From Advenella sp. FME57 (GTDB lineage: Bacteria; Pseudomonadota; Gammaproteobacteria; Burkholderiales; Burkholderiaceae_B), in the NCBI RefSeq assembly GCF_014897675.1, contig NZ_JABUXU010000007.1, forward strand, positions 1 through 64,000: 64,000 nucleotides of DNA, in the 5' to 3' direction. The translations under genes and the position numbers were made by a program. Below the pieces are notes generated by a model. It had not been told where the DNA came from. It saw only the letters and a program-made list of their open reading frames with translations, and made no database searches. This document shows positions 1-64,000 of the stretch, piece after piece. Each line of letters opens with the position of its first letter. Within the stretch, counting starts at the first letter, position 1.

Positions 1-1382
1 TCCTGCAACTGATTATAACCATCGGCCACCGCCTTGCCCGCCGGCCGGTCGACAAACGGAAACGACTCGATATCACTCATGCGCAGCGCTTTCATACGCA
101 GGATGACAGCGGCCAGTGATGATCGCAGAATTTCCGGATCGGTAAATTTCGCGCGTTGGGCAAAACCCTCTTCGTCATACAGACGGATACAGATGCCCGG
201 GCCGATGCGGCCGCAACGCCCGGCACGCTGGTTGGCCGAGGCCTGACTGATGGGTTCGATCTGCAGTTGCTCGACCTTGTTGCGCCACGAATAGCGTTTG
301 ACGCGAGCCAGCCCGCTATCGACGACAAAGCGAATGCCCGGTACCGTGAGCGAGGTTTCAGCCACGTTGGTGGCCAGGATCACCCGGCGCTGATTGGTAT
401 CGGGACGGAAAATGCGTTCCTGCTCCTGCTGCGACATGCGGGCAAACAGCGGCAGGATCTGGGTGCTGGGCGGATGGTGCTTGCGCAGCGCCTCGGCTGC
501 CTCGCGTATCTCGCGCTCACCCGGCAAAAATATCAATATGTCACCGGCACCATGTGTGGCACACTCGTCAACCGCAGCCACAATGCCGTCAACCAGCTCT
601 TTCTCGCCATCACGATCCAGGCGCCGCGCTTCGTTTGCTGCCGACCGTGTCGGCTTGGTCTCGTCTTCGTCATCCAGAAAACGTACCGGCCGGTAGCGCA
701 CTTCGACGGGGAACAGCCGACCCGACACTTCGATGACCGGCGCCGGTTTGCCATTGGCATCGGCAAAATGCCGGGCAAAGCGGTCTGCATCAATGGTTGC
801 AGATGTGATAATCAGCTTGAGGTCGCGCCTGCGCGGCAACAGCACACACAAAAAGCCTAGCAGAAAGTCAATATTCAGGCTGCGCTCATGCGCTTCGTCA
901 ATAATGATCGTATCGTACTTGCGCAGCAACGGATCTTTTTGCGATTCAGACAGTAAAATGCCATCTGTCATCAGCTTGATCGCTGCATCCGGACCCGTCC
1001 GGTCGTTAAACCGGATCTGGTAGCCAACCAGCTCGCCCAGTGGCGTATTGAGCTCTTCGGCAATCCGGCGGGCAACCGAGGTCGCCGCCAGCCGTCTTGG
1101 CTGGGTATGGCCGATCAGGCGCGTACGGCCCCGCCCGGCCTCAAGGCAGATCTTGGGCAATTGCGTGGTTTTGCCCGAGCCGGTCTCTCCGCTGACAATG
1201 ATGACCTGGTTTTCCTGCAGCGCCTGGGCGATTTCATGTCGTCGCTCGCTGACAGGCAGCGATTCCGGATAGGTGATGGGCGGGAACTCGCGTGGCGCAC
1301 GCACAGGACGCGAAGGAGCGCTTTCGCGCGCATTCTGTGGTTTCTTTGCCGTATCAGTGGCCCTATCTTCCTTTTTTTTCAT
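1..1382 (-). CDS. hrpA: ATP-dependent RNA helicase HrpA (DEAH box), 3' end outside window
   Basis: N-terminal part (about 460 residues) of a DEAH-box RNA helicase; the reading frame is open to the window edge. Seen: Walker A GETGSGKTTQ (residues 65-74), TQPRRLAA (motif Ia), DEAH (162-165) and, near the edge, QRAGRCGR (motif VI). The spacing fits HrpA, a large helicase involved in rescue of stalled ribosomes in Escherichia coli. The start is the ATG at 1382, preceded by no further in-frame candidate that adds conserved sequence; the first 30 residues are basic and non-conserved. It is divergent from argA across about 100 bp. The C-terminal OB/HA2 and HrpA-specific regions cannot be seen. Confidence 0.93.
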   Translation of the reverse strand, partial: MKKKEDRATDTAKKPQNARESAPSRPVRAPREFPPITYPESLPVSERRHEIAQALQENQVIIVSGETGSGKTTQLPKICLEAGRGRTRLIGHTQPRRLAATSVARRIAEELNTPLGELVGYQIRFNDRTGPDAAIKLMTDGILLSESQKDPLLRKYDTIIIDEAHERSLNIDFLLGFLCVLLPRRRDLKLIITSATIDADRFARHFADANGKPAPVIEVSGRLFPVEVRYRPVRFLDDEDETKPTRSAANEARRLDRDGEKELVDGIVAAVDECATHGAGDILIFLPGEREIREAAEALRKHHPPSTQILPLFARMSQQEQERIFRPDTNQRRVILATNVAETSLTVPGIRFVVDSGLARVKRYSWRNKVEQLQIEPISQASANQRAGRCGRIGPGICIRLYDEEGFAQRAKFTDPEILRSSLAAVILRMKALRMSDIESFPFVDRPAGKAVADGYNQLQ

Positions 1383-1482
1383 ACAATTTCAATCAGTTCA
1401 TTCAGCCAACATTATAATTTTGGCAGGCCGCATATACATCAGATAGCGGTATTTCACATCAATTCAAGGAACCCATACCACC

Positions 1483-2841
1483 GTGACCATTGCCCCCGAC
1501 CCTGAAACCTATTCTGCCCAGGATGCACCTGAATTTGTTCCCGCACAATTTGTGCGATGGTTTCGCGATGTCGCCCCCTATGTGCATACCCTGCGCAATA
1601 AGACATTTGTGGTTGGATTTGGTGGCGATCTGATCCAGGCCGGCGCGCTCAATGCATTGATTCAGGATCTTTCCCTGCTTACCTCGCTAGGGGTGCACAT
1701 TGTACTGGTTCACGGCTGCCTGCCCCAGGTAAACGAACAGTTGCGCCTCAAAGGGTTTTCCTTCCAGTTTGGTCGTGAACCGGAACCCACCTCTGCCGAG
1801 GCCCTGGAGTGTGCCAAGGAAGCGGCCGGTGAAATCCGGCTAGATATCGAGGCGGCATTCAGCCAGGGGCTGCCCAACACGCCCATGTCCAACGCCCAGA
1901 TTCATATCATTTCAGGCAACTTTGTCACGGCCCAGCCCATCGGCGTGATCGACGGCGTCGATTTTCGTCATACCGGCAAGGTGCGCAAGTTCGATCTGGA
2001 TGCCATGAAAAAAGTATTGTCCCACGGTGGAGTGGTGCTGCTCTCGCCAATTGGCTTTTCACCGACAGGCGAAGCATTCAATCTGGCGATGGAAGACATT
2101 GCCACCAGTACGGCGGTTGCCCTGCGTGCCGAAAAACTGATTTTCCTGACCCAAAACCGCATGCTGCGCGACAGCCTTGGCCAGATTATCACGGAAATTG
2201 CACGCGAAGATGCCGAAGCCATGATTCGCGACGGCACGCTTGACGTGGATACACGCAGTTATTTGTCCCACGCCGCCAAGGCGGTCAAGCGGGGCGTGGC
2301 CCGCGCTCACCTGATTCCATTCGATCTGGATGGCAGCATTTTGCTGGAATATTTCACCCATGATGGCGTTGGCACCATGGTGGTCGAAGACACGCTGGAT
2401 GACTTGCGCACCGCCACCATTGACGACATCGGCGCGATCGTGCAACTGATCGAGCCGCTGGAGGCTGATGGCACACTGGTGCCGCGTGGCCGCCATGTGA
2501 TTGAACGCGATGTAGAGCGCTTCACTGTCCTGGAGCACGACGGCGTCATTTATGGCTGTGTCTCGCTCAACCCGTTTCCCCAGGACCAGATGGCGGAAAT
2601 GGCCTGCCTGATCGTCAACCCCGAATGGCAGGGCTCCGGTGAAGGAGAAATCCTATTGCGTCACACCGAAGCGCGGGCACGCGCCATGGGCATGAAAAAG
2701 CTATTCGTACTAACCACACGCACCTCGCACTGGTTTATCAAACGCGGCTTCGTTCAGGGTACGATCAACGATTTGCCCCAGGAAAAGCAAATGAACTACA
2801 ATCGTAGTCGCAACAGTCATATCTTTATCAAAAAACTTTAA
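1483..2841 (+). CDS. argA: N-acetylglutamate synthase (amino-acid N-acetyltransferase)
   Basis: Catalyses acetyl-CoA + L-glutamate to N-acetylglutamate, the first step of arginine biosynthesis. 452 residues, close to the classical ArgA length. Residues about 20-290 form an amino-acid-kinase fold with the HGCLPQVNEQL segment; residues about 305-452 form a GNAT domain with an acetyl-CoA loop in VNPEWQGSGEGE and a terminal RSRNSHIFIKKL. The kinase-like domain normally binds arginine for feedback inhibition. The start is GTG at 1483, with AAGGA at 1466-1470; no upstream ATG fits. It is followed after 12 bp by the YggX gene, so the two are probably cotranscribed. Confidence 0.95.
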   Translation: MTIAPDPETYSAQDAPEFVPAQFVRWFRDVAPYVHTLRNKTFVVGFGGDLIQAGALNALIQDLSLLTSLGVHIVLVHGCLPQVNEQLRLKGFSFQFGREPEPTSAEALECAKEAAGEIRLDIEAAFSQGLPNTPMSNAQIHIISGNFVTAQPIGVIDGVDFRHTGKVRKFDLDAMKKVLSHGGVVLLSPIGFSPTGEAFNLAMEDIATSTAVALRAEKLIFLTQNRMLRDSLGQIITEIAREDAEAMIRDGTLDVDTRSYLSHAAKAVKRGVARAHLIPFDLDGSILLEYFTHDGVGTMVVEDTLDDLRTATIDDIGAIVQLIEPLEADGTLVPRGRHVIERDVERFTVLEHDGVIYGCVSLNPFPQDQMAEMACLIVNPEWQGSGEGEILLRHTEARARAMGMKKLFVLTTRTSHWFIKRGFVQGTINDLPQEKQMNYNRSRNSHIFIKKL

Positions 2842-2853
2842 GCGAGAATTGCC

Positions 2854-3126
2854 ATGGCCCGAATGATTCAATGTATCAAACTGAAAAAAGAGGCCGAAGG
2901 TCTGGACTACCCACCCTATCCGGGAGAATTGGGCACCAAGATCTGGAACTCAATTTCGAAAGAAGCCTGGCAGCAATGGACTGACATTCAAACGCGTATT
3001 GTCAATGAGAACCGCCTGAACCTGGCTGATGCCCGGGCTCGTAAATATCTGCAGCAGCAAATGGAAAGTTTTCTGTTTGACGATGTGGACGTCGAAGCCC
3101 AGGGCTACGTGCCGCCTTCAGCCTGA
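2854..3126 (+). CDS. yggX: Probable Fe(2+)-trafficking protein, YggX family
   Basis: A 90-residue protein beginning MARMIQC, with the conserved Cys7, the segment [11 protein letters not shown] and the helical tail [12 protein letters not shown], all typical of YggX. In enterobacteria this family protects Fe-S clusters from oxidative damage and may carry labile iron; that role is from the family, not shown here. It starts 12 bp after argA with GCGAGAA as a weak ribosome site and is followed by a hairpin and then a strong terminator, so argA-yggX looks like a closed two-gene unit. Confidence 0.95.
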
Positions 3127-3208
3127 AACATTTCCGACAGCATCACACCTGTGATGCTGCGCTGTCATGCTGCACACTGTCTATTGCACACGCAATAACG
3201 ACATCTTG

Positions 3209-3230
3209 ACCGGGCCTGGCCCGGTTTTTT
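3209..3230 (+). terminator. Rho-independent terminator of argA-yggX
   Basis: GC-rich stem ACCGGGC/GCCCGGT followed directly by a run of T. It is placed 83 bp after the yggX stop and reads on the plus strand. Confidence 0.8.
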
Positions 3231-3392
3231 GTGGCCGGCACGGCACGGTAAGAGCCCCCTCTTTTAACGCTCACCTGCGCATTGCATGCGCCCCTTCCCT
3301 TGGCCATGAGCTTGCCTGCTTTGCTGCCTGCTGATACGAGAGGCAGGCTTGTCTGCTCCAGTGTCTGCCGATATGCAGGCGGTTATTATGGC

Positions 3393-3421
3393 AAAAAAAA
3401 CTCCGCACTTTCATGCGGAGT
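3393..3421 (-). terminator. Rho-independent terminator of phoU run
   Basis: Stem CTCCGCA/TGCGGAG with a six-base loop; on the minus strand it is followed by eight T. It lies 115 bp beyond the phoU stop and would end the whole leftward run. Confidence 0.85.
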
Positions 3422-3535
3422 CATTTATTATTGCTGCTTATTCATATTGGATATTGCTTACCGGGTATTGCTTACTGGATATCGTTCAGTGCAGTTCACT
3501 TCTCAATACCCCGGGGAACTGACGCGTGGAAAATG

Positions 3536-4288
3536 TCAGTTGTCTTCGCCCGATACTGGGGCTGAGGCTGAAGGCTCAGGCAGTTCTTCGTCGCCACGCG
3601 CCATGGATTCGACTTTCTTGACGCTGGTGTGGCGGGCGTCTTCGCCCTGCACCAGATAAATGACCCGCTCTGCCATATTCTTGGCATGATCGCCGATCCG
3701 CTCCAGGGCGCGGGCAATGAAGATCAAGTCTATACATGCCGAGGTGGTGCGTGGATCTTCAATCATATAGCTGCTCACCTCACGCAATATGCTTTTCCAT
3801 TGCTTGTCGATCTTTTTGTCGCTGCGCACGACTTCAGCGGCCAAAATGGCATCCCGGCGCGCAAAGGCATCCAGGCTGCGATTGAGCATTTTCTGGACGC
3901 CGACGGCAAAGTGAGTCATATCCACGATCGGCTCGTAGCGACTGGGGCTTTCGTACAGGCGACGCGCCATTTTGGCGATTTTTTCGGCTTCGTCTCCTGA
4001 GCGCTCCATGTCAGTGAGCATTTTGGACACCGATATCACCAGGCGCAAATCCACTGCCGTGGGTTGCTGCAATGCGAGTACCTGGGCTATCGAATGGTCA
4101 ATATCCATTTCCAGGCGATTGACTTCCTTTTCCCGCTCGAACACCCGTTCAGCCACGGTCAGATTGCCGTCGGCCAGAATCAGCATGCTGTCTTCGATCA
4201 TTGCCTCTACAAGGCCACCCATGCGTAAAAAACGGGAGCGGATATCTTCGAGTTCCGCATCAAAGCGGGTATTGGTATGTTGTGCCAT
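3536..4288 (-). CDS. phoU: Phosphate signalling / transport regulator PhoU
   Basis: 250 residues, the usual PhoU size. It shows two homologous three-helix PhoU repeats (roughly residues 15-105 and 120-205), with the family metal-binding type segments DMERSGDEAEKIAKMA and ALERIGDHAKNMAE (the E..GD.A...A pattern occurs once in each repeat). PhoU links the Pst phosphate transporter to the PhoR kinase and represses the Pho regulon when phosphate is ample. No pst or phoBR genes are in the window; it is the last gene of the leftward run, 63 bp after rpiA. The C-terminal 25 residues are acidic and Pro/Ser rich. Confidence 0.95.
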   Translation of the reverse strand: MAQHTNTRFDAELEDIRSRFLRMGGLVEAMIEDSMLILADGNLTVAERVFEREKEVNRLEMDIDHSIAQVLALQQPTAVDLRLVISVSKMLTDMERSGDEAEKIAKMARRLYESPSRYEPIVDMTHFAVGVQKMLNRSLDAFARRDAILAAEVVRSDKKIDKQWKSILREVSSYMIEDPRTTSACIDLIFIARALERIGDHAKNMAERVIYLVQGEDARHTSVKKVESMARGDEELPEPSASAPVSGEDN

Positions 4289-4351
4289 GGCGATGCCTGC
4301 AATAAGAAAGATAAGAGAAGTTTAAGACCGTTCAATGACAGGAATATGACA

Positions 4352-5035
4352 TCAGCGTTCGCGAATGTCTACCCCCTGCTGCTTGGCAACCATCACCACA
4401 GCTGCCGGCTCAAGCGCAAACAGACCGCAAGTGACCACGCCGGCAATCGCGTTCATGGTCGTTTCCATCTCGCGGGCATCGGCAAGGCGCATACCTGCAA
4501 CATCAAGTATCGGATTGCCATTATCCGTAATAAAACCAGCACGCACGGTCGCGGTAGCGCCCAGTGCCGCTATTTTTCGCATCACAATAGGTACGGCCAT
4601 GGGAATCACCTCAAGCGGTATGGCAAAGCTGCCCAGCAGATCCACGCATTTTGTCTCATCCACGATGCAGACAAATCGTTCAGACGCAGCAGCCACGATT
4701 TTTTCTCGGGTATGCGCCCCGCCACCGCCCTTGACCATCTGCAGCAAGGGGTTGATTTCATCGGCACCATCCACGTAGACCGGCAACGGTTTGTTGGTTT
4801 CGGCCAAATCCAGTACCCGCACGCCCTGCTCGCGCAAACGCGCTGCACTGCGCTGCGAACTGGCAACGGCGCCGGCAAATTCTTTTTTGTATTTTGCCAG
4901 CTCATCAATGAAAAGATCGGCCGTAGAACCTGTGCCCACACCGATCACAGCGTCGGCACCAAAAAAAGGCCTGATGTATCCAACGGCAGCCTGCGCTACG
5001 TCGCGTTTCAATTGTTCCTGTGACTTCAGTTCCAT
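4352..5035 (-). CDS. rpiA: Ribose-5-phosphate isomerase A
   Basis: Interconverts ribose-5-phosphate and ribulose-5-phosphate in the non-oxidative pentose phosphate pathway. 227 residues, close to the usual ~220. Seen: the phosphate loop GVGTGSTADLF, the catalytic region YVDGADEINP and the KGGGGAHTREK motif. I start at the ATG at 5035 (MELKSQEQ); the open frame runs further upstream but that extension overlaps the ArsC-like gene and has no family resemblance. It sits 11 bp after the ArsC-like gene. Confidence 0.95.
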   Translation of the reverse strand: MELKSQEQLKRDVAQAAVGYIRPFFGADAVIGVGTGSTADLFIDELAKYKKEFAGAVASSQRSAARLREQGVRVLDLAETNKPLPVYVDGADEINPLLQMVKGGGGAHTREKIVAAASERFVCIVDETKCVDLLGSFAIPLEVIPMAVPIVMRKIAALGATATVRAGFITDNGNPILDVAGMRLADAREMETTMNAIAGVVTCGLFALEPAAVVMVAKQQGVDIRER

Positions 5036-5046
5036 GATTCTGCCTG

Positions 5047-5403
5047 TTACGAAAGATGGGCAGCAAAAGTGCTTTCTGCAAACCCGAATGTGGTCGCGCC
5101 GTCGGCAAACATTGTGACCGGGCGCTTGATCAGTGAAGGAAATTCTGCGGCCAGCGCCAGCCATTGCTGTTCGGTAGCGGGCGTTTTGCGATCTTCGGGC
5201 AAACCACGCCAAGTCTGAGAATTGCGATTGATCATCAATTGCGCCCCGCCTGCGGCAGCGGCCCAAGTCTTTAGCAGCGCGCTATCTGCCGGCTCTTCGC
5301 GATAATCGCTAAACTCAACCTGCTCGCCCCGCTCCTGCAGCCACTTGCGCGCTTTGACGCAAGTGCTGCACCGTTTCAGCCCGTATTGGCGTATTACACT
5401 CAT
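5047..5403 (-). CDS. ArsC/Spx family protein, YffB-like
   Basis: 118 residues with a thioredoxin-like ArsC fold: N-terminal YGLKRCSTCVKARKWL holds a CxxC at residues 12-15, and the family's LIKRPV segment is near the C terminus. The YffB/Spx/ArsC superfamily includes arsenate reductases and glutathione-dependent thiol reductases; nothing around it points to arsenic, so a YffB-type reductase is the safer call. Its start overlaps the potI stop by four bases (ATGA), which suggests translational coupling. Confidence 0.85.
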   Translation of the reverse strand: MSVIRQYGLKRCSTCVKARKWLQERGEQVEFSDYREEPADSALLKTWAAAAGGAQLMINRNSQTWRGLPEDRKTPATEQQWLALAAEFPSLIKRPVTMFADGATTFGFAESTFAAHLS

Positions 5404-6200
5404 TGCTTTGCACGTCCCTGAAAATAATTGGCAACAATCACGAATGCCCCAACAAGCAGGATCATCAGCGTTGCCAGCGCGTTGACTTCCGGTTTTATGC
5501 CAAGCCGCACGCGCGAAAAGACTTCGATTGGTAAGGTAGTATAGCCCGGACCATTCAGGAAGGAGGCAATAACCACATCATCCAGGGACAATGTGAAGGC
5601 AAGCAGCCAGGCCGACACCAGAGCGGGGACGATCAGCGGCAGCGTGATGGTAAAGAACACCCGCAATGGGGGTGCGCCCAGGTCCAGCGCCGCTTCTTCC
5701 AGCGAGCGGTCCAGTTCGCGTACACGCGACTGAATGACCACCGACACATACGCTACACACAGCGTAACATGGCCCAGCCAGATGGTGAAAATACCATTGC
5801 TTTCGGGAAAACCGGTAATGTTACGGATTTCGATAATCATCAACAGCAGTGAAATACCCAAAATGACATCTGGAATAACCAGCGGCGCATTCAACATGCC
5901 GATGTACAGGCCAAATCCCCGGAACGGACCCTTGCGCGCCAGCACATAACCGGCCCAGGTACCGATGATCACCGCTGCGGTCGCCGTCAAAACCGCAATA
6001 CGCAGCGACAGCCAGGCAGCACTGAGCAGGGCACGATCCTGCGACAGGCTCTGGTACCAACGTAGCGAGAAGCCCGACCAGCTGGAGGCCAGCGCCGATT
6101 CATTGAACGAGAAGACAATCAGGCTGAGAATGGGAATATACAGAAACAGCAGGCCTGCTCCCAGAAACAGCCATTTGAGCCAGATATTTTCCTGTTTCAT
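5400..6200 (-). CDS. potI: Polyamine ABC transporter permease PotI-like
   Basis: 266-residue inner-membrane permease with about six membrane segments and the EAA loop EEAALDLGAPPLRVFF that contacts the ATPase. With potF, potG and potH it makes a putrescine-type importer. Start chosen at ATG 6200 (MKQENIW), which overlaps the potH stop as ATGA; the longer open frame upstream is inside potH. The order F-G-H-I matches the E. coli putrescine system; spermidine or another amine as substrate is possible. Confidence 0.93.
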   Translation of the reverse strand: MKQENIWLKWLFLGAGLLFLYIPILSLIVFSFNESALASSWSGFSLRWYQSLSQDRALLSAAWLSLRIAVLTATAAVIIGTWAGYVLARKGPFRGFGLYIGMLNAPLVIPDVILGISLLLMIIEIRNITGFPESNGIFTIWLGHVTLCVAYVSVVIQSRVRELDRSLEEAALDLGAPPLRVFFTITLPLIVPALVSAWLLAFTLSLDDVVIASFLNGPGYTTLPIEVFSRVRLGIKPEVNALATLMILLVGAFVIVANYFQGRAKQ

Positions 6201-7111
6201 GCGTCCCGTCCTTTCAGGGCCCTGGCCTGACTGTACTGAAATATCACAAGCGGGATAAGCAGGAAAATCGTCATGGTCACGGCCACCGCAGCAGCCACCG
6301 GCCAGTTGGTGTCGGTAAAGTACTGATCCCACATCAGGCGACCCATCATGTATGTGTTGGTTCCTCCCAGCAGTTCGGGAATGACATACTCGCCCACCGT
6401 CGGAATGAAGACCAGCATGGCGCCGGCGATCACCCCGGGAACCGACAGCGGCAGCGTAATGGTGAAAAATGCCTTCCAGGGACGGGCGCCAAGATCATAG
6501 GCTGCCTGCAAAAGGCGCCGGTCCATCTTGACCAGGTTGGTGTACAGCGGCAGGATAAAAAACGGTAGATAGGTGTACACCAGACCGATATAGACCGCCA
6601 TATCGGTGCGATAGATCTCTATGGGCGTCGAGGTGATGCCGGTCCACATAAGAAACTGGTTCAACAAGCCTTCGTTGCGCAAAATGCCGATCCAGGCATA
6701 TACACGCAACAGCAGCGAGGTCCAGAAAGGCAGGATGACGGCCAGCAGCAGCAAGTTGCGCTGGCGCGGCGCCGAGCGGGCGATATAGTATGCCATCGGA
6801 TAGCCGATAAGCACACACCACAAGGTGGTTACCAACGCCATTTTCAGCGATTTGAGGTAGGCACCGATAAATAGCGGATCGGTCAAAAGCAGCAGATATC
6901 CCTCAAAATGCAGGGACAACCTCAGTACCTCCTCCTCGATCTGTACCAGCGGTTCATAGGGAGGAATACCAAACGTGGATTCTGAAAAGCTGATTTTCAG
7001 AACAATGAAAAATGGCACCAGCAAACAGAGCACCAGCCAGATATACGGCGGCAAAATGGCCCACGCACGCTGATCGGGGCGATAGTTGCGCAGCGAGTGC
7101 AACGGTTTCAT
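6197..7111 (-). CDS. potH: Polyamine ABC transporter permease PotH-like
   Basis: 304-residue permease with six predicted membrane segments, the first at about residues 20-40, and the EAA loop AAYDLGARPWKAFF. It forms the membrane channel together with PotI. It overlaps potG by ATGA at its start and potI by ATGA at its end, so the four genes are tightly coupled. Length and the GEYVIPELLGG segment after the EAA loop are as in PotB/PotH permeases. Confidence 0.93.
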   Translation of the reverse strand: MKPLHSLRNYRPDQRAWAILPPYIWLVLCLLVPFFIVLKISFSESTFGIPPYEPLVQIEEEVLRLSLHFEGYLLLLTDPLFIGAYLKSLKMALVTTLWCVLIGYPMAYYIARSAPRQRNLLLLAVILPFWTSLLLRVYAWIGILRNEGLLNQFLMWTGITSTPIEIYRTDMAVYIGLVYTYLPFFILPLYTNLVKMDRRLLQAAYDLGARPWKAFFTITLPLSVPGVIAGAMLVFIPTVGEYVIPELLGGTNTYMMGRLMWDQYFTDTNWPVAAAVAVTMTIFLLIPLVIFQYSQARALKGRDA

Positions 7112-8232
7112 GACGGCAGCACCGTTGCGCTGTCTGGCCCCCAGGTTACAAAGACCTCATCGTCAATGCCGGGGGCATTTTCCTGCGCCAGTTCAATGCC
7201 AGGCACGCTGGCCTCAATGATCTTGCCCGCATCCAGACGGATCTGATAGAGCGTATAACTACCCATCCAGGCCACGTGCGTGACAATACCATGTCCGATA
7301 TTGGTTTCATCATCGGGCTGATCAATCAGCACGCGAATCTGCTCGGGACGAATCGATACGAACACTTCCATGCCCAGCGGCTCGCTCACGCCATGATTGA
7401 CAAACAGGGGACGCATCAGCTCATCGCTTTCGATCACGATATGGTCCGGCTCATCGACCACGATCGTGCCGGTAAAGATATTGGTTGACCCGATGAACCC
7501 GGCGACAAAGCGCGAATTCGGAAACATATAGACTTCCTGCGGGGTGCCGGTTTGCACAATCTGACCCTCGGTCATGACCGCAATGCGGTTGGCCATGGTC
7601 ATGGCCTCTTCCTGGTCGTGGGTCACCATGACACAGGTCACGCCGACCTGATCAAGAATTCGCACCAGTTCAATTTGCGTCTTCTGGCGGATCTGTTTGT
7701 CCAGCGCCGACATGGGCTCATCAAGCAGCAACAGCTTGGGCCGCTTGACCAGACTGCGCGCCAGCGCCACACGCTGCTGCTGTCCGCCCGACAATTGTGA
7801 AGGCTTGCGCCGCGAATAGCCTGCCATTTGCACCAGGTCCAGGGCAGCGAACACGCGATCATGGATTTCCTGGCGATCAACGCCTTCTTGCTTCAACCCG
7901 TAGGCCACGTTGGCTTCTACGGTCATATGGGGAAACAGCGCATACGACTGGAACATCATATTGACCGGACGCTTATACGGCGCGATACCGGTCAAATCGG
8001 TCCCGTCCAGCAGGATCTTGCCCGAGGTTGGCGCTTCAAAACCGGCCAGCATGCGCAGCAGGGTTGACTTGCCGCAACCAGAACTGCCCAGCAACGCAAA
8101 AATCTCGTTGCGCCGCACAGTCAGATTGACCGACTGCACGGCAACGGTATCACCGAAAATTTTGACGACATCAACCAGCTTGACGAATTCATCCACATCG
8201 CTGGTTGCCACCGACAAATGCCGCTCGGCCAT
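7108..8232 (-). CDS. potG: Polyamine ABC transporter ATP-binding protein PotG-like
   Basis: 374-residue ATPase that drives the Pot importer. Seen: Walker A GSSGCGKST, signature LSGGQQQR, Walker B LLLLDEP, the switch His in MVTHDQEEAM, and a C-terminal TOBE-like domain (about 290-374). Start set at ATG 8232 (MAERHLS) with GGGAA just upstream, one base after the potF stop; the longer frame would reach back into potF. Confidence 0.95.
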   Translation of the reverse strand: MAERHLSVATSDVDEFVKLVDVVKIFGDTVAVQSVNLTVRRNEIFALLGSSGCGKSTLLRMLAGFEAPTSGKILLDGTDLTGIAPYKRPVNMMFQSYALFPHMTVEANVAYGLKQEGVDRQEIHDRVFAALDLVQMAGYSRRKPSQLSGGQQQRVALARSLVKRPKLLLLDEPMSALDKQIRQKTQIELVRILDQVGVTCVMVTHDQEEAMTMANRIAVMTEGQIVQTGTPQEVYMFPNSRFVAGFIGSTNIFTGTIVVDEPDHIVIESDELMRPLFVNHGVSEPLGMEVFVSIRPEQIRVLIDQPDDETNIGHGIVTHVAWMGSYTLYQIRLDAGKIIEASVPGIELAQENAPGIDDEVFVTWGPDSATVLPS

Positions 8233-8233
8233 T

Positions 8234-9337
8234 TTATTTCCCTGCCTTGAGTTCGGCCCATAAGCGGGTCTGAAGGCGGGCAATTTTCATCGGCTGGGCT
8301 TTGATCACAAACAAGGTCTTGGCCACCTCGGCACCGGGGTAGATCATGGGATTGTCGGCGATTTCCTTGTTGACGAATTCGCGTGCCGCCTTGTTGGCAT
8401 TGGGATAGAACATATTGTTGGTAATGTCCGCATGTACCTTGGGCTCTTCAATGTAATTGATGAACGCCATGGCGTTTTCCGGATGGGGTGCGTCCTTGGG
8501 CACGGCCATGGTATCAAACCATGCGGGCGCCCCGCCAGCCGGGATGTAATAGTCGATCACGTACTCTTTCTTGGCTTGCTTGGCGCGGCTGGCTGCGATC
8601 ATGACATCGCCGGAAAAGCCATACACCATGCACAGGTCGCCCGAGGCCAGTTCATCGATATAACCCGATGAACTGAACTGGCGGATATAAGGCCGGATTT
8701 TTTTCAGAACGTCCAGGGCCGCCTGGTAATCTTCGGGCTTGTCGCTATTGGGATCCTTGCCCAGATAATGCAAGACCGCAGGAAATACCTGCGCAGCCTC
8801 ATCCAGAATGGAAATGCCGCAAGACTGCAGTTTTTTGGCATTTTCCGGATCGAACAGCGTTTCCCACTTGCCCAGTTCCGCGCCGTCACCCAGGGCGGCT
8901 TTGGCCTTGGTCACGTTCAGGCCGATACCGTTGGTCCCGTAGCCCCAGGGCACCAGATACTGATTGCCCGGATCCACCTGCGCAACCAGGTCCATGATGG
9001 CCGGGTCAAGATTTTTCCAGTTGGGTATTTTTGATTTGTCCAGTTTCTGAAACAGCCCGCCTTCGATCTGGCGCGAGGCATAATGGGTTGACGGCACAAC
9101 CACGTCATAGCCGGACTTTCCGGTAAGCAGCTTGGCCTGCAAAATGTCGTTGGTATCATAAGTGTCATAGCGCACCTTGATGCCGCTTTGCTTTTCGAAA
9201 CCCGGAATCGTGTCCGGTGCGCTGTATTCAGCCCAGTTGTAGACATTGAGCACCTTTTCTTCGGCAGCATGAACGACATTTGCGGTGCAGGCCAGGGACA
9301 GCGCGAGAACAAGGCTACGGACAGAGGACGGTTTCAT
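8234..9337 (-). CDS. potF: Periplasmic putrescine-binding protein PotF-like
   Basis: 367-residue extracytoplasmic binding protein with a signal peptide (basic MKPSSVR, hydrophobic core, cleavage after VVHA). The mature part shows the PotD/PotF pattern: VLNVYNWAEYSAPDTI at the start, YDTYDTNDILQAKLL, WGYGTNGIG and the aromatic/acidic pocket residues. It delivers putrescine or a similar polyamine to PotHI. First gene of potFGHI, 72 bp after kdkA. Confidence 0.93.
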   Translation of the reverse strand: MKPSSVRSLVLALSLACTANVVHAAEEKVLNVYNWAEYSAPDTIPGFEKQSGIKVRYDTYDTNDILQAKLLTGKSGYDVVVPSTHYASRQIEGGLFQKLDKSKIPNWKNLDPAIMDLVAQVDPGNQYLVPWGYGTNGIGLNVTKAKAALGDGAELGKWETLFDPENAKKLQSCGISILDEAAQVFPAVLHYLGKDPNSDKPEDYQAALDVLKKIRPYIRQFSSSGYIDELASGDLCMVYGFSGDVMIAASRAKQAKKEYVIDYYIPAGGAPAWFDTMAVPKDAPHPENAMAFINYIEEPKVHADITNNMFYPNANKAAREFVNKEIADNPMIYPGAEVAKTLFVIKAQPMKIARLQTRLWAELKAGK

Positions 9338-9409
9338 TGCGGTTTCCCCAAATCAGGTTAGAAAAAAAAGAAATAATAAAGGCATTTTTCTCCTGGGTCA
9401 CCGATTTTT

Positions 9410-10132
9410 TCAGCTTTGCTGATATTGCTGTTGCAGCTGTCCCGAAAAAATGACGCCCTGCTCTCCGAGCAGCTTTTGCAGCGAGCGGCCCAGGCGTTCA
9501 AGTGACTGCTCGCGCAGTGTTCTGGTCATGGTCCGGCGTGATGACTTGTCAAAGTCGATCAGCCAGATTTTCTGCGCGTCATCCACCAGAATATTGTGCG
9601 CGTTCAGATCAGCGTGATAGACATTGGCATCATGCAGCTGGCGAATGGCGGCGCACACAGGCTCGACCAGTTTGATACTGGCTGGCCCTGCCTGGCCGAT
9701 TGCCTGCGCCAGGGACACGGTATTATGCAATCTCTCGGTCATGATGGCAGCACGGTAAGTGACGCCGCGTCGCTGATATGAAGCGGCCATGGCTCGCGGC
9801 ACAGGCAGGCCCTGGGCATGCAGCTCGTTCAGGAGCGCAAACTCGGCAAACGAGCGAGTGGTTTCCTCGGAGACCCATAAATAGCGTTCGTCAACAAACC
9901 GGCTGATCAGGCCCCCGCGATGATAATGACGCAATACGGCTTGCCCCCAGGGCGTGGAAAGATACCAGGCGGTATTGCGCCCCCCATCCGAGACCTTGGT
10001 CGCTTTATCGCCCCAGGTCCGGGGCGTGAAAATTTCAATGCGAGCCGGAATAGGAAAATCGGGGTGAACCCTGATGCCATGATGCATCTGGCGTACCGGC
10101 CGGTGGGTACTGTGCAAATCGGGATCAGCCAT
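9410..10132 (-). CDS. kdkA: 3-deoxy-D-manno-octulosonic acid (Kdo) kinase
   Basis: 240-residue kinase-fold enzyme that phosphorylates Kdo of the lipopolysaccharide inner core, a substitute for a second Kdo in organisms such as Bordetella and Haemophilus. Seen: NTAWYLSTPWGQAVLRHYHRGG near the N terminus (shown in parts: NTAWYL, LRHYHRGG), the catalytic loop HADLNAHNIL and the metal-binding LIDFDKS. Start taken at ATG 10132 (MADPDLH), overlapping the hemoglobin gene by eight bases. The LPS role is family knowledge. Confidence 0.9.
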   Translation of the reverse strand: MADPDLHSTHRPVRQMHHGIRVHPDFPIPARIEIFTPRTWGDKATKVSDGGRNTAWYLSTPWGQAVLRHYHRGGLISRFVDERYLWVSEETTRSFAEFALLNELHAQGLPVPRAMAASYQRRGVTYRAAIMTERLHNTVSLAQAIGQAGPASIKLVEPVCAAIRQLHDANVYHADLNAHNILVDDAQKIWLIDFDKSSRRTMTRTLREQSLERLGRSLQKLLGEQGVIFSGQLQQQYQQS

Positions 10133-10544
10133 CTTTGTTCCGCATCCAGTCGGCAACGCCAAAGAACGAATGCAGCAAATGCTCCTGCAGCGGCGCCGGT
10201 ACGTTGCAATCGATCATGGCGCGCCCCATGCAGGCGACCCATTCATCACGCTCCTGGATGCCAATGGCAAACGGCAGATGCCGGGCCCGCAACATGGGAT
10301 GGCCGAATTTTTCAATATACCGGTCGGGCCCACCCAAATAGCCGCTCAGAAACAGGAACAGCTTTTCGCGTGCATGTTCAAGCGAATCTCCATGGACAGC
10401 GCGCAGGGCCTTGAAATCCTCTTCAATATCCATCAGATCATAGAAGCGTTCCACCAGGGCATGCAAACCAGCCTCGCCGCCGATCTGGTCATAAAAGGTC
10501 GTTGTGGTGTCCAGGTTTTCCACTATGTTCAATAGTCTTGCCAT
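10125..10544 (-). CDS. Group II truncated hemoglobin
   Basis: 139-residue 2-on-2 globin. Seen: FYDQIGGEAGLHALVERFYDLM (helices A-B; quoted as FYDQIGGEAG), the FLSGYLGGPDRY segment, the proximal histidine in GHPMLRARHLPF and the group II tryptophan in ERDEWVACM. Such proteins bind O2/NO and are linked to oxidative or nitrosative stress. It starts one base inside the stop of the upstream FtsX-type permease gene (TAATG) and overlaps kdkA, so it is embedded in a coupled run. Confidence 0.92.
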   Translation of the reverse strand: MARLLNIVENLDTTTTFYDQIGGEAGLHALVERFYDLMDIEEDFKALRAVHGDSLEHAREKLFLFLSGYLGGPDRYIEKFGHPMLRARHLPFAIGIQERDEWVACMGRAMIDCNVPAPLQEHLLHSFFGVADWMRNKDG

Positions 10545-13054
10545 TAGTCGGCACTCCGTAAAATGAGTAGCGGGGGCGTATTTTTTACAGCACGCAAGGC
10601 CATTTTACCCCCTGCCCATGACGCGATGATCCCCAATATGATTCCGCTTATCCATGGCATGATACCGGTGGTGAGCGTGATGTCAAACACCTGCACCGCC
10701 AGCAGTTGCGCAATCAGTATTGCGAAGGCTGCAGCCAGTGTTCCCGACACCACGCCAATCACGATCAGTTCGCTGCGCTGAGCCTGATCCAGTTGCCGCG
10801 AAGTGGCGCCCATGGCCCGTAACAGGCTCGCTTCGTACATCCGTTCATCCTGGGTAGAGAGAAACGCAGTACTGAGCACGACAACGCCGGCCGCAAGCGT
10901 AAAGACAAAAAGAAACTGCACCGCCGCCGCCACGCTATCGAGAATGGTCTGTAACTGGCGCAAGATACCCGACACATCGAATACCGTGATGTTCGGAAAT
11001 TGGCTGACGACTTCCTGAGTAAATGCGGCCTGCTGTTCCGGCAAATGAAAAGCCGTAATCCAGGTCGCCGGCTTATCCTGCAATACGGCAGGCGAGAGAA
11101 TGGCAAAAAAATTGACTTGCATGGAGTCCCATTTCACGGTTCTCAGGCTGGTCACCCGGGCGGTCACCAGCTCGCCGGCCACATCGAAGGTCACTTCATC
11201 GTTCAGTTTTACACCAAGCTGGCCGGCAATATCATCTTCGAACGAGACTTCGGCGGCATCGGGATCCAGCCAGCGCCCGCTGGCAATACGGTTACTGGGT
11301 GGCAACTGGCTCAGCCAGGACAGGTTGAATTCACGCTCTGCAAGCCGCTGGGTGCGGTCGGACTCATAAGCCGAAGGATCCACGTCCTTGTCGCCGATCC
11401 GGACCAGACGCCCCCGCACCATGGGGTCAAGCAGCGGCGTGCCCAGTCCGGCCTTGACGAACATTTCGCCCAGCGCCGGTTTCTGATCCTGCTGAATATT
11501 GATCAGGAAACGGTTCGGCGCATCGGGAGGCAGGTTGTTCTGCCAGGCCGCCAGCAGATCGGTGCGTAGCAAGCCCAGCAGCAGGATAATCATGATGCCC
11601 AGTGTCAGCGCGCATATCTGCACCACCGTCATGCCGCGTCGGTTCACCAGGCCTGCCAAAGCAAAACGCAGGACCGGCCGCGACACCAGCCGGTGGCGCA
11701 ATTGGGCCAGCAGGCGCAGGATGGCCCAGGTGATTGCCGCACATACCAGCATGGCCCCGATGAAACCTGCGGCGCTGATCAAGGCCAGTGTGGTGTTGCC
11801 GGTATGCAGCAACAGCAAACCGACCCAGATGACAATACCGACCCCAATGGCGATCAATGGCCGACCTGCGCCGACGTCCAGTTCGCGACGCAGCGCCTTC
11901 AATGGCGTCACCCGCGACAGGTGCATTACCGGTATCACGGAAAACCCGAAGGCCAGCACCCAGCCGGTCACCAGGCCAGCCACGCCCGGCGCCCAGGAGA
12001 CCGCAGGCAAAGTTGCCGGAATCAGTCCGGCCAGAAAATACATCAGCACATAGTGCAGTGCCAGGCCCAGTACGACACCGGCAACCGAGGCAAACGTGGC
12101 GATCAGCAAAAACTCAATCGCAACCAGCTTCAGGATGGTTCCCTGGGTGGCGCCCAGGCTACGCATGACGGCAAGCCCGTCCTGGTGGCGCGCAGAAAAC
12201 CGGCGGGCCGCAAGAGCAATGGCCACGCTGGCGATCATGACGCTTAAGACCGAGACCAGGGACAGGAACTGCTCAGCGCGATCGAGCGACGCCCGGATCT
12301 CGGGGCGGGCCGAATCGGTGCCAATGATCTGGCGCCCCTTGGCCGGCCTGGCTGTCAGCCAGGTGCGCATTTGCGTGACTGCCTCGGCATCGCCGGCCAT
12401 CAGCAGGGTTTCCTTGACCCGGCTGCCCGGCACCAGCAGCCCGGTGGCCTGCATGTCCGCTTCGTTCATCATCAGGCGCGGGGCAATATTTACAAAGGCG
12501 ACATTGCGATCGGGCTCATTTTCAATGATTGCCGATACCTGCAGTGTTTTCATGCCGACGCGCAACTGTGCGTCTGGCGCCGCCTGCAACTGGGCCAGCA
12601 ATGCCGGGTCCACCCAAACCGTGCCTGCCGGTGGAATGTTCTGCACAGCCTGTCTGTTCTGGCTTTTTGCGTTATCGCCCGCACCCTGGAGCGTGACCGT
12701 TCCCTTCAATGGATAACCCTCTGACACCACTTTGATGGAGGCCAGCCTGGACTGCCGGTCAAACGTCACCATGGAAGGAAACTGCCAGGTCTTGGCCGTT
12801 TGCAGCGCCATCGCGTGGGCCTGCTCGACGACCTCCGGTTCGATGGGCGTATCGGATTCGAACAACAGATCTGCGCCCAGCACCTGGCCGGCGTTGTCAT
12901 TCAGGCCCGAAGAGACGCGATCGGCAAGAAAACCCACGCTGCAGACCGCAGTGACCGCCACTACCAGGGCCAGCGCCAGCAGACGCAACTCCCCTGACAG
13001 CCAGTCGCGGCGAAACAGGCGCCATGCCATTTGCCATATTGCCAAGGGACCCAA
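10544..13054 (-). CDS. FtsX-like ABC transporter permease, YbbP family
   Basis: 836 residues with an N-terminal membrane segment (about 20-40), a large periplasmic region, a first FtsX block around 260-400, and further FtsX membrane helices to the C terminus (final block about 700-830, GATSRQLDQAQRSEL before it). This layout is that of YbbP, paired in E. coli with the ATPase YbbA. The best start is TTG at 13054: AGGAG lies six bases upstream, while the first in-frame ATG (13030) has no such site. No YbbA-type ATPase is adjacent. It starts 24 bp after the TSUP gene. Confidence 0.88.
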   Translation of the reverse strand: MGPLAIWQMAWRLFRRDWLSGELRLLALALVVAVTAVCSVGFLADRVSSGLNDNAGQVLGADLLFESDTPIEPEVVEQAHAMALQTAKTWQFPSMVTFDRQSRLASIKVVSEGYPLKGTVTLQGAGDNAKSQNRQAVQNIPPAGTVWVDPALLAQLQAAPDAQLRVGMKTLQVSAIIENEPDRNVAFVNIAPRLMMNEADMQATGLLVPGSRVKETLLMAGDAEAVTQMRTWLTARPAKGRQIIGTDSARPEIRASLDRAEQFLSLVSVLSVMIASVAIALAARRFSARHQDGLAVMRSLGATQGTILKLVAIEFLLIATFASVAGVVLGLALHYVLMYFLAGLIPATLPAVSWAPGVAGLVTGWVLAFGFSVIPVMHLSRVTPLKALRRELDVGAGRPLIAIGVGIVIWVGLLLLHTGNTTLALISAAGFIGAMLVCAAITWAILRLLAQLRHRLVSRPVLRFALAGLVNRRGMTVVQICALTLGIMIILLLGLLRTDLLAAWQNNLPPDAPNRFLINIQQDQKPALGEMFVKAGLGTPLLDPMVRGRLVRIGDKDVDPSAYESDRTQRLAEREFNLSWLSQLPPSNRIASGRWLDPDAAEVSFEDDIAGQLGVKLNDEVTFDVAGELVTARVTSLRTVKWDSMQVNFFAILSPAVLQDKPATWITAFHLPEQQAAFTQEVVSQFPNITVFDVSGILRQLQTILDSVAAAVQFLFVFTLAAGVVVLSTAFLSTQDERMYEASLLRAMGATSRQLDQAQRSELIVIGVVSGTLAAAFAILIAQLLAVQVFDITLTTGIMPWISGIILGIIASWAGGKMALRAVKNTPPLLILRSAD

Positions 13055-13078
13055 AATGTTCTCCTGAAATGTAGAGAT

Positions 13079-13849
13079 TTATTTCAATAACAGCAACGCC
13101 ACTGTCAGATACAGGACGCCGGCAAAGATGAGTTTAAGTGTACGCTCGGGCAGATAAAAAGCCAGGCGCACGCCCTGACGGATCATCAGCATACCGCCCA
13201 GGGACAAGGCAATGCCCACCGTCCAGTCGGTATTGCCGTGCCACGAATAAGTAATGAGTGCCACCAGTGTACCGGGAAGTATCATGGACAGCGCCATCGC
13301 CTGCGCCGATGTCTGCCGAAACCGGTAGACCACCGTCATGACCGGCACCAGAATGAGCGAACCACCCACGCCGAACAGGCCGCCGATCGCGCCTGAAATA
13401 GAACCCAGTATGACATATTGTATAAAGCCCATGCGCCGGAGAGGGCCGGCCTCGGCCGCTTCGCGTTTTTTGCCCTTGCGCAGGGTCTGCCACACATAAA
13501 AGGTGGCCACTGAACCCAGGAAAAGCGCGAACAGATTACGCAGCACGACGGGACTCATGTCCTGCGCCACCAGCGCAGCCAGGTGCGTTGCAACCACGTT
13601 GGCGGCCACCCCGATGGCCACGCTGCGAAAATCAATGGGCGAGCGCTTGTGGTAATTGCGCAGTGTGAGCACCACATTGGACGCAATCATGAGCAGGGCC
13701 GTCCCCTGGGCCAGTTGCTGCGGCATGGAAAAAACCAGCGCCAGCATCGGAATGGCAATCAACCCGCCGCCGATACCGACAATGGCGCCCACAAACCCAA
13801 TGGCTGCGCCCAGCGAAACAAACAACAGCAGATTCAGATACCAATCCAT
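13079..13849 (-). CDS. TSUP family (TauE/SafE) permease
   Basis: 256-residue membrane protein with about eight helices and the two glycine-rich TSUP repeats GFVGAIVGIGGGLIAIP and GAIGGLFGVGGSLILVP. The family exports or imports sulfite, sulfoacetate, thiosulfate or related organosulfur anions; the substrate here cannot be told. It is the first gene of the leftward run ending at phoU, although a promoter was not clear by eye. Confidence 0.9.
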   Translation of the reverse strand: MDWYLNLLLFVSLGAAIGFVGAIVGIGGGLIAIPMLALVFSMPQQLAQGTALLMIASNVVLTLRNYHKRSPIDFRSVAIGVAANVVATHLAALVAQDMSPVVLRNLFALFLGSVATFYVWQTLRKGKKREAAEAGPLRRMGFIQYVILGSISGAIGGLFGVGGSLILVPVMTVVYRFRQTSAQAMALSMILPGTLVALITYSWHGNTDWTVGIALSLGGMLMIRQGVRLAFYLPERTLKLIFAGVLYLTVALLLLK

Positions 13850-14198
13850 GCTTTCTCAATTCAAAACGGTTCGAGCCGGTAGCAATGCTGTTACCGCTCA
13901 TCAAATATTCATGTCGAACGCGACCGGACTACAAACAGCACCAAGCCGCCATCACGACACGCCTGTGCGCAGCGCACCTGCGCCAGTCACTGGTCCTAAA
14001 ACCAGTAGCCGGCCCTGAGGTTTATCGCCGCACCGCCCGTTCTGCGCTTGCTGCCTGCCGGTTGCCAAAATGGCACCGATTGTCGGGCCGCAAACAGCGC
14101 CCTGGATCGCCCGCCTTGCCTGCCCACTATCGGTCTCGCGTTTGATAGCGATCAGGGGCGTGCGTCTGCCGTGGCCATCGTGCAGACCAAGCCCGTGT
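13850..14198. other. Intergenic region between radA and the TSUP gene
   Basis: 349 bp with no open frame resembling a known protein. A small imperfect hairpin (CGGTA/TACCG, about 13876-13896) is the only structure noted. The TSUP promoter and the end of the radA transcript must lie here, but I cannot place either. Confidence 0.5.
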
Positions 14199-15560
14199 CT
14201 AGCGAATCAGCTCCAGCACTTCGTCCAGGCGAGAAACAGCCTTGATTTCCAGCCCTTCTATCGGTTGCCTGGGCGCATTGTGTTTGGGAATCAATGCCAG
14301 GCTGAAGCCCAGCTTGGCCGCCTCGCGCAACCGCTCCTGCCCGCGCGGTGCCGGACGCACTTCACCGGCCAGCCCCACTTCGCCAAAGGCAATCAGCCCT
14401 TTGGGCAAAGGCTTGTTGCGCAGCGACGAGAGGATGGCCAGCAAGACGGGCAAATCGGTTGCGGTTTCGGTAATACGGACCCCGCCCACGGCATTGACAA
14501 AAACGTCCTGATCATAGGTCGCCACGCCCGCGTGACGGTGCAATACTGCCAGCAACATGGCCAGGCGGCTGCCGTCAACGCCCAGCGTCAGGCGCCGTGG
14601 ATTGGGAACATGTGCGGTGTCGACCAGCGCCTGGATCTCGACCAACAGCGGGCGGCTGCCTTCCTGGGTAGCAACCACGCAGGACCCGGGTACATTGTCG
14701 GTGTGCTGCGACAGAAACAGTGCTGAAGGGTTGCTCACACCCTTGAGCCCCTTGTCTGTCATGGCGAACACACCCAGCTCGTTCACCGCACCATAGCGGT
14801 TCTTGAAGGCCCGGATCAGACGATAGGACGAGTCGGTTTCCCCTTCGAAATACAGGACCGTATCGACAATGTGTTCCAGGACACGGGGGCCGGCCAGTGT
14901 GCCGTCCTTGGTCACATGGCCGATCATGACCATGGCAACGCCGGTCTGCTTGGCAATGCGGGTCAGTTGCGCAGCGCATTCGCGTACTTGGGAAACCGAC
15001 CCCGGAGCGGACGACAATTCTGCGGAATACAATGTTTGTATGGAATCGATAACGGCAACGGCAGGCTTGTACTGTTGCAACACTGCCTGAATGCTTTCAA
15101 GCTGAATTTCCGCCACCAGTTGCACCGCGCCGGTAGCCAGATCCAGGCGCTTGGCGCGCAAGGCAACCTGCTCTGCAGATTCTTCACCGGTGATATACAG
15201 CACCTGTGTGCGCAGCGAGAGCGCTGCCAGTGCCTGCAGCAATAGCGTTGACTTGCCGATACCCGGATCGCCGCCGATCAGCACCACACCACCGGGGACC
15301 AGCCCGCCACCGAGCACCCGGTCAAACTCGGATAAACCCGTGGGCTGCCTGGGTGTGTCGCGCGCTTCGATATCGGCCAGGTTCCTGACTGGCGCCGCTT
15401 CGGCCAGATGGGCATAACGATTGGGCGTAGCCGGCGCACTGCCCCGCTCTATGGTTTCCACCATGGTGTTCCATGCCTGGCAATGCGGGCATTGTCCCTG
15501 CCACTTGGCGCTGACGCCACCGCACTCCTGACACACATATACCGTTTTTGCTTTTGCCAT
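14199..15560 (-). CDS. radA: DNA repair protein RadA
   Basis: 453 residues. Seen in order: the N-terminal C4 zinc finger (CQECGGVSAKWQGQCPHC), Walker A GGDPGIGKST, the KNRYG RadA motif and a C-terminal Lon-protease-like domain. RadA is a RecA-related helicase acting on branched recombination intermediates. Start set at ATG 15560 (MAKAKTVYVC); the open frame continues some 80 codons upstream but without conserved sequence. It is the last of a possible alr-SDR-radA series, separated from the SDR gene by 257 bp. Confidence 0.95.
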   Translation of the reverse strand: MAKAKTVYVCQECGGVSAKWQGQCPHCQAWNTMVETIERGSAPATPNRYAHLAEAAPVRNLADIEARDTPRQPTGLSEFDRVLGGGLVPGGVVLIGGDPGIGKSTLLLQALAALSLRTQVLYITGEESAEQVALRAKRLDLATGAVQLVAEIQLESIQAVLQQYKPAVAVIDSIQTLYSAELSSAPGSVSQVRECAAQLTRIAKQTGVAMVMIGHVTKDGTLAGPRVLEHIVDTVLYFEGETDSSYRLIRAFKNRYGAVNELGVFAMTDKGLKGVSNPSALFLSQHTDNVPGSCVVATQEGSRPLLVEIQALVDTAHVPNPRRLTLGVDGSRLAMLLAVLHRHAGVATYDQDVFVNAVGGVRITETATDLPVLLAILSSLRNKPLPKGLIAFGEVGLAGEVRPAPRGQERLREAAKLGFSLALIPKHNAPRQPIEGLEIKAVSRLDEVLELIR

Positions 15561-15817
15561 ACTGCGCCTGATTCCCACTGCCCTGCAAGGGCTGTCATTA
15601 AATGAATAAACTGCTTGTACAGCCACGTTACCGTCGCTGAATGAATGATAAATACGGCTGCTGGCAGCACAATCGCTCGTGCTACGAAGCAGGTTGCGAA
15701 CCGCGCCCACCGAGGTCTTTAGCCAGAATCCTTGAAAAAAGCCCCAACGCCGCCATTGATGAGGAACGCCGTAACCGGCGCTCCTGACAAGGCCGCAATG
15801 CAAGCTCAGGAAGGCCC

Positions 15818-16525
15818 CTATAGGGATGCGCCGCCGTCTACGCCCAGATTCTGGCCGGTAATATAGGCCGCTTCGTCGGAGAGCAAAAAGGCCACGGCGG
15901 CCGCAACTTCTTCCGGACGTCCAAGGCGCTTCATGGGCACGCGCGTGAGCAGTTGTTTTTCTTCTTCGCTGCCGGTCGGCTGCCCCTTGCGGAAAAATTC
16001 AGTTTCAATGGGACCGGGCGAGACGGCATTGACGGTGATGCCATATTCAGCCAATTCCAGCGCCCAGGTTTTGGTACAGCCGATCAAGGCCGCCTTCGAG
16101 GCCGAATAGCTGGTGCGCCCGGCCTTGCCGCCTGCCGCAAGACTGGCAATATTGACAATCCGCCCCTCGCGTCGTACTTTCATTGACTCGACAAACGCCT
16201 GCGTCACCTGTACAGCCGCACGCAAATTGACATCATAGGACTGATACAGCGAAGACAAATTGACTTCGCCCAGGTTTTCCGCCAGCACGATGCCCGCGTT
16301 GTTGACCACCGCATCTACCGGGTATTTCTCACGTATCATGCGCAGCATTTCTTCGGTATGGCCGGCGTCGTTCAGATCGCATTGATACAGAAAACCCGGG
16401 AAATCAATATCACTGACCTGTCGGGCAATACCCACAACATGGGCGCCGGCATCGCTCAGACGACGGGTAATGGCCCAGCCGATACCCTTGGTGGCACCAG
16501 TTACAAGAACGCACTTATTTTTCAA
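15818..16525 (-). CDS. SDR family NAD(P)-dependent oxidoreductase, FabG-like
   Basis: 235 residues. Seen: the cofactor loop TGATKGIG near the N terminus, NNAG, the catalytic Ser-Tyr-Lys with YSASK, and the C-terminal GQNLGVDGG. Classical short-chain dehydrogenase; the substrate is unknown. I place the start at TTG 16525 (giving MKNKCVLVTG), because AGGAG lies seven bases upstream and the usual family start is a few residues before VLVTG; the alternative ATG at 16549 lacks a good site and overlaps alr more. It overlaps the end of alr by 11 bases. Confidence 0.87.
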   Translation of the reverse strand: MKNKCVLVTGATKGIGWAITRRLSDAGAHVVGIARQVSDIDFPGFLYQCDLNDAGHTEEMLRMIREKYPVDAVVNNAGIVLAENLGEVNLSSLYQSYDVNLRAAVQVTQAFVESMKVRREGRIVNIASLAAGGKAGRTSYSASKAALIGCTKTWALELAEYGITVNAVSPGPIETEFFRKGQPTGSEEEKQLLTRVPMKRLGRPEEVAAAVAFLLSDEAAYITGQNLGVDGGASL

Positions 16526-17690
16526 CGGATTCTCCTGAGTATTGAACATGGACCGGAACGCGTTGCGCCAATGCGCATAGCAGTTCGTAGGCAATTGTAC
16601 CCGCGGCGGCGGCAACCTCATCGATATGCGGGCCCTTATTGCCCCAGAGGGTTACCCAGTCACCCACGGTCGCATCGGGTATCGGATCCAGATCGACGGT
16701 GAGCATATCCATTGACACGCGCCCCGCCAGTTGGGTTGCGACGCCGTTGACCCATGCCGGCGTACCCGACGGTGCGCTGCGCGGATAGCCATCGGCATAG
16801 CCGCAGGCCACCACGCCAACGCGCATATCGCGCGTAGCGGTATAGGTTGACCCGTAACCCACGCTCTGCCCCTGCTTGACCTGCTGGATGGAAAGCAAAC
16901 GCGCCTGCAGCGTCATGGTCTGATGCAGTCCGAACTCTTCGCCGGTGGTATTGGCAAAAGGCGAAGAGCCATAAAGGCAGATGCCGGGACGGACCCAGTT
17001 GTCTGCGGCGCTGACAGCAAGCTGTGGATACCGCAACACAGCGGCCGAGTTGCACAGACTGATGCTGCCTTGGCAATGGCCTACCGTATCGTGAAAGACC
17101 GTTGCCGGCACATCGACCGCACCCTGTGCGCCGTCGGCATCGGCAAAATGCGTCATGAAACCGATACGCCCCACCTTGCCCTGCTGCTGCAAGGCCAGCA
17201 GATCCTGATGCACTCGATCAAACTGCTGTGGCGCAAAGCCCAGCCGATTCATGCCTGTATTGATTTTCAGCAAAACGTCCAGTGGCGCAGCCAGGGTGCT
17301 GGCCTGCAGCATGCGGATCTGCTCAGGATGGTGAATGGTGCTGACCACCCGGTTCTTCTGCAGTTCCGGCAGGTCGCGCGTCTCGAAAAACCCTTCGAGC
17401 ATAAGTAGCGGCCCCTGCCAGCCGGCCTCGCGGGCGCGTACCGTTTCCTGCAGATCCAGCATCGCCAGCCCGTCGGCCTGCGCAAAACCGCCAATGGCCG
17501 TTTCCAGCCCGTGGCCATAGGCATTGGCCTTGATAACGGCCCAGATATGCGTCGCGCCCCTCAGCGCCGGTTGCACACCGTCCGTAGTGGTTGCCGGGGC
17601 TTGCCGGGCATTGTCAAGGTACTGCCGGATAACGCTCAGATTGTGTGACATGGCCTGCTGTGATATCACTGCCCGGATGGGACGCGGCAT
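16515..17690 (-). CDS. alr: Alanine racemase
   Basis: Interconverts L- and D-alanine for peptidoglycan. 391 residues, slightly longer than E. coli Alr. Seen: AVIKANAYGHG with the PLP lysine (Lys54), the second catalytic tyrosine in SVGYGSTYTA, and RVSMDMLTVDL. Two short low-complexity insertions occur at about 30-45. Divergent from hpnC across 84 bp and coupled downstream to the SDR gene. Confidence 0.95.
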   Translation of the reverse strand: MPRPIRAVISQQAMSHNLSVIRQYLDNARQAPATTTDGVQPALRGATHIWAVIKANAYGHGLETAIGGFAQADGLAMLDLQETVRAREAGWQGPLLMLEGFFETRDLPELQKNRVVSTIHHPEQIRMLQASTLAAPLDVLLKINTGMNRLGFAPQQFDRVHQDLLALQQQGKVGRIGFMTHFADADGAQGAVDVPATVFHDTVGHCQGSISLCNSAAVLRYPQLAVSAADNWVRPGICLYGSSPFANTTGEEFGLHQTMTLQARLLSIQQVKQGQSVGYGSTYTATRDMRVGVVACGYADGYPRSAPSGTPAWVNGVATQLAGRVSMDMLTVDLDPIPDATVGDWVTLWGNKGPHIDEVAAAAGTIAYELLCALAQRVPVHVQYSGESVEK

Positions 17691-17740
17691 GGTGTGGCTC
17701 CACTAGTCAATTTCATCGTACTTGAATGATCAGCGTAAAT

Positions 17741-17746
17741 TATAAT
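17741..17746 (+). promoter_or_regulatory. Possible -10 element of the hpnCDE operon
   Basis: A consensus TATAAT lies 29 bp before the hpnC start. The -35 region at the matching distance is poor (GTACTT), so this is only a candidate. Confidence 0.35.
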
Positions 17747-17774
17747 CATTGCATCACCACATTAGCGCGTATTC

Positions 17775-18620
17775 ATGTCCGTCGATCATTATGAGAATTT
17801 CCCTGTAGCATCCATACTGCTGCCCCGGCGCCTGCGATCTGCGGTAACGGCCATTTATGCCTTTGCCCGACGCGCCGACGATATTGCCGACGAGGGTCAG
17901 GCCAGCGCCCAGGACCGTCTGGCCCAGCTCGATGCCTTTGACCAGGCCGTGGTTCAGATGCAGGCCAGACATTTTTCAGTCACGCATTTTGAAAACGTGC
18001 CCCAGTCCCTTTTTCTTGCCCTGCAACGCGAAATGCACCAGCACCAGTTGCCGGTCACGCCCCTGCGCGATCTGCTGGTCGCTTTCCGTCAGGACGTGCG
18101 GCACCGGCCGTTTCAGAACGACACGGACCTGCTCGATTACTGCCACTACTCTGCCAATCCGGTAGGTCGGTTGCTGCTGCATCTGTACCGCGTGACAGAC
18201 CAGGCGTCGCTGCTGCAATCGGATCATATCTGTAGCGCCCTGCAACTGATTAACTTCTGGCAGGATATTGCGATCGATACACAACGCCATCGCTATTATC
18301 TGCCGGCCGAAAGGCTGGCAGCCCACGGCATGACTCATGCGGACCTTGATAAGCGGCAACTGAATCGGCGCTGGCCGCAGTTAATGCAGGAAAACACCGC
18401 GTTTGCACGTAAAATACTGCTTGCCGGTGCGCCGCTGTGTTCACGACTGCATGGCCGGCCAGGCCTGGAGCTGCGTATGATCGTCCAGGGTGGCATGCGC
18501 ATACTGGAAAAAATTGACGCCGTTGCGGGCGACGTCTTTGACCACCGACCAACACTGAATAAAAAAGACTGGGCCCTGATTGCGTGGCGCAGCGTACGAA
18601 ATAATTATTATGACACCTGA
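17775..18620 (+). CDS. hpnC: Squalene synthase subunit HpnC (hydroxysqualene-forming step)
   Basis: 281-residue trans-isoprenyl diphosphate synthase. Seen: YAFARRADDIADE, the first aspartate-rich motif, and FWQDIAIDTQRHRYYLP, the second. In the HpnCDE route, HpnD makes presqualene diphosphate from farnesyl diphosphate, HpnC converts it to hydroxysqualene and HpnE reduces that to squalene. Assignment to HpnC rather than HpnD rests on gene order and the shorter DDIADE variant. First gene of an overlapping trio; ispA in the same window supplies the farnesyl diphosphate. Confidence 0.9.
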   Translation: MSVDHYENFPVASILLPRRLRSAVTAIYAFARRADDIADEGQASAQDRLAQLDAFDQAVVQMQARHFSVTHFENVPQSLFLALQREMHQHQLPVTPLRDLLVAFRQDVRHRPFQNDTDLLDYCHYSANPVGRLLLHLYRVTDQASLLQSDHICSALQLINFWQDIAIDTQRHRYYLPAERLAAHGMTHADLDKRQLNRRWPQLMQENTAFARKILLAGAPLCSRLHGRPGLELRMIVQGGMRILEKIDAVAGDVFDHRPTLNKKDWALIAWRSVRNNYYDT

Positions 18621-19491
18621 CCAATATTGCCAAGAGAAAGCGGCGCGTAGCGGCTCGAGCTTTTACTACGCCTTTCTGTTTCTTCCTGCACAGCAGCGCC
18701 GGGCCATCACGGCCGTGTATGCGTTCTGCCGGGAGGTGGACGATGTTGTCGATGAATGCACCGATCCCTCTGTTGCCCGCATCAAGCTGGCCTGGTGGGG
18801 CAAGGAAATAAACAGTTTGTTCGAGGGTCGGGCCGAACACCCGGTGGCGCAGGCGTTGCAACCGCACCTGAGCCCATTCGGGCTGCGCGAAGAACAGTTC
18901 CAGGCCATTATCGACGGCATGCAAATGGATCTGGACCAGACCCGTTACATGGACTGGCCGGGCCTGCGCAAGTATTGCTGGCATGTGGCTGGCGTGGTGG
19001 GTCAGCTGTCGGCACAGATTTTTACCTACCAGAACGGCGAGACCCTGGCCTACGCCGAAAAGCTCGGCCTGGCATTGCAAATGACCAACATCATTCGCGA
19101 TGTGGGCGATGACGCCCGGCGCGGACGGATCTATCTGCCGATTGATGACCTGCAAAAACATAATGTCAAGGCAGCCGATATCCTGAACAACCGGGAGACC
19201 GACGACTTTCGCGCACTGATGGCATTTCAGACGGCCCGCGCGCGCCAGCTGTACCAGGAAGCCGTTCAACTGCTGCACGAGCAGGACCGCCGGGCCCAGC
19301 GCCCCGGACTAATGATGGCTGCAATCTACTACACCCTGCTGTGTGAAATTGAAAAGGACGGCTGGCCGGTGCTGACCAGCCACATTTCCCTGACCCCCCT
19401 GCGCAAACTGATGATCGCCTGGAAAATCTGGGTGGGCGGCGGCAAGGGATTCATCCGTAAAATGCGAAAGCTGGATGTCCCTCAACGCTGA
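18610..19491 (+). CDS. hpnD: Presqualene diphosphate synthase HpnD
   Basis: 293 residues. Seen: YAFCREVDDVVDE and MTNIIRDVGDDARRGRIYLP, the paired aspartate-rich motifs of squalene/phytoene synthases. Condenses two farnesyl diphosphate molecules. Start set at ATG 18610 (MTPDQYC), which overlaps hpnC by 11 bases; a TTG ten codons upstream would add residues without family match. No clear ribosome site is visible, so coupling to hpnC translation is likely. Confidence 0.92.
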   Translation: MTPDQYCQEKAARSGSSFYYAFLFLPAQQRRAITAVYAFCREVDDVVDECTDPSVARIKLAWWGKEINSLFEGRAEHPVAQALQPHLSPFGLREEQFQAIIDGMQMDLDQTRYMDWPGLRKYCWHVAGVVGQLSAQIFTYQNGETLAYAEKLGLALQMTNIIRDVGDDARRGRIYLPIDDLQKHNVKAADILNNRETDDFRALMAFQTARARQLYQEAVQLLHEQDRRAQRPGLMMAAIYYTLLCEIEKDGWPVLTSHISLTPLRKLMIAWKIWVGGGKGFIRKMRKLDVPQR

Positions 19492-21040
19492 CCACTCCCG
19501 GCCGCGCATTGCCGTCGTGGGTGCAGGCTGGGCGGGCCTGGCCGCCGCCTTCACACTCAAACGGGCCGGATGGCACACCGAGGTATTCGAGCAATCACCG
19601 GTACTTGGCGGGCGCGCCCGCAAGGCAGTGATTGCGCGCCGCGGTCTGGTGCTCGACAATGGCCAGCACCTGATGCTGGGCGCCTACCGCCACATTCTTG
19701 AGCTTATGCAAGAGATTGGCGTCGACAACGACCATGCCCTGCTGCGTCTGCCCCTGCAACTGACCTCGCTGGACGGCGCGTTGCACCTGTCGGTCAATAC
19801 GGCCCATCCAGGACCACTCCGATTGCCCCTGGCGCTGCTTCGCATGAAAGGCCTGAGCGCTGGCCACAAATACGTCCTGTTCCGAACGCTATTGAAACTG
19901 CAATTGACTGGGTGGCATGTGGCGCCCGATACCGCCGTCCTCGCCTGGCTGCAAAAACAGCGCCAGCCGACTGCGCTGATCCGTCTTTTCTGGGAACCCT
20001 TGTGCATTGCCACGCTCAATACGCCGATTGGCGATGCGTCAATGGCGCTGTTTGCCGTCGTGCTCAGGGATAGCCTGGCGGCCGGTGCTGATGCCAGCGA
20101 CCTGATCCTGCCGCGCGTCGATCTGAGTGCCCTGTGGCCTGAAGTGCTTGCGCCACAACTGACAATTCATGCCAACATGCCGGTGCATGGCTTGAGCGCC
20201 GCGCCCGGCGGCTATCGACTACATACGGGCACGGGCAGCTGGCCGCCCAGGCAGCCGCGCCAGGCGCCGGATAACCGTGCTGCCGGGCATGATCACGCCG
20301 AGCAAGGCGACGCCGTTTTCGATGCCGTGATCCTGGCCGCACCGGCGCGCATGTGCCATCGCCTACTGTCCCGACTCATGCCCAATCAGGCGGACAACCT
20401 GAACGGCGCACCGATAACAGACGATCATGCGCAGCCCGACATCAATGACCAGCGCCAGGCAGCGTTGGCAGAAAAATCTGCGCTGCTCGACCAGTTGAAT
20501 GCCTTCCAATACCATGCGATTGCCACATTGACTGTGTTTCTGGAGCGCGCCTTTCCCTTGCCCGGCTGCATGTATATGCTAAAGGAAAATCGCCAGGCCG
20601 GGCACGACGGGCAGTGGCTGTTCAATCGCAGCCGCTTCATGCATCCCGATGCAGCCATCGGATCTGTCGACACCGCCTCTGCCAACGCGACAACACCAGG
20701 CGCTGCCAATGACCGCTTTTCACATGCAATTTCAATTGTAATCAGCCATGCAGACCATCTGATCGGCACTGGCCGGGACAATATTGCCAATGCGATACTG
20801 TCCCAGGTTCGCGACCAGTTGCCCACCGGCGTAACGCTGCCGCAAGTCCTCGGTTTCGAACTGATCATGGAAAAGAGAGCGACGTTTGCAGCCACCCCCG
20901 GGCTGGCCCGGCCCGATTGCGTGACGCCCTGGCCTGGCCTGTTCCTGGCCGGCGACTGGACCAACACCGGCTACCCGGGCGTACTCGAGGGCGCTGTCAT
21001 GAGTGGGCTTGCTGCAGCCCAGGCAGCCCAGGCGTATTGA
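19475..21040 (+). CDS. hpnE: Hydroxysqualene dehydroxylase HpnE (FAD-dependent)
   Basis: 521 residues with an N-terminal FAD loop VVGAGWAGLAAAF (about 14-26), GGRARK, and a C-terminal FLAGDWTNTGYPGVLEGA typical of the phytoene-desaturase-like flavoproteins. Completes squalene formation. It is longer than I expect for the family: extra segments appear around residues 248-275 (Pro/Arg/Asp rich) and 390-412 (Ala/Thr rich). It overlaps hpnD by 17 bases. No squalene-hopene cyclase is in the window. Confidence 0.9.
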   Translation: MSLNADHSRPRIAVVGAGWAGLAAAFTLKRAGWHTEVFEQSPVLGGRARKAVIARRGLVLDNGQHLMLGAYRHILELMQEIGVDNDHALLRLPLQLTSLDGALHLSVNTAHPGPLRLPLALLRMKGLSAGHKYVLFRTLLKLQLTGWHVAPDTAVLAWLQKQRQPTALIRLFWEPLCIATLNTPIGDASMALFAVVLRDSLAAGADASDLILPRVDLSALWPEVLAPQLTIHANMPVHGLSAAPGGYRLHTGTGSWPPRQPRQAPDNRAAGHDHAEQGDAVFDAVILAAPARMCHRLLSRLMPNQADNLNGAPITDDHAQPDINDQRQAALAEKSALLDQLNAFQYHAIATLTVFLERAFPLPGCMYMLKENRQAGHDGQWLFNRSRFMHPDAAIGSVDTASANATTPGAANDRFSHAISIVISHADHLIGTGRDNIANAILSQVRDQLPTGVTLPQVLGFELIMEKRATFAATPGLARPDCVTPWPGLFLAGDWTNTGYPGVLEGAVMSGLAAAQAAQAY

Positions 21041-21179
21041 CCAGCAGAAGCACGAGTGCAACCCGTTCAGGCTCACTGCGCTGATTTCGGCGGTCGCTTC
21101 ATGGTATGGACGCTGACAGACCCTGACTGCTATCGCTTCTGGAGCCGCTTGTAGACCGATGAGAAACCTATGGGACGTC

Positions 21180-22409
21180 TTATGATTTGGTTTCTTGCGG
21201 CCGAATCACCCCGGCTGGCATCGTATTGCCCGCCGCAGGTCTGGGTGCCACAAGCAAAGGCACGAAACGATAAAGGTACAGGCCGAACGCAACAATCCAT
21301 GCCGCCGCCGACAGATGTAGCATCGGCACGCTGACCACGGGAATCATCAATGCAATCAGACGCGTCACGGTCGCGATGAAAACCAGAATATAACTGCTGA
21401 CCATCAAGCGGTCTGCCTTCAGTGCGCGACCCGTATGCCCCAGCGCCGTGCGCGTTATCATGCCAATGATCATGATGGAGAAGCCTCCCATGGCAATGAC
21501 ATGCACGTACGCCGCCTGTCGCGCCAGCAACAAAGGACGCCACCCAATGAAATAGCCGGCGGCCAGCAGCAGGCCGATGCCCAGGAAAAACCACGCAAGG
21601 TACAGCACCCACAACAACGGCACGCGGACCACGGCTAGCGGCTTCCATTGGACGAGCTGATACAGGGCAACGGCGCCCGCAACCGCCGCTCCCATAGCCA
21701 GCGCATAGTCCTGTTGCAGGACGACAGCTAGCATGGCCACAGCGCAGGCAACAAGCTGCACCAGACCGGAGCGCTCATGTGCAGGAATCTTCAGACCGGT
21801 AATGGCCCGGGTGGCAAAAAACGGGATAACCCGCCGCGCGATGAGCAAGGTAATAAATACCATGCAAAGAATGCCAACGCGCAACACCTCGGTCAGCAGC
21901 ATTGCCCTGCCCTGCGCAACTGCCACCAAGTACAATACGTTGGTCAGCCCCAGCACCAGCACGGCCCATGGCAGGATGTAGTTGCGTTTATTCCTGGCTT
22001 TGAAAATCACCCGCCAGAGCGCCACCGCCGCAATCAGATAAAACAGCGTATCGCTCACTGCGCCCAGCACGAATGCTGCCTGCCCCGGTATTAAAAATGC
22101 CAGCCGCGCCACCAGCCAGCATAGCGCCAGCATGCCTAACGCCGCCCCCTTCAGAGGATTATTGCCCGTCCAGGTGGCGCTGGCCGTGGTCAGGAAACCA
22201 ACCGCAATCGTGGCGACAAAGCCCCACAGCATCTCATGCGCATGCCACCAAACGCCACTCAATTGTCCTGTCAACAATTGCGGCGTAAAAACCCAGATGG
22301 CAATTGAAATAAGCGCCCAGGCAGCGCCGCATATATACAAAGGACGAAACCCGAGAGACAGGAATGCGGAAAGGGAAAAACGCGATTGCGCAGGAGTGGA
22401 TGCTTGCAT
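21180..22409 (-). CDS. nnrS: NnrS family heme/copper membrane protein
   Basis: 409-residue, roughly 12-helix membrane protein of the NnrS family. Seen: WWHAHEMLWGF near the N terminus, GFRPLY, conserved histidines in HVIAMGGFSIMIIGMITR (part of the family core) and GHTGR. NnrS helps bacteria resist nitrosative stress and often accompanies denitrification or NO-responsive genes. A perfect palindrome resembling an NsrR operator overlaps its promoter. It stands alone, convergent with hpnE. Confidence 0.92.
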   Translation of the reverse strand: MQASTPAQSRFSLSAFLSLGFRPLYICGAAWALISIAIWVFTPQLLTGQLSGVWWHAHEMLWGFVATIAVGFLTTASATWTGNNPLKGAALGMLALCWLVARLAFLIPGQAAFVLGAVSDTLFYLIAAVALWRVIFKARNKRNYILPWAVLVLGLTNVLYLVAVAQGRAMLLTEVLRVGILCMVFITLLIARRVIPFFATRAITGLKIPAHERSGLVQLVACAVAMLAVVLQQDYALAMGAAVAGAVALYQLVQWKPLAVVRVPLLWVLYLAWFFLGIGLLLAAGYFIGWRPLLLARQAAYVHVIAMGGFSIMIIGMITRTALGHTGRALKADRLMVSSYILVFIATVTRLIALMIPVVSVPMLHLSAAAWIVAFGLYLYRFVPLLVAPRPAAGNTMPAGVIRPQETKS

Positions 22410-22435
22410 GATAAATCGTGCCGGTCAGAGCAAAT

Positions 22436-22458
22436 AATATGTATATTATATACATATT
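22436..22458 (-). promoter_or_regulatory. Perfect 11-1-11 palindrome, candidate NsrR operator of nnrS
   Basis: Arms AATATGTATAT and ATATACATATT around a single T, centred 38 bp before the nnrS start. The NO sensor NsrR binds 11-1-11 repeats of the form AAGATGYATTT-N-AAATRCATCTT; each arm differs at two places. A TATAAT (22450-22445, minus) sits inside the palindrome, so a bound protein would block the -10 element. The regulator identity is inference. Confidence 0.65.
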
Positions 22459-22690
22459 TTATAAAAAGACCGATTTACTCACCCGCCTGTGTCTGTTCCA
22501 AGTCAGGCGCGCAACGCAGATACGTCGCCCAAGGCCACCGTGGGCCGGCCGCGAACCAGTATGCGACCCCAGCCTTTGTATTCAAATGCGAACGACAATG
22601 CAGGGTCGCGGTGCACGCAATTTTTGCCACCACCACACACTACCGTCGCAGGTCGTTTCGTACACAGACCCTCGCCTGCCAAGGTCCAAA

Positions 22691-22719
22691 AAAAAGTCGA
22701 TCCACCGGATCGACTTTTT
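22691..22719. terminator. Bidirectional terminator downstream of thrC
   Basis: A 13-bp perfect stem (AAAAAGTCGATCC / GGATCGACTTTTT) with a three-base loop; the A/T ends give a T-run in both directions. It would end thrC transcription from the right and any plus-strand transcript from the left. Confidence 0.85.
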
Positions 22720-22789
22720 GTTTTGCAACTAGGATGATTATATTTCAATTGCTATAAATTCAATTGTCACCAGCCTCGCCCATGCCTGA

Positions 22790-24223
22790 TCAGATCAGTG
22801 CCCGCGCCTTGATGTAGTCACGTATGGCTTCCATATCATTATCCATAATGACCACTTTCTGCGGCAGATCGGCCAGCGACTTCAGATGGTCTGGAACGGG
22901 CGCCTGCTGGCCAGTTGCCTCCAGAATGGTCTCGCCAAACTTGGCGGGCAATGCCGTTTCCAGAACCAGCATCGGGATGCCCTCTTCGACGAATGCCTGG
23001 GCAACCTTTACGCCATCGGCCGTATGCGGGTCAATCAGAATGCCTGCTTGCTCTTGCACCCGGCGAATTGTATCCAGGCGATCCGCGTGCGTGCTGCTGC
23101 CGCCGACGAAACCAAACTCTTCGGTAAAGCGCGCTTTTTCTGCAGACAGGTCAAATACCCCTTCCTGCTCCAGCTTTTTCCAGGTTGCCGCCAGTCGCTT
23201 GGCATCGCGACCCAGCAGGTCGAATACAAAGCGCTCGAAATTGGAAGCCTTGGAAATATCCATGGACGGGCTGGACGTGGCAAGGGTTTCGGCGCTGACG
23301 CGCGGACGATAAACACCCGTACGGAAGAACTCTTCCAGCACATTGTTCTCGTTGGTTGCCAAAACCAGGCGATGAATCGGAAGCCCCATCCGGCGGGCGA
23401 AATGACCGGATAAAATATTACCGAAATTGCCCGATGGCACCGTGAACGATACCTTCTGGCCGGACACGTCGGTGCCGGCGCTGACCGCCTCATCGGTACT
23501 GCGCAGCCACGCCCAGAAGTAATACACAATCTGCGCGCAGATACGCGCCCAGTTGATGGAATTGACCGCACCCAGGTGGTAATTGGTCTTGAACGAAACA
23601 TCACCGGCCAATGCCTTGACTATATCCTGGCAGTCATCAAATACGCCTTTGACCGAGATATTATGAATATTCTCGTCCATCAGCGAATACATCTGGGCAC
23701 GCTGGAAGGCGCTCATGCGGCCATGCGGCGACAGCATGAAGACAGAAACGCCCAGCTTGCCGCGCATGGCGTATTCCGCCGCAGAACCTGTGTCGCCCGA
23801 GGTGGCTCCCAGAATGTTCAGCTTGCGGCCTTCGCGCGCCAGCACAAATTCGAAAACCTGTCCCAGAAACTGCATTGCCAGGTCCTTGAACGCCAGCGTG
23901 GGTCCTTCGGACAAGCCCACCAGTGTCATTGACTTGTCCAAAGGCTTAAGCGGCACAATCTCGCTGCCGGAGAAAACCGATTCGTTATAGGCTGCCTTGC
24001 AGATGCGCTCCAGATCGGTGCGCGAAATATCGTCAATGTACAGGCTCAATATTTCCGTGGCCAGTTCAGCATAGGACAGCGAACGCCACAGTTCGAGCTG
24101 CTTGGCACTAACCGAAGGAATGCTCTCGGGTACCGCAAGGCCCCCATCGCGAGCCAGTCCTTCGAGAAGGATTTCGGAAAATGCAACCGGGCTCATGCCG
24201 CCACGGGTTGAAATGTATTTCAT
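22790..24223 (-). CDS. thrC: Threonine synthase
   Basis: Converts O-phosphohomoserine to threonine with PLP. 477 residues, the longer class of the enzyme. Seen: MKYISTRGG at the start, the PLP lysine in LAFKDLAMQF (Lys113), and SGDTGSAAEYA. Third gene of alaC-hom-thrC, 80 bp after hom, followed by a strong terminator. Confidence 0.96.
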   Translation of the reverse strand: MKYISTRGGMSPVAFSEILLEGLARDGGLAVPESIPSVSAKQLELWRSLSYAELATEILSLYIDDISRTDLERICKAAYNESVFSGSEIVPLKPLDKSMTLVGLSEGPTLAFKDLAMQFLGQVFEFVLAREGRKLNILGATSGDTGSAAEYAMRGKLGVSVFMLSPHGRMSAFQRAQMYSLMDENIHNISVKGVFDDCQDIVKALAGDVSFKTNYHLGAVNSINWARICAQIVYYFWAWLRSTDEAVSAGTDVSGQKVSFTVPSGNFGNILSGHFARRMGLPIHRLVLATNENNVLEEFFRTGVYRPRVSAETLATSSPSMDISKASNFERFVFDLLGRDAKRLAATWKKLEQEGVFDLSAEKARFTEEFGFVGGSSTHADRLDTIRRVQEQAGILIDPHTADGVKVAQAFVEEGIPMLVLETALPAKFGETILEATGQQAPVPDHLKSLADLPQKVVIMDNDMEAIRDYIKARALI

Positions 24224-24303
24224 TATTGCTCCGTTATTCCGGCATCAAATACCAGAAACAAGAAGACACGCCCCTGCTGCTGGGGTCGTGCCGGTCAGAT
24301 CAG

Positions 24304-25608
24304 TCAGTCCAGATGTTCCAGGCGGATACGCGTAATGGACGAATGCACGAAAGGCATGGCTTCAATGGTCTTGATCGCCGTATTGACGTCGCCTTCCCTG
24401 GCCTGGTGTGTCAGGAAAATAATGATGGCGCGGTTTTCGCCATCCTGTTCCTGCATCATGGAATTGATGGAAATCTGATGATCCGCCAGGATCCGGGTCA
24501 AGTCGGCAAGCACGCCAGAACGATCTTCCACCGACAGACGCAAATAGTAGCAGGTGCGCACGTCTTCCATATTCAGAATAGGCGTGTCTGACAGCGCGCT
24601 TGGCTGAAAGGCCAGATGAGGCACACGATTGCCGGGGTCGGACGTATGCAAGCGGGTCACATCGACCAGATCGGCCACCACAGCCGAGGCCGTGGCTTCG
24701 GAGCCCGCACCGGGACCATAATACAGCGTGTCACCCACCGCATCGCCATTGACAACCACTGCGTTCATGGCACCTTCTACATTGGCGATCAGCCGCTTGG
24801 TCGGCACCAGAGCCGGGTGCACCCGCAGCTCGATACCCTGATCGCGACGTCGCGTGATGCCCAGCAGCTTGATGCGATAACCCAACCGTTCCGCATAGAC
24901 AATATCCTGTTGATCCAGATCGGCAATGCCTTCGATATGCGCCTTGCTGAACTGAATGGGAATGCCAAAGGCCAGGGATGCCATCAGCGTCAGTTTATGC
25001 GCCGCGTCGATTCCCTGAACGTCGCCCGCCGGATCAGCCTCGGCATAGCCCAGTTGCTGGGCCTGCGCCAGCGCGGTCTCGTAAGGCAGACCGTGCTCGC
25101 GCATTTGCGACAGAATGAAATTCGTGGTGCCGTTGATAATACCGGCCAGCCACTGGATACGGTTGGCCGTCAGGCCTTCGCGAATCGCCTTGATAATCGG
25201 GATTCCGCCAGCGACCGCGGCCTCGAACGCCACCATGACGCCTTTCTTGCTGGCCAGGGCAAATATTTCATTACCGTGCAGGGCGAGCAATGCCTTATTG
25301 GCCGTCACCACATGCTTGCCGTTTTCAATCGCGGTCAGCACCAGTTCACGGGCGAGCGTGGTGCCGCCAATGAGTTCGACGACAATATCCACCTCAGGAT
25401 CGTCCACCAGGCCAGCCATATCATTGCTGACCGGCACTTTATCACCGAATACGGCCACCGCTTTGGCCGGTGTACGCGTGGCCACTTTGGACACCACAAT
25501 CTGGCGTCCGGCGCGCCGTGATATTTCCTCTGCATTGCGCGTCAACACCGCGTAGGTGCCACTGCCTACAACCCCAAAACCTAATAAACCTACCTTCATT
25601 GGATTCAT
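24304..25608 (-). CDS. hom: Homoserine dehydrogenase
   Basis: Reduces aspartate semialdehyde to homoserine. 434 residues: NAD(P)-binding [13 protein letters not shown] at about 7-19, the catalytic domain with NGTTNFIL and [16 protein letters not shown], and a C-terminal ACT domain (about 350-434) that usually gives threonine feedback. The ATG at 25608 overlaps the alaC stop as ATGA; a second ATG at 25599 is possible. Confidence 0.95.
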
Positions 25609-26795
25609 TTTTTCAGAAACCCGTCTTTTTTGAACATTTCTTTAATTCCTCTGATTGCCTGGCGCGTACGTTGTTCGTTCTCGATCATGGCAAAACGCAC
25701 GTGATCGTCGCCCAGATCGCCAAAACCGATACCCGGCGATACAGCCAGCTTGGCATCGGCCAGCAGTTTTTTGGAAAATTCCAGTGATCCCATTGCCTTG
25801 TAGGGCTCGGGAATTTCGGCCCAGATGTACATCGCCGCCTTGGGAATCTCAACCATCCAGCCGACTTCGTGCAGCCCCTTGACCAGCACGTCGCGGCGAT
25901 TCTTATAGTGCGCAACCACTTCGGCGACGCATTCCTGCGGGCCTTCCAGGGCAGCAATGGATGCGACCTGGATAGGCGTGAATGTCCCATAATCGTGGTA
26001 GCTTTTCATGCGAGCCAGCGCATTGACCAGCTCGGCATTGCCCACCATGAAACCGACCCGCCAGCCAGCCATATTGTAGCTTTTACTCATGGTAAAAAAT
26101 TCAACAGCCACATCCTTGGCGCCAGGCACCTGCATGATGGACGGCGGCTGGTAGCCATCAAAGGTGATGTCGGCATAGGCCAGATCGTGCACGACCAGAA
26201 TATCATGCTCTTTGGCCAGCTTGATCACCCGCTCGAAAAACGGTAAATCAACGCATTGCGCCGTGGGATTGCTGGGAAAACCCAGAATAATCATTTTCGG
26301 CTTGGGAATGGACTCGCGCACTGCCCGCTCGATTTCCTCGAAGAAATCCAGCCCTTTTTTCATGGGTATGGAGCGGATATTGGCGCCGGCTATGACCGCA
26401 CCGTATATATGGATGGGATAGCTGGGATTGGGCACAAGCACGGTATCGCCCTTGTCGAGCGTGGCCAGCATCAGGTGAGCCAGCCCTTCCTTGGATCCGA
26501 TAGTCACAATGGCTTCCCGGTCCGGGTCCAGAATAACGTTATAACGGCGTGAATACCAGTCTGCAATCGCCTTGCGCAGGCGCGGAATGCCTTTGGATAC
26601 CGAATAACCATGAGTATCGGGACGGATCGTCGCCTCTACCATTTTGTCAACGATATGCTTGGGCGTCGGTCCATCCGGATTACCCATTGACATGTCGATG
26701 ATGTCCTCGCCACGTCGACGCGCCGCCATTTTCAGCTCGCCGGTAATGTTGAACACATAAGGAGGGAGCCTTTCTATACGTGGGAAGTTTCTCAT
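25605..26795 (-). CDS. alaC: Aminotransferase class I, AlaC-like (glutamate-pyruvate)
   Basis: 396 residues. Seen: [20 protein letters not shown], and the PLP lysine in [13 protein letters not shown] (Lys238). The sequence fits the AlaC/YfdZ branch, a glutamate-pyruvate aminotransferase making alanine. Placement directly before hom and thrC, with a four-base overlap, is common in betaproteobacteria. A role in aspartate-family metabolism instead of alanine synthesis cannot be excluded. Confidence 0.88.
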
Positions 26796-27117
26796 GACGG
26801 ACCTGGAATAAGTGAAGGAACAAAATTAGGGTGAAACCAGTAAATCTAGCCTATATAAGACCGTACGGCAAACGATTTTGCCTATGCACAAAAAAAATTT
26901 GCAATGGCCGTGTCATTGCAGTACAAAAAAAGATGAGATCCGGACATTGCCAAACCGGCGACTGCCCCCAGGCAGCGACGCCGCAAGCGCATCCGGCATT
27001 TCTGGTCCGGTATCACAGCCGTGCGATCTGCTGCGCCCACGTAGCGCAAAATATCGCAGGACCACTATCACATATATGAAATACAGTTAGAATAAGATAA
27101 ACGCACAAGGAGTCTTT
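26796..27117. other. Divergent intergenic region alaC / Mth938-like gene
   Basis: 322 bp holding the promoter for the alaC operon on the minus strand and that of the plus-strand genes near 27085 (TAGAAT before an AAGGAG site). The middle part has no gene or clear structure. Confidence 0.55.
26843..26871 (-). promoter_or_regulatory. Predicted sigma-70 promoter of alaC-hom-thrC
   Basis: On the minus strand, -35 TTGCCG (26871-26866) and -10 TAGATT (26848-26843) are separated by 17 bp, each matching four of six consensus bases. It lies about 48 bp before the alaC start. Confidence 0.5.
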
Positions 27118-27561
27118 GTGGAACTGAAAAGAGAACAGCCAACCGCATTAAATACGGTCACCCGCTATGGGGACCACTTCATCGAAGTCAATGAAGTCGA
27201 ATATACCCATGCCATTGCGTTTCGCCCCGAAGGTACTGTGCGCCCGTGGAACGTGACCGCTGTCAGCGACATTACAACAGATCAGCTGATTCTGGCTGCG
27301 GACATCCGTAAGGTTGAAGGCAACCCCATCGATTTTCTTGACGACGCCCCTGCCACCAAATTTGAGAACACGCCTGAAATTTTGCTCGTGGGCACCGGTT
27401 CGCGCCAGCATTTTCTGCCTGCAGCAGTGACTGCGCCCCTGCTGGCCGCGCGCGTGGGCATTGAAGCCATGGATTCGAAGGCGGCTGCTCGCACCTATAA
27501 TGTACTGATGGCTGAAGGCCGCAATGTTGCTGTCGCGCTCATGCTCAGCGAAGGAGAATAA
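27118..27561 (+). CDS. Mth938-like domain protein (DUF498/Xcc1710 family)
   Basis: 147 residues of a small single-domain family of unknown activity; the conserved parts are ILLVGTGSRQHFLP, the GIEAMDSKAAARTYN helix and the LMAEGRNVAVALML end. Homologues relate to a mitochondrial complex I assembly factor (NDUFAF3), but function in bacteria is not settled. Start is GTG at 27118 with AAGGAG at the right distance. One base separates it from bcp. Confidence 0.85.
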   Translation: MELKREQPTALNTVTRYGDHFIEVNEVEYTHAIAFRPEGTVRPWNVTAVSDITTDQLILAADIRKVEGNPIDFLDDAPATKFENTPEILLVGTGSRQHFLPAAVTAPLLAARVGIEAMDSKAAARTYNVLMAEGRNVAVALMLSEGE

Positions 27562-27562
27562 A

Positions 27563-28048
27563 ATGACCAGTCCCCCCACCATCGGCAAGAAAGCGCCGGC
27601 ATTCAAGGCCGAGAGCCAGCTTGGTCCGGTCACCCTGGCCGCACTGAAAGGCAAAAACGTCGTGCTGTATTTTTATCCCAAGGACAACACCCCCGGATGC
27701 ACGACCGAAACCCAGGGATTCCGGGATGCGCTGAGCGATTTCGAAAACGAGAACACCGTCATACTGGGCGCCTCGCGCGATTCGCTTAAAAGCCACGAAA
27801 ATTTTGCCACCAAGCAAAATGTGACCTTTGCCCTGTTGTCCGACCCCGACGAAACATTGTGTACACAATACGACGTTATCAAGATGAAGAACATGTACGG
27901 CAAACAGGTACGCGGAATTGAACGCAGCACCTTTCTGATCGATGGCACGGGCAAGCTTGTGCAGGAGTGGCGAAAAGTGAAAGTGCCTGGCCATGTTGAT
28001 GCCGTCCTTGAAGCAGTGCGCGACCTGAATGCCGCGCAACAGGATTAG
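27563..28048 (+). CDS. bcp: Thioredoxin-dependent peroxiredoxin, Bcp/PrxQ type
   Basis: 161-residue thiol peroxidase. Seen: FYPKDNTPGCTTETQGFRD with the peroxidatic cysteine; the usual nearby resolving Cys five residues later is replaced (TETQG), so a different resolving mechanism is likely. Later FLIDGTGKLVQEWRKVK matches the family. Start at ATG 27563 follows a GAAGGAGAA site overlapping the end of the upstream gene. Confidence 0.93.
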   Translation: MTSPPTIGKKAPAFKAESQLGPVTLAALKGKNVVLYFYPKDNTPGCTTETQGFRDALSDFENENTVILGASRDSLKSHENFATKQNVTFALLSDPDETLCTQYDVIKMKNMYGKQVRGIERSTFLIDGTGKLVQEWRKVKVPGHVDAVLEAVRDLNAAQQD

Positions 28049-28052
28049 TCCC

Positions 28053-28077
28053 ACCCGGGCCCTGACGGGTACCCTTT
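28053..28077 (+). terminator. Weak hairpin, possible terminator after bcp
   Basis: Stem ACCCG/CGGGT then ACCCTTTTCC. It is short with only four T, and a second inverted repeat CCATGG-N9-CCATGG follows at 28079-28099. Confidence 0.3.
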
Positions 28078-28125
28078 TCCATGGTGCAACCGCCCATGGA
28101 ACAACAGCCATGTGAGAAACTATCT

Positions 28126-29946
28126 ATGCCACTTCCAAAGCTGCCTGCCAAACCTGCCGACATCCTGGATATGACGGGAATGCCGGTTCCAAAAGCCTCC
28201 AAGGAAGATACCGCGACCGCGGCGCCCCGTGGACGCAAGCGTCAGAAGCAGGACCAACCCGGCACGGTGGCAAGCGTCGACGCAGCCAATGCAACCGACT
28301 ACGCCCGGCCGGATGTCGCTGATACAGCATCGGCCGGCATCGCTGTGCCAGCCGATATGACAGAACCGGCACAGGCCAGAGGAGGCGCCAAGGTGGCAAC
28401 AATCGCACCGCAGGCGCGCGAGCAGGCCGATACCAAAGGCCGGCGCACCACCACCGCGCGTCGCGCCGACGCAGGTAGCGGCACCGCGCCTGCCGGGGGC
28501 AAATCGGGCAGCACACGCGGCGCACCGGTACGGGCGGCAAACACGGCGGGCAGCAACGGCTTGTCCAAACTCTTTGTCCTGGACACCAACGTACTGCTGC
28601 ATGACCCTACATCGATCTTCCGCTTCGAAGAGCATGATATTTTCCTGCCCATGATGATGCTCGAAGAGCTGGACCATCACAAGAAAGGCATGACCGAAGT
28701 GGCACGCAATGCACGCCAGGTCAGCCGCTCGCTGGATGCGCTGGTGGCAGAGACTGAAGATATCCTCAAGGGCATGCCGCTGGACGCACTGGGCAACAAG
28801 GATGCAACCGGCCGCCTGCTGTTTCAGACGCAGAATATGGAAGGCCGGCTTCCCGTAGACCTGCCCAACGGCAAGGCCGACAATATGATCCTGGGGGTAG
28901 TGCAAACCCTGCATCGTGAACAGCCGCAACGCCAGATCGTGCTTGTCTCCAAAGACATCAATATGCGCTTGAAGGCGCGGGCGCTGGGTCTGGAGGCCGA
29001 AGACTACCTCAATGATCATTCGCTGGAAGACTCCGACCTGCTGTATGACGGGGCCATGCTGCTGCCGAACAATTTCTGGGCCAAACATGGCAAGGATGTC
29101 GAATCCTGGATTCAGGGCGGCACAACCTACTACAAGATCAAGGGACCGCTGTGCGCCGATTTCGTGGTCAACCAGTTCGTTTATCTTGAAGGCGACTCGC
29201 CGCTGTACGCCCAGGTTCGTGAAGTCAACGGGAAAACAGCCGTGCTGGCCACCCTGCGAGACTATACCCACAAGAAAAACAATGTGTGGGGCGTCACCGC
29301 ACGCAACCGCGAACAGAACTTCGCGCTCAACCTGCTCATGAATCCGGATATTGACTTTGTCTCGCTGCTGGGCCAGGCAGGTACCGGCAAAACCCTGCTG
29401 GCGCTTGCCTGCGGGCTGACCCAGGTGCTGGAAACCAAGCGCTATACCGAAATCATCATGACCCGGGTAACCGTGCCGGTGGGTGAAGACATCGGGTTTC
29501 TGCCGGGTACTGAAGAAGAAAAAATGCAACCCTGGATGGGCGCGCTCGAAGACAATCTGGAGTTTCTCAATACGGGCACCAAGAATGACGGTTCGTCCGG
29601 CGAATGGGATCGCAGCGCCAGCAAGGAAGTGGTCAAATCGCATATCAAGATCAAGTCGCTCAACTTCATGCGCGGGCGCACTTTCCTGAACAAGTATCTG
29701 ATTATCGATGAAGCGCAGAACCTGACGCCCAAGCAGATGAAAACACTGATCACCCGGGCCGGCCCCGGCACCAAGATCATTTGCCTTGGCAATATCGCAC
29801 AGATTGATACGCCCTACCTGACCGAAGGCAGTTCGGGCCTGACCTATGTCGTCGACCGCTTCAAGGGCTGGCCGCATTCCGGGCATATTACGCTGCAAAA
29901 AGGCGAGCGTTCGCGCCTGGCCGACTATGCCGGAGATGCGCTGTAG
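28126..29946 (+). CDS. PIN domain / PhoH family ATPase (PhoH2 type)
   Basis: 606 residues in three parts: a disordered, Ala/Thr/Arg-rich region (1-145), a PIN nuclease domain starting at LFVLDTNVLLHDP (about 148), and a PhoH ATPase with Walker A GQAGTGKT (about 416-423) and Walker B YLIIDEAQNLTP. PhoH2 proteins act as sequence-specific RNA helicase-nucleases in mycobacteria; whether this one does is unknown. Start set at ATG 28126 (MPLPKLP); a frame 15 codons longer exists. A strong terminator follows. Confidence 0.88.
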   Translation: MPLPKLPAKPADILDMTGMPVPKASKEDTATAAPRGRKRQKQDQPGTVASVDAANATDYARPDVADTASAGIAVPADMTEPAQARGGAKVATIAPQAREQADTKGRRTTTARRADAGSGTAPAGGKSGSTRGAPVRAANTAGSNGLSKLFVLDTNVLLHDPTSIFRFEEHDIFLPMMMLEELDHHKKGMTEVARNARQVSRSLDALVAETEDILKGMPLDALGNKDATGRLLFQTQNMEGRLPVDLPNGKADNMILGVVQTLHREQPQRQIVLVSKDINMRLKARALGLEAEDYLNDHSLEDSDLLYDGAMLLPNNFWAKHGKDVESWIQGGTTYYKIKGPLCADFVVNQFVYLEGDSPLYAQVREVNGKTAVLATLRDYTHKKNNVWGVTARNREQNFALNLLMNPDIDFVSLLGQAGTGKTLLALACGLTQVLETKRYTEIIMTRVTVPVGEDIGFLPGTEEEKMQPWMGALEDNLEFLNTGTKNDGSSGEWDRSASKEVVKSHIKIKSLNFMRGRTFLNKYLIIDEAQNLTPKQMKTLITRAGPGTKIICLGNIAQIDTPYLTEGSSGLTYVVDRFKGWPHSGHITLQKGERSRLADYAGDAL

Positions 29947-30315
29947 CCTTGGTTGGCCAATCGTATCGGAAGGCAAAGGCCGGTGACACCCTCTTCAATG
30001 AAGCGGATCACCGGCCTTTTTTGTTTTTAGAAAAAAGAATACATCACCACAGGTTCAAGGTGATTTTACCTAATGTCCATGTCTTTGCGCCACACGCGGT
30101 CAGGACACCCATCGCTGGTCCATCGCATCGGCCCACAAGCCAGTCAGACCAGGCCCTGCGAGTCAATTGCCAGACGCCGGCACATGCCATTTGCCACCAC
30201 AAGACCACAAGATATGCTGCGCAATTACAGCCACCACGCGCTTGGCCCCAGGTAAATCCGGTGCAGGATTGAGTACAATAGCCGCACCATTCAATCCTTA
30301 ACGTAGATACGCGCA
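29947..30315. other. Intergenic region between phoH-like and symporter genes
   Basis: 369 bp with the phoH-like terminator, then no gene. An 8-bp inverted repeat (AGGATTGA 30265-30272, TCAATCCT 30291-30298) brackets a TACAAT that could be the -10 of the next gene. Confidence 0.5.
29975..30026 (+). terminator. Rho-independent terminator of the phoH-like gene
   Basis: Twelve-base stem AAAGGCCGGTGA / TCACCGGCCTTT with a 21-base loop and a T-rich tail, 28 bp after the stop. Confidence 0.85.
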
Positions 30316-31347
30316 ATGTCCCAGTCCCTGCTTCGTTTCCTGAAAATCGACCGTTTCACCCTGTTGTTGATCGTCGCGGTTATTATTGCGTCTGTATTAC
30401 CCGCGCATGGTCGGGGCATGCCCGTCGCCGAGCTGGTCACCAACCTGGCCATTGCACTGCTGTTCTTCCTGCACGGCTCACGCCTGTCACGCCAGGCGAT
30501 CATTGCCGGCGCGACACACTGGCGGCTGCATCTGGTCATTTTTTCCTGCACGTTCATTCTGTTTCCCCTCTTGGGTGTCGTTCTGCGCCCGGTGCTCGAA
30601 CCCATGCTGACACCGGACCTGTACAAGGGTGTACTCTATCTGTGCGTGCTGCCGGCCACGGTGCAATCGGCCATCGCCTTCACCTCGATCGCCCGCGGCA
30701 ATATTCCCGCGGCCGTATGCAGCGCATCCTCGTCCAGCATACTGGGCATTTTCATCACGCCCATGCTGGTTAATTTGCTGATTGCCGATAGCAATGCAAC
30801 GGCAGACTCACACCAGGCACTGGAAGCCATTTGGCTCATTACCCTGCAGTTGCTGGTTCCCTTTGCGCTGGGGCACTTTAGCCGCCCGTGGACCTCGGGG
30901 TTTATCGGCCGGCATGGTTCCCTCATGAAGTTTGTGGATCAGGGCTCCATCCTGCTGGTGGTCTATGTTGCATTTTCCGAGGCGGTCAATGAAGGCCTCT
31001 GGCATGAAACACCGATAGGTGCCCTGATTGCAGTTGTGTTTGCCAGCGTCCTGCTCCTGGCCATTGTGCTGATTCTGACTTCGCTGATCGGTCGCCTGAT
31101 GGGCTTTTCGCTCGAAGACCGTATCACACTTGTATTTTGTGGATCGAAAAAGAGTCTGGCCAGCGGCCTTCCCATGGCGCAGGTGCTGTTTGCAGGTCAG
31201 GCGGTCGGCGCCATTATTCTGCCCCTGATGATCTTCCATCAGATCCAGCTCATGGTATGCGCGGTCATCGCCGCCAGGCTGGGCAAGCGACCGCAAGAAA
31301 CCCCGGTTGACCAGGATGACGAGACCTTGCTCAAAAAACCGACATAA
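30316..31347 (+). CDS. Bile acid:sodium symporter family permease, YfeH-like
   Basis: 343-residue membrane protein with about ten helices. Seen: the FFLHGSRLSRQ segment, the conserved LPATVQSAIAFTSIARGN, and FCGSKKSLASGLPMA, all typical of the SBF-like/YfeH branch. These are sodium-coupled organic anion carriers by homology; the natural substrate is unknown. It stands alone between terminators. Confidence 0.85.
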   Translation: MSQSLLRFLKIDRFTLLLIVAVIIASVLPAHGRGMPVAELVTNLAIALLFFLHGSRLSRQAIIAGATHWRLHLVIFSCTFILFPLLGVVLRPVLEPMLTPDLYKGVLYLCVLPATVQSAIAFTSIARGNIPAAVCSASSSSILGIFITPMLVNLLIADSNATADSHQALEAIWLITLQLLVPFALGHFSRPWTSGFIGRHGSLMKFVDQGSILLVVYVAFSEAVNEGLWHETPIGALIAVVFASVLLLAIVLILTSLIGRLMGFSLEDRITLVFCGSKKSLASGLPMAQVLFAGQAVGAIILPLMIFHQIQLMVCAVIAARLGKRPQETPVDQDDETLLKKPT

Positions 31348-31389
31348 CAAAGAACATGAGGCAAAGCGCATAGCGCAAAGAACACAGAA

Positions 31390-31438
31390 AAAAGGGGCAG
31401 TGCCAGCAACACGCAGGCACTGCCCCTTTTGTTTTTTT
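31390..31438. terminator. Bidirectional terminator between symporter and dnaB
   Basis: Fifteen-base perfect stem AAAAGGGGCAGTGCC / GGCACTGCCCCTTTT with an 11-base loop, T-rich after it on the plus strand and A-rich before it, so it can serve both converging genes. Confidence 0.88.
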
Positions 31439-32819
31439 ATTCTGCGATAAAACTGTCGCCCGGGCCGGCGTAATTCATAAACTTGGTAAATTCACCAGCG
31501 AACGTCAGCCTGACCGTACCAATGGGGCCCGCACGCTGCTTGCCGATAATGACTTCGGCAGAGCCTTTGTCCTGACTATCGGGGTGATACACTTCATCGC
31601 GATAGATAAACAGGATCAAGTCGGCATCCTGCTCAATCGCGCCCGATTCACGCAAGTCACTCATGATAGGCCGCTTGTTGGTGCGTTGCTCCAGGCCCCG
31701 ATTCAGCTGCGACAGCGCAATAACGGGACATTCCATTTCCTTGGCCAGGGTTTTGAGCGAACGGCTGATTTCAGAAATTTCGGCAGTCCGGTTGTCGTTT
31801 TTGGACAAGGCATTGCCCGACATCAGCTGCAAATAGTCGACCACAATCAGGCCCAGCTTGCCACACTTGCGCTTTAGCCGGCGCGCGCGTGAACGCAGCA
31901 CCAGCGGGCTTAATGCCGGACTCTCGTCAATGTAGATTTGCGCTTCCTGCAATAGCTGCATGGCGTGGGTCAGCTTGGGCCAGTCCTCATCCAGCAACCT
32001 GCCGGTACGCATGCGCTGCTGATCCAGCTTGCCGATAGAGCCGATCATCCGGGCCGCCAGTTGCGTGGCTTCCATCTCCATGGAAAAGACAGCAACAGGC
32101 AAGCCTTCGTCGATCGCTACGTGTTCGGCAATATTCATGGAAAACGACGTTTTACCCATGGCCGGCCGACCAGCCACAATGACCAGTTGGCCCGGATGCA
32201 AACCCGTGGTTTTGCGATCAAGGTCAACAAAGCCGGTGGGAATGCCGGAGACATCACCGTGATTGCCATCACCCAGCTCTTCAATCCGCTTCAGGACATC
32301 GACCAGCAGATCGCCTACTTCCTTGAATTCACTGCCCGAAGACGAGCCCTCGGACACTTGCAGGATACGCGTTTCGGCCTCGTCAAGCAGCTGGCGCGCT
32401 TCCTTTCCCCGGGGATTGAGCGCCTCGGACGCGATTTCGTCGGCAAACGTCACCAGCTTGCGCAGGATCGCCCGCTCGCGGACAATTTCGGCATAGCGAA
32501 TAATGTTTGCCGCTGACGGCGTGTTGCGCGTCAGCGCATCCAGATAAGCCAATCCGCCGATCTCGTCCGACTTGCTCTCGAGCACCAGCGATTCGTGCAC
32601 GGTAATGACGTCGGCCGGACGGTCCAGATTGATCAATTTACAGATATGTTGGAATAACAGACGGTGATCATGACGATAAAAATCATCTTCATTGAGCAGA
32701 CCGCTGATATTCTCCAGTTGCGCATTGTCTATGAGCAATCCGCCAAGCACGGATTGTTCCGCCTCAACCGAATGAGGTGGCAGGCGCAGGGAATCCAGTT
32801 GAGGATCAGGAGCATTCAT
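31437..32819 (-). CDS. dnaB: Replicative DNA helicase DnaB
   Basis: 460-residue hexameric helicase. Seen: N-terminal domain from PHSVEAEQSVLGGLL, Walker A GRPAMGKTS, LIVVDYLQLM (Walker B), and the arginine-rich LRESGAIEQDAD region. Unwinds DNA at the replication fork. Start set at ATG 32819 (MNAPDPQL); the open frame extends 20 codons upstream without conservation. It follows the rpsF operon, from which a terminator separates it. Confidence 0.96.
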   Translation of the reverse strand: MNAPDPQLDSLRLPPHSVEAEQSVLGGLLIDNAQLENISGLLNEDDFYRHDHRLLFQHICKLINLDRPADVITVHESLVLESKSDEIGGLAYLDALTRNTPSAANIIRYAEIVRERAILRKLVTFADEIASEALNPRGKEARQLLDEAETRILQVSEGSSSGSEFKEVGDLLVDVLKRIEELGDGNHGDVSGIPTGFVDLDRKTTGLHPGQLVIVAGRPAMGKTSFSMNIAEHVAIDEGLPVAVFSMEMEATQLAARMIGSIGKLDQQRMRTGRLLDEDWPKLTHAMQLLQEAQIYIDESPALSPLVLRSRARRLKRKCGKLGLIVVDYLQLMSGNALSKNDNRTAEISEISRSLKTLAKEMECPVIALSQLNRGLEQRTNKRPIMSDLRESGAIEQDADLILFIYRDEVYHPDSQDKGSAEVIIGKQRAGPIGTVRLTFAGEFTKFMNYAGPGDSFIAE

Positions 32820-32950
32820 GGCAGGGTAAACCGGGAAATTGATAACGTGATGATCTGTTGCTGGCAGAAGTGGCAACAAAACAGGATCAAAACGACACAG
32901 GCAAAGATGTCATTATACGCAGTTCGCCACCTTGGCGTGAGGGAGTCTGT

Positions 32951-32981
32951 AAAAACAAAGAGCCGGATCAACCGGCTCTTT
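32951..32981 (-). terminator. Terminator of the rpsF-priB-rpsR-rplI operon
   Basis: Stem AAAGAGCCGG / CCGGCTCTTT with a five-base loop; on the minus strand GTTTTT follows. It lies 33 bp beyond the rplI stop. Confidence 0.82.
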
Positions 32982-33013
32982 GGTGTACTGCTACAGCGAT
33001 CAAGGCAAATGGA

Positions 33014-33469
33014 TTACGCCATTTCGCCCACAACATTGACAGTGATGTCAGACACCACATCAGCGTGCAGATAGACCTGTACGGGGTATTCGCCAACCGC
33101 TTTGAAGGCACCGTCAGCCAGGCGAATCTGGTTTTTTTCGACGCCTTGGAAACCGGCAGCTACCAGACCGGCCGCGATGTCCATATTGGTAACAGAACCG
33201 AACAGACGACCGTCCACACCGGCTTTCTGGCCGATTTTCAATGTGTAGCCATTCAGCTTTTCAGCCTGGGCTTGGGCGGCAGTCAGTTTTTCAGCCTGGG
33301 CTTTTTCCAGCTCCGCGCGGCGGGCTTCAAATTCGGCGATTGCAGCTTGCGTTGCACGACGGGCTTTTTTCTGTGGAATCAGAAAGTTGCGAGCATAGCC
33401 GTCTTTCACACGTACCACTTCACCCAGGTTGCCGACATTGACAATTTTCTCGAGAAGAATAACTTGCAT
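33014..33469 (-). CDS. rplI: Ribosomal protein bL9
   Basis: 151 residues starting [16 protein letters not shown] with the [12 protein letters not shown] motif of the N-terminal rRNA-binding domain, a long connecting helix (about 40-75, Ala/Glu/Lys rich) and the C-terminal domain with GSVTNMDIA. Last gene of the operon, 14 bp after rpsR. Confidence 0.98.
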
Positions 33470-33483
33470 GATGGTTTCCCTGA

Positions 33484-33759
33484 TTAGTTATGGTTATCTG
33501 TGTACGGCAACAGAGCCAGAAAACGTGCGCGCTTGATTGCGGTGTCCAATTGGCGCTGATAGTGCGCTTTGGTGCCGGTCAGACGTGCAGGAATGATTTT
33601 GCCTGTTTCTGTGATGAAATCACGCAGGGTATCGATATCTTTGTAGTCGATTTCTTCGACGCCAGCTGCCGTAAAGCGGCAGAACTTGCGGCGTTTGAAC
33701 AATGGATTTTGCTGAGGAAACTTATTGCGTTTATCCTTGCCTTTTTTCATGAAAGCCAT
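33484..33759 (-). CDS. rpsR: Ribosomal protein bS18
   Basis: 91 residues. Seen: [38 protein letters not shown] and the basic [10 protein letters not shown] end typical of S18. It binds bS6 in the platform of the small subunit, whose gene is in the same operon. A second start three codons in is possible. Confidence 0.98.
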
Positions 33760-33828
33760 GATATTGCCTTTTATGTATGCGAGGGTCTGGCCCTCTGAAT
33801 TTCAATAGTGAGCGTACCGCTCATTCCG

Positions 33829-34167
33829 TTATGCCAGGATGCCTGGTGATGGCGATGGGTCCGTTGTGTTTGCTTCGCCGGGAAATTGAACCTGCTGGAT
33901 ATGCAACACCAGCCTGCTTGAATTTTTCCTTGTAGGCGCCAAAAATCCGCGTACGCGCATTTCGGCTCCCAGTGGCAATGAGGCGAGCTTCTGCCCCCAT
34001 TGGCCGATGGCCTTGGCCGGAATCGTCATCTGGACGAGCCGCGGCAGACCGGCTTCAATCACTTCGGACTCATGCGTCAGGATCAGATCCAGCACCGGCA
34101 TTCCTGCCGGTGTATGCCTGAGGGCGCCCATTTCAAGTATGCGGGCCTGCAGGCTAAGCTGGTTCAT
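33829..34167 (-). CDS. priB: Primosomal replication protein PriB
   Basis: 112-residue OB-fold single-strand DNA-binding protein that helps PriA restart stalled replication forks. Seen: NQLSLQARILEMGALRHTPAG at the start (shown to 20: start NQLSLQARI, then RHTPAG) and VRGFLAPTRKNSSRLVLHI. Position between rpsF and rpsR is the normal one in beta- and gammaproteobacteria and supports the call. Confidence 0.93.
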   Translation of the reverse strand: MNQLSLQARILEMGALRHTPAGMPVLDLILTHESEVIEAGLPRLVQMTIPAKAIGQWGQKLASLPLGAEMRVRGFLAPTRKNSSRLVLHIQQVQFPGEANTTDPSPSPGILA

Positions 34168-34191
34168 ATTGATGCCTGGCGCAATGCGCCA

Positions 34192-34572
34192 TTAACCCGC
34201 GTTTTCCTGTTCTGATGTCTGCTCGGTGGTCGCCTTGCGGGCTTCTTCACGCTCTACAGATTTCATCATCACCGACGCACCGGTATGGGGCTTGCTGGCC
34301 TTGATAACCAGGTGACGCAGTACGGCGTCGTTGTAGCGGAACGCATGCTCAAGCTCATCCAATGCAGCTTGTGAGCATTCGATATTCATGCAGACATAGT
34401 GAGCTTTGACCAGTTTCTGGATAGGGTAAGCCAATTGGCGGCGGCCCCAGTCTTCAAGACGGTGTACGGTACCACCGTCGCCTGTTACCGTTGCCTGGTA
34501 ACGTTCGATCATCGCGGGCACCTGCTCGCTCTGATCCGGGTGAACAATAAACACTACTTCGTAGTGACGCAT
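34192..34572 (-). CDS. rpsF: Ribosomal protein bS6
   Basis: 126 residues beginning [19 protein letters not shown], with [13 protein letters not shown] and HYVCMNIE of the S6 fold and an acidic, Glu-rich C-terminal tail (about 100-126) like those modified by RimK in other bacteria. Start at ATG 34572 has AAGGAG eight bases upstream; the longer open frame does not. First gene of the operon. Confidence 0.97.
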
Positions 34573-34957
34573 AGATAACTCCTTGTGGAATGTCCGCAAT
34601 AAGGCATTTGAATTGACAGCCAGCTGTACATGACAACCAGTGCAAGACAGAACACCAAATCGCAGGGGGCAGCCCGCCGGCACTACTGGTTGCGCAATTA
34701 GCATACTGGCGGCATTGTCATTGTTTTAATGGCTAAATAACCAAATCAACGACCGCAAGATACGCGCAACCCCGCACCGGGGCGAGCAAGAAACCGTAGA
34801 CTATAACACGAAAAAATCAAAAAGACCACCGACGGTGATCTTTTTTACGAGCCAAGATGCTGATTTACCACTGTTTTTTTCTCAAAGCGGCGTTTGCGCC
34901 CGGCCTACCAGCGGCGGGATGTCGCTAATGCCGCTCCGATAGGGGCAAGCTGCGCTG
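34573..34957. other. Intergenic region between rpsF and folE2
   Basis: 385 bp with the rpsF leader, its promoter (not placed with confidence) and the folE2 terminator at 34819-34846. No further gene is supported. Confidence 0.5.
34811..34846 (-). terminator. Terminator downstream of folE2
   Basis: A stem-loop with A/T-rich flanks. One position is a C/A mismatch on the plus strand but a G-U pair in minus-strand RNA, so it folds better for folE2, which lies upstream on that strand. Confidence 0.7.
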
Positions 34958-35755
34958 CTAGCCTTCTACTACTGCGTAGGCACTGTGGTTATGAATAGAC
35001 TCGAAATTCTCGGCTTCTACCCTGTAACTGACAACGCCGGGCAGCTTCTGGAATACCGCAGCGACATCGCGCACCAAGTCTTCGACGAACTTCGGATTGT
35101 CATAGGACCTTTCGGTCACATATTTTTCATCGGTCCGCTTGAGCAACCCCCACAGCTCGCAGGAGCCCTGTGCCTCGATACGCCGGATCAAATCGTCCAG
35201 CTCATAGTGCTGCTCGGCGATCAGACTGACCGTGACATGGGAGCGCTGGTTATGCGCCCCGTATTCGGAAATCGCCTTGGAGCAGGGGCATAGGCTCATG
35301 ACAGGCACCAGCACGGTTTGCTCGACCACGGCCTGCTCCCCTTGCGCCTTGGCCACCCAGGTTACCTGATAGTCCATCAGGCTTTCCACGCCGGACACCG
35401 GCGCCGTCTTATTGATGAAATAAGGAAAGGTTGCCGTAATATCACCCTTTTCGGCATGCAGCAGCGGCAGCATCTCGAGCGCCATGGCACGAAATGTTTC
35501 GGCTGTCATGGGCCGATTGCGCCAGGTGTTGAGCAGCGCCATGAAACGGGACATATGCGTGCCCTTTTCGTGCGCCGGCAGCATCACCGTAAACGTCCAT
35601 TCGGCAATGGTTGCCTGCACCGAGCCGTCGGCCAGTTGCAGCAACATAGGCTGCTTGACCTGCCGGATACCCACACGCTGTATGGTGATATGCCGCTCGT
35701 CCAACGTACTTTGCACATCGGGCATCAGCACCGACGGTTCAATTTGAGAATTCAT
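34958..35755 (-). CDS. folE2: GTP cyclohydrolase FolE2 (type IB)
   Basis: Converts GTP to dihydroneopterin triphosphate for folate and queuosine. 265 residues with the catalytic cysteine region VMSLCPCSKAISEYGAHNQR (20 residues) and AENFESIHNHSAYA near the C terminus, which are typical of the IB family rather than FolE. IB enzymes use metals other than zinc and are often made under zinc limitation; no Zur-like site was identified here. Confidence 0.94.
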   Translation of the reverse strand: MNSQIEPSVLMPDVQSTLDERHITIQRVGIRQVKQPMLLQLADGSVQATIAEWTFTVMLPAHEKGTHMSRFMALLNTWRNRPMTAETFRAMALEMLPLLHAEKGDITATFPYFINKTAPVSGVESLMDYQVTWVAKAQGEQAVVEQTVLVPVMSLCPCSKAISEYGAHNQRSHVTVSLIAEQHYELDDLIRRIEAQGSCELWGLLKRTDEKYVTERSYDNPKFVEDLVRDVAAVFQKLPGVVSYRVEAENFESIHNHSAYAVVEG

Positions 35756-35789
35756 TTATTCGCTCTATAATTTATTTAATCAGCCAGCG

Positions 35790-37640
35790 CTAACCGAAAC
35801 GCCGGGCGATCGCCTGCTCTATTCCGGCTGCATCCAGTCCGACACTGGCCAAAAGGCCCGCCTGGTCGCCATGATCAATGAAAACATCCGGCAATCCCAA
35901 CTGCAGCAGATCGCAACACAGGCCGTTGGCATGCATCAACTCGGCCACCGCACTGCCTGCGCCACCCATGATAGCGCCCTCTTCCACGGTGACCAGTTGC
36001 TGGTGAGACTGCATCAACGCCAGCAGCAACGTGTCATCCAGTGGTTTGACAAACCGCATATCCACCAGCGTTGCATTGAGTTTTTCCGCGACAGGCGCTG
36101 CAGCATGCAACAATGTACCAAAGGCCAGGATAGCCAGCTTTTCGCCCTTGCGCCGCACCACGGCCTTGCCCAGGTCAACCACATCCAACGCGCTCGTCAC
36201 TTGTGCACCGGATCCGCTGCCTCGCGGATACCTGACAGATGCCGGGCCAGCATGCTGATAACAGGTAGACAGCAGCAAGCGGGTTTCGTTCTCATCGGAA
36301 GGTGTGGCAATAACCATATTGGGGACGCATCGCAAAAATGCAATATCGTAATTACCGGCATGTGTCGCACCGTCAGCGCCCACCAACCCTGCGCGGTCCA
36401 GCGCAAAGGTGACATCCAGATTCTGCAGGGCCACATCATGAATGAACTGATCATAGCCGCGCTGCAGGAACGTCGAATAAATGGCCAGCACCGGCTTGAG
36501 CCCTTCGCAGGCAATTCCCGCGGCGAACGTGACCGAATGCTGCTCGGCAATGCCGACATCAAAATACCGTTGCGGAAACCGTTTTTCAAACTCGACCAGC
36601 CCGCTGCCCTCGCGCATGGCGGGGGTTATCCCGATTAGACGCGAATCCTGTTGCGCCATATCGCAGAGCCAGGCGCCAAAAACCTGGGTAAACGTCTGCT
36701 TGCCCGGCTTGGCCGGTTTCTGGATACCCAGCTCGGGGTCAAACTTGCCGGGTCCGTGGTACAGCACCGGATCGGCTTCAGCCAATTTATAGCCCTGACC
36801 TTTTTTGGTTATAACATGCAGAAACTGCAAGCCACCCAATTCCCTTAAGTTCTGAAGGGTTGGCACCAGTGAGTCCATATCATGACCATCGATGGGGCCC
36901 ACATAATTGAATCCCAGCTCCTCAAACAACGTAGCCGGACTGATCATGCCCTTGGCATGCCCTTTGACGCGCCGGGCGATGTCCAGCATGGGCGCGGGCA
37001 TATGTTCAAGCACGGCACGTCCGACATTCTTGGCATCGCGATACAGCCCGCCGGACAACAGTCGCGCCAGATAGCGATTGAGTGCGCCAACCGGTGGTGA
37101 AATGGACATATCGTTGTCATTCAGGATCACCAGCACATTCACGTCTGGCGTTACGCCCGCATTGTTCAGCGCCTCGAAGGCCATGCCGGCGCTCATGGAA
37201 CCGTCGCCGATCACCGCGATATGTTGCCGGTCGATACTTAGGTTCCTGGACGCAACTGCCATACCCAGCACCGCAGATATGGACGTTGACGAATGGGCGG
37301 TGCCGAACGCATCATACTCCGACTCGCTGCGACGCGGAAAACCCGAGATGCCGCCATGCTGGCGCAACCCCGGCATATCCCCGCGCCTGCCGGTCAGGAT
37401 CTTGTGCGGATAGGATTGATGACCGACATCCCAGACAACACGATCATGCGGCGTATTGAAAACATGATGAATGGCCAGCGTAAGCTCTACGGTGCCCAGA
37501 TTCGATGACAAATGGCCCCCCGTGCGCGATACGGAATCCAGGATGAAGGCACGCAACTCTGTCGCCGCCATCTTCAGTTGATGCTGGCTGAGTTTTCGCA
37601 CGTCGGCGGGTAAATCAAGTGTATCTAGTAACTTTGTCAT
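35790..37640 (-). CDS. dxs: 1-deoxy-D-xylulose-5-phosphate synthase
   Basis: First enzyme of the non-mevalonate isoprenoid route: pyruvate + glyceraldehyde-3-phosphate to DXP, with thiamine diphosphate. 616 residues. Seen: [15 protein letters not shown], the TPP motif [15 protein letters not shown]...NDNDMSI, the catalytic [10 protein letters not shown] and the C-terminal transketolase domain. Grouped with ispA and xseB, 78 bp after ispA. Confidence 0.97.
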
Positions 37641-37718
37641 GAAATCGTCTTGGATGCCCGGCGCTGCAGATCCGCAACAGCCGGGCAGAATGAATCGCGG
37701 ATTGACCTCAAAAGACTG

Positions 37719-38633
37719 TCAGGATTTTCGATGGATAATCAGGTCTGCCAGTTCCCGCAGTCGGCAGGCTGGCTCACCCAGCGGCTTGATGGCATCCAGG
37801 GCCGCTTCATGCAACTGCTGTGCAAAGTCTCTGGATTGCGCCAACCCCATCACCGAGACATACGTGGGTTTGTTGTCCGCCGCATCCTTGCCCGGCGTTT
37901 TACCCAGCGCCTGCTGATCGGCGGTCACATCGAGAATGTCGTCAACAACCTGGAACGCCAGGCCCATGGCCGAACCATAATTTTCCAGCGCCATACGGAT
38001 ATCCGAATTGGCAGCAGTCACAATCGCCCCCAGTTGTACGCTGGCTTCGATTAACGCCCCAGTTTTGAGCCGGTGCATAAATTGCAGTTGCTCTGGATCA
38101 AGACGCGTGTTGACGCTGGCCAGATCGATGGCCTGCCCCCCCACCATGCCCTGGCTGCCGGCAGCCTGTGCCAGCACATTGACCGCCTGAACCACAAGCG
38201 CCGGCGCGACCGACATTTGCGCCAGTTGCGCAAAGGCCAGCGGCTGCAGCGCGTCGCCTGCCAGCATGGCGGTTGCCTCGTCAAACTGGATATGCACGGT
38301 AGGCTTGCCGCGTCGCAGGACATCATCATCCATACAGGGAAGATCGTCATGGATCAGCGAATAGGCATGGATCAGCTCAACAGCAACTGCGGCGCGCGAA
38401 AGCGTGTGCTCCAGTGCAGAAGGCAATGCGCTTTGTTGCGCGCTTGCCTGCCCGGCCGCATACACCAGCGCCGCGCGCAGACGCTTGCCTGAGCCAAGCG
38501 CGGCATACCGCATGGCCTGGTGCAACTTTGTCGGCGTTTCGTCGGCTGGCGGCAGAGCTTTGTCCAACGACCCTTCAATCTTTTCAATGCAGGCCGGCAA
38601 CCAGTCCTGAAACGATACAACCATGGCGTTCAT
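37719..38633 (-). CDS. ispA: Farnesyl diphosphate synthase (geranyltranstransferase)
   Basis: 304-residue polyprenyl synthase. Seen: LGSGKRLRAALVY, the first aspartate-rich motif DDLPCMDDD and the second DDILDVTAD. Makes C15 farnesyl diphosphate, substrate for HpnD in this window as well as for ubiquinone and undecaprenyl phosphate. Its ATG at 38633 overlaps the xseB stop (ATGA); an ATG three codons later is possible. Confidence 0.95.
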   Translation of the reverse strand: MNAMVVSFQDWLPACIEKIEGSLDKALPPADETPTKLHQAMRYAALGSGKRLRAALVYAAGQASAQQSALPSALEHTLSRAAVAVELIHAYSLIHDDLPCMDDDVLRRGKPTVHIQFDEATAMLAGDALQPLAFAQLAQMSVAPALVVQAVNVLAQAAGSQGMVGGQAIDLASVNTRLDPEQLQFMHRLKTGALIEASVQLGAIVTAANSDIRMALENYGSAMGLAFQVVDDILDVTADQQALGKTPGKDAADNKPTYVSVMGLAQSRDFAQQLHEAALDAIKPLGEPACRLRELADLIIHRKS

Positions 38634-38890
38634 GATTCGGACGATCCTGTCTCGCCCAGGGGAACCAGCATATTATTGCGCAGCACACTAATCTGCTGTT
38701 CAGCAGCATCCAGCTTATCCTGACACACGCGCGCCAGCCCAACACCCCGTTCGTAGGCAGCAATGGAAGCCTCCAGCGACATGCTGTTGTCTTCCATTTG
38801 CGTCACGATCGATTCGAGCTCGCCCAGCGCCGCTTCGAACTGATCGGGCAATGCCACAGTGTCGGTTTTTGCATTCTCAGTCAAAACCAA
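38630..38890 (-). CDS. xseB: Exodeoxyribonuclease VII small subunit
   Basis: 86 residues, almost entirely helical: FEAALGELESIVTQMEDN, MSLEASIAAYERGVGL and the CQDKLDAAEQQI end are typical. Partner of XseA, whose gene is not in the window. First of xseB-ispA-dxs, a common isoprenoid arrangement. Confidence 0.95.
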   Translation of the reverse strand: MVLTENAKTDTVALPDQFEAALGELESIVTQMEDNSMSLEASIAAYERGVGLARVCQDKLDAAEQQISVLRNNMLVPLGETGSSES

Positions 38891-39032
38891 TCTCCAATGC
38901 TTTCAGTTGTGCAATTTGCTCATTGTACGAAATCAGCGGGTGCTTCGGTTGCAGATTTGCCACTTTTGCCGCAAAGTCAATCCACCCCGCCCCAGACCTC
39001 GATTTGAGCACCATGACCCAGGCCTGGCAATC

Positions 39033-39061
39033 TTGACTAAGGTATTGATTTTCTTTACAAT
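39033..39061 (+). promoter_or_regulatory. Predicted sigma-70 promoter of the Rieske oxygenase gene
   Basis: -35 TTGACT (39033-39038) and -10 TACAAT (39056-39061) with 17-bp spacing, five of six matches each. It would leave a leader of about 80 bases. Confidence 0.7.
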
Positions 39062-39145
39062 TACCCTCCTTTTAATTTTTTTGACACTTTATGCCGGCTC
39101 ATGACCCTTGGTGAGGCGGCATTTGTTTTCATCGGGGGGCATCTC

Positions 39146-40285
39146 ATGTCTGATATTGCCAAACTGGCACATGTATCACCGGCGACGACGCAATTGCCAG
39201 TCGACGTCTACTTTAACGACGATATCTTTAAAAAGGAGCAGGCCCGCATCTTCGATGCCTCGGCGCTGTACGTCGGACATGAAAAACTGGTGCCCGAATC
39301 CGGAGACTGGCGCACACTGGCGCATGAACAGGCCGGACGCGTGCTCGTGCGCAACGGCGACAATATCAGCCTTGTGTCAAATGTCTGTCGCCACAGACAA
39401 GCCATCATGCTGGGGGGCCAGGCGGGCGACGTGACCAGCGCGACCAATAACCATGGCAATCTGCGCAGCGCCGGCGGCAATATTGTCTGCCCGCTGCACC
39501 GCTGGACCTATGACAATCAGGGCACCTTGCTTGGCGCGCCGCAATTTGACAGCAATCCATGCAAGAACCTGCAGCAGTTCCCGCTACAGAACTGCAACGG
39601 CCTGCTGTTCGAAGGCCCGCGTAATCCGGCCGCCGACATGGCGCCCCTGTTTGCGCGCCCCGAATTCGATTTTTCCGACTATGTATTTGACCGCGCGATC
39701 GTGCACGAATGCAATTACAACTGGAAAACGTTTATCGAGGTCTATCTTGAAGACTATCATGTGGCCCCGTTCCATCCCGGCTTGGGCAGCTTTGTCACCT
39801 GTGACGACCTGACCTGGAACTTTGCCGAAACCTTCAGTCTGCAGCGTGTGGGCGTGCACCAGGCATTGGCCAATCCGGGCTCCGAGGTTTACAGGAAATG
39901 GCACGACGAGTTGCTCAAGTTCCGCCAGGGTGAAACGCCAGACTTCGGCGCCATGTGGGTTACCTATTTCCCAACCCATATGATCGAGCTCTACCCGCAT
40001 GTACTGGTTCTGTCCACGCTATATCCGGTCAGCCCGCAAAAAACGGTCAATCTGGTTGAGTTTTACTATCCGGAAGAAATTGCCATGTTCGAGCGCGACT
40101 TCATACAGGCCCAGCAGGCCGCCTATATGGAAACGGCGATCGAAGACGATGAGATTGCCGAACGCATGGACGCCGGCCGCCAGGCGCTGTACAAACGCGG
40201 CACGTCTGAAACCGGCCCGTATCAGTCTCCCATGGAAGACGGCATGCAACATTTTCACGAGTGGTATAACAAGCTGATGGCCTGA
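39146..40285 (+). CDS. Rieske-type ring-hydroxylating oxygenase alpha subunit
   Basis: 379 residues. The Rieske [2Fe-2S] ligands are Cys81/His83 and Cys115/His118 (VCRHRQ and CPLHRW); the mononuclear iron region is YLEDYHVAPFHPG. These enzymes insert O2 into aromatic or quaternary ammonium substrates with electrons from a reductase, which is not encoded nearby. Start set at ATG 39146 after a G-rich site. Divergent from xseB. The substrate cannot be read from the sequence. Confidence 0.88.
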   Translation: MSDIAKLAHVSPATTQLPVDVYFNDDIFKKEQARIFDASALYVGHEKLVPESGDWRTLAHEQAGRVLVRNGDNISLVSNVCRHRQAIMLGGQAGDVTSATNNHGNLRSAGGNIVCPLHRWTYDNQGTLLGAPQFDSNPCKNLQQFPLQNCNGLLFEGPRNPAADMAPLFARPEFDFSDYVFDRAIVHECNYNWKTFIEVYLEDYHVAPFHPGLGSFVTCDDLTWNFAETFSLQRVGVHQALANPGSEVYRKWHDELLKFRQGETPDFGAMWVTYFPTHMIELYPHVLVLSTLYPVSPQKTVNLVEFYYPEEIAMFERDFIQAQQAAYMETAIEDDEIAERMDAGRQALYKRGTSETGPYQSPMEDGMQHFHEWYNKLMA

Positions 40286-40457
40286 TTGCTGTAGTCCCGC
40301 CTGGCTGCACGCATCTTCGCCAGTATGTATGCGCGCGCCAGGCAGCCTTTTTTGTGGGCGCCGTTTTCCTAGGCGCGGTTATCGTAGGTGTCATTATCGT
40401 CGGTGCTTATCCAATTAATAAGCATCCGCCGATACACCCGCATTACACCCCGCCACA

Positions 40458-41342
40458 TCAGGACGTTGTCTTGACCACCTGCGATTTCTTTTGCCTGTCG
40501 GCCAGCGCCAAGGTGCGCCATGCCGAGAGCAGACCAGCCAAAATCACCATTCCCATACCCAGCCACGCCAATACGTCCGGCGCATTCTTCCATACCAGGA
40601 TGCCAATGCCTGCGGAAAAGATGATGGTTGTATATTGCAGCGCCGCCGATAGCAGCGGCGAGCCCGAACCAAAGGCACGCGTCAGCGCCAGCTGGCCGAA
40701 CAGGCCGGACAGGCCCACCACCAGCAAGGCGACCCAGGCCACCACATCAGGCTGACCAATGCCATGGGCTTTGATGCCTATTAAACTGGTGCTGGTAACA
40801 AAAATGGAAAAATACATAACAGTCAGCCAGATGGGCTCGCCAATGGAGCCCAGCTGGCGTACCTGCATCATGGCGACGGCGCCACAGGCCCCAGCCAGCA
40901 AACCCAGCGCGCAGGCAAACCACTGATCTTCGGTGATACTGGGACGCAAGATCAGGAGCACGCCGGCAAAACCAATGCCCACAGCAAGCGTGCGCACTAC
41001 ATCATTGGTCGCCCTGCCCGACAGCAACAAAAAACCCGCAATAAACAGGGGCGAGGTGTAATTCAAACTGGTGCTGGTGGCCAGGGGCAGCACGCTGTAC
41101 CCATAAAATGCCATCCACATGGCGCCTACGCCAAATACGTTGCGCATCAGGTGCAGGCGTATACTTTTGGGTTTAAGGGATTTGCGGGTGGAGACGGCCC
41201 AGATTACCAGCAGCACGACCGAAGGCAACCCCCGGAACAGGATCACCAGTGACAACGACGCGGCATGTTCGGATGCCAGTTTGACTGATGCCCCCATGAT
41301 GGCAAACATGAGAGAAGCCACTAACATCCACAGTGCCTGCAT
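40458..41342 (-). CDS. DMT superfamily (EamA) transporter
   Basis: 294-residue protein with ten predicted helices arranged as two EamA repeats (about 5-140 and 150-285). Exporters of this family move small metabolites or amino acids; the substrate is unknown. I chose ATG 41342 (MQALWMLVAS), since it begins just before the first helix and gives a typical length; ATG or longer starts at 41378 and 41411 exist, the last with an AAGGG close upstream. Confidence 0.85.
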   Translation of the reverse strand: MQALWMLVASLMFAIMGASVKLASEHAASLSLVILFRGLPSVVLLVIWAVSTRKSLKPKSIRLHLMRNVFGVGAMWMAFYGYSVLPLATSTSLNYTSPLFIAGFLLLSGRATNDVVRTLAVGIGFAGVLLILRPSITEDQWFACALGLLAGACGAVAMMQVRQLGSIGEPIWLTVMYFSIFVTSTSLIGIKAHGIGQPDVVAWVALLVVGLSGLFGQLALTRAFGSGSPLLSAALQYTTIIFSAGIGILVWKNAPDVLAWLGMGMVILAGLLSAWRTLALADRQKKSQVVKTTS

Positions 41343-41526
41343 GTAAAATCCGGAAATTGCTTGAAAAGAAAATAACATTCTACTGCGAACAAGACTGTAA
41401 AAGGACGACATTGCCCTTATATAATTGATCTGGCCTGATTCAGTTATTTTTAAGCTCCAGATGGCAGACTTATTCGGACTCGAAATATGTCATCCGGATT
41501 GATCCCTTCCTACAAGGACCTGCTGC

Positions 41527-42411
41527 ATGAAACGCATTATTCTTTTTCTTATGACCAACCTCGCCGTCATGGTGGTGTTGGGCATTACGCTGAACCTGCT
41601 GGGTGTGAACCGCTATATGGACGCAAACGGCATCAATATGGGTCAGCTATTGGTATTTTCTGCCGTGATCGGCTTCGTTGGCGCCTTCATTTCCCTGCTG
41701 ATGAGCAAACCGATGGCCAAATGGACCATGGGACTGAAAATAATTGATCCGGCGGCGCCCGGCAACCAGAGAGAACTGTGGCTGGTCGATACCGTTCATC
41801 AGCTAGCCGATCGCGCCGGCATTGGCCATCCTGAGGTGGCCATCTATGAAGGCGAACCCAATGCGTTCGCCACGGGTGCCTTCAAGAACGACTCGCTGGT
41901 GGCAGTATCTACCGGTCTGCTCGACAGCATGACCGAAGAGGAAGTGACTGCGGTCCTTGGCCACGAAGTGGCGCACATTGCCAATGGAGACATGGTCACC
42001 CTGACTCTGATCCAGGGCGTGGTCAATACCTTCGTCATTTTCCTGGCCCGCGTGGTCGGATATTTCATTGACCGCACGATTTTCCGAAATGAACGCGGCG
42101 TCGGGATGGGTTACTACATTACCGTACTGGTCTGTGAGATCGTGTTCGGGGTCCTGGCATCCATTATCGTGGCGTGGTTCTCGCGTCAGCGCGAATATCG
42201 CGCCGATGCAGGTTCTGCACAAATGCTCGGCTCCGCCTCGCCCATGATCAATGCGCTGGCAAGACTGGGCGGCCTGCCCCCCGGCGAATTGCCCAAGCAG
42301 TTCGAATCCTCGGGCATCAGCGGTGGAGCCGGTGTAGCCGCGCTATTTTCTACCCACCCGCCTATCGAACACCGCATCAACGCGCTGCGCGCGCGCATCG
42401 TCCAGTCCTGA
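41527..42411 (+). CDS. htpX: Membrane zinc metalloprotease HtpX
   Basis: 294 residues. Two N-terminal helices, then the zinc motif [11 protein letters not shown] with catalytic Glu, two more helices, and the third ligand region EYRADAGSA. Degrades misfolded membrane proteins alongside FtsH. A GAAGGA-like site (AAGGACC) precedes the ATG. TATAAT at 41420 may be its -10, without a good -35. Confidence 0.95.
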
Positions 42412-42463
42412 CCTACCGGGGCATGGCAGAAACTCAAATGGCTGGCCTGAACCGCTGGCGGTA

Positions 42464-43141
42464 TTAATTGATCTGTTCTGCCAGCGCCCGCCATTTTTTT
42501 ATCCCCTGCGTCACGGACGCTGCTGCTTGCCGCTCGGTCCCGCCGACTGGAACAGCGCCTTCAGCCGATAGTGTTTTACGCACTTCAGGATCATTCAATA
42601 TCCGGTTGATTTCGACATTCAGCTTCTTGATGATATGCCGGGGAGTTCCCTTGGGCGCCATCAACCCGAACCAACCGTTGCCTTCGTAGCCAGGCAAGCC
42701 CCACTCGGCGATCGTTGGCACATTGGGAAGCGCTGGCGAACGGCTTACTCCGGTTACTGCCAGTGCCTTGAGCGTGCCGGCCCTGATTTGCGAGAGCACC
42801 AACGGAAACGGCGCAAAATTTAACTGCGTCATTCCCGCTACCAGATCATTGATGGCCGGTCCACTACCCTTATAGGGAATATGGGTCAGCTTGATGCTGG
42901 CCATCGAAGCGAACAACTCACCAAACAAGTGGTTCGATGTCCCCTTTCCCGATGAACCATAATTGAGCTTGCCGGGATTTTTCTGTGCATAAGCAATCAG
43001 GCCCCGGACATCCTGCACTGGCAGACTAGCCGTTGCAGTCAGAATGGTTGGCGGTGTTGCCAACAGAATAACCGGGTCCAGATCGGTGACCGGATTATAA
43101 GGAAGATCTTTATACAGGCTTTGGTGTCGTTCCTGCTTCAC
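42464..43141 (-). pseudogene. Bug/TctC-type binding protein, 5'-truncated and frameshifted
   Basis: The 225-codon frame matches only the C-terminal two thirds of a Bug protein (SLYKDLPYNPVTDLDPV onward, then HIPYKGSGPAINDLVAG). No signal peptide and no AGG substrate loop precede it. Reading upstream in another frame gives ILTVASSEAGT, which is what should come just before TQSLYKDLP; removing one base within CACCAAA (about 43127-43133) would join them. Upstream of about 43165 the resemblance stops. So it is a remnant, last in the direction of the ALDH group. Confidence 0.8.
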
Positions 43142-43595
43142 TGCTAGCGACCGTCAATATGGATGGAATGCACTGTGGTTATTTCCATTCAGAATCGACC
43201 ACATACTGGACACTGTGCGCCACCACACCCAAAGCACGCTCGCCCAGTCCCACCGTCGAACCCTTTATACGTTTGTTCCTGGCGTACCTGAAATCTTCAC
43301 GCAACTCCACTGCCATACATAATGATGCATGAAATAAACCACGGTGACGATCGCTTGCAGCGTCTTCACCGTGGTCTGGTTTTTCCAATTATGCAGGCCA
43401 GGGACACCACCGCACTAGCAAGGTCAAGCCCACGGCATCGCTTTTTTCTGCCACCCCGCCATTGCACCGCGTGCGCCTTCCCGCCAACGTTCGGACAGGA
43501 AAAACATCGCCTGGCAACCCCGCCAGGCATCGTCCACGTTGTCAGGCGCACTTTACAGTGAAAGGCCGCCAGTTCACGCAGTTATGGCGACACGC
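43142..43595. other. Intergenic region with gene remnants and a hairpin
   Basis: 454 bp between the Bug remnant and the aldehyde dehydrogenase gene. It holds the frameshifted N-terminal piece of the Bug remnant (43133-43165), a 69-codon minus-strand frame ending at 43179 that I do not recognise, and a hairpin at 43338-43375 which could end the ALDH transcript. The remainder is featureless. Confidence 0.5.
43338..43375. terminator. Long hairpin, possible terminator of the ALDH group
   Basis: Perfect ten-base arms ACCACGGTGA / TCACCGTGGT with an 18-base loop. T-runs are modest on both sides (GGTTTTT plus, TTTATTT minus). It lies 220 bp beyond the ALDH stop. Confidence 0.45.
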
Positions 43596-45023
43596 TCATT
43601 GCGCCGGATCCAGCGCAATGACCACGTTCTTGGAGCGCTGATAATTCAAATACGCCTGGATACCCTTTTCCTTTCCAATTCCGCTCTCTTTATAGCCACC
43701 AAGCGGGTTCTCGACACCGCCGGCAAAGTAGTCATTGACAAAAATCTGACCTGCTTCAATTCGCGATACGAGTTGATGGATGCTGCTTATGTCGCGTCCC
43801 CATACGCCTGCAGCCAACCCGAAGTTTGTATTATTAGCCAACGCGATACACTCCTGGAGCGATTCGAACTTACGCAAAACAGCAACCGAGCCGAAGATTT
43901 CATTGCTGCTGATACAGTTGTCTTCATCCGTTACCGCAAAGACCACGCGCGGCACAAACCAGCCCTGCTGCGGCACCAGGGACGCATCGCTGCGATAAAC
44001 CAGCGGCAGATTTTCCTTTTCGCCAGCCGCAATGAAATTGAGCACTTTTTGATATTGCTGCCTGGTGATAATCGGCGCCCAACTCTCGCGGCTTTGATCC
44101 AGACGAGACAATGCCTCCGTCAATTTCTCCTGAAATGCATCGTAGATACTCGTATGCACGAAAATCCGGCTGCCGGCAATGCATACCTGACCGGCATTCG
44201 ATACAAAGCCCTTGATGCATCCCTGCACCGCGCGATCCAGATCGGCATCGGCCAGCACAATATTGGGAGACTTTCCGCCCAACTCCAGGGTAACCGGCTT
44301 GACTGAACCGGCGCACAGCGCCCCGACCGATTTTCCGGTCTGGACCGAGCCGGTGAAAGAAACCTTGGCAACGTCCGGATGCCCCACCAACGCTGAACCG
44401 GTCTTGCCGTCTCCGGTCACTACGTTGATGACGCCAGGCGCGACGATATCAGCCTGAAAAATCAATGTGACCAGTTCTACCGTCGAAGCCGACGTATGCT
44501 CCGAAGGTTTAACAACGACGGTATTTCCTGCGGCCAGCGCCGCCGCAGCCGAACGCGCAAACTGATTCAGCGGCAGATTCCATGGCGTAATGATACCCAC
44601 TACCCCATACGGTTCGTGCTGATTAAAGCAGTGATATCCGTCGCCAATGTCGATCAGCTCGCCGCCGCGCTGTGATGTCAGATTGCCAAAAAACTCAAAA
44701 TACTCTGCAGCAATATCCATCTCTCTGTCTGCTGCGCCCTTGGTCTTGCCGGTATTGAGTGATTCGATGCTGGACAAGTGCGCTTTATTGGTTCGGATCA
44801 GTTGCGCAATCGCGTGCATGGCGCGCCCCCGAAAGAGCGGGCGCAGCTGCCCCCACGCCGCCGCCGCGCGCTTTGCAGCCGCCACGGCATTATTGACGTC
44901 GTCGGGAGTCGATTGGGTAATCAGGTGAACCTGCTCGCCTTTGGTCGGATCAAAAGCCGGAAAAAAGGACTCGCCGGCGGACCGCTTTTGCTGACCGTTA
45001 ATAAGTAAATGATACTTTTGCAT
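43596..45023 (-). CDS. NAD(P)-dependent aldehyde dehydrogenase
   Basis: 475 residues of the classical ALDH family. Seen: Asn148 in TPWNLPLNQ, Lys172 in VKPSEHT, Glu247 in LELGGKSPN and nucleophile Cys281 in GQVCIAGSR; C-terminal GGYKESGIGKEKG. Oxidises an aldehyde to an acid. It follows the Bug gene by one base and the GMC oxidoreductase gene two genes upstream, suggesting it takes the aldehyde made by the latter. Substrate unknown. Confidence 0.92.
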   Translation of the reverse strand: MQKYHLLINGQQKRSAGESFFPAFDPTKGEQVHLITQSTPDDVNNAVAAAKRAAAAWGQLRPLFRGRAMHAIAQLIRTNKAHLSSIESLNTGKTKGAADREMDIAAEYFEFFGNLTSQRGGELIDIGDGYHCFNQHEPYGVVGIITPWNLPLNQFARSAAAALAAGNTVVVKPSEHTSASTVELVTLIFQADIVAPGVINVVTGDGKTGSALVGHPDVAKVSFTGSVQTGKSVGALCAGSVKPVTLELGGKSPNIVLADADLDRAVQGCIKGFVSNAGQVCIAGSRIFVHTSIYDAFQEKLTEALSRLDQSRESWAPIITRQQYQKVLNFIAAGEKENLPLVYRSDASLVPQQGWFVPRVVFAVTDEDNCISSNEIFGSVAVLRKFESLQECIALANNTNFGLAAGVWGRDISSIHQLVSRIEAGQIFVNDYFAGGVENPLGGYKESGIGKEKGIQAYLNYQRSKNVVIALDPAQ

Positions 45024-45024
45024 G

Positions 45025-46005
45025 TCAGATGCCCCCTTGATTAATGTTTTTGGCCAGCGCCAGCGCCCGTTCCAGCTTTAATGTCGCTTCAATTTCAGAA
45101 CGGAAGGTCTCGCTATTGAGACTCGGGTTGATGATGACGCCATAATCGGCGCAGAACTTCTGGTACCGTGCGGATTGGACGGCATACATTGCCGCCTCGA
45201 AGATCTGTTTGGAAACCTCCGGCGGCGTTCCTCTGGGTGCGCACAGTCCATTCCAGTTCATGTAGGAGAATTTTTTTCCAATGCTTTCCGAAATCGTAGG
45301 CAACTGCGGCACCAGCGGGTTGCGCTCTTTTGACGAGATAGCCAGCACCTTAATCGCACCGGGCTTCTGAATATACGGCACAACGCCGGTCAAAAAGCTC
45401 ACACCGGTATCGATGTACCCGCCCAACATCGCCTGCGTTGACTCTGTCGCGGATTTGTACGGGATAAGGTTGACTTCCAGATTGGGGGTAAACTCTGTGG
45501 CCAGTAACTCCCACATAACGTGTGAAGGTGCACCCAGCCCGCCAACACCCAAAGACACTTTCTTTGGACTGCGTTTGATATCTTCGATCATATCCGATAG
45601 CGATTGGTAGCCTTTCGAGCTTCGCGCATATAAGGTTTGCGCTGAATCTGCAAGTCGGGCTATCGGGTCGACAAGATCAAGCAAGTCATACCGCTGGAAG
45701 ATGGCGTCAAGAGAAACATTGCCATTGGAAATGTAGCCGATCGTATGACCATCAGGCTTGCTGCTGCCCAATTCACGCAAAGCGGATACACCGCCTGCGC
45801 CAGGCTTGTTCTGCACCACGATAGAGACGCCCAGACGCTCTGACATTGCCGCAGCGATGATCCGCGTACTCACATCGGTCTGGTCTCCTGCCGTAAACGG
45901 ATGGATTAGTCGGATTTCACGCCTTGGCCAACTACCGGGCTTTGCCATTACGATCGGGGATACGATCAGTGCAGACGATGCTGCCAGAAAACTTCTTCTT
46001 TTCAT
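45025..46005 (-). CDS. Bug-family extracytoplasmic substrate-binding protein
   Basis: 326 residues with an N-terminal signal (MKRRSFLAAS, which also resembles a twin-arginine signal), then PRREIRLIHPFTAG and the NKPGAGG loop, HVMWELLA and IPYKSATESTQAML of the TctC/Bug fold. Such proteins bind carboxylates or other small organics and feed tripartite tricarboxylate transporters. No TctA/TctB genes are adjacent. A strong AAGGAGG overlaps the GMC stop nine bases upstream. Confidence 0.9.
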   Translation of the reverse strand: MKRRSFLAASSALIVSPIVMAKPGSWPRREIRLIHPFTAGDQTDVSTRIIAAAMSERLGVSIVVQNKPGAGGVSALRELGSSKPDGHTIGYISNGNVSLDAIFQRYDLLDLVDPIARLADSAQTLYARSSKGYQSLSDMIEDIKRSPKKVSLGVGGLGAPSHVMWELLATEFTPNLEVNLIPYKSATESTQAMLGGYIDTGVSFLTGVVPYIQKPGAIKVLAISSKERNPLVPQLPTISESIGKKFSYMNWNGLCAPRGTPPEVSKQIFEAAMYAVQSARYQKFCADYGVIINPSLNSETFRSEIEATLKLERALALAKNINQGGI

Positions 46006-46014
46006 GTCTCCTCC

Positions 46015-47622
46015 TTATTTGTCATTCAATATGAGTTGTGCCGCCCGTTCTGCCAGGGCGATCGTGGGGATATTGGTATTCGATGAGGGAATGCTGGGCA
46101 TGACCGACGCATCGACCACACGCAGGTTACGCAGGCCCCTTACCCGCAATTGGCTGTCGACGACCGCCAACTCGTCATTACCCATCCGGCACGTGCCTAC
46201 CGGATGCCAGGATGTCTGCCCACTGCGACGAATATAATCAAGAAGATCGCCATCGCTTTGCACACTTGAGGAGGGCCTGGTTTCTTCGACGATAATGTCC
46301 TTGAATATGCCGGTAGCCGACAGCGCGCGCGCCTTGCGTAGCGCACTCACCATGATTTTCTGGTCAGTCTCCTGCTTCAGGTAATTGGGATTGATTCGCG
46401 ACATGTGCGCCGCATCATTCGACACAATATGAGAACTGCCGCGCGACTCCGGACGCAACTGAAAGAACCCGATCGTAAAGCCCGGAAAAAGATCCAGGCC
46501 ATAGCCATTGGATGTTGAATAACGATCCGCTGCGCTCAGATGGTGAATCTGCAACTTGATGGTGGGCTGCTCATGATCGCGTCCTTCATGGTGGATCAGG
46601 GCGTGCGAAGATGCCCCCGGCGTTGCCATCAGACCCTTTTTGGTAAACAGATAGCGGGCACCCATCAAATACGTGCGCAATTTACTGGCCACGATGCGAT
46701 TGAGCCCCACCTGTTTATTGGCCTTGAAGGAAATCCTGGACTGCAGATGATCCGACAAATTCTCGCCAACGCCGGCCAGCGCATGCACCAGTTTTACACC
46801 GGCCTGGCTCAATACATCGGGATTGCCGATGCCGGAAAGCTCAAGGATTTTGGGTGAATTGACCGTACCGGCAGAAAGAATAATCTCTTTTGCTGCCTGT
46901 ACAGTTTGTTGCGAGCCATTCTGGATAAAGCTGACCGATCTGGCGACGCCATCCTGGAGATGAATCTTCGTTACCATCGCATCGGTCATCACGGTCAGGT
47001 TTTTCCGACGCTTTGCCTCGGCGACATAGGTAGAAGCCGTACCACAACGTACGCCGTTGCGCGTTGAGAACTGCAAGAGCGAGACACCGTCGTAACGCTC
47101 GCCGTTATAGTCATCGTTATAGAGAACGCCAACATCGTTACATGATCTTATAAATGCCCGCGTCAACAGATCATCATCATTTACTTTGGTCGCAACAATT
47201 TTGCCATCACGTCCACGATACGTGTCGCTGCCAAAGGCGGCATTTTCAAGTTTCCTGAAAAACGGCAGCATATTCTCGTAAGACCAGCCCTGACATCCGG
47301 CTTTTTCCCAGTTGTCATACTCTCTCGGATCGCCACGGGAAAACAGCATCCCATTGACCGAGCTGGAGCCCCCGACCATTCTGCCGTGAGGAAACAGTAC
47401 TTTTTGGCGATTCAGATATGCCTGTTCAACGGTTTCGTCCTTCCAGAAATATTTTTCGCGGTTCAGAATTTTGGCAAGGCCGATAGGCACTCTAATCCAA
47501 AAATCGTTATGATGTTCACCGCCAGCTTCGATCAAAAGCACGCTTAAATCATTGTTCTCACTCAGCCTGTTAGCGATAACAGAGCCGGCGGAACCCGCAC
47601 CAATTACAATATAGTCATACAT
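46015..47622 (-). CDS. GMC family FAD-dependent oxidoreductase (alcohol dehydrogenase type)
   Basis: 535 residues. Seen: FAD loop IGAGSAGSVIANRL (from residue 7), GMC signature 1 around GRMVGGSSSVNGMLFSRG, signature 2 at LSAGTVNSPKILELSGIG, and the catalytic His in SWHPVGTCRMG. Resembles choline dehydrogenase-like and polyethylene-glycol or aliphatic alcohol dehydrogenases; the exact substrate is not evident. First gene of GMC-Bug-ALDH, 202 bp after the CoA-transferase gene. Confidence 0.9.
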   Translation of the reverse strand: MYDYIVIGAGSAGSVIANRLSENNDLSVLLIEAGGEHHNDFWIRVPIGLAKILNREKYFWKDETVEQAYLNRQKVLFPHGRMVGGSSSVNGMLFSRGDPREYDNWEKAGCQGWSYENMLPFFRKLENAAFGSDTYRGRDGKIVATKVNDDDLLTRAFIRSCNDVGVLYNDDYNGERYDGVSLLQFSTRNGVRCGTASTYVAEAKRRKNLTVMTDAMVTKIHLQDGVARSVSFIQNGSQQTVQAAKEIILSAGTVNSPKILELSGIGNPDVLSQAGVKLVHALAGVGENLSDHLQSRISFKANKQVGLNRIVASKLRTYLMGARYLFTKKGLMATPGASSHALIHHEGRDHEQPTIKLQIHHLSAADRYSTSNGYGLDLFPGFTIGFFQLRPESRGSSHIVSNDAAHMSRINPNYLKQETDQKIMVSALRKARALSATGIFKDIIVEETRPSSSVQSDGDLLDYIRRSGQTSWHPVGTCRMGNDELAVVDSQLRVRGLRNLRVVDASVMPSIPSSNTNIPTIALAERAAQLILNDK

Positions 47623-47756
47623 CTTCTGTCTTTCCTCAAAGCTGAATTTATAAAGTCTCGGACGATCTGTCTTGCGCTTCGGGCAATGGAAAATAACTCA
47701 GCAAGAATGCGCGGCTTGCACAATACCCGGCACACCAAGAGATGAAGCTAAAACAT

Positions 47757-47783
47757 CATATGGTAAACATAGTTGGCCATATG
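47757..47783. promoter_or_regulatory. Inverted repeat upstream of the GMC gene
   Basis: CATATGG-N13-CCATATG, 135 bp upstream of the GMC start in the only large gap of the cluster. It has no T-run, so an operator is more likely than a terminator; the protein that binds is unknown. Confidence 0.35.
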
Positions 47784-47824
47784 AATAGACCAGGACAATC
47801 AGGAAACGATAGCGCTCGACTGCT

Positions 47825-49072
47825 TCAGGCCCCCTTTCTGCTCGAATGGTGCACGACGCCTGCAGTGATCAGTGCATCGATTTCATCGGGGCTCATAGCC
47901 AGCTCGGTGCCAAGCACATCGCGGGTATCCTCTCCCAGCGCCGGACCGGAGCATCGAATACGCCCCGGCGATTTACTCAGCTTGGGCGTCACGCCGATCT
48001 GACTGACACTGCCCAACTCAGGATGTGCGACCTGCGCAATCATGTCGCGCGCCCGATAATGCGGTTCTTCAAAAATATCCTCGATGGTCAATACACGAGA
48101 GACCGGCACGCCGGCATCCTGTAGGGACTTTTCAAGCACACGTCCGTCCTGCTGCCGTGTCCAGTCGGCTACCTCTGAGTCAATGTAGCGCATATTTTCC
48201 GCCTGTCCGCGCGCCCGGATCGTGCTATAGCGGGGATCAGTCAGAAAATCGGGCCGGTTCATTAATCTGGAAAGCCTGTCGAATGTCGCGTTGCTATTGG
48301 CCGCAATCAGTACAAAACCGCCGTCTGCCGTCGGGTACAAACTGTTGGGCGCCATGGAGGGAAGATTCGGCCCCTGACGCATGGGCACTTTGCCCAGCTT
48401 GTCGAATGCCGGCACCAGCGACTCCATTTGCGAAAAGGCCGATTCATAAAGCGCTGCGTCAATAACCTGTCCTTCTCCCGATGCATCGCGATGGCGAAGC
48501 GCTGCCAGAATACCGAATGCGGTGTACACAGAGGTCAGATAATCTGTGGTGGCCAGCGCGACCCGGGACGGCGGACGATCCGGATCTCCGGTCATGTGCC
48601 GCACGCCGCCGAATGCCTCGCAAATCGCACCGTAACCGGGCAAATGAGCACTTGGGCCGGTCTGCCCGTAGCCACTGATGCGTGCATAGATAATGGCTGG
48701 ATTAAGGCGGGACATGGCCTCATAACCCAGCCCGAGTCGCTCCAAGACGCCGGGACGATTGTTTTCAAGCACCACATCGGCTTTGCCGATCAGGTCCTGG
48801 GCAAGCCTTTGGCCCTCTGCGGTCTTCAAGTCCATCGCGATGGATCTTTTGCCTCGAAGTATTGAGGCGCCATACAGCGACACCTCGCCAACATGGCTGC
48901 CCATCTGACGCACCGGGTCGCCGTCAGGCGGCTCAATTTTGATTACGTCTGCGCCAAAATCAGCCAGCAGCCGACCGCAGGCGGGGCCGGCGATAGTGGT
49001 GCAGATTTCAATGACACGGATGCCTGTCAGTGGCGCGGCCCCGGTCTGCGCACCCGCTGTTTCCTTTTTCAT
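47825..49072 (-). CDS. CaiB/BaiF family CoA-transferase
   Basis: 415-residue class III CoA-transferase. Seen: GIRVIEICTTIAGPACGRLLADFGADVIKIE (start of the fold; key parts GPACGRLLADFGADVIKIE), the catalytic Asp region EPPDGDPVR and MDLKTAEG, plus SGYGQTGP. Moves CoA from a donor such as succinyl-CoA to a carboxylic acid. Start at ATG 49072, one base after the biotin-carrier stop; longer frames run into that gene. Context suggests it activates the acid for the adjacent carboxylase. Confidence 0.92.
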   Translation of the reverse strand: MKKETAGAQTGAAPLTGIRVIEICTTIAGPACGRLLADFGADVIKIEPPDGDPVRQMGSHVGEVSLYGASILRGKRSIAMDLKTAEGQRLAQDLIGKADVVLENNRPGVLERLGLGYEAMSRLNPAIIYARISGYGQTGPSAHLPGYGAICEAFGGVRHMTGDPDRPPSRVALATTDYLTSVYTAFGILAALRHRDASGEGQVIDAALYESAFSQMESLVPAFDKLGKVPMRQGPNLPSMAPNSLYPTADGGFVLIAANSNATFDRLSRLMNRPDFLTDPRYSTIRARGQAENMRYIDSEVADWTRQQDGRVLEKSLQDAGVPVSRVLTIEDIFEEPHYRARDMIAQVAHPELGSVSQIGVTPKLSKSPGRIRCSGPALGEDTRDVLGTELAMSPDEIDALITAGVVHHSSRKGA

Positions 49073-49073
49073 G

Positions 49074-49301
49074 TCAGCCGCTCCTTTTGCCGACCTGACC
49101 CACCACCTGGCCGTCTTCCACCGCATCCCCTTCCTTGACATCAAGCGCCAGCAGCACGCCCGCTTCTTCACTCATGACCGGAATTTCCATCTTCATGGAT
49201 TCAACGATAAGGACAGGTTCATCGGGCGTTACCTCAGCCCCCACTTGAACGAGGATTTTCCACACGGTTCCTGTCACTTCCGAGATCAATTCGGTTGACA
49301 T
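49074..49301 (-). CDS. Free-standing biotinyl carrier protein (BCCP-like)
   Basis: 75 residues: a complete biotinyl/lipoyl domain with the target lysine in ESMKME (Lys37) and matching half VKEGDAVEDGQVVGQV. It has no N-terminal linker such as AccB has. Start at ATG 49301, because AGGAG lies seven bases before it, whereas the ATG two codons earlier is too close. It lies between the biotin carboxylase and CoA-transferase genes, so it likely carries carboxybiotin between the carboxylase subunits. Confidence 0.88.
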   Translation of the reverse strand: MSTELISEVTGTVWKILVQVGAEVTPDEPVLIVESMKMEIPVMSEEAGVLLALDVKEGDAVEDGQVVGQVGKRSG

Positions 49302-49324
49302 AGTCATTCTCCTGATAAATAAAA

Positions 49325-50668
49325 TTAATTTGAAAGTATGTTTTGGGTCAGGCCGGTATCAACTTCACCGGTCTTAAACTGGGTGCTGCCGATCACCTTC
49401 TGTATGAAGGGGATGTTATGTTTGACGCCTTCGATCACCGTAGCTGCCAATGCGTCCTGCAGCTTGCTGATTGCCTTATCCCTGCTGTCGGCATGCACAA
49501 TAAGTTTGGCGATCATCGGATCGTAGTATGGTGTGATGACATTGCCCGCAGCAAAGCCGGTTTCCACCCGGATGCCCTGGGCAGCGGGAAAAGACAATGC
49601 CTGCAGTGTGCCGGGCGAGGGGAAAAACCTGACCGGATCTTCAGCGTAGATGCGCGCCTCGATTGCATGGCCCCGCACCGTGACCGGTTCAGGTATGACC
49701 TCGGACAAACGCTCACCGGCGGCCAGTCGAATCTGCGCCTGAACCAGGTCAACTCCTGTAATTTCTTCGGTCACTGCATGTTCAACCTGGATTCTTGTAT
49801 TGGTTTCCAGAAATTGAAAATTTTCCTGCTGATCCAATAAGGTCTCAACGGTGCCAATCACGTCATACTTCATGTTCTGCAACACTTGTACAATCTCGCT
49901 GGCCTTGGCGTTTATCAGCGCTCTGGGTATTCGCGCTGCGGGCGACTCCTCAATCACTTTCTGATGGCGCCGCTGCACCGAGCAATCGCGCTCAAACAAA
50001 TGGCAGGCATTGCCATAACGGTCCGCCAGAATCTGGAATTCAATGTGGCGCGGCCGTTCCATCATGCGCTCCAGGTACAGATCGCTACTGCCGAAACTGC
50101 GTAGCGCCATGGCTTTGGTTTGAACAACCGCCTTGAGCAATTGCGCATCATTGTGCACCGCCACCATGCCGATACCGCCGCCTCCGGCGGCTGCCTTTAC
50201 CATGACCGGATAGCCGATCCTGGCAGCGGCTGCCCGTTGATCATTTTCATCATCGGTCAGCAAGCCGGAGCTGGCCGCCATCGCCAGGCCAAACTCATGC
50301 ATCAGCGCACGCGCCCGAGTCTTGTGGCCCATCGCATCAATCCACTGTGGGCTGGGACCGATGAAGGTGACCCCGGCCTGCATGACTTTGCGGGCAAATG
50401 CTGCATTTTCTGAAAGAAAACCGTAGCCCGGATGAATGGCATCGGCCCCGCTTTGTTCCAGGACCTTGAGTATCGCGTCCTGATTCATATAACTGTGTGC
50501 CGGATCGGCCGGCCCGATGCAGTAGGTTTCGTCGGCCAGAGCCAGATACGGCAATGACGCATCGGCCTCTGAATAGATTGCCACTGACCGTATCCCCATC
50601 TTGCGCAATGTCCGTAAAACGCGCGCAGCTATCGCTGCCCTGTTTGAAACCAGGACCTTTTGAAACAT
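49325..50668 (-). CDS. Biotin carboxylase subunit of an acyl-CoA carboxylase
   Basis: 447 residues, just the biotin-carboxylase part: ATP-grasp with the glycine-rich loop AAAGGGGIGM, HIEFQILAD, EMNTRIQVEH-like segment FLETNTRIQVEHAVTEE, and the C-terminal domain with GHAIEARIYAEDP. Carboxylates biotin using ATP and bicarbonate. No carrier domain is fused, in line with the separate BCCP gene. Start at ATG 50668, nine bases after GGAG; the ATG at 50689 would place that site inside the gene. Separate from the housekeeping accBC by context. Confidence 0.92.
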   Translation of the reverse strand: MFQKVLVSNRAAIAARVLRTLRKMGIRSVAIYSEADASLPYLALADETYCIGPADPAHSYMNQDAILKVLEQSGADAIHPGYGFLSENAAFARKVMQAGVTFIGPSPQWIDAMGHKTRARALMHEFGLAMAASSGLLTDDENDQRAAAARIGYPVMVKAAAGGGGIGMVAVHNDAQLLKAVVQTKAMALRSFGSSDLYLERMMERPRHIEFQILADRYGNACHLFERDCSVQRRHQKVIEESPAARIPRALINAKASEIVQVLQNMKYDVIGTVETLLDQQENFQFLETNTRIQVEHAVTEEITGVDLVQAQIRLAAGERLSEVIPEPVTVRGHAIEARIYAEDPVRFFPSPGTLQALSFPAAQGIRVETGFAAGNVITPYYDPMIAKLIVHADSRDKAISKLQDALAATVIEGVKHNIPFIQKVIGSTQFKTGEVDTGLTQNILSN

Positions 50669-50751
50669 TGTTGTGTACTCCAAATTCAATGATTAATAAC
50701 GAACAGTCCGGTTGCTGCGGACAGTATCAGATATCGCAATAGGTCCACTGG

Positions 50752-52281
50752 TCAGTGACTCGTTGGCCAAGTGCGCATCAGATGTTCGCCTACACCACCG
50801 GTCAGGCGCATTCCATGTATTTCCAGACTGCGGATCAGATGCGCCCGGGTCTGCGCAGGATGGATGACCGACTGCGCGCCAAAGACTGCCGCCGCATCGT
50901 AGGCAGATGTCCCTTTTGTCATTTGCTCAAGCAGTTGTTGGTATTGCACGGGGTCATCAGCCTCGGTCACGCCATGCACAATCGAGACGGCCGAGCGCGG
51001 GTCCATAAAATTGACTTCTGCAGTGAACCAGTTGATCACCTCATCGGCGTTACCGCCGCCACCCATATTCAGTACAGCCTGCCCGTAGGTTTTGCGCATA
51101 ACAACTGAAATCTTTGGCACAGTAACCAGAGAAATGGCGTTCATCCAATTCATCACATGCCCAATTGCGCCCTGGCGCTCGCCTTCGACTCCGATCAAAA
51201 AGCCGGGCTGATCCACCATAAACACCAGCGGAATATTGAACGAGTCGCACAGAATCATGAAGCTGACCGCCTTGCGGCACGCCTGCGGATCAATGGCTCC
51301 GCCTTTATGGATAGGGTTATTGGCCACAATACCGACAGAGCGGCCGCCCAGCCTGGCCAATGCGGTAACAATGGACTTTCCAAACCGAGGCTTGAGCTCG
51401 AAAATCGAATCCTTGTCATAAATAAGATTCAGGATTTTTCTGACGTCATATACCTGGGCACGGGCGCTGGGCAGAATATCCAGGATGCGCCCGATATCGT
51501 CCCCTGATCCTTCAGGAACCGGACACACGGGTGGCGGCTCGTTATGATGGCTGGGAAGATAAGACAAAAATCGTCCAATGGCGTCCAATGCTTGTTCGTC
51601 TGTGTCGACGGCCAGATCGACCATACCGGTGACCTCTGTATGCAACTTCCACCCCCCCAGGGTTTCGGGGTCAACCTCTTCATTAATGGCGCGGGCAGTC
51701 AGCTTAACGCTGGACACCGCAGTAATCGCCCCCTTGCGCATGACCACGAAATCACCCAACGCGGCATACCAGGATGAGGAACCGTAACAATGCCCAAGCA
51801 CTGCAGACACCCATGGCGTTTCCCGCGTACGCAAATACTGGGTCGGCCGGTCTCCGCTGCCTACGCCCGACGCTCCCATGACATCGGGCATGCGGGCACC
51901 GGTAGACTCTCCGAGAAAAATCATGGGCATACCATGGCGAGTCGCAACACGCTTGACATAACCAACCTTCCTGGTATTGACTGAACTGCTGGATGCCCCC
52001 ATAACGGTAAAGTCATTGGATACAACGGCGACCTCTCTGCCATTGATTTTCCCGTACCCCGTTACCTTGCCGTCGGCAGCAGAGCGCTCGCGCATTTCCG
52101 GCCGGATACTGGTCGCAAAAAGACCCATCTCGTGAAACGTGCCGGAATCCACCAGGCGGTCAATGCGTTCGCGCGCATTCATAACACCCTCTTGCGCCCG
52201 CTGCTGCAACTTGCGCTCTCCCCCCATGGAAAGCACCTTGCGGCGCAGCTCTTCGTGTTCCTGTATCAAATCGTCAAACAT
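50752..52281 (-). CDS. Carboxyltransferase subunit of an acyl-CoA carboxylase (AccD/PccB type)
   Basis: 509 residues with two crotonase-like halves. Seen: ARERIDRLVDSGTFHE, GESTGARMPD, the second half LVFMVDQPGFLIG and KTYGQAVLNMGGGG. Transfers the carboxyl group from carboxybiotin to an acyl-CoA. Family members include propionyl-, methylcrotonyl- and geranyl-CoA carboxylases; I cannot assign the acyl chain. Start at ATG 52281 after GGAAC; a TTG four codons earlier is less likely. Confidence 0.92.
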   Translation of the reverse strand: MFDDLIQEHEELRRKVLSMGGERKLQQRAQEGVMNARERIDRLVDSGTFHEMGLFATSIRPEMRERSAADGKVTGYGKINGREVAVVSNDFTVMGASSSSVNTRKVGYVKRVATRHGMPMIFLGESTGARMPDVMGASGVGSGDRPTQYLRTRETPWVSAVLGHCYGSSSWYAALGDFVVMRKGAITAVSSVKLTARAINEEVDPETLGGWKLHTEVTGMVDLAVDTDEQALDAIGRFLSYLPSHHNEPPPVCPVPEGSGDDIGRILDILPSARAQVYDVRKILNLIYDKDSIFELKPRFGKSIVTALARLGGRSVGIVANNPIHKGGAIDPQACRKAVSFMILCDSFNIPLVFMVDQPGFLIGVEGERQGAIGHVMNWMNAISLVTVPKISVVMRKTYGQAVLNMGGGGNADEVINWFTAEVNFMDPRSAVSIVHGVTEADDPVQYQQLLEQMTKGTSAYDAAAVFGAQSVIHPAQTRAHLIRSLEIHGMRLTGGVGEHLMRTWPTSH

Positions 52282-52307
52282 GTTCCGTTCCAAATAATTT
52301 CATTAAA

Positions 52308-53288
52308 TTAACGCTGCTTCGTAGCTTGCCGTAACTGAGGAATCGATTCGGCAAGCTGGTTCCATTGTTGAGATTCCTGTTTCATTTGCTCCGTTAACTG
52401 GGCAGGAGAAGAGAATGCCGCCTGTGCGCCTATGTCTGCCAGCTTGTTGGAGAAGGTGTCATCCTGGACGACGCGGCGCGTCGCATCTCCCAGCACCTGT
52501 ACGATATGAGCGGGCGTGTTGGCCGGCACCAGCAGGCCAAACCAGACGCTGAGGTCCAGATCGACTCCCAGCTCCTGAAGCGCCGGAACTGACGGCAAAG
52601 CCGGATTTCGTTCTTTTGATGTCACGGCCAGCGCGGTCAGGCGCTCCGACTGAAGATAGCCCAGAACGACGGGCACAAGGGAAAACACCGTGTCGATCTG
52701 TCCGCCGATTACATCGTTGGTCGCTTGCGCACCGCCTTTATATGGCACGTGCAGCAAAGGCGCCTGGGCGCGATGCTTCATTAACTCCACGTACAGGCTA
52801 AGCTGAGCGCTGGATATCGTATATTTGCCCGGCGTTGCGCGCGATTTGCTGATCATGTCCTGTACAGTCGCAAATGCGGAATCAGTGCGCGTCGCGATCA
52901 CAAACGGCACCCTGGCAATCACGCTGACCGGCTGGAAATCGTCAATCGGGTCAAATGAAGGAGCCGGTCCGAAAACGGTATTCAGCGTCGGCGTGCCGCC
53001 GCCGAATAACACGGTATAACCATCGGGCTTCGCATTAGCCACGATATTGCTCCCGATATTGGTAGCAGCGCCCGGTTTATTGTCAACCACCACAGGCTGT
53101 CCTGTTACCTGGCTCAGCTTTGCCGCAAACAGCCGGGCAACCGTATCGGTACTGCCCCCGGCAGGATACGAAACAATCATTTGTATCGGCTTTGACGGGT
53201 AAGCCTTGTGCGTCGACGCACCCGCAGGCGCGATATTTACTGACACACAACAAACCAGGGTAGCCATCCAAATCAGCAATGCTTGCAT
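52308..53288 (-). CDS. Bug-family extracytoplasmic substrate-binding protein
   Basis: 326 residues with a signal peptide (hydrophobic residues 3-20, cleavage near AGAS), then YPSKPIQMIVSYPAGGSTDTVAR (the substrate loop AGGSTDT), VVDNKPGA and HVPYKGGAQATNDVI. The AGGSTDT loop holds the carboxylate contacts of this family. First gene of the carboxylase unit. Start ATG 53288 with GGAG six bases before; an ATG four codons earlier reads through that site. No membrane components of a tripartite transporter adjoin. Confidence 0.92.
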   Translation of the reverse strand: MQALLIWMATLVCCVSVNIAPAGASTHKAYPSKPIQMIVSYPAGGSTDTVARLFAAKLSQVTGQPVVVDNKPGAATNIGSNIVANAKPDGYTVLFGGGTPTLNTVFGPAPSFDPIDDFQPVSVIARVPFVIATRTDSAFATVQDMISKSRATPGKYTISSAQLSLYVELMKHRAQAPLLHVPYKGGAQATNDVIGGQIDTVFSLVPVVLGYLQSERLTALAVTSKERNPALPSVPALQELGVDLDLSVWFGLLVPANTPAHIVQVLGDATRRVVQDDTFSNKLADIGAQAAFSSPAQLTEQMKQESQQWNQLAESIPQLRQATKQR

Positions 53289-53327
53289 TTTTATCTCCAT
53301 GAATTATCTCGTTCAAGACGAAATTTT

Positions 53328-53347
53328 TTGTATAGTCATTGATACAA
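53328..53347. promoter_or_regulatory. Inverted repeat, candidate MarR operator near the Bug gene
   Basis: TTGTAT-N8-ATACAA, 40 bp upstream of the Bug start. The spacing of about two half-turns suits a MarR dimer; the assignment is inference from position. Confidence 0.5.
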
Positions 53348-53371
53348 TATGATCTACCTTTTCAAAATAAA

Positions 53372-53388
53372 AGTCAACATGGTTGACT
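53372..53388. promoter_or_regulatory. Perfect inverted repeat, candidate MarR operator near marR
   Basis: AGTCAAC-ATG-GTTGACT, a perfect 7-3-7 repeat, ending 21 bp before the MarR start. Its position suits autoregulation. It differs from the neighbouring TTGTAT-N8-ATACAA repeat, so the two may bind different proteins. Confidence 0.55.
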
Positions 53389-53409
53389 AATTAAGAGTAA
53401 CGGCACATT

Positions 53410-53880
53410 ATGATTTCTGCACGAAAAATAGCTCAATTGCGCTCGGCCCGCTCCTTTGGCATAGGGCGTTTGTTTCTGTTGGCGCGCCGCGATTTCTCTC
53501 AACGCCTGTCAAAGAAAATGGTTGAAAAGACCGGAAATACCAATCCCATTGTGGGAGGCTCGATCCTGCCCTTTATCGATCTGGAAGGAACACGAAGCAC
53601 AGAAGTTGCGCGACGCGCGGGCATTTCCAAACAGGCGGTCGGCAAACTGCTTAAGGATCTGGAGGACGCAAGTCTGGTCACGCGCTCACAGGACGAATCC
53701 GATGGCAGGGCACAGATTATTTTTTTTACGGATGCCGGTGTCGATTATTTGCAGCAAATCCATGCTTCCATCAAATCGATTGAGCAGGAATATGAAGCAA
53801 TATTAGGGAAACAAGAGGTGGAAAATTTGCGTAGCAGCTTAAGCAAGCTGGCTTACGCTGAAAATACCCCACCCAAATAA
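53410..53880 (+). CDS. MarR family transcriptional regulator
   Basis: 156 residues. Winged helix at about 45-115: STEVARRAGISKQAVGKLLKDLEDASLVTRSQDESDGRAQ, in which ISKQAVGKLLKDLE is the recognition part and the D-x-R wing follows. N- and C-terminal helices form the dimer interface. It is divergent from the Bug/carboxylase genes and is presumably their ligand-responsive repressor. Residues 1-30 are basic and longer than in many MarR proteins. Confidence 0.88.
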   Translation: MISARKIAQLRSARSFGIGRLFLLARRDFSQRLSKKMVEKTGNTNPIVGGSILPFIDLEGTRSTEVARRAGISKQAVGKLLKDLEDASLVTRSQDESDGRAQIIFFTDAGVDYLQQIHASIKSIEQEYEAILGKQEVENLRSSLSKLAYAENTPPK

Positions 53881-53885
53881 CGCAT

Positions 53886-53929
53886 AAAAAACCGCGACGG
53901 CACGCTGCCGGCACGCCCGGCCTTGCCGT
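53886..53929 (-). terminator. Possible terminator of the LysE-type gene
   Basis: Outer stem ACGGCA/TGCCGT enclosing a second GCCGG/CCGGC stem; on the minus strand CGCGG and six T follow. It lies 37 bp beyond the LysE-type stop. Confidence 0.45.
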
Positions 53930-53965
53930 GGTGTAGCGCGTAGTAGTGGTGTTATTTGGACAAAC

Positions 53966-54604
53966 TTAACGCTTTGTCAGCCAGATACGCAAGCCAAGTG
54001 CAATAAATGCCAGACCAACCACGCGATCGATCCAGACTTTGACGGTCTGATTCCGCGAGACCGCCCCGGCCGCACTTCCCGCCAGCCATGCAAACGTGGC
54101 GTCGCAAACAAAACCAATCACCGCATAGGCCAACCCCAACAACAGGAAGGAGACCACCTGGTTGTCTCCCCCCACGGTGACAAACTGCGGAAAGAATGCG
54201 ATAAAGAATAACAGCACTTTAGGATTGGTAATAGTTGTCAGAAAGCCACGCAACAACAGCGAGTGCGTATTGGCTACCGGCAAGGCGACAGCAGCCTGCG
54301 ATGCCTTGCTGCGCTGCAGACTGCCCAGGAACATTTTCAACCCGAGCCAGATCAGATAGGCGGCGCCCAGAAACTTGACGACGGTAAACAGCAACGGCGA
54401 GGCCGCCAGTAGCGCGGTCAGGCCCACGGCACTGGCAACAGTATGTGTGCAGCTGCCAATGGCAACCCCCGCAGCGGAAATTACCCCGGCACGCCGGCCG
54501 TTGCCAAGGCTTTGCCCGACCACGTACGCCAGATCCGGGCCTGGCGTAATCGATAGCGCAAATGCGGAAGCAGCAAAAAGCGGAAAGTGGACAATATCAA
54601 GCAT
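53966..54604 (-). CDS. LysE/RhtB family amino-acid exporter
   Basis: 212 residues, about six helices. Seen: the family start SITPGPDLAYVVGQSLGNGRRAG (key part TPGPDLAYV), FLGAAYLIWLGLKMF and TTITNPKVLLFFIAFFPQF. Exports basic amino acids, threonine or homoserine; the specificity is not evident. Stands alone between terminators. Confidence 0.92.
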   Translation of the reverse strand: MLDIVHFPLFAASAFALSITPGPDLAYVVGQSLGNGRRAGVISAAGVAIGSCTHTVASAVGLTALLAASPLLFTVVKFLGAAYLIWLGLKMFLGSLQRSKASQAAVALPVANTHSLLLRGFLTTITNPKVLLFFIAFFPQFVTVGGDNQVVSFLLLGLAYAVIGFVCDATFAWLAGSAAGAVSRNQTVKVWIDRVVGLAFIALGLRIWLTKR

Positions 54605-54821
54605 GGGAATCGACCGTAAGAAGTGATTTGCAGGAAAAGGATTTTAAAGCATATCAGTTCATATGAAACAGCGCTATGCCATTGCCAGCCATCCGGCTGC
54701 AAAAACAGGTCTTGCGCCATGATGGCAACTGCAATCGCAACCGGGCACAGTAAACCTGGTGCCCAGCGGCTTTTGTGCAACTGCGCTGTTGAGCGTAGCG
54801 ATCAGCGCGATTGCCTTGCCC

Positions 54822-57539
54822 TTAGTGGGCCTCTTCCCAGTTATTGCCGATCCCGGTTTCAGCCACGAGCGGTACGGCCAGCGTGGCCACATCGCACATC
54901 AGTCCCGGCAAAGCCTGACTGACCAGCGCCTGCTCGCTGCTGGGAACATCGAGCACCAGTTCATCATGTACCTGCATGACCAGACGCGAAACCAGTTTTT
55001 CCTTTTCAAGCCAGGCCTGTACCGCCACCATGGCCATTTTGATCAGATCGGCCGACGTGCCCTGCATGGGCGCATTAATGGCGGCCCGCTCTGCCCCGGC
55101 CCGACGCGGCCCCTTAGCATTAATCTCGGGCAGCCACAGACGACGACCAAAAACCGTTTCCACATAGCCCTTGGCAGAGGCTTCTTTCTTGATGCGCGAC
55201 ATGTAATCGGCCACACCAGGATAACGCGCAAAATAGCGATCAATATACGTTTGCGCTGCATCACGGGTGATACCCAGATTAGCCGCCAGTCCGAACGCAC
55301 TCATGCCGTAGATCAGTCCGAAATTGATAGCCTTGGCTGCACGGCGCTGCTCGGTATTGACCGCTTCGGGCGCCACACCAAACACTTCACCGGCGGTGGC
55401 GCGGTGAATATCCTCGCCCTGCTGGAACGACTTCTGCAAATTGACATCACCTGACAAATGCGCCATCACCCGCAATTCGATCTGGGAATAATCAGCAGAA
55501 ACAATTACCCCCCCATCTGAAGGGATAAACGCCATACGAATCCGGCGACCTTCTTCAGTTCGTACCGGAATATTCTGCAGATTGGGATCCGATGAGGCAA
55601 GCCTGCCGGTAATGACCGCCGCCTGTGCATAATCGGTATGCACCCGCCCGGTGGTCGCGTTAATCATTTGGGGCAGCTTGTCGGTATAGGTGGACTTGAG
55701 CTTGGCCAGTCCCCGATAGTCCAGCAACGCGCGCGGCAACGGGTAATCTGCGGCCAGTTTAGACAACACATCCTCATCAGTCGACGGCGCGCCCTTGGGC
55801 GTCTTGCGCAACACGGGCAGGTTCATTTTACCAAACAGTATTTCACCCAGCTGCTTGGGGGAATTCAGATTAAAGGGCTGTCCGGCCAGTTCATAGGCTT
55901 TGTTTTCGAGCTCGACCAGTTTGGCGCCGATCTGCGCACTCTGCAAGCGCAACATGGCCTCGTCGATGCGAACACCATTGCGTTCGATCAGCGTCAATAC
56001 CCGGGATACCTGCACTTCCAGCTGATAAATACGCTGCAGCCCTTCCTGGTCCCGCAGCATGGGGCTTAGCGCATGAAACAGCTGCAATGTAAAGTCGGCA
56101 TCCTCGGAAGCATAATGCGTTGCAGTGTCGATATCCACTTCGTCAAAACAGATTTGCCGGGCGCCTTTGCCGCAGATTTCTTCATAGGTGGTGCCGGTGC
56201 GTCCCAGATAACGCTGCGCCAGTTCCTGCATGCCTACGTTGCGATGCGACTCCAGCACATAGGCCATGAGCATGGTGTCGTGTTCGATACCCGCCAGCGT
56301 AATACCTTCATTCAGAAAAACATGACTATCGTATTTGGCGTTATGCAGGATCTTGGCCGCGCGCTCATCCTGCAGCCACTCGCGCAGCGCCGCAAGCGTC
56401 TGGGTCTTGTCCAGTTGCGTGCCGGCGCCGGTGCCGCGATGGCCCAATGGAATGTACCAGGCAGAACCGGGCTCAATAGCAAGTGAAATACCCACCAGAC
56501 TGGCTCGCATCGGGTCCAGGGACGTTGTTTCGGTGTCGATGGCAACCCGTTCGGCCTGTTTGATTGCATTGAGACATGCATCGAATTTTTCAGCAGTGTC
56601 CACCGTCTGGTAATTGACCTGCGCCGGCGTATCGGGCAAATTCTGCGCTACCCGCGCATCCTGCTCGGGCACACGGTCAGCGTCGCCCGTCAGCTCGCGC
56701 AGCCAGGTGCGAAAGCCGTAGCGATCGTAAATGGCCGTCAGTGTCGGTACATCTGGCGGCTTGGGCAGCAGGTCCTGCACGCCCTGCATGAACTCGGTCA
56801 GCTCACAGTCGCGCCTGACGGTAATCAGGTTACGGGTCAGCTCAAACTGTGCAATTGCATCGCGCAGGTTCTGGCCCGCAACGCCCTTGATTTTGTCCGC
56901 ATTGGCGGCTAGATTATCAATACTGTCATATTCATTGAGCCATTTGACCGCCGTCTTGGGGCCCACCTTGGCCACGCCGGGCACATTATCCACGTTATCG
57001 CCGATAAGCATCAGATAATCGACAATGCGTTCGGGCCTGACTCCGAACTTGGCCAGCACGCCCGCTTCATCCAGGTTTTCACCTGTCATGGTGTTTACCA
57101 GCGAAATATGGGAATTGACCAGTTGAGCCAAATCCTTGTCGCCAGTTGATATAATGGTGTGAATATCGGAGCGGGCACCCATATCGGCCAACGTCGCAAT
57201 CACGTCATCCGCTTCCACGCCCGGCGCAGCAATAACGGGCCAGCCCATGGCGCGGATGGCCTCATGAATAGGACCGGTCTGCACAGCAAGGTCATCGGGC
57301 ATGGGCGGTCTGTCCCCCTTGTATTCGGGATACAAATCATCCCTGAAGGTTTTCCCCTTGGCATCGAAAATACATGCGGCGTAATCCGCCTTATAATCAT
57401 CAATGCATTTTCGCATCATGTTTATCACGCCATACAGGGCGCCTGTGGGCTCTCCACGCGCATTACGCAGATCGGGCATTGCATAGAAGGCGCGGTACAA
57501 ATAGCTTGATCCGTCAACAAGTAACAAGGTTTTTTTCAT
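54822..57539 (-). CDS. polA: DNA polymerase I
   Basis: 905 residues with all three activities. 5' nuclease domain from LLLVDGSSYLYRAFY to about 290; 3'-5' exonuclease with intact DxE in AIDTETTSL (about 330) and HNAKYD; polymerase motifs A SADYSQIELR (about 680), B RRAAKAINFGLIYG and C VHDELVLDV (about 855). Functions in Okazaki fragment processing and repair. Its start codon at 57539 shares bases with the start of the divergent LOG gene, so promoter elements must lie inside the neighbour. Confidence 0.97.
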   Translation of the reverse strand: MKKTLLLVDGSSYLYRAFYAMPDLRNARGEPTGALYGVINMMRKCIDDYKADYAACIFDAKGKTFRDDLYPEYKGDRPPMPDDLAVQTGPIHEAIRAMGWPVIAAPGVEADDVIATLADMGARSDIHTIISTGDKDLAQLVNSHISLVNTMTGENLDEAGVLAKFGVRPERIVDYLMLIGDNVDNVPGVAKVGPKTAVKWLNEYDSIDNLAANADKIKGVAGQNLRDAIAQFELTRNLITVRRDCELTEFMQGVQDLLPKPPDVPTLTAIYDRYGFRTWLRELTGDADRVPEQDARVAQNLPDTPAQVNYQTVDTAEKFDACLNAIKQAERVAIDTETTSLDPMRASLVGISLAIEPGSAWYIPLGHRGTGAGTQLDKTQTLAALREWLQDERAAKILHNAKYDSHVFLNEGITLAGIEHDTMLMAYVLESHRNVGMQELAQRYLGRTGTTYEEICGKGARQICFDEVDIDTATHYASEDADFTLQLFHALSPMLRDQEGLQRIYQLEVQVSRVLTLIERNGVRIDEAMLRLQSAQIGAKLVELENKAYELAGQPFNLNSPKQLGEILFGKMNLPVLRKTPKGAPSTDEDVLSKLAADYPLPRALLDYRGLAKLKSTYTDKLPQMINATTGRVHTDYAQAAVITGRLASSDPNLQNIPVRTEEGRRIRMAFIPSDGGVIVSADYSQIELRVMAHLSGDVNLQKSFQQGEDIHRATAGEVFGVAPEAVNTEQRRAAKAINFGLIYGMSAFGLAANLGITRDAAQTYIDRYFARYPGVADYMSRIKKEASAKGYVETVFGRRLWLPEINAKGPRRAGAERAAINAPMQGTSADLIKMAMVAVQAWLEKEKLVSRLVMQVHDELVLDVPSSEQALVSQALPGLMCDVATLAVPLVAETGIGNNWEEAH

Positions 57540-58206
57540 GTCAGTAACAAAAGCAACAACGATTCAGGGTCAGATAAACGAGATAACCAGCGAGCTGCTT
57601 ACAGCGGCCGATCATCTCAAGGATTTGACCGCAGCGGTGAGCATTTTTGGAAGTGCACGGATCCGGTCAGATTCGCCCTACTATACCAAAACGCAGGAGA
57701 TTAGCGGCCGTCTTGCCAAGGCGGGCTTCAATGTTATTTCCGGCGGCGGTCCCGGCATCATGGAAGCAGCCAACAAAGGCTGCCATGAAGCAGGCGGGAC
57801 CAGTATCGGCCTGAACATCGAATTGCCTCACGAACAGAAAGACAATCGCTACCAGACCGACAGCCTGTATTTCAAATATTTTGTATCGCGCAAAACCACC
57901 TTTTTCATGAACAGCGCCGGCTATATCATCATGCCAGGCGGGTTCGGCACACTGGACGAAATGTTCGAGGCCCTTACACTGATCCAGACCGGCAAGGCCA
58001 GCAAAGCACCGGTCGTCTTTGTCGGCACCGAATTCTGGCAAGGCTTGATGGACTGGATCCGCAACCAGCTGGTTGTCAACAAACTGATTTCGGAACATGA
58101 TCTGGATCTGTTCATTGTCGAAGACGATCCGCAAAAAGTGGTGGAGCATATTCAGACTAAACACCAGCAGTACGTTCTGGATGCCAGCTGTGTCGGGCTG
58201 TGTTAA
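57538..58206 (+). CDS. LOG family nucleotide phosphoribohydrolase
   Basis: 222 residues. Seen: GGGPGIMEAANKG and PGGFGTLDEMFEALT, the two motifs that form the nucleotide site of LOG (cytokinin riboside 5'-monophosphate phosphoribohydrolase) proteins, in the TIGR00730 Rossmann family. Many bacterial members cleave AMP or related monophosphates; a cytokinin role is not implied. The ATG at 57538 is the only plausible start, because no other Met occurs before the motif; AAGG lies 10 bases upstream. Confidence 0.92.
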   Translation: MSVTKATTIQGQINEITSELLTAADHLKDLTAAVSIFGSARIRSDSPYYTKTQEISGRLAKAGFNVISGGGPGIMEAANKGCHEAGGTSIGLNIELPHEQKDNRYQTDSLYFKYFVSRKTTFFMNSAGYIIMPGGFGTLDEMFEALTLIQTGKASKAPVVFVGTEFWQGLMDWIRNQLVVNKLISEHDLDLFIVEDDPQKVVEHIQTKHQQYVLDASCVGLC

Positions 58207-58254
58207 GCAGCTGTGCCACGTGTTGACATGCCGGCGGCAACCAGACGTCGCAGC

Positions 58255-58512
58255 TTATTCAGCCTGCGGTTTCTTTTTAGCCGGGGGTCGGCAAATGACC
58301 TGTACGACAGGCAGTTCTTCCTGAACGACATTGCGTGACATGACCTGTCCCTTGACCTGGGCGCAAGATTGCTCCATTTTTGTCATACATGCCGCGGTAT
58401 CCGTTTTGCACGGCAGGATAAAGTGCAGATCATTCTGGTCATAAATCGCTGTTGATGCACAACCGGACAACACAATGGCAGCAACAACCGGTATCACGGA
58501 ATGGCGAATCAT
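58255..58512 (-). CDS. Small predicted lipoprotein, unknown function
   Basis: 85 residues with a lipoprotein signal (MIRHSVIPVVAAIVLSGC, lipid on Cys18) followed by a short Cys-containing domain: further cysteines at CKTDTAAC, SCAQ and ICRPP could form disulfides. The C terminus is KKKPQAE. I do not recognise the family. It is convergent with the LOG gene, whose stop lies 48 bp away. Confidence 0.65.
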   Translation of the reverse strand: MIRHSVIPVVAAIVLSGCASTAIYDQNDLHFILPCKTDTAACMTKMEQSCAQVKGQVMSRNVVQEELPVVQVICRPPAKKKPQAE

Positions 58513-58752
58513 TAACTCTCCTTGGTGTCATCCGGGTATTATATGCGCACTCCCGGGTCAAATGATGCGTGCTTGCCGCATCATAACCCGGTCTCCTCAG
58601 GCATGAACGGCTAATGCAAGCGCACTGCCTGCATTTATTACACTGTTTGCAAAAAATTGCACTTGTTTTAACAGCTATCGCAGCGTTGTGTGCTAGATTT
58701 TTATCTCTTTTTTCGTTTATTCATGCTCATACGGCATTACCGAAGGCGCTAC

Positions 58753-59106
58753 ATGTCAAACACGCTTAAAACCACCCTCATCATTGTTGGCGCCATGCTG
58801 CTGGGTGGCTGCTCCACCGGTTTCGGGGTCAGCGTACCGCTGGTCAGCGGATTGTCACTGGGTATCGGCAGCGGCGGCATCAGCCTTGGCACGGGCATCG
58901 GGCCTGTCGGCGCCGGCGTCGGCGTCGGTCACGGCGGACGGGTTTCAGCCGGCGCGGGTGTGGGCGTTGGCGTGGGCACCAGCATCGGCTCAGGTGCGAG
59001 TGCGGGCGTAGGCACCGGCATAAGCACCAGCACCGTGATCTATGATCCACAGGCGCCCGCCGAGGCTGCGCCTCGGGAAAAAGCCGATTTGTACGACGGA
59101 AACTAA
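58753..59106 (+). CDS. Glycine-rich predicted lipoprotein
   Basis: 117 residues: lipoprotein signal with Cys20 (MLLGGC), then about 70 residues of Gly/Val/Ser/Ala in repeated GVGVG, GSG and GAG steps, then a polar tail VIYDPQAPAEAAP. Glycine zippers of this kind occur in outer-membrane-associated lipoproteins; the function is unknown. The start is ATG 58753, since a longer frame would put charged residues before the signal. Confidence 0.7.
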   Translation: MSNTLKTTLIIVGAMLLGGCSTGFGVSVPLVSGLSLGIGSGGISLGTGIGPVGAGVGVGHGGRVSAGAGVGVGVGTSIGSGASAGVGTGISTSTVIYDPQAPAEAAPREKADLYDGN

Positions 59107-59354
59107 CCGCCGCTCTTTCCCGACCGGTAAGGGGCTGCCAGCGAACGCCTTCTGCGAGCCCCTTTCCGTGAGACCTGTCTGCAGCGTGCATGCGCAAGCC
59201 ACGTCTGTCTGCAGACGCCTGGCCTGTTGCACCTGACGGCAATGAATACGTGCCTCTGAGCAGATAACTTTATCCCTTCTTGCACATATCGACCATTGAA
59301 TTTTCGCCCTTTCCGATACGATCAGGACTCCGTATTTGAATAAAGGGGGTCGGC

Positions 59355-60056
59355 ATGTCCGCCGTTGACAACACTACATTCATGCTCGCTCAGGACGAAG
59401 CCACACAGTTCGCACTTATCAATCGGGCACTTGCCATGCTGGACTTTGACTGCTTTGACTATATCCAGAGGCATCCCACGCCCTTTACCACGCCCCGCTA
59501 TTACCATCTTGGCACCATCCCCGACGCGCTGATCCGGCTGGACGATCGGCATCTGATTCATGACACCATCATTCCCGCCGTCATGCAACGGCAAGCCGGC
59601 CTGATCTGGGAATTGAAAGATTTTTACACCATCCATCCCGAGCTGGCCGCCAGAGAACACCGGAATTTCTACGGCCTGTTCGCCCCGGGCACCAATCTGC
59701 TGGGCAACACCGGCGCCGTGCTGACACTGATCCGGCTGAGCCGTCCGATCACGCAGCAGGAGCTGACCGATGAGCTTGCCCGATACCAGGTGGTGATTTA
59801 TGCTTTGCAGCACTTGTGCCAGTTGATCCTGGCCAGACGCCATCGCCAGCAACTGGGCATCAACCTGACGCCACGGCAAACCGACATTCTCAAATGGATC
59901 GCCGACGGCAAGAGCAATGACGATATTGCCCATATTCTGGGTATCTCCTCCCATACCGTCAATTACCACACGAAACAGATCCTGGATAAAACCCATACAC
60001 AAAACCGGCATAGCGCAGCAATGAGCGCATTTATCGCCGGTATGATCCCCTCATAG
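59355..60056 (+). CDS. LuxR family regulator with divergent ligand domain
   Basis: 233 residues: a residue 15-150 domain resembling the autoinducer-binding fold and a C-terminal LuxR helix-turn-helix (about 168-228), LTPRQTDILKWIADGKSNDD then ILGISSHTVNYHTKQILDK. By eye, the acyl-homoserine-lactone ligands Trp57 and Tyr61 (TraR numbering) are not conserved, while the later Asp and Trp seem present (HDTIIP, LIWE). No luxI synthase is in the window, so it looks like a LuxR solo. The GGGGG site lies just before the ATG. Confidence 0.8.
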   Translation: MSAVDNTTFMLAQDEATQFALINRALAMLDFDCFDYIQRHPTPFTTPRYYHLGTIPDALIRLDDRHLIHDTIIPAVMQRQAGLIWELKDFYTIHPELAAREHRNFYGLFAPGTNLLGNTGAVLTLIRLSRPITQQELTDELARYQVVIYALQHLCQLILARRHRQQLGINLTPRQTDILKWIADGKSNDDIAHILGISSHTVNYHTKQILDKTHTQNRHSAAMSAFIAGMIPS

Positions 60057-60206
60057 AATTTCATATTCAGCGTTCATTGCCCACGGTTCGGCCGGCTAAC
60101 ATCTATAATAGCGGGTTAACCCCATTGTTTCCGGACGCCGGACCGTGCCGCCTCTTCCGTTTGCCGGCCCGCAACAGATTGCGTCCCCTTATTGTGCGAA
60201 CTTATG

Positions 60207-62864
60207 ATGCAGGATCACTACCACCCTACCGACCTTGAACACTCCGCCCAGCAAAACTGGCAAGAGCGTGACGCCTATCTTGTGACAGAACACGCCAAAG
60301 ATGCAAATGGCAACGAGAAGCCCAAATTCTATGCCTGCTCCATGCTGCCCTACCCTAGCGGAAAACTGCATATGGGTCATGTCCGGAACTACACGATCAA
60401 CGACATGATGACTCGCCAGTTGCGCATGCGCGGTTTCAACGTGCTCATGCCCATGGGTTGGGACGCCTTCGGTATGCCTGCAGAAAATGCCGCCATCAAA
60501 TCAAAGGTGCCGCCTGCCAAATGGACCTATGACAACATCGCCTACATGAAAAAACAGATGAAGGCGATGGGGCTGGCCATCGACTGGTCTCGGGAAATGT
60601 GTGCCTGCGACCCACAGTATTACAAATGGAATCAGTGGCTTTTTCTCAAAATGCTGGAAAAAGGCATTGCCTACCGCAAAACACAGGTGGTGAACTGGGA
60701 TCCGGTGGATCAGACCGTGCTGGCCAATGAACAGGTTATCGACGGTCGCGGCTGGCGCTCAGGCGCACTGGTCGAAAAGCGCGAAATCCCGGGCTACTAT
60801 TTGCGTATCACAGACTACACAGAAGAGCTGCTGGACCAGGTAACGCACAATCTGCCAGGCTGGCCCGAGCGGGTGCGCCTCATGCAGGAAAACTGGCTGG
60901 GGAAAAGCGAAGGCGTACGCTTTGCGTTTACGCATGGCATCCACGACGACCAAAACCAACTGATCCAGAACGGTCGCATGTTTGTATTTACGACCCGGCC
61001 GGACACCATCATGGGCGTCACGTTCTGCGCAATCGCGCCCGAACACCCGCTGGCAACCCATGCCGCCGTCGGTAATCCGGAACTGGCCGCGTTCATTGAA
61101 AAATGCAAGCTTGGCGGCACAACCGAAGCGGAAATGGCTACCCGTGAAAAAGAAGGCATGCCAACCGGCCTGACCGTTATCCACCCCCTGACCGGCGATG
61201 CCATTGAAGTCTGGGTGGGCAACTATGTACTCATGAGCTACGGCGATGGTGCAGTCATGGGCGTGCCGGCCCATGACGAACGTGATTTTGCCTTTGCGCT
61301 CAAATATGACCTGCCGATCAGACAGGTTGTGCAGGTCGCCGACAAACCGTTTGACAATACCCAATGGCAGGACTGGTACGCAGACAAGCAGCAGGGTCGC
61401 GTGGTCAATTCCGGCCAGTTTGATGGCCTGGATTATCGCCAGGCGGTCGACGCCGTGGCCGCTGCCCTGGCCGAAAAAGACCTGGGTGAAAAACAGACTA
61501 CATGGCGGTTGCGCGACTGGGGCATTTCCCGCCAGCGCTATTGGGGCACCCCCATTCCAATCATCCACTGCGAAAGCTGCGGACCGGTCCCGGTGCCCGA
61601 AGCCGATCTGCCCGTGCGCCTGCCTGAGCATCTGATCCCTGATGGCAGCGGCAATCCGCTGGCGAAAGACGAAAGTTTCCTGTCATGCTCCTGCCCCTCT
61701 TGCGGCAAACCGGCAAGGCGTGAAACCGACACCATGGACACCTTCGTCGATTCCTCCTGGTATTTCATGCGCTATACCTCTGCCGGCAACGACAGTGCAA
61801 TGGTAGACCAGCGCAATGATTATTGGATGCCCATGGATCAGTACATTGGCGGCATTGAACACGCAGTATTGCATCTGTTATATGCGCGGTTCTGGACCAA
61901 GGTTATGCGCGACCTGGGATTGCTCAAGTTCGATGAGCCGTTCACCAAACTGCTCTGCCAGGGCATGGTACTGAACCATATCTATTCGCGACGCACGCCG
62001 CAGGGCGCGGTCGAATACTTCTGGCCTGAAGAGGTTACCAATACCTACGACGATAAAGGCGCCATTACGGGCGCCACCCTCAACCGCGACGGTTCGGCCA
62101 TCCAATACGGCGGCGTGGGCACCATGTCCAAATCCAAGAACAACGGCGTAGACCCGCAAGCGCTGATCGATACGATGGGCGCCGACACGGCTCGGCTGTT
62201 TGTCATGTTTGCCAGCCCACCGGAACAGACACTGGAATGGTCCGATTCAGGCGTGGACGGCTCGCATCGCTTCCTGCGACGCGTGTGGTCTATTGCAAAC
62301 GGCCTCAAAGCGCGCATTCTGGCAGCACCGGCCCAGGCGAGCGATTTCTCCCAGGCCAGCAAGGCCGTCAAGCATCTTCGTCTGCAGGCTTATTCGCTGC
62401 TGCGCCAGGCCAACTATGACTACGAACGTATTCAGTACAATACGGTAGTATCGGCCAACATGAAATTGCTCAACGCCATTGACGATGCAGCACTGCCCGA
62501 GGGCGGGCTCGAAAATGCCGCCCTGCGCGAAGTGACCGGGATCCTCATTCGCATGCTGTATCCGATTGTGCCGCATATCACCTGGCACTTGTGGAACGAG
62601 CTGGGTTACGTGCAGCAGTACGGAGATCTTCTTGACGCGCCCTGGCCCAGCGTGGACGAAGCCGCGCTGATTGCCGATGAAATTGAACTCATGCTGCAAA
62701 TCAATGGCAAATTGCGCGGCTCTATCCAGATACCGAATGGCGCAGATCGCGAACATATCGAAGCGGTCGCCAGAAGCCATCCATCGCTGGAAAAATTCCT
62801 GGAAGGACGCCCGCCGAAACGTGTTATTGTGGTTCCCGGAAAACTTGTCAATATTGTTGGTTAA
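60207..62864 (+). CDS. leuS: Leucyl-tRNA synthetase
   Basis: 885 residues. Seen: HMGHVRNY (HIGH motif, residue 55 on), the CP1 editing domain with [14 protein letters not shown], a zinc-like segment CPSCGKP, and TMSKSKNNG (KMSKS, about 639). Charges tRNA-Leu. The start could be ATG 60204 or 60207; 60207 gives MQDHYHPTD, the usual Alcaligenaceae N terminus. A TATAAT at 60104 may belong to its promoter. First of leuS-lptE-holA. Confidence 0.96.
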
Positions 62865-62882
62865 TTTCAGCAGGTGAAAACC

Positions 62883-63452
62883 ATGGTGTACTCTTTCTCT
62901 TTCTTGCGCTGGCATCAGGCCCTGCTGGCAGCCCTCTTGCTCAGCCTGGTGCTGGCCGGTTGCGGCTTCAAGTTGCGTGGTGAAAAGCCGTTGCCGTTTA
63001 CCACGATATACACCAATATTGAAAGCAACTCGCGCTTTGGTTCCTATTTGCGTCGGTCCCTGAAGGCCAGTTCACCATCGCTGCAATTTGTCGACAATGC
63101 GTCGGCTGCACAGGTGGTGCTCTCGCAACTGGAGCGCGTCCAGTCACAGCGTGAAGTATCGCTCAACTCCCAGGGACAGGTCGAAGAGTACGAACTGACG
63201 CTGCGCCTGACCTTTCAACTGGTTTCCAATAGCGGTCAATTGCTGATTCCGCCGTCCACCCTCACCTCGACACGCACGCTGCCCTATGACGAAGCCAATT
63301 CCCAGGCCAAGGCCCAGGAAATGGTCACACTCTACCAGGACATGGAAGCGCAAATGGTGGGGCAACTGGTACGACGCATCAGCTCTGATGACGTGATCCA
63401 GGGCTATCAGCAGGGTGCGGGCACGCCAGGTGATGCGCAGTTCGCCCGGTAA
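62883..63452 (+). CDS. lptE: LPS assembly lipoprotein LptE
   Basis: 189 residues with a lipoprotein signal (LSLVLAGC, Cys27) and the LptE start GFKLRGEKPLPF. LptE plugs the LptD barrel that inserts lipopolysaccharide into the outer membrane. The start is ATG 62883 preceded by AGGTG; a GTG three codons earlier is less likely. Between leuS and holA, the standard order. Confidence 0.94.
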   Translation: MVYSFSFLRWHQALLAALLLSLVLAGCGFKLRGEKPLPFTTIYTNIESNSRFGSYLRRSLKASSPSLQFVDNASAAQVVLSQLERVQSQREVSLNSQGQVEEYELTLRLTFQLVSNSGQLLIPPSTLTSTRTLPYDEANSQAKAQEMVTLYQDMEAQMVGQLVRRISSDDVIQGYQQGAGTPGDAQFAR

Positions 63453-63457
63453 GCGCG

Positions 63458-64000
63458 ATGGCAGGACAAACCCCCAACTACGAACGCTTCATTGCCGATC
63501 TGGGTAAGCCGGATGCGCAGTTGCACCCGCTTTATGTGATCAGCGGTGACGAATTGCTGTTGCGCAACGAAGCCCTGGACGCCTTGCGTGCAGCCTGCCG
63601 GCTTCAGGGCTACACCGAAAGGGTCACGCTCAGTCTGACGGCGACCGGCCCCTGGAATGCCATAGAAGAAAACACCCAGTCCATTTCCCTGTTCGGCGAT
63701 CGCAAACTGATGGAAATTGAAGTGCCCACCGGCAAGCCCGGCAAAACCGGCGGCGACGCGCTGGTCTCGCTGGCAAACCGCGCGGCGCGGCAGGAACTGA
63801 CCGATATTTCCGTTGCCCTGATTCTACCCCGTGCAGACAGGACCATATCCTCGGCAAAATGGTATACCGCCGTGACGCAGCAGGCCGTGCTGATCAATAC
63901 GCCGGTCATTAGCCGCGAACAGTTGCCCGCCTGGGTACAGAGCAGGCTCAAACGCCAGAAACAGCACGCCGATGCGGCAACCCTGGCCTGGATTACCGAT
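63458..64000 (+). CDS. holA: DNA polymerase III delta subunit, 3' end outside window
   Basis: First 181 codons of HolA: PLYVISGDELLLRNEALDALR, SLFGDRKLMEIEVPTGKPG and LILPRADR match the N-terminal clamp-loader domain. Delta opens the beta clamp. It begins five bases after lptE. The rest lies beyond the window edge. Confidence 0.93.
   Translation, partial: MAGQTPNYERFIADLGKPDAQLHPLYVISGDELLLRNEALDALRAACRLQGYTERVTLSLTATGPWNAIEENTQSISLFGDRKLMEIEVPTGKPGKTGGDALVSLANRAARQELTDISVALILPRADRTISSAKWYTAVTQQAVLINTPVISREQLPAWVQSRLKRQKQHADAATLAWITD

Follow-up and report, generated by a model that had tools for sequence, protein, structure and literature searches.

The MarR-linked gene block of Advenella sp. 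FME57 can be read as a horizontally exchanged catabolic island, in which a conserved biotin-dependent carboxylase core is accompanied by an optional feeder; we give this reading a probability of roughly 0.55. The block lies within a 64,000-nt stretch of DNA (the window), and the case for it draws on gene order, on the carboxyltransferase tree, on a conserved palindrome and on a partly eroded copy in a second Advenella strain, S44.

Organization of the gene block

Pfam profiles and open reading frames confirm nine genes with the families and order given in the earlier note, a minus-strand series divergent from a MarR gene. The MarR-family regulator (53410–53880, plus strand; Pfam MarR_2/MarR) diverges from a carboxylase operon with the order Bug–CT–BC–BCCP–CaiB, which is separated by a 202-bp gap (47623–47824) from GMC–Bug–ALDH. 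The operon, on the minus strand, comprises a TctC-type solute-binding protein (Bug1; 52308–53300; PF03401, 193.5 bits), a carboxyltransferase (CT1; 50752–52281; PF01039, 322.7–322.8 bits), a stand-alone biotin carboxylase (BC; 49325–50668; Pfam BC domains), a biotin carboxyl carrier protein (BCCP; 49074–49307; PF00364) and a CaiB-type class III CoA-transferase (47825–49072; PF02515, 401 bits against a cut-off of 23.3). Beyond the gap, on the same strand, lie a GMC flavoprotein alcohol dehydrogenase or oxidase (46015–47622; PF00732/PF05199), a second TctC-type protein (Bug2; 45025–46005; PF03401) and an aldehyde dehydrogenase (ALDH; 43596–45023; PF00171), with 9 bp between GMC and Bug2 and 1 bp between Bug2 and ALDH. 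A 5′-truncated Bug remnant (42464–43141, minus strand), absent from the earlier note, marks the left edge of the island.

The S44 match contains a TAA within the extended frame, and its CT1 ORF starts at the corresponding ATG, so ATG 52281 is the probable start of CT1. The S44 BC ORF is 447 amino acids long, so BC probably starts at ATG 50668, and CaiB probably starts at ATG 49072, 1 base from the BCCP stop. The full BCCP ORF has 77 codons, and the 75 residues reported earlier hold when counted from the second ATG.

BC, BCCP and CaiB

BC contains an ATP-grasp domain and can be aligned with solved biotin carboxylases over the greater part of its sequence. At the catalytic positions Lys116, Lys159, Lys238, Glu276, Glu288, Asn290, Arg292 and Arg338 of E. 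coli BC it has the same residues. The BCCP segment ESMKMEIPV carries MKM, the motif of the biotinylated lysine in BCCP. The active-site features of both proteins appear intact, and carboxylation of a CoA ester is predicted. While bacterial PCC has a fused BC–BCCP alpha subunit, the window encodes BC (447 codons) and BCCP (77 codons) as separate genes. Archaeal ACC/PCC is described as a three-gene carboxylase with BC, BCCP and CT each separate (PMC3199775). The window is alike in this respect, but differs in the adjoining CaiB, Bug and MarR genes and in its CT1-clade carboxyltransferase.

The solved structures nearest to CaiB are a formyl-CoA transferase (10uh), a CaiB/BaiF protein (4ed9), YfdE (4hl6) and a succinate-HMG CoA-transferase (9br6). 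Its best model and structure matches belong to the family of the class III CoA-transferases for dicarboxylates (succinyl-CoA:mesaconate, succinate-glutarate, succinate-HMG). It differs from these in being coupled to a carboxylase and in missing all curated cut-offs, with seven of seven matched NCBIfam models below threshold (best 266.1 against 700).

A separate carboxyltransferase clade

In a 101-row tree, CT1 falls within a clade of 66 rows that is separate from both the MCC and the PCC/decarboxylase-like references. The branch has an SH-aLRT of 99, with MCC and atu-neighbour rows of the small reference set on its other side; the tree was built by a quick method with few references, has its long branches flagged, and omits L044, L046 and ORFs of <480 or ≥1000 residues. 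Within this small reference set CT1 clusters with no known class, contrary to one of the outcomes that the earlier note had named as refuting. That CT1 falls outside the liu (MCC) class is supported by this placement and by the MCC gene found elsewhere in the genome (C4, 850.8 bits to 3u9r). Methylcrotonyl-CoA carboxylase is likewise a biotin-dependent acyl-CoA carboxylase, but CT1 lies in a different clade and, unlike the liu and geranyl sets, the window has no hydratase or lyase gene among the 20 proteins scanned (35790–62864), as had been noted before.

Among the genomes sampled, the CT1 clade is seen mainly in Burkholderiales. At the thresholds used, 30 of 268 genomes in the family have a match to CT1, as do 34 of the 399 genomes sampled from the order; more than one copy is present in 26 of these 34 (own genome included in each count).

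CT1 shares the CT family and the D-x-PGF motif with propionyl-CoA carboxylase beta, MmdA and the transcarboxylase 12S subunit (TIGR01117; PDB 1vrg, 3n6r, 1on3). The motif is that of the PCC-like rows, not the N-I-T-G-F/Y of MCC/geranyl-like rows, which makes alpha-carboxylation likelier than vinylogous gamma-carboxylation. CT1 differs from these enzymes in its clade, in having Ser where the A-G-G-A segment has its second Gly, and in its own Arg/Trp signature. Clade-specific arginines (R151, R153) lie directly ahead of the first oxyanion segment, and for this reason the substrate possibly carries a second charged group. A vinylogous carboxylation–hydration–lyase route, taken from a sister CT1 type (L078, with enolase-like, MaoC, CitE and TctA genes), was considered and set aside, since the MCC-type motif is missing from CT1.

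None of the curated models scanned names a substrate for the window's CT; against the mmdA model TIGR01117, CT1 scores 341.6 bits, below the cut-off of 998.8. Its best structure matches by sequence are PCC-type, and an AlphaFold model (7 rows) had a mean pLDDT of 51.2, too poor for use. Since the clade has no assigned substrate, the acyl group is probably outside the textbook ones. We tentatively suggest, at somewhat worse than even odds, that CT1 represents a functional class with an acyl-CoA substrate outside the known classes, the CaiB form of which pairs with a second carboxyltransferase (CT2), both sharing one BC/BCCP and one CoA-transferase.

Conservation of the carboxylase core

The core, MarR beside Bug–CT–BC–BCCP–CaiB, is also present in Advenella sp. 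S44 and in a genome of a different genus (G094). In two further relatives (G225, G226) MarR, Bug and CT are retained, but an ADP-forming acyl-CoA ligase replaces CaiB. Because the ligase takes the place of CaiB, the swap supports a CoA-activation step and, with the intact BC and BCCP features, strengthens the earlier proposal of CoA activation followed by carboxylation, at the level of sequence.

Of 58 other CT1 loci, 35 have BC, 47 BCCP, 42 Bug and 47 either CaiB or a CoA ligase. Some loci end at a contig edge; in 11 of the 58 neither CaiB nor a CoA ligase lies within 8 kb, and 23, G226 among them, lack BC. The count takes a single CT1 per locus, labels genes by best hits against a home-made reference set, covers loci of unequal length, some from closely related genomes, and excludes the window, L046 (DNA identical to L040), L080 (two-piece CT1), L130 (overlapping ORF hides CT1) and the non-CT1 loci L082–L085 and L118. 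Long ORFs in L119, L120 and L130 suggested CT1–BC fusions; none joins CT1 to BC. No title or abstract opening retrieved in our open-access literature searches described such a gene set, and absence there is weak evidence.

A putative MarR operator, AGTCAACATGGTTGACT, is located at 53372–53388 and forms a perfect 7-3-7 inverted repeat. This 17-bp palindrome lies upstream of Bug–CT in all six members of the window's CT subclade, exact in the window, S44, G094 and Variovorax, with one mismatch in G225 and two in G226, and the copy at this position is the only exact one in the genome. MarR homologues are 43–90% identical in seven related loci, which were picked for having a MarR gene. An imperfect inverted repeat in the 202-bp gap, GTAAACATAGTTGGC (47756–47784), resembles the operator, with 2 mismatches in the 12-base core and 4 of 14 across the 17-mer. 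This repeat is weak, four further places in the window match equally, and its standing as a candidate MarR site is suggestive only.

The oxidation half

GMC and ALDH occur together within 8 kb of CT1 in none of the 58 other loci. The alcohol-to-aldehyde-to-acid series, earlier proposed as part of the pathway, is thus not kept with this carboxylase; of the two halves, only the carboxylase half retains its gene order. The suspicion of two units, raised earlier from the 202-bp gap, is supported, since the carboxylase half stands without the other in S44 and G094. The GMC and ALDH families are those of choline/betaine aldehyde oxidation, and betA/betB models are the best NCBIfam matches of the pair, but both proteins miss the cut-offs (433.1 against 732.1; 402.6 against 668.6).

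S44 lacks GMC and the second Bug, and of ALDH only a C-terminal tail is left, behind CaiB. Third-position identity to S44 is 0.88–0.91 for CT1, BC, BCCP and CaiB, against 0.58–0.62 for EamA, M48 and polA. The tail has identities of 0.825, 0.900 and 0.817 at codon positions 1, 2 and 3; its frame is still open. Codon-position constraint is slight in the tail and evident in the carboxylase genes. Because the tail lies behind CaiB and its third-position identity is like that of the island, both halves probably once formed part of a single island exchanged horizontally. At the corresponding site, all eight other Advenella genomes lack the block or carry a replacement (six of the eight sites aligned), and other genes occupy the site in G047 and G048. 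Since the carboxylase is found elsewhere without GMC and ALDH together, the feeder rests on one strain and the S44 remnant; the alcohol-to-acid step is plausible but appears to be optional.

Proposed mechanism and alternatives

The chemistry, regulation and substrate that we infer would fit together as follows. MarR, probably a repressor, would bind the palindrome ahead of Bug1–CT1–BC–BCCP–CaiB, and an acid or CoA ligand would release it. Bug1 would capture a small carboxylate, onto which CaiB would move CoA from a donor acyl-CoA; in several of the families nearest to CaiB this donor usually appears to be succinyl-CoA. BC and BCCP would load biotin with CO2 at the expense of ATP, and CT1 would pass the CO2 from biotin to the acyl-CoA. 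Where present, GMC and ALDH may turn an alcohol precursor into the acid used by CaiB, a dispensable step that would have been lost in S44.

Two unrelated units, a carboxylase operon and a GMC–Bug–ALDH operon for another compound, may instead have accreted at a variable site, which we consider possible though doubtful. The 202-bp gap fits this. So do the absence of the GMC–ALDH pair from the 58 loci, the constrained S44 carboxylase next to a little-constrained ALDH tail, the identity of only 29% between Bug2 and Bug1, and the different occupants of the site in G047 and G048. The island-like third-position identity of the tail (0.817, against 0.58–0.62 for EamA, M48 and polA) argues the other way, together with the shared strand and the operator-like repeat in the gap.

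That CT1 and the second carboxyltransferase, CT2, share one CoA ester as substrate, whether in a mixed complex, sequentially or by transcarboxylation, is improbable, even though 20 of 29 CaiB-type CT1 loci have a CT2 within 8 kb, against 1 of 22 ligase-type loci (four loci in both counts). CT2 here is a best-hit label rather than one tree clade (4 changes), under which the genome's own MCC also falls. The genome carries BC beside BCCP–CaiB–CT2 at a second locus (C51), where CaiB shares 67% identity with that of the window, and all three searched genomes in which MarR accompanies the CaiB-type operon (G000, G051, G094) also have a CT2 71–100% identical to that of C51. However, no CT2 adjoins CT1 in the window, S44 or G094; the pattern tracks CT1 phylogeny and therefore reflects few independent events; such a CT2 is found in 8 of 15 searched genomes regardless; the G094 match contains an internal TAA; and a transcarboxylase does not need the BC that is present. 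Less probable still is a PCC- or MCC-like enzyme of the usual kind, serving propionate or leucine breakdown: membership of PF01039 and the PCC-type top structure matches would agree with it, but the genome already has an MCC, CT1 lies outside both groups of reference rows, and its mmdA score is far under the cut-off.

Taken as a whole, the earlier reading is partly supported. The substrate becomes tractable through the CaiB/ligase swap and the conserved palindrome, by way of the ligand that would release MarR and the acid that CaiB would activate. A new carboxylase specificity, if true, would be of interest for the design of CO2-fixing pathways.

Gene content and order

Open reading frames and Pfam matches bear out every gene, and the gene order, that the earlier note had read in the window: a MarR gene divergent from genes for a TctC-type solute-binding (Bug) protein, carboxyltransferase (CT1), biotin carboxylase (BC), biotin carrier (BCCP) and CaiB, followed, after a 202-bp gap, by GMC, Bug and ALDH genes. 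The CT1 start is refined to the ATG at 52281, because the match in Advenella sp. S44 (98% identical) has a TAA within the extended frame and its 509-residue ORF begins at the corresponding ATG. At the sequence level the window encodes all the parts of a carboxylase, together with an enzyme for CoA activation, binding proteins and a regulator, and it carries a conserved palindrome.

The carboxylase half is conserved

The order MarR / Bug-CT1-BC-BCCP-CaiB recurs identically in S44 (L040/L046) and in G094 (L047), a genome of a different genus in the same family. In genomes G225 and G226, MarR / Bug-CT1 is followed by an ADP-forming acyl-CoA ligase (identified by model matches for G226) where CaiB would be; BC and BCCP come next in G225, and no BC was found within 8 kb in G226. 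Variovorax sp. SRS16 has Bug-CT1-BC-BCCP-Bug-CaiB-CT2-MarR, where CT2 is a second carboxyltransferase type. Together with the window's, these CT1 sequences form a subclade of six rows with support 99 in a 101-row tree. The joined eight-gene pathway proposed earlier is not conserved as a whole, while its carboxylase half is.

Across 58 CT1 loci, partners include BCCP (47), Bug (42) and BC (35). A CoA-activating enzyme is encoded in 47 (CaiB in 29, the ligase in 22, both in 4) and absent from 11. CT2 accompanies 20 of the 29 CaiB loci but 1 of the 22 ligase loci; as the 47 activator loci form just nine groups at 70% identity, this association rests on few independent events. The organism's own contig C51 carries a second CaiB-carboxylase, BC / BCCP-CaiB-CT2-Bug-Bug, whose CaiB is 67% identical to that of the window. 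At 1e-90, CT2 matches occur in 8 of 15 searched genomes, among them the three that have the MarR CaiB-type operon; CaiB matches occur in all 15, so CaiB presence alone says little.

Other arrangements were seen. Genes resembling metK lie near CT1, ligase and BC genes in L045 (12685-13851), L054 (6567-7766; scoring over the TIGR01034 cut-off) and L055 (11972). Paired CT1 paralogues, adjacent or with one or two Bug genes between, occur in L121, L122, L123, L126 and L127. Own contig C59 (L078 2565-12961) holds a paralogue 50% identical to CT1, with genes for TctA, MaoC, BC, CitE, enolase-like and ADP-forming ligase proteins nearby. It represents a second CT1 type; loci like this one are also found in other genera and in Sulfitobacter. 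On own contig C11 (L085 7059-12883), two long ORFs adjoin: one of 825 aa contains two CaiB-like stretches, and the other, of 1105 aa, has stretches resembling BC and CT.

Carboxyltransferase class

By sequence, CT1's nearest solved structures are of the PCC type (1vrg, 287.6 bits), far ahead of MCC structures (147.4 bits at best) and geranyl-CoA carboxylase (139.7). In the 101-row tree, built by a quick method with long branches that meet flagged, a branch with support 99 separates the 66 CT1 rows from all the others. Its references were the genome's own MCC and eight plasmid-borne carboxyltransferases: an annotated MCC (Sinorhizobium meliloti), genes adjoining atuA (Sagittula) or mce and sodium-pump decarboxylase subunits (Parabacteroides), an acyl-CoA carboxylase subunit (Streptomyces), a gene annotated as 12S subunit (Rhodococcus) and three uncharacterised sequences. 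Among the matches listed, covering 30 of 307 plasmid records, identity to CT1 falls from 50.8% (Sulfitobacter) to 37% or less. Residues shared by at least 90% of the CT1 rows and found in no more than 10% of the others include G124, E125, P132, R151, R153, W157, S168, S169, W171, S191 and W211. By our count in the structure-match alignment, S168 lies opposite Gly183 of S. coelicolor PccB, an oxyanion-hole residue.

The oxidation half and island history

GMC occurs in two of the 58 CT1 loci (L053, L068) and ALDH in three (L056, L061 and L040, the S44 remnant); none has both. Within the family, GMC homologues at E ≤1e-160 are limited to the organism's own and a 50% match in G128 (2/268), and ALDH at 1e-140 to its own (1/268). 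At 1e-170 the order sample yields no GMC match besides the organism's own (1/389), and at 1e-120 no plasmid match was found. The solved structures most similar in sequence to GMC are an oxidoreductase that inactivates chloramphenicol (8b7s), an alcohol oxidase and a choline dehydrogenase; GMC and ALDH fall under the NCBIfam choline and betaine-aldehyde cut-offs.

The M48 peptidase and polA genes are present in all ten genus genomes, own included. Going by their coordinates, the spacing between them is 12.4 kb for the window, 7.4 kb for both S44 and G047, 5.4 kb for G048, close to 1 kb for G046 and G050, and some 60-160 bp for G044, G045, G049 and G052. G046, with the nearest polA (98%), is without the block, and S44 is without window 43965-47824 and 42412-43508. 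Third-position identity between window and S44 is 0.882-0.910 for CT1, BC, BCCP and CaiB, 0.758-0.789 for Bug1, MarR and LysE, 0.577-0.617 for EamA, M48 and polA, and 0.753 for the gene after polA. Higher values in the island than in EamA, M48 and polA suggest its exchange between lineages.

At codon positions 1-3, the 375-bp S44 ALDH tail has identities of 0.825, 0.900 and 0.817, against 0.986, 0.996 and 0.900 for CT1; the tail's pattern is nearly that expected without constraint, though its frame is still open. On this comparison, both halves probably sat together until S44 lost most of the oxidation half, and S44 keeps the carboxylase half without it. At the island edge lies a 5′-truncated Bug gene (42464-43141); the same site in G048 (L166 2204-3346) has a longer, 380-aa open frame, and G047 (L167) has similar DNA with different neighbours.

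A palindrome precedes the operon

The 17-bp palindrome AGTCAACNNNGTTGACT (53372-53388), a putative MarR operator, lies 5′ of Bug-CT1 with zero mismatches in the window, S44, G094 and Variovorax. In the last of these MarR sits at the far end of the operon, yet the palindrome remains at its front. G225 has one mismatch and G226 two. It was not found at ≤2 mismatches in L042 and L071, both with MarR genes, nor at ≤1 in 1,162,498 bases of the remaining fetched loci (numbers 50-137, some overlapping). The organism's 4.74-Mb assembly has one exact copy; its further sites (one with one mismatch, seven with two) are not significant, because a control with the reversed pattern yielded more (26 per strand). 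The gap 5′ of GMC contains GTAAACATAGTTGGC (47756-47784), with two mismatches within a 12-base core; given four other places in the window that match as well, we estimate the probability of a chance match in 202 bp to be near 0.01-0.02. Near-matches to GTCAACNNNGTTGAC (≤3 mismatches) number 51 across the whole window, with 21.4 expected.

Proposed function

An acid would be taken up, receive CoA by transfer and undergo ATP-driven carboxylation, with MarR controlling the operon; GMC and ALDH may feed the pathway from an alcohol. The gene set is real, partly conserved and centred on a clade of carboxyltransferases to which no substrate has been assigned.
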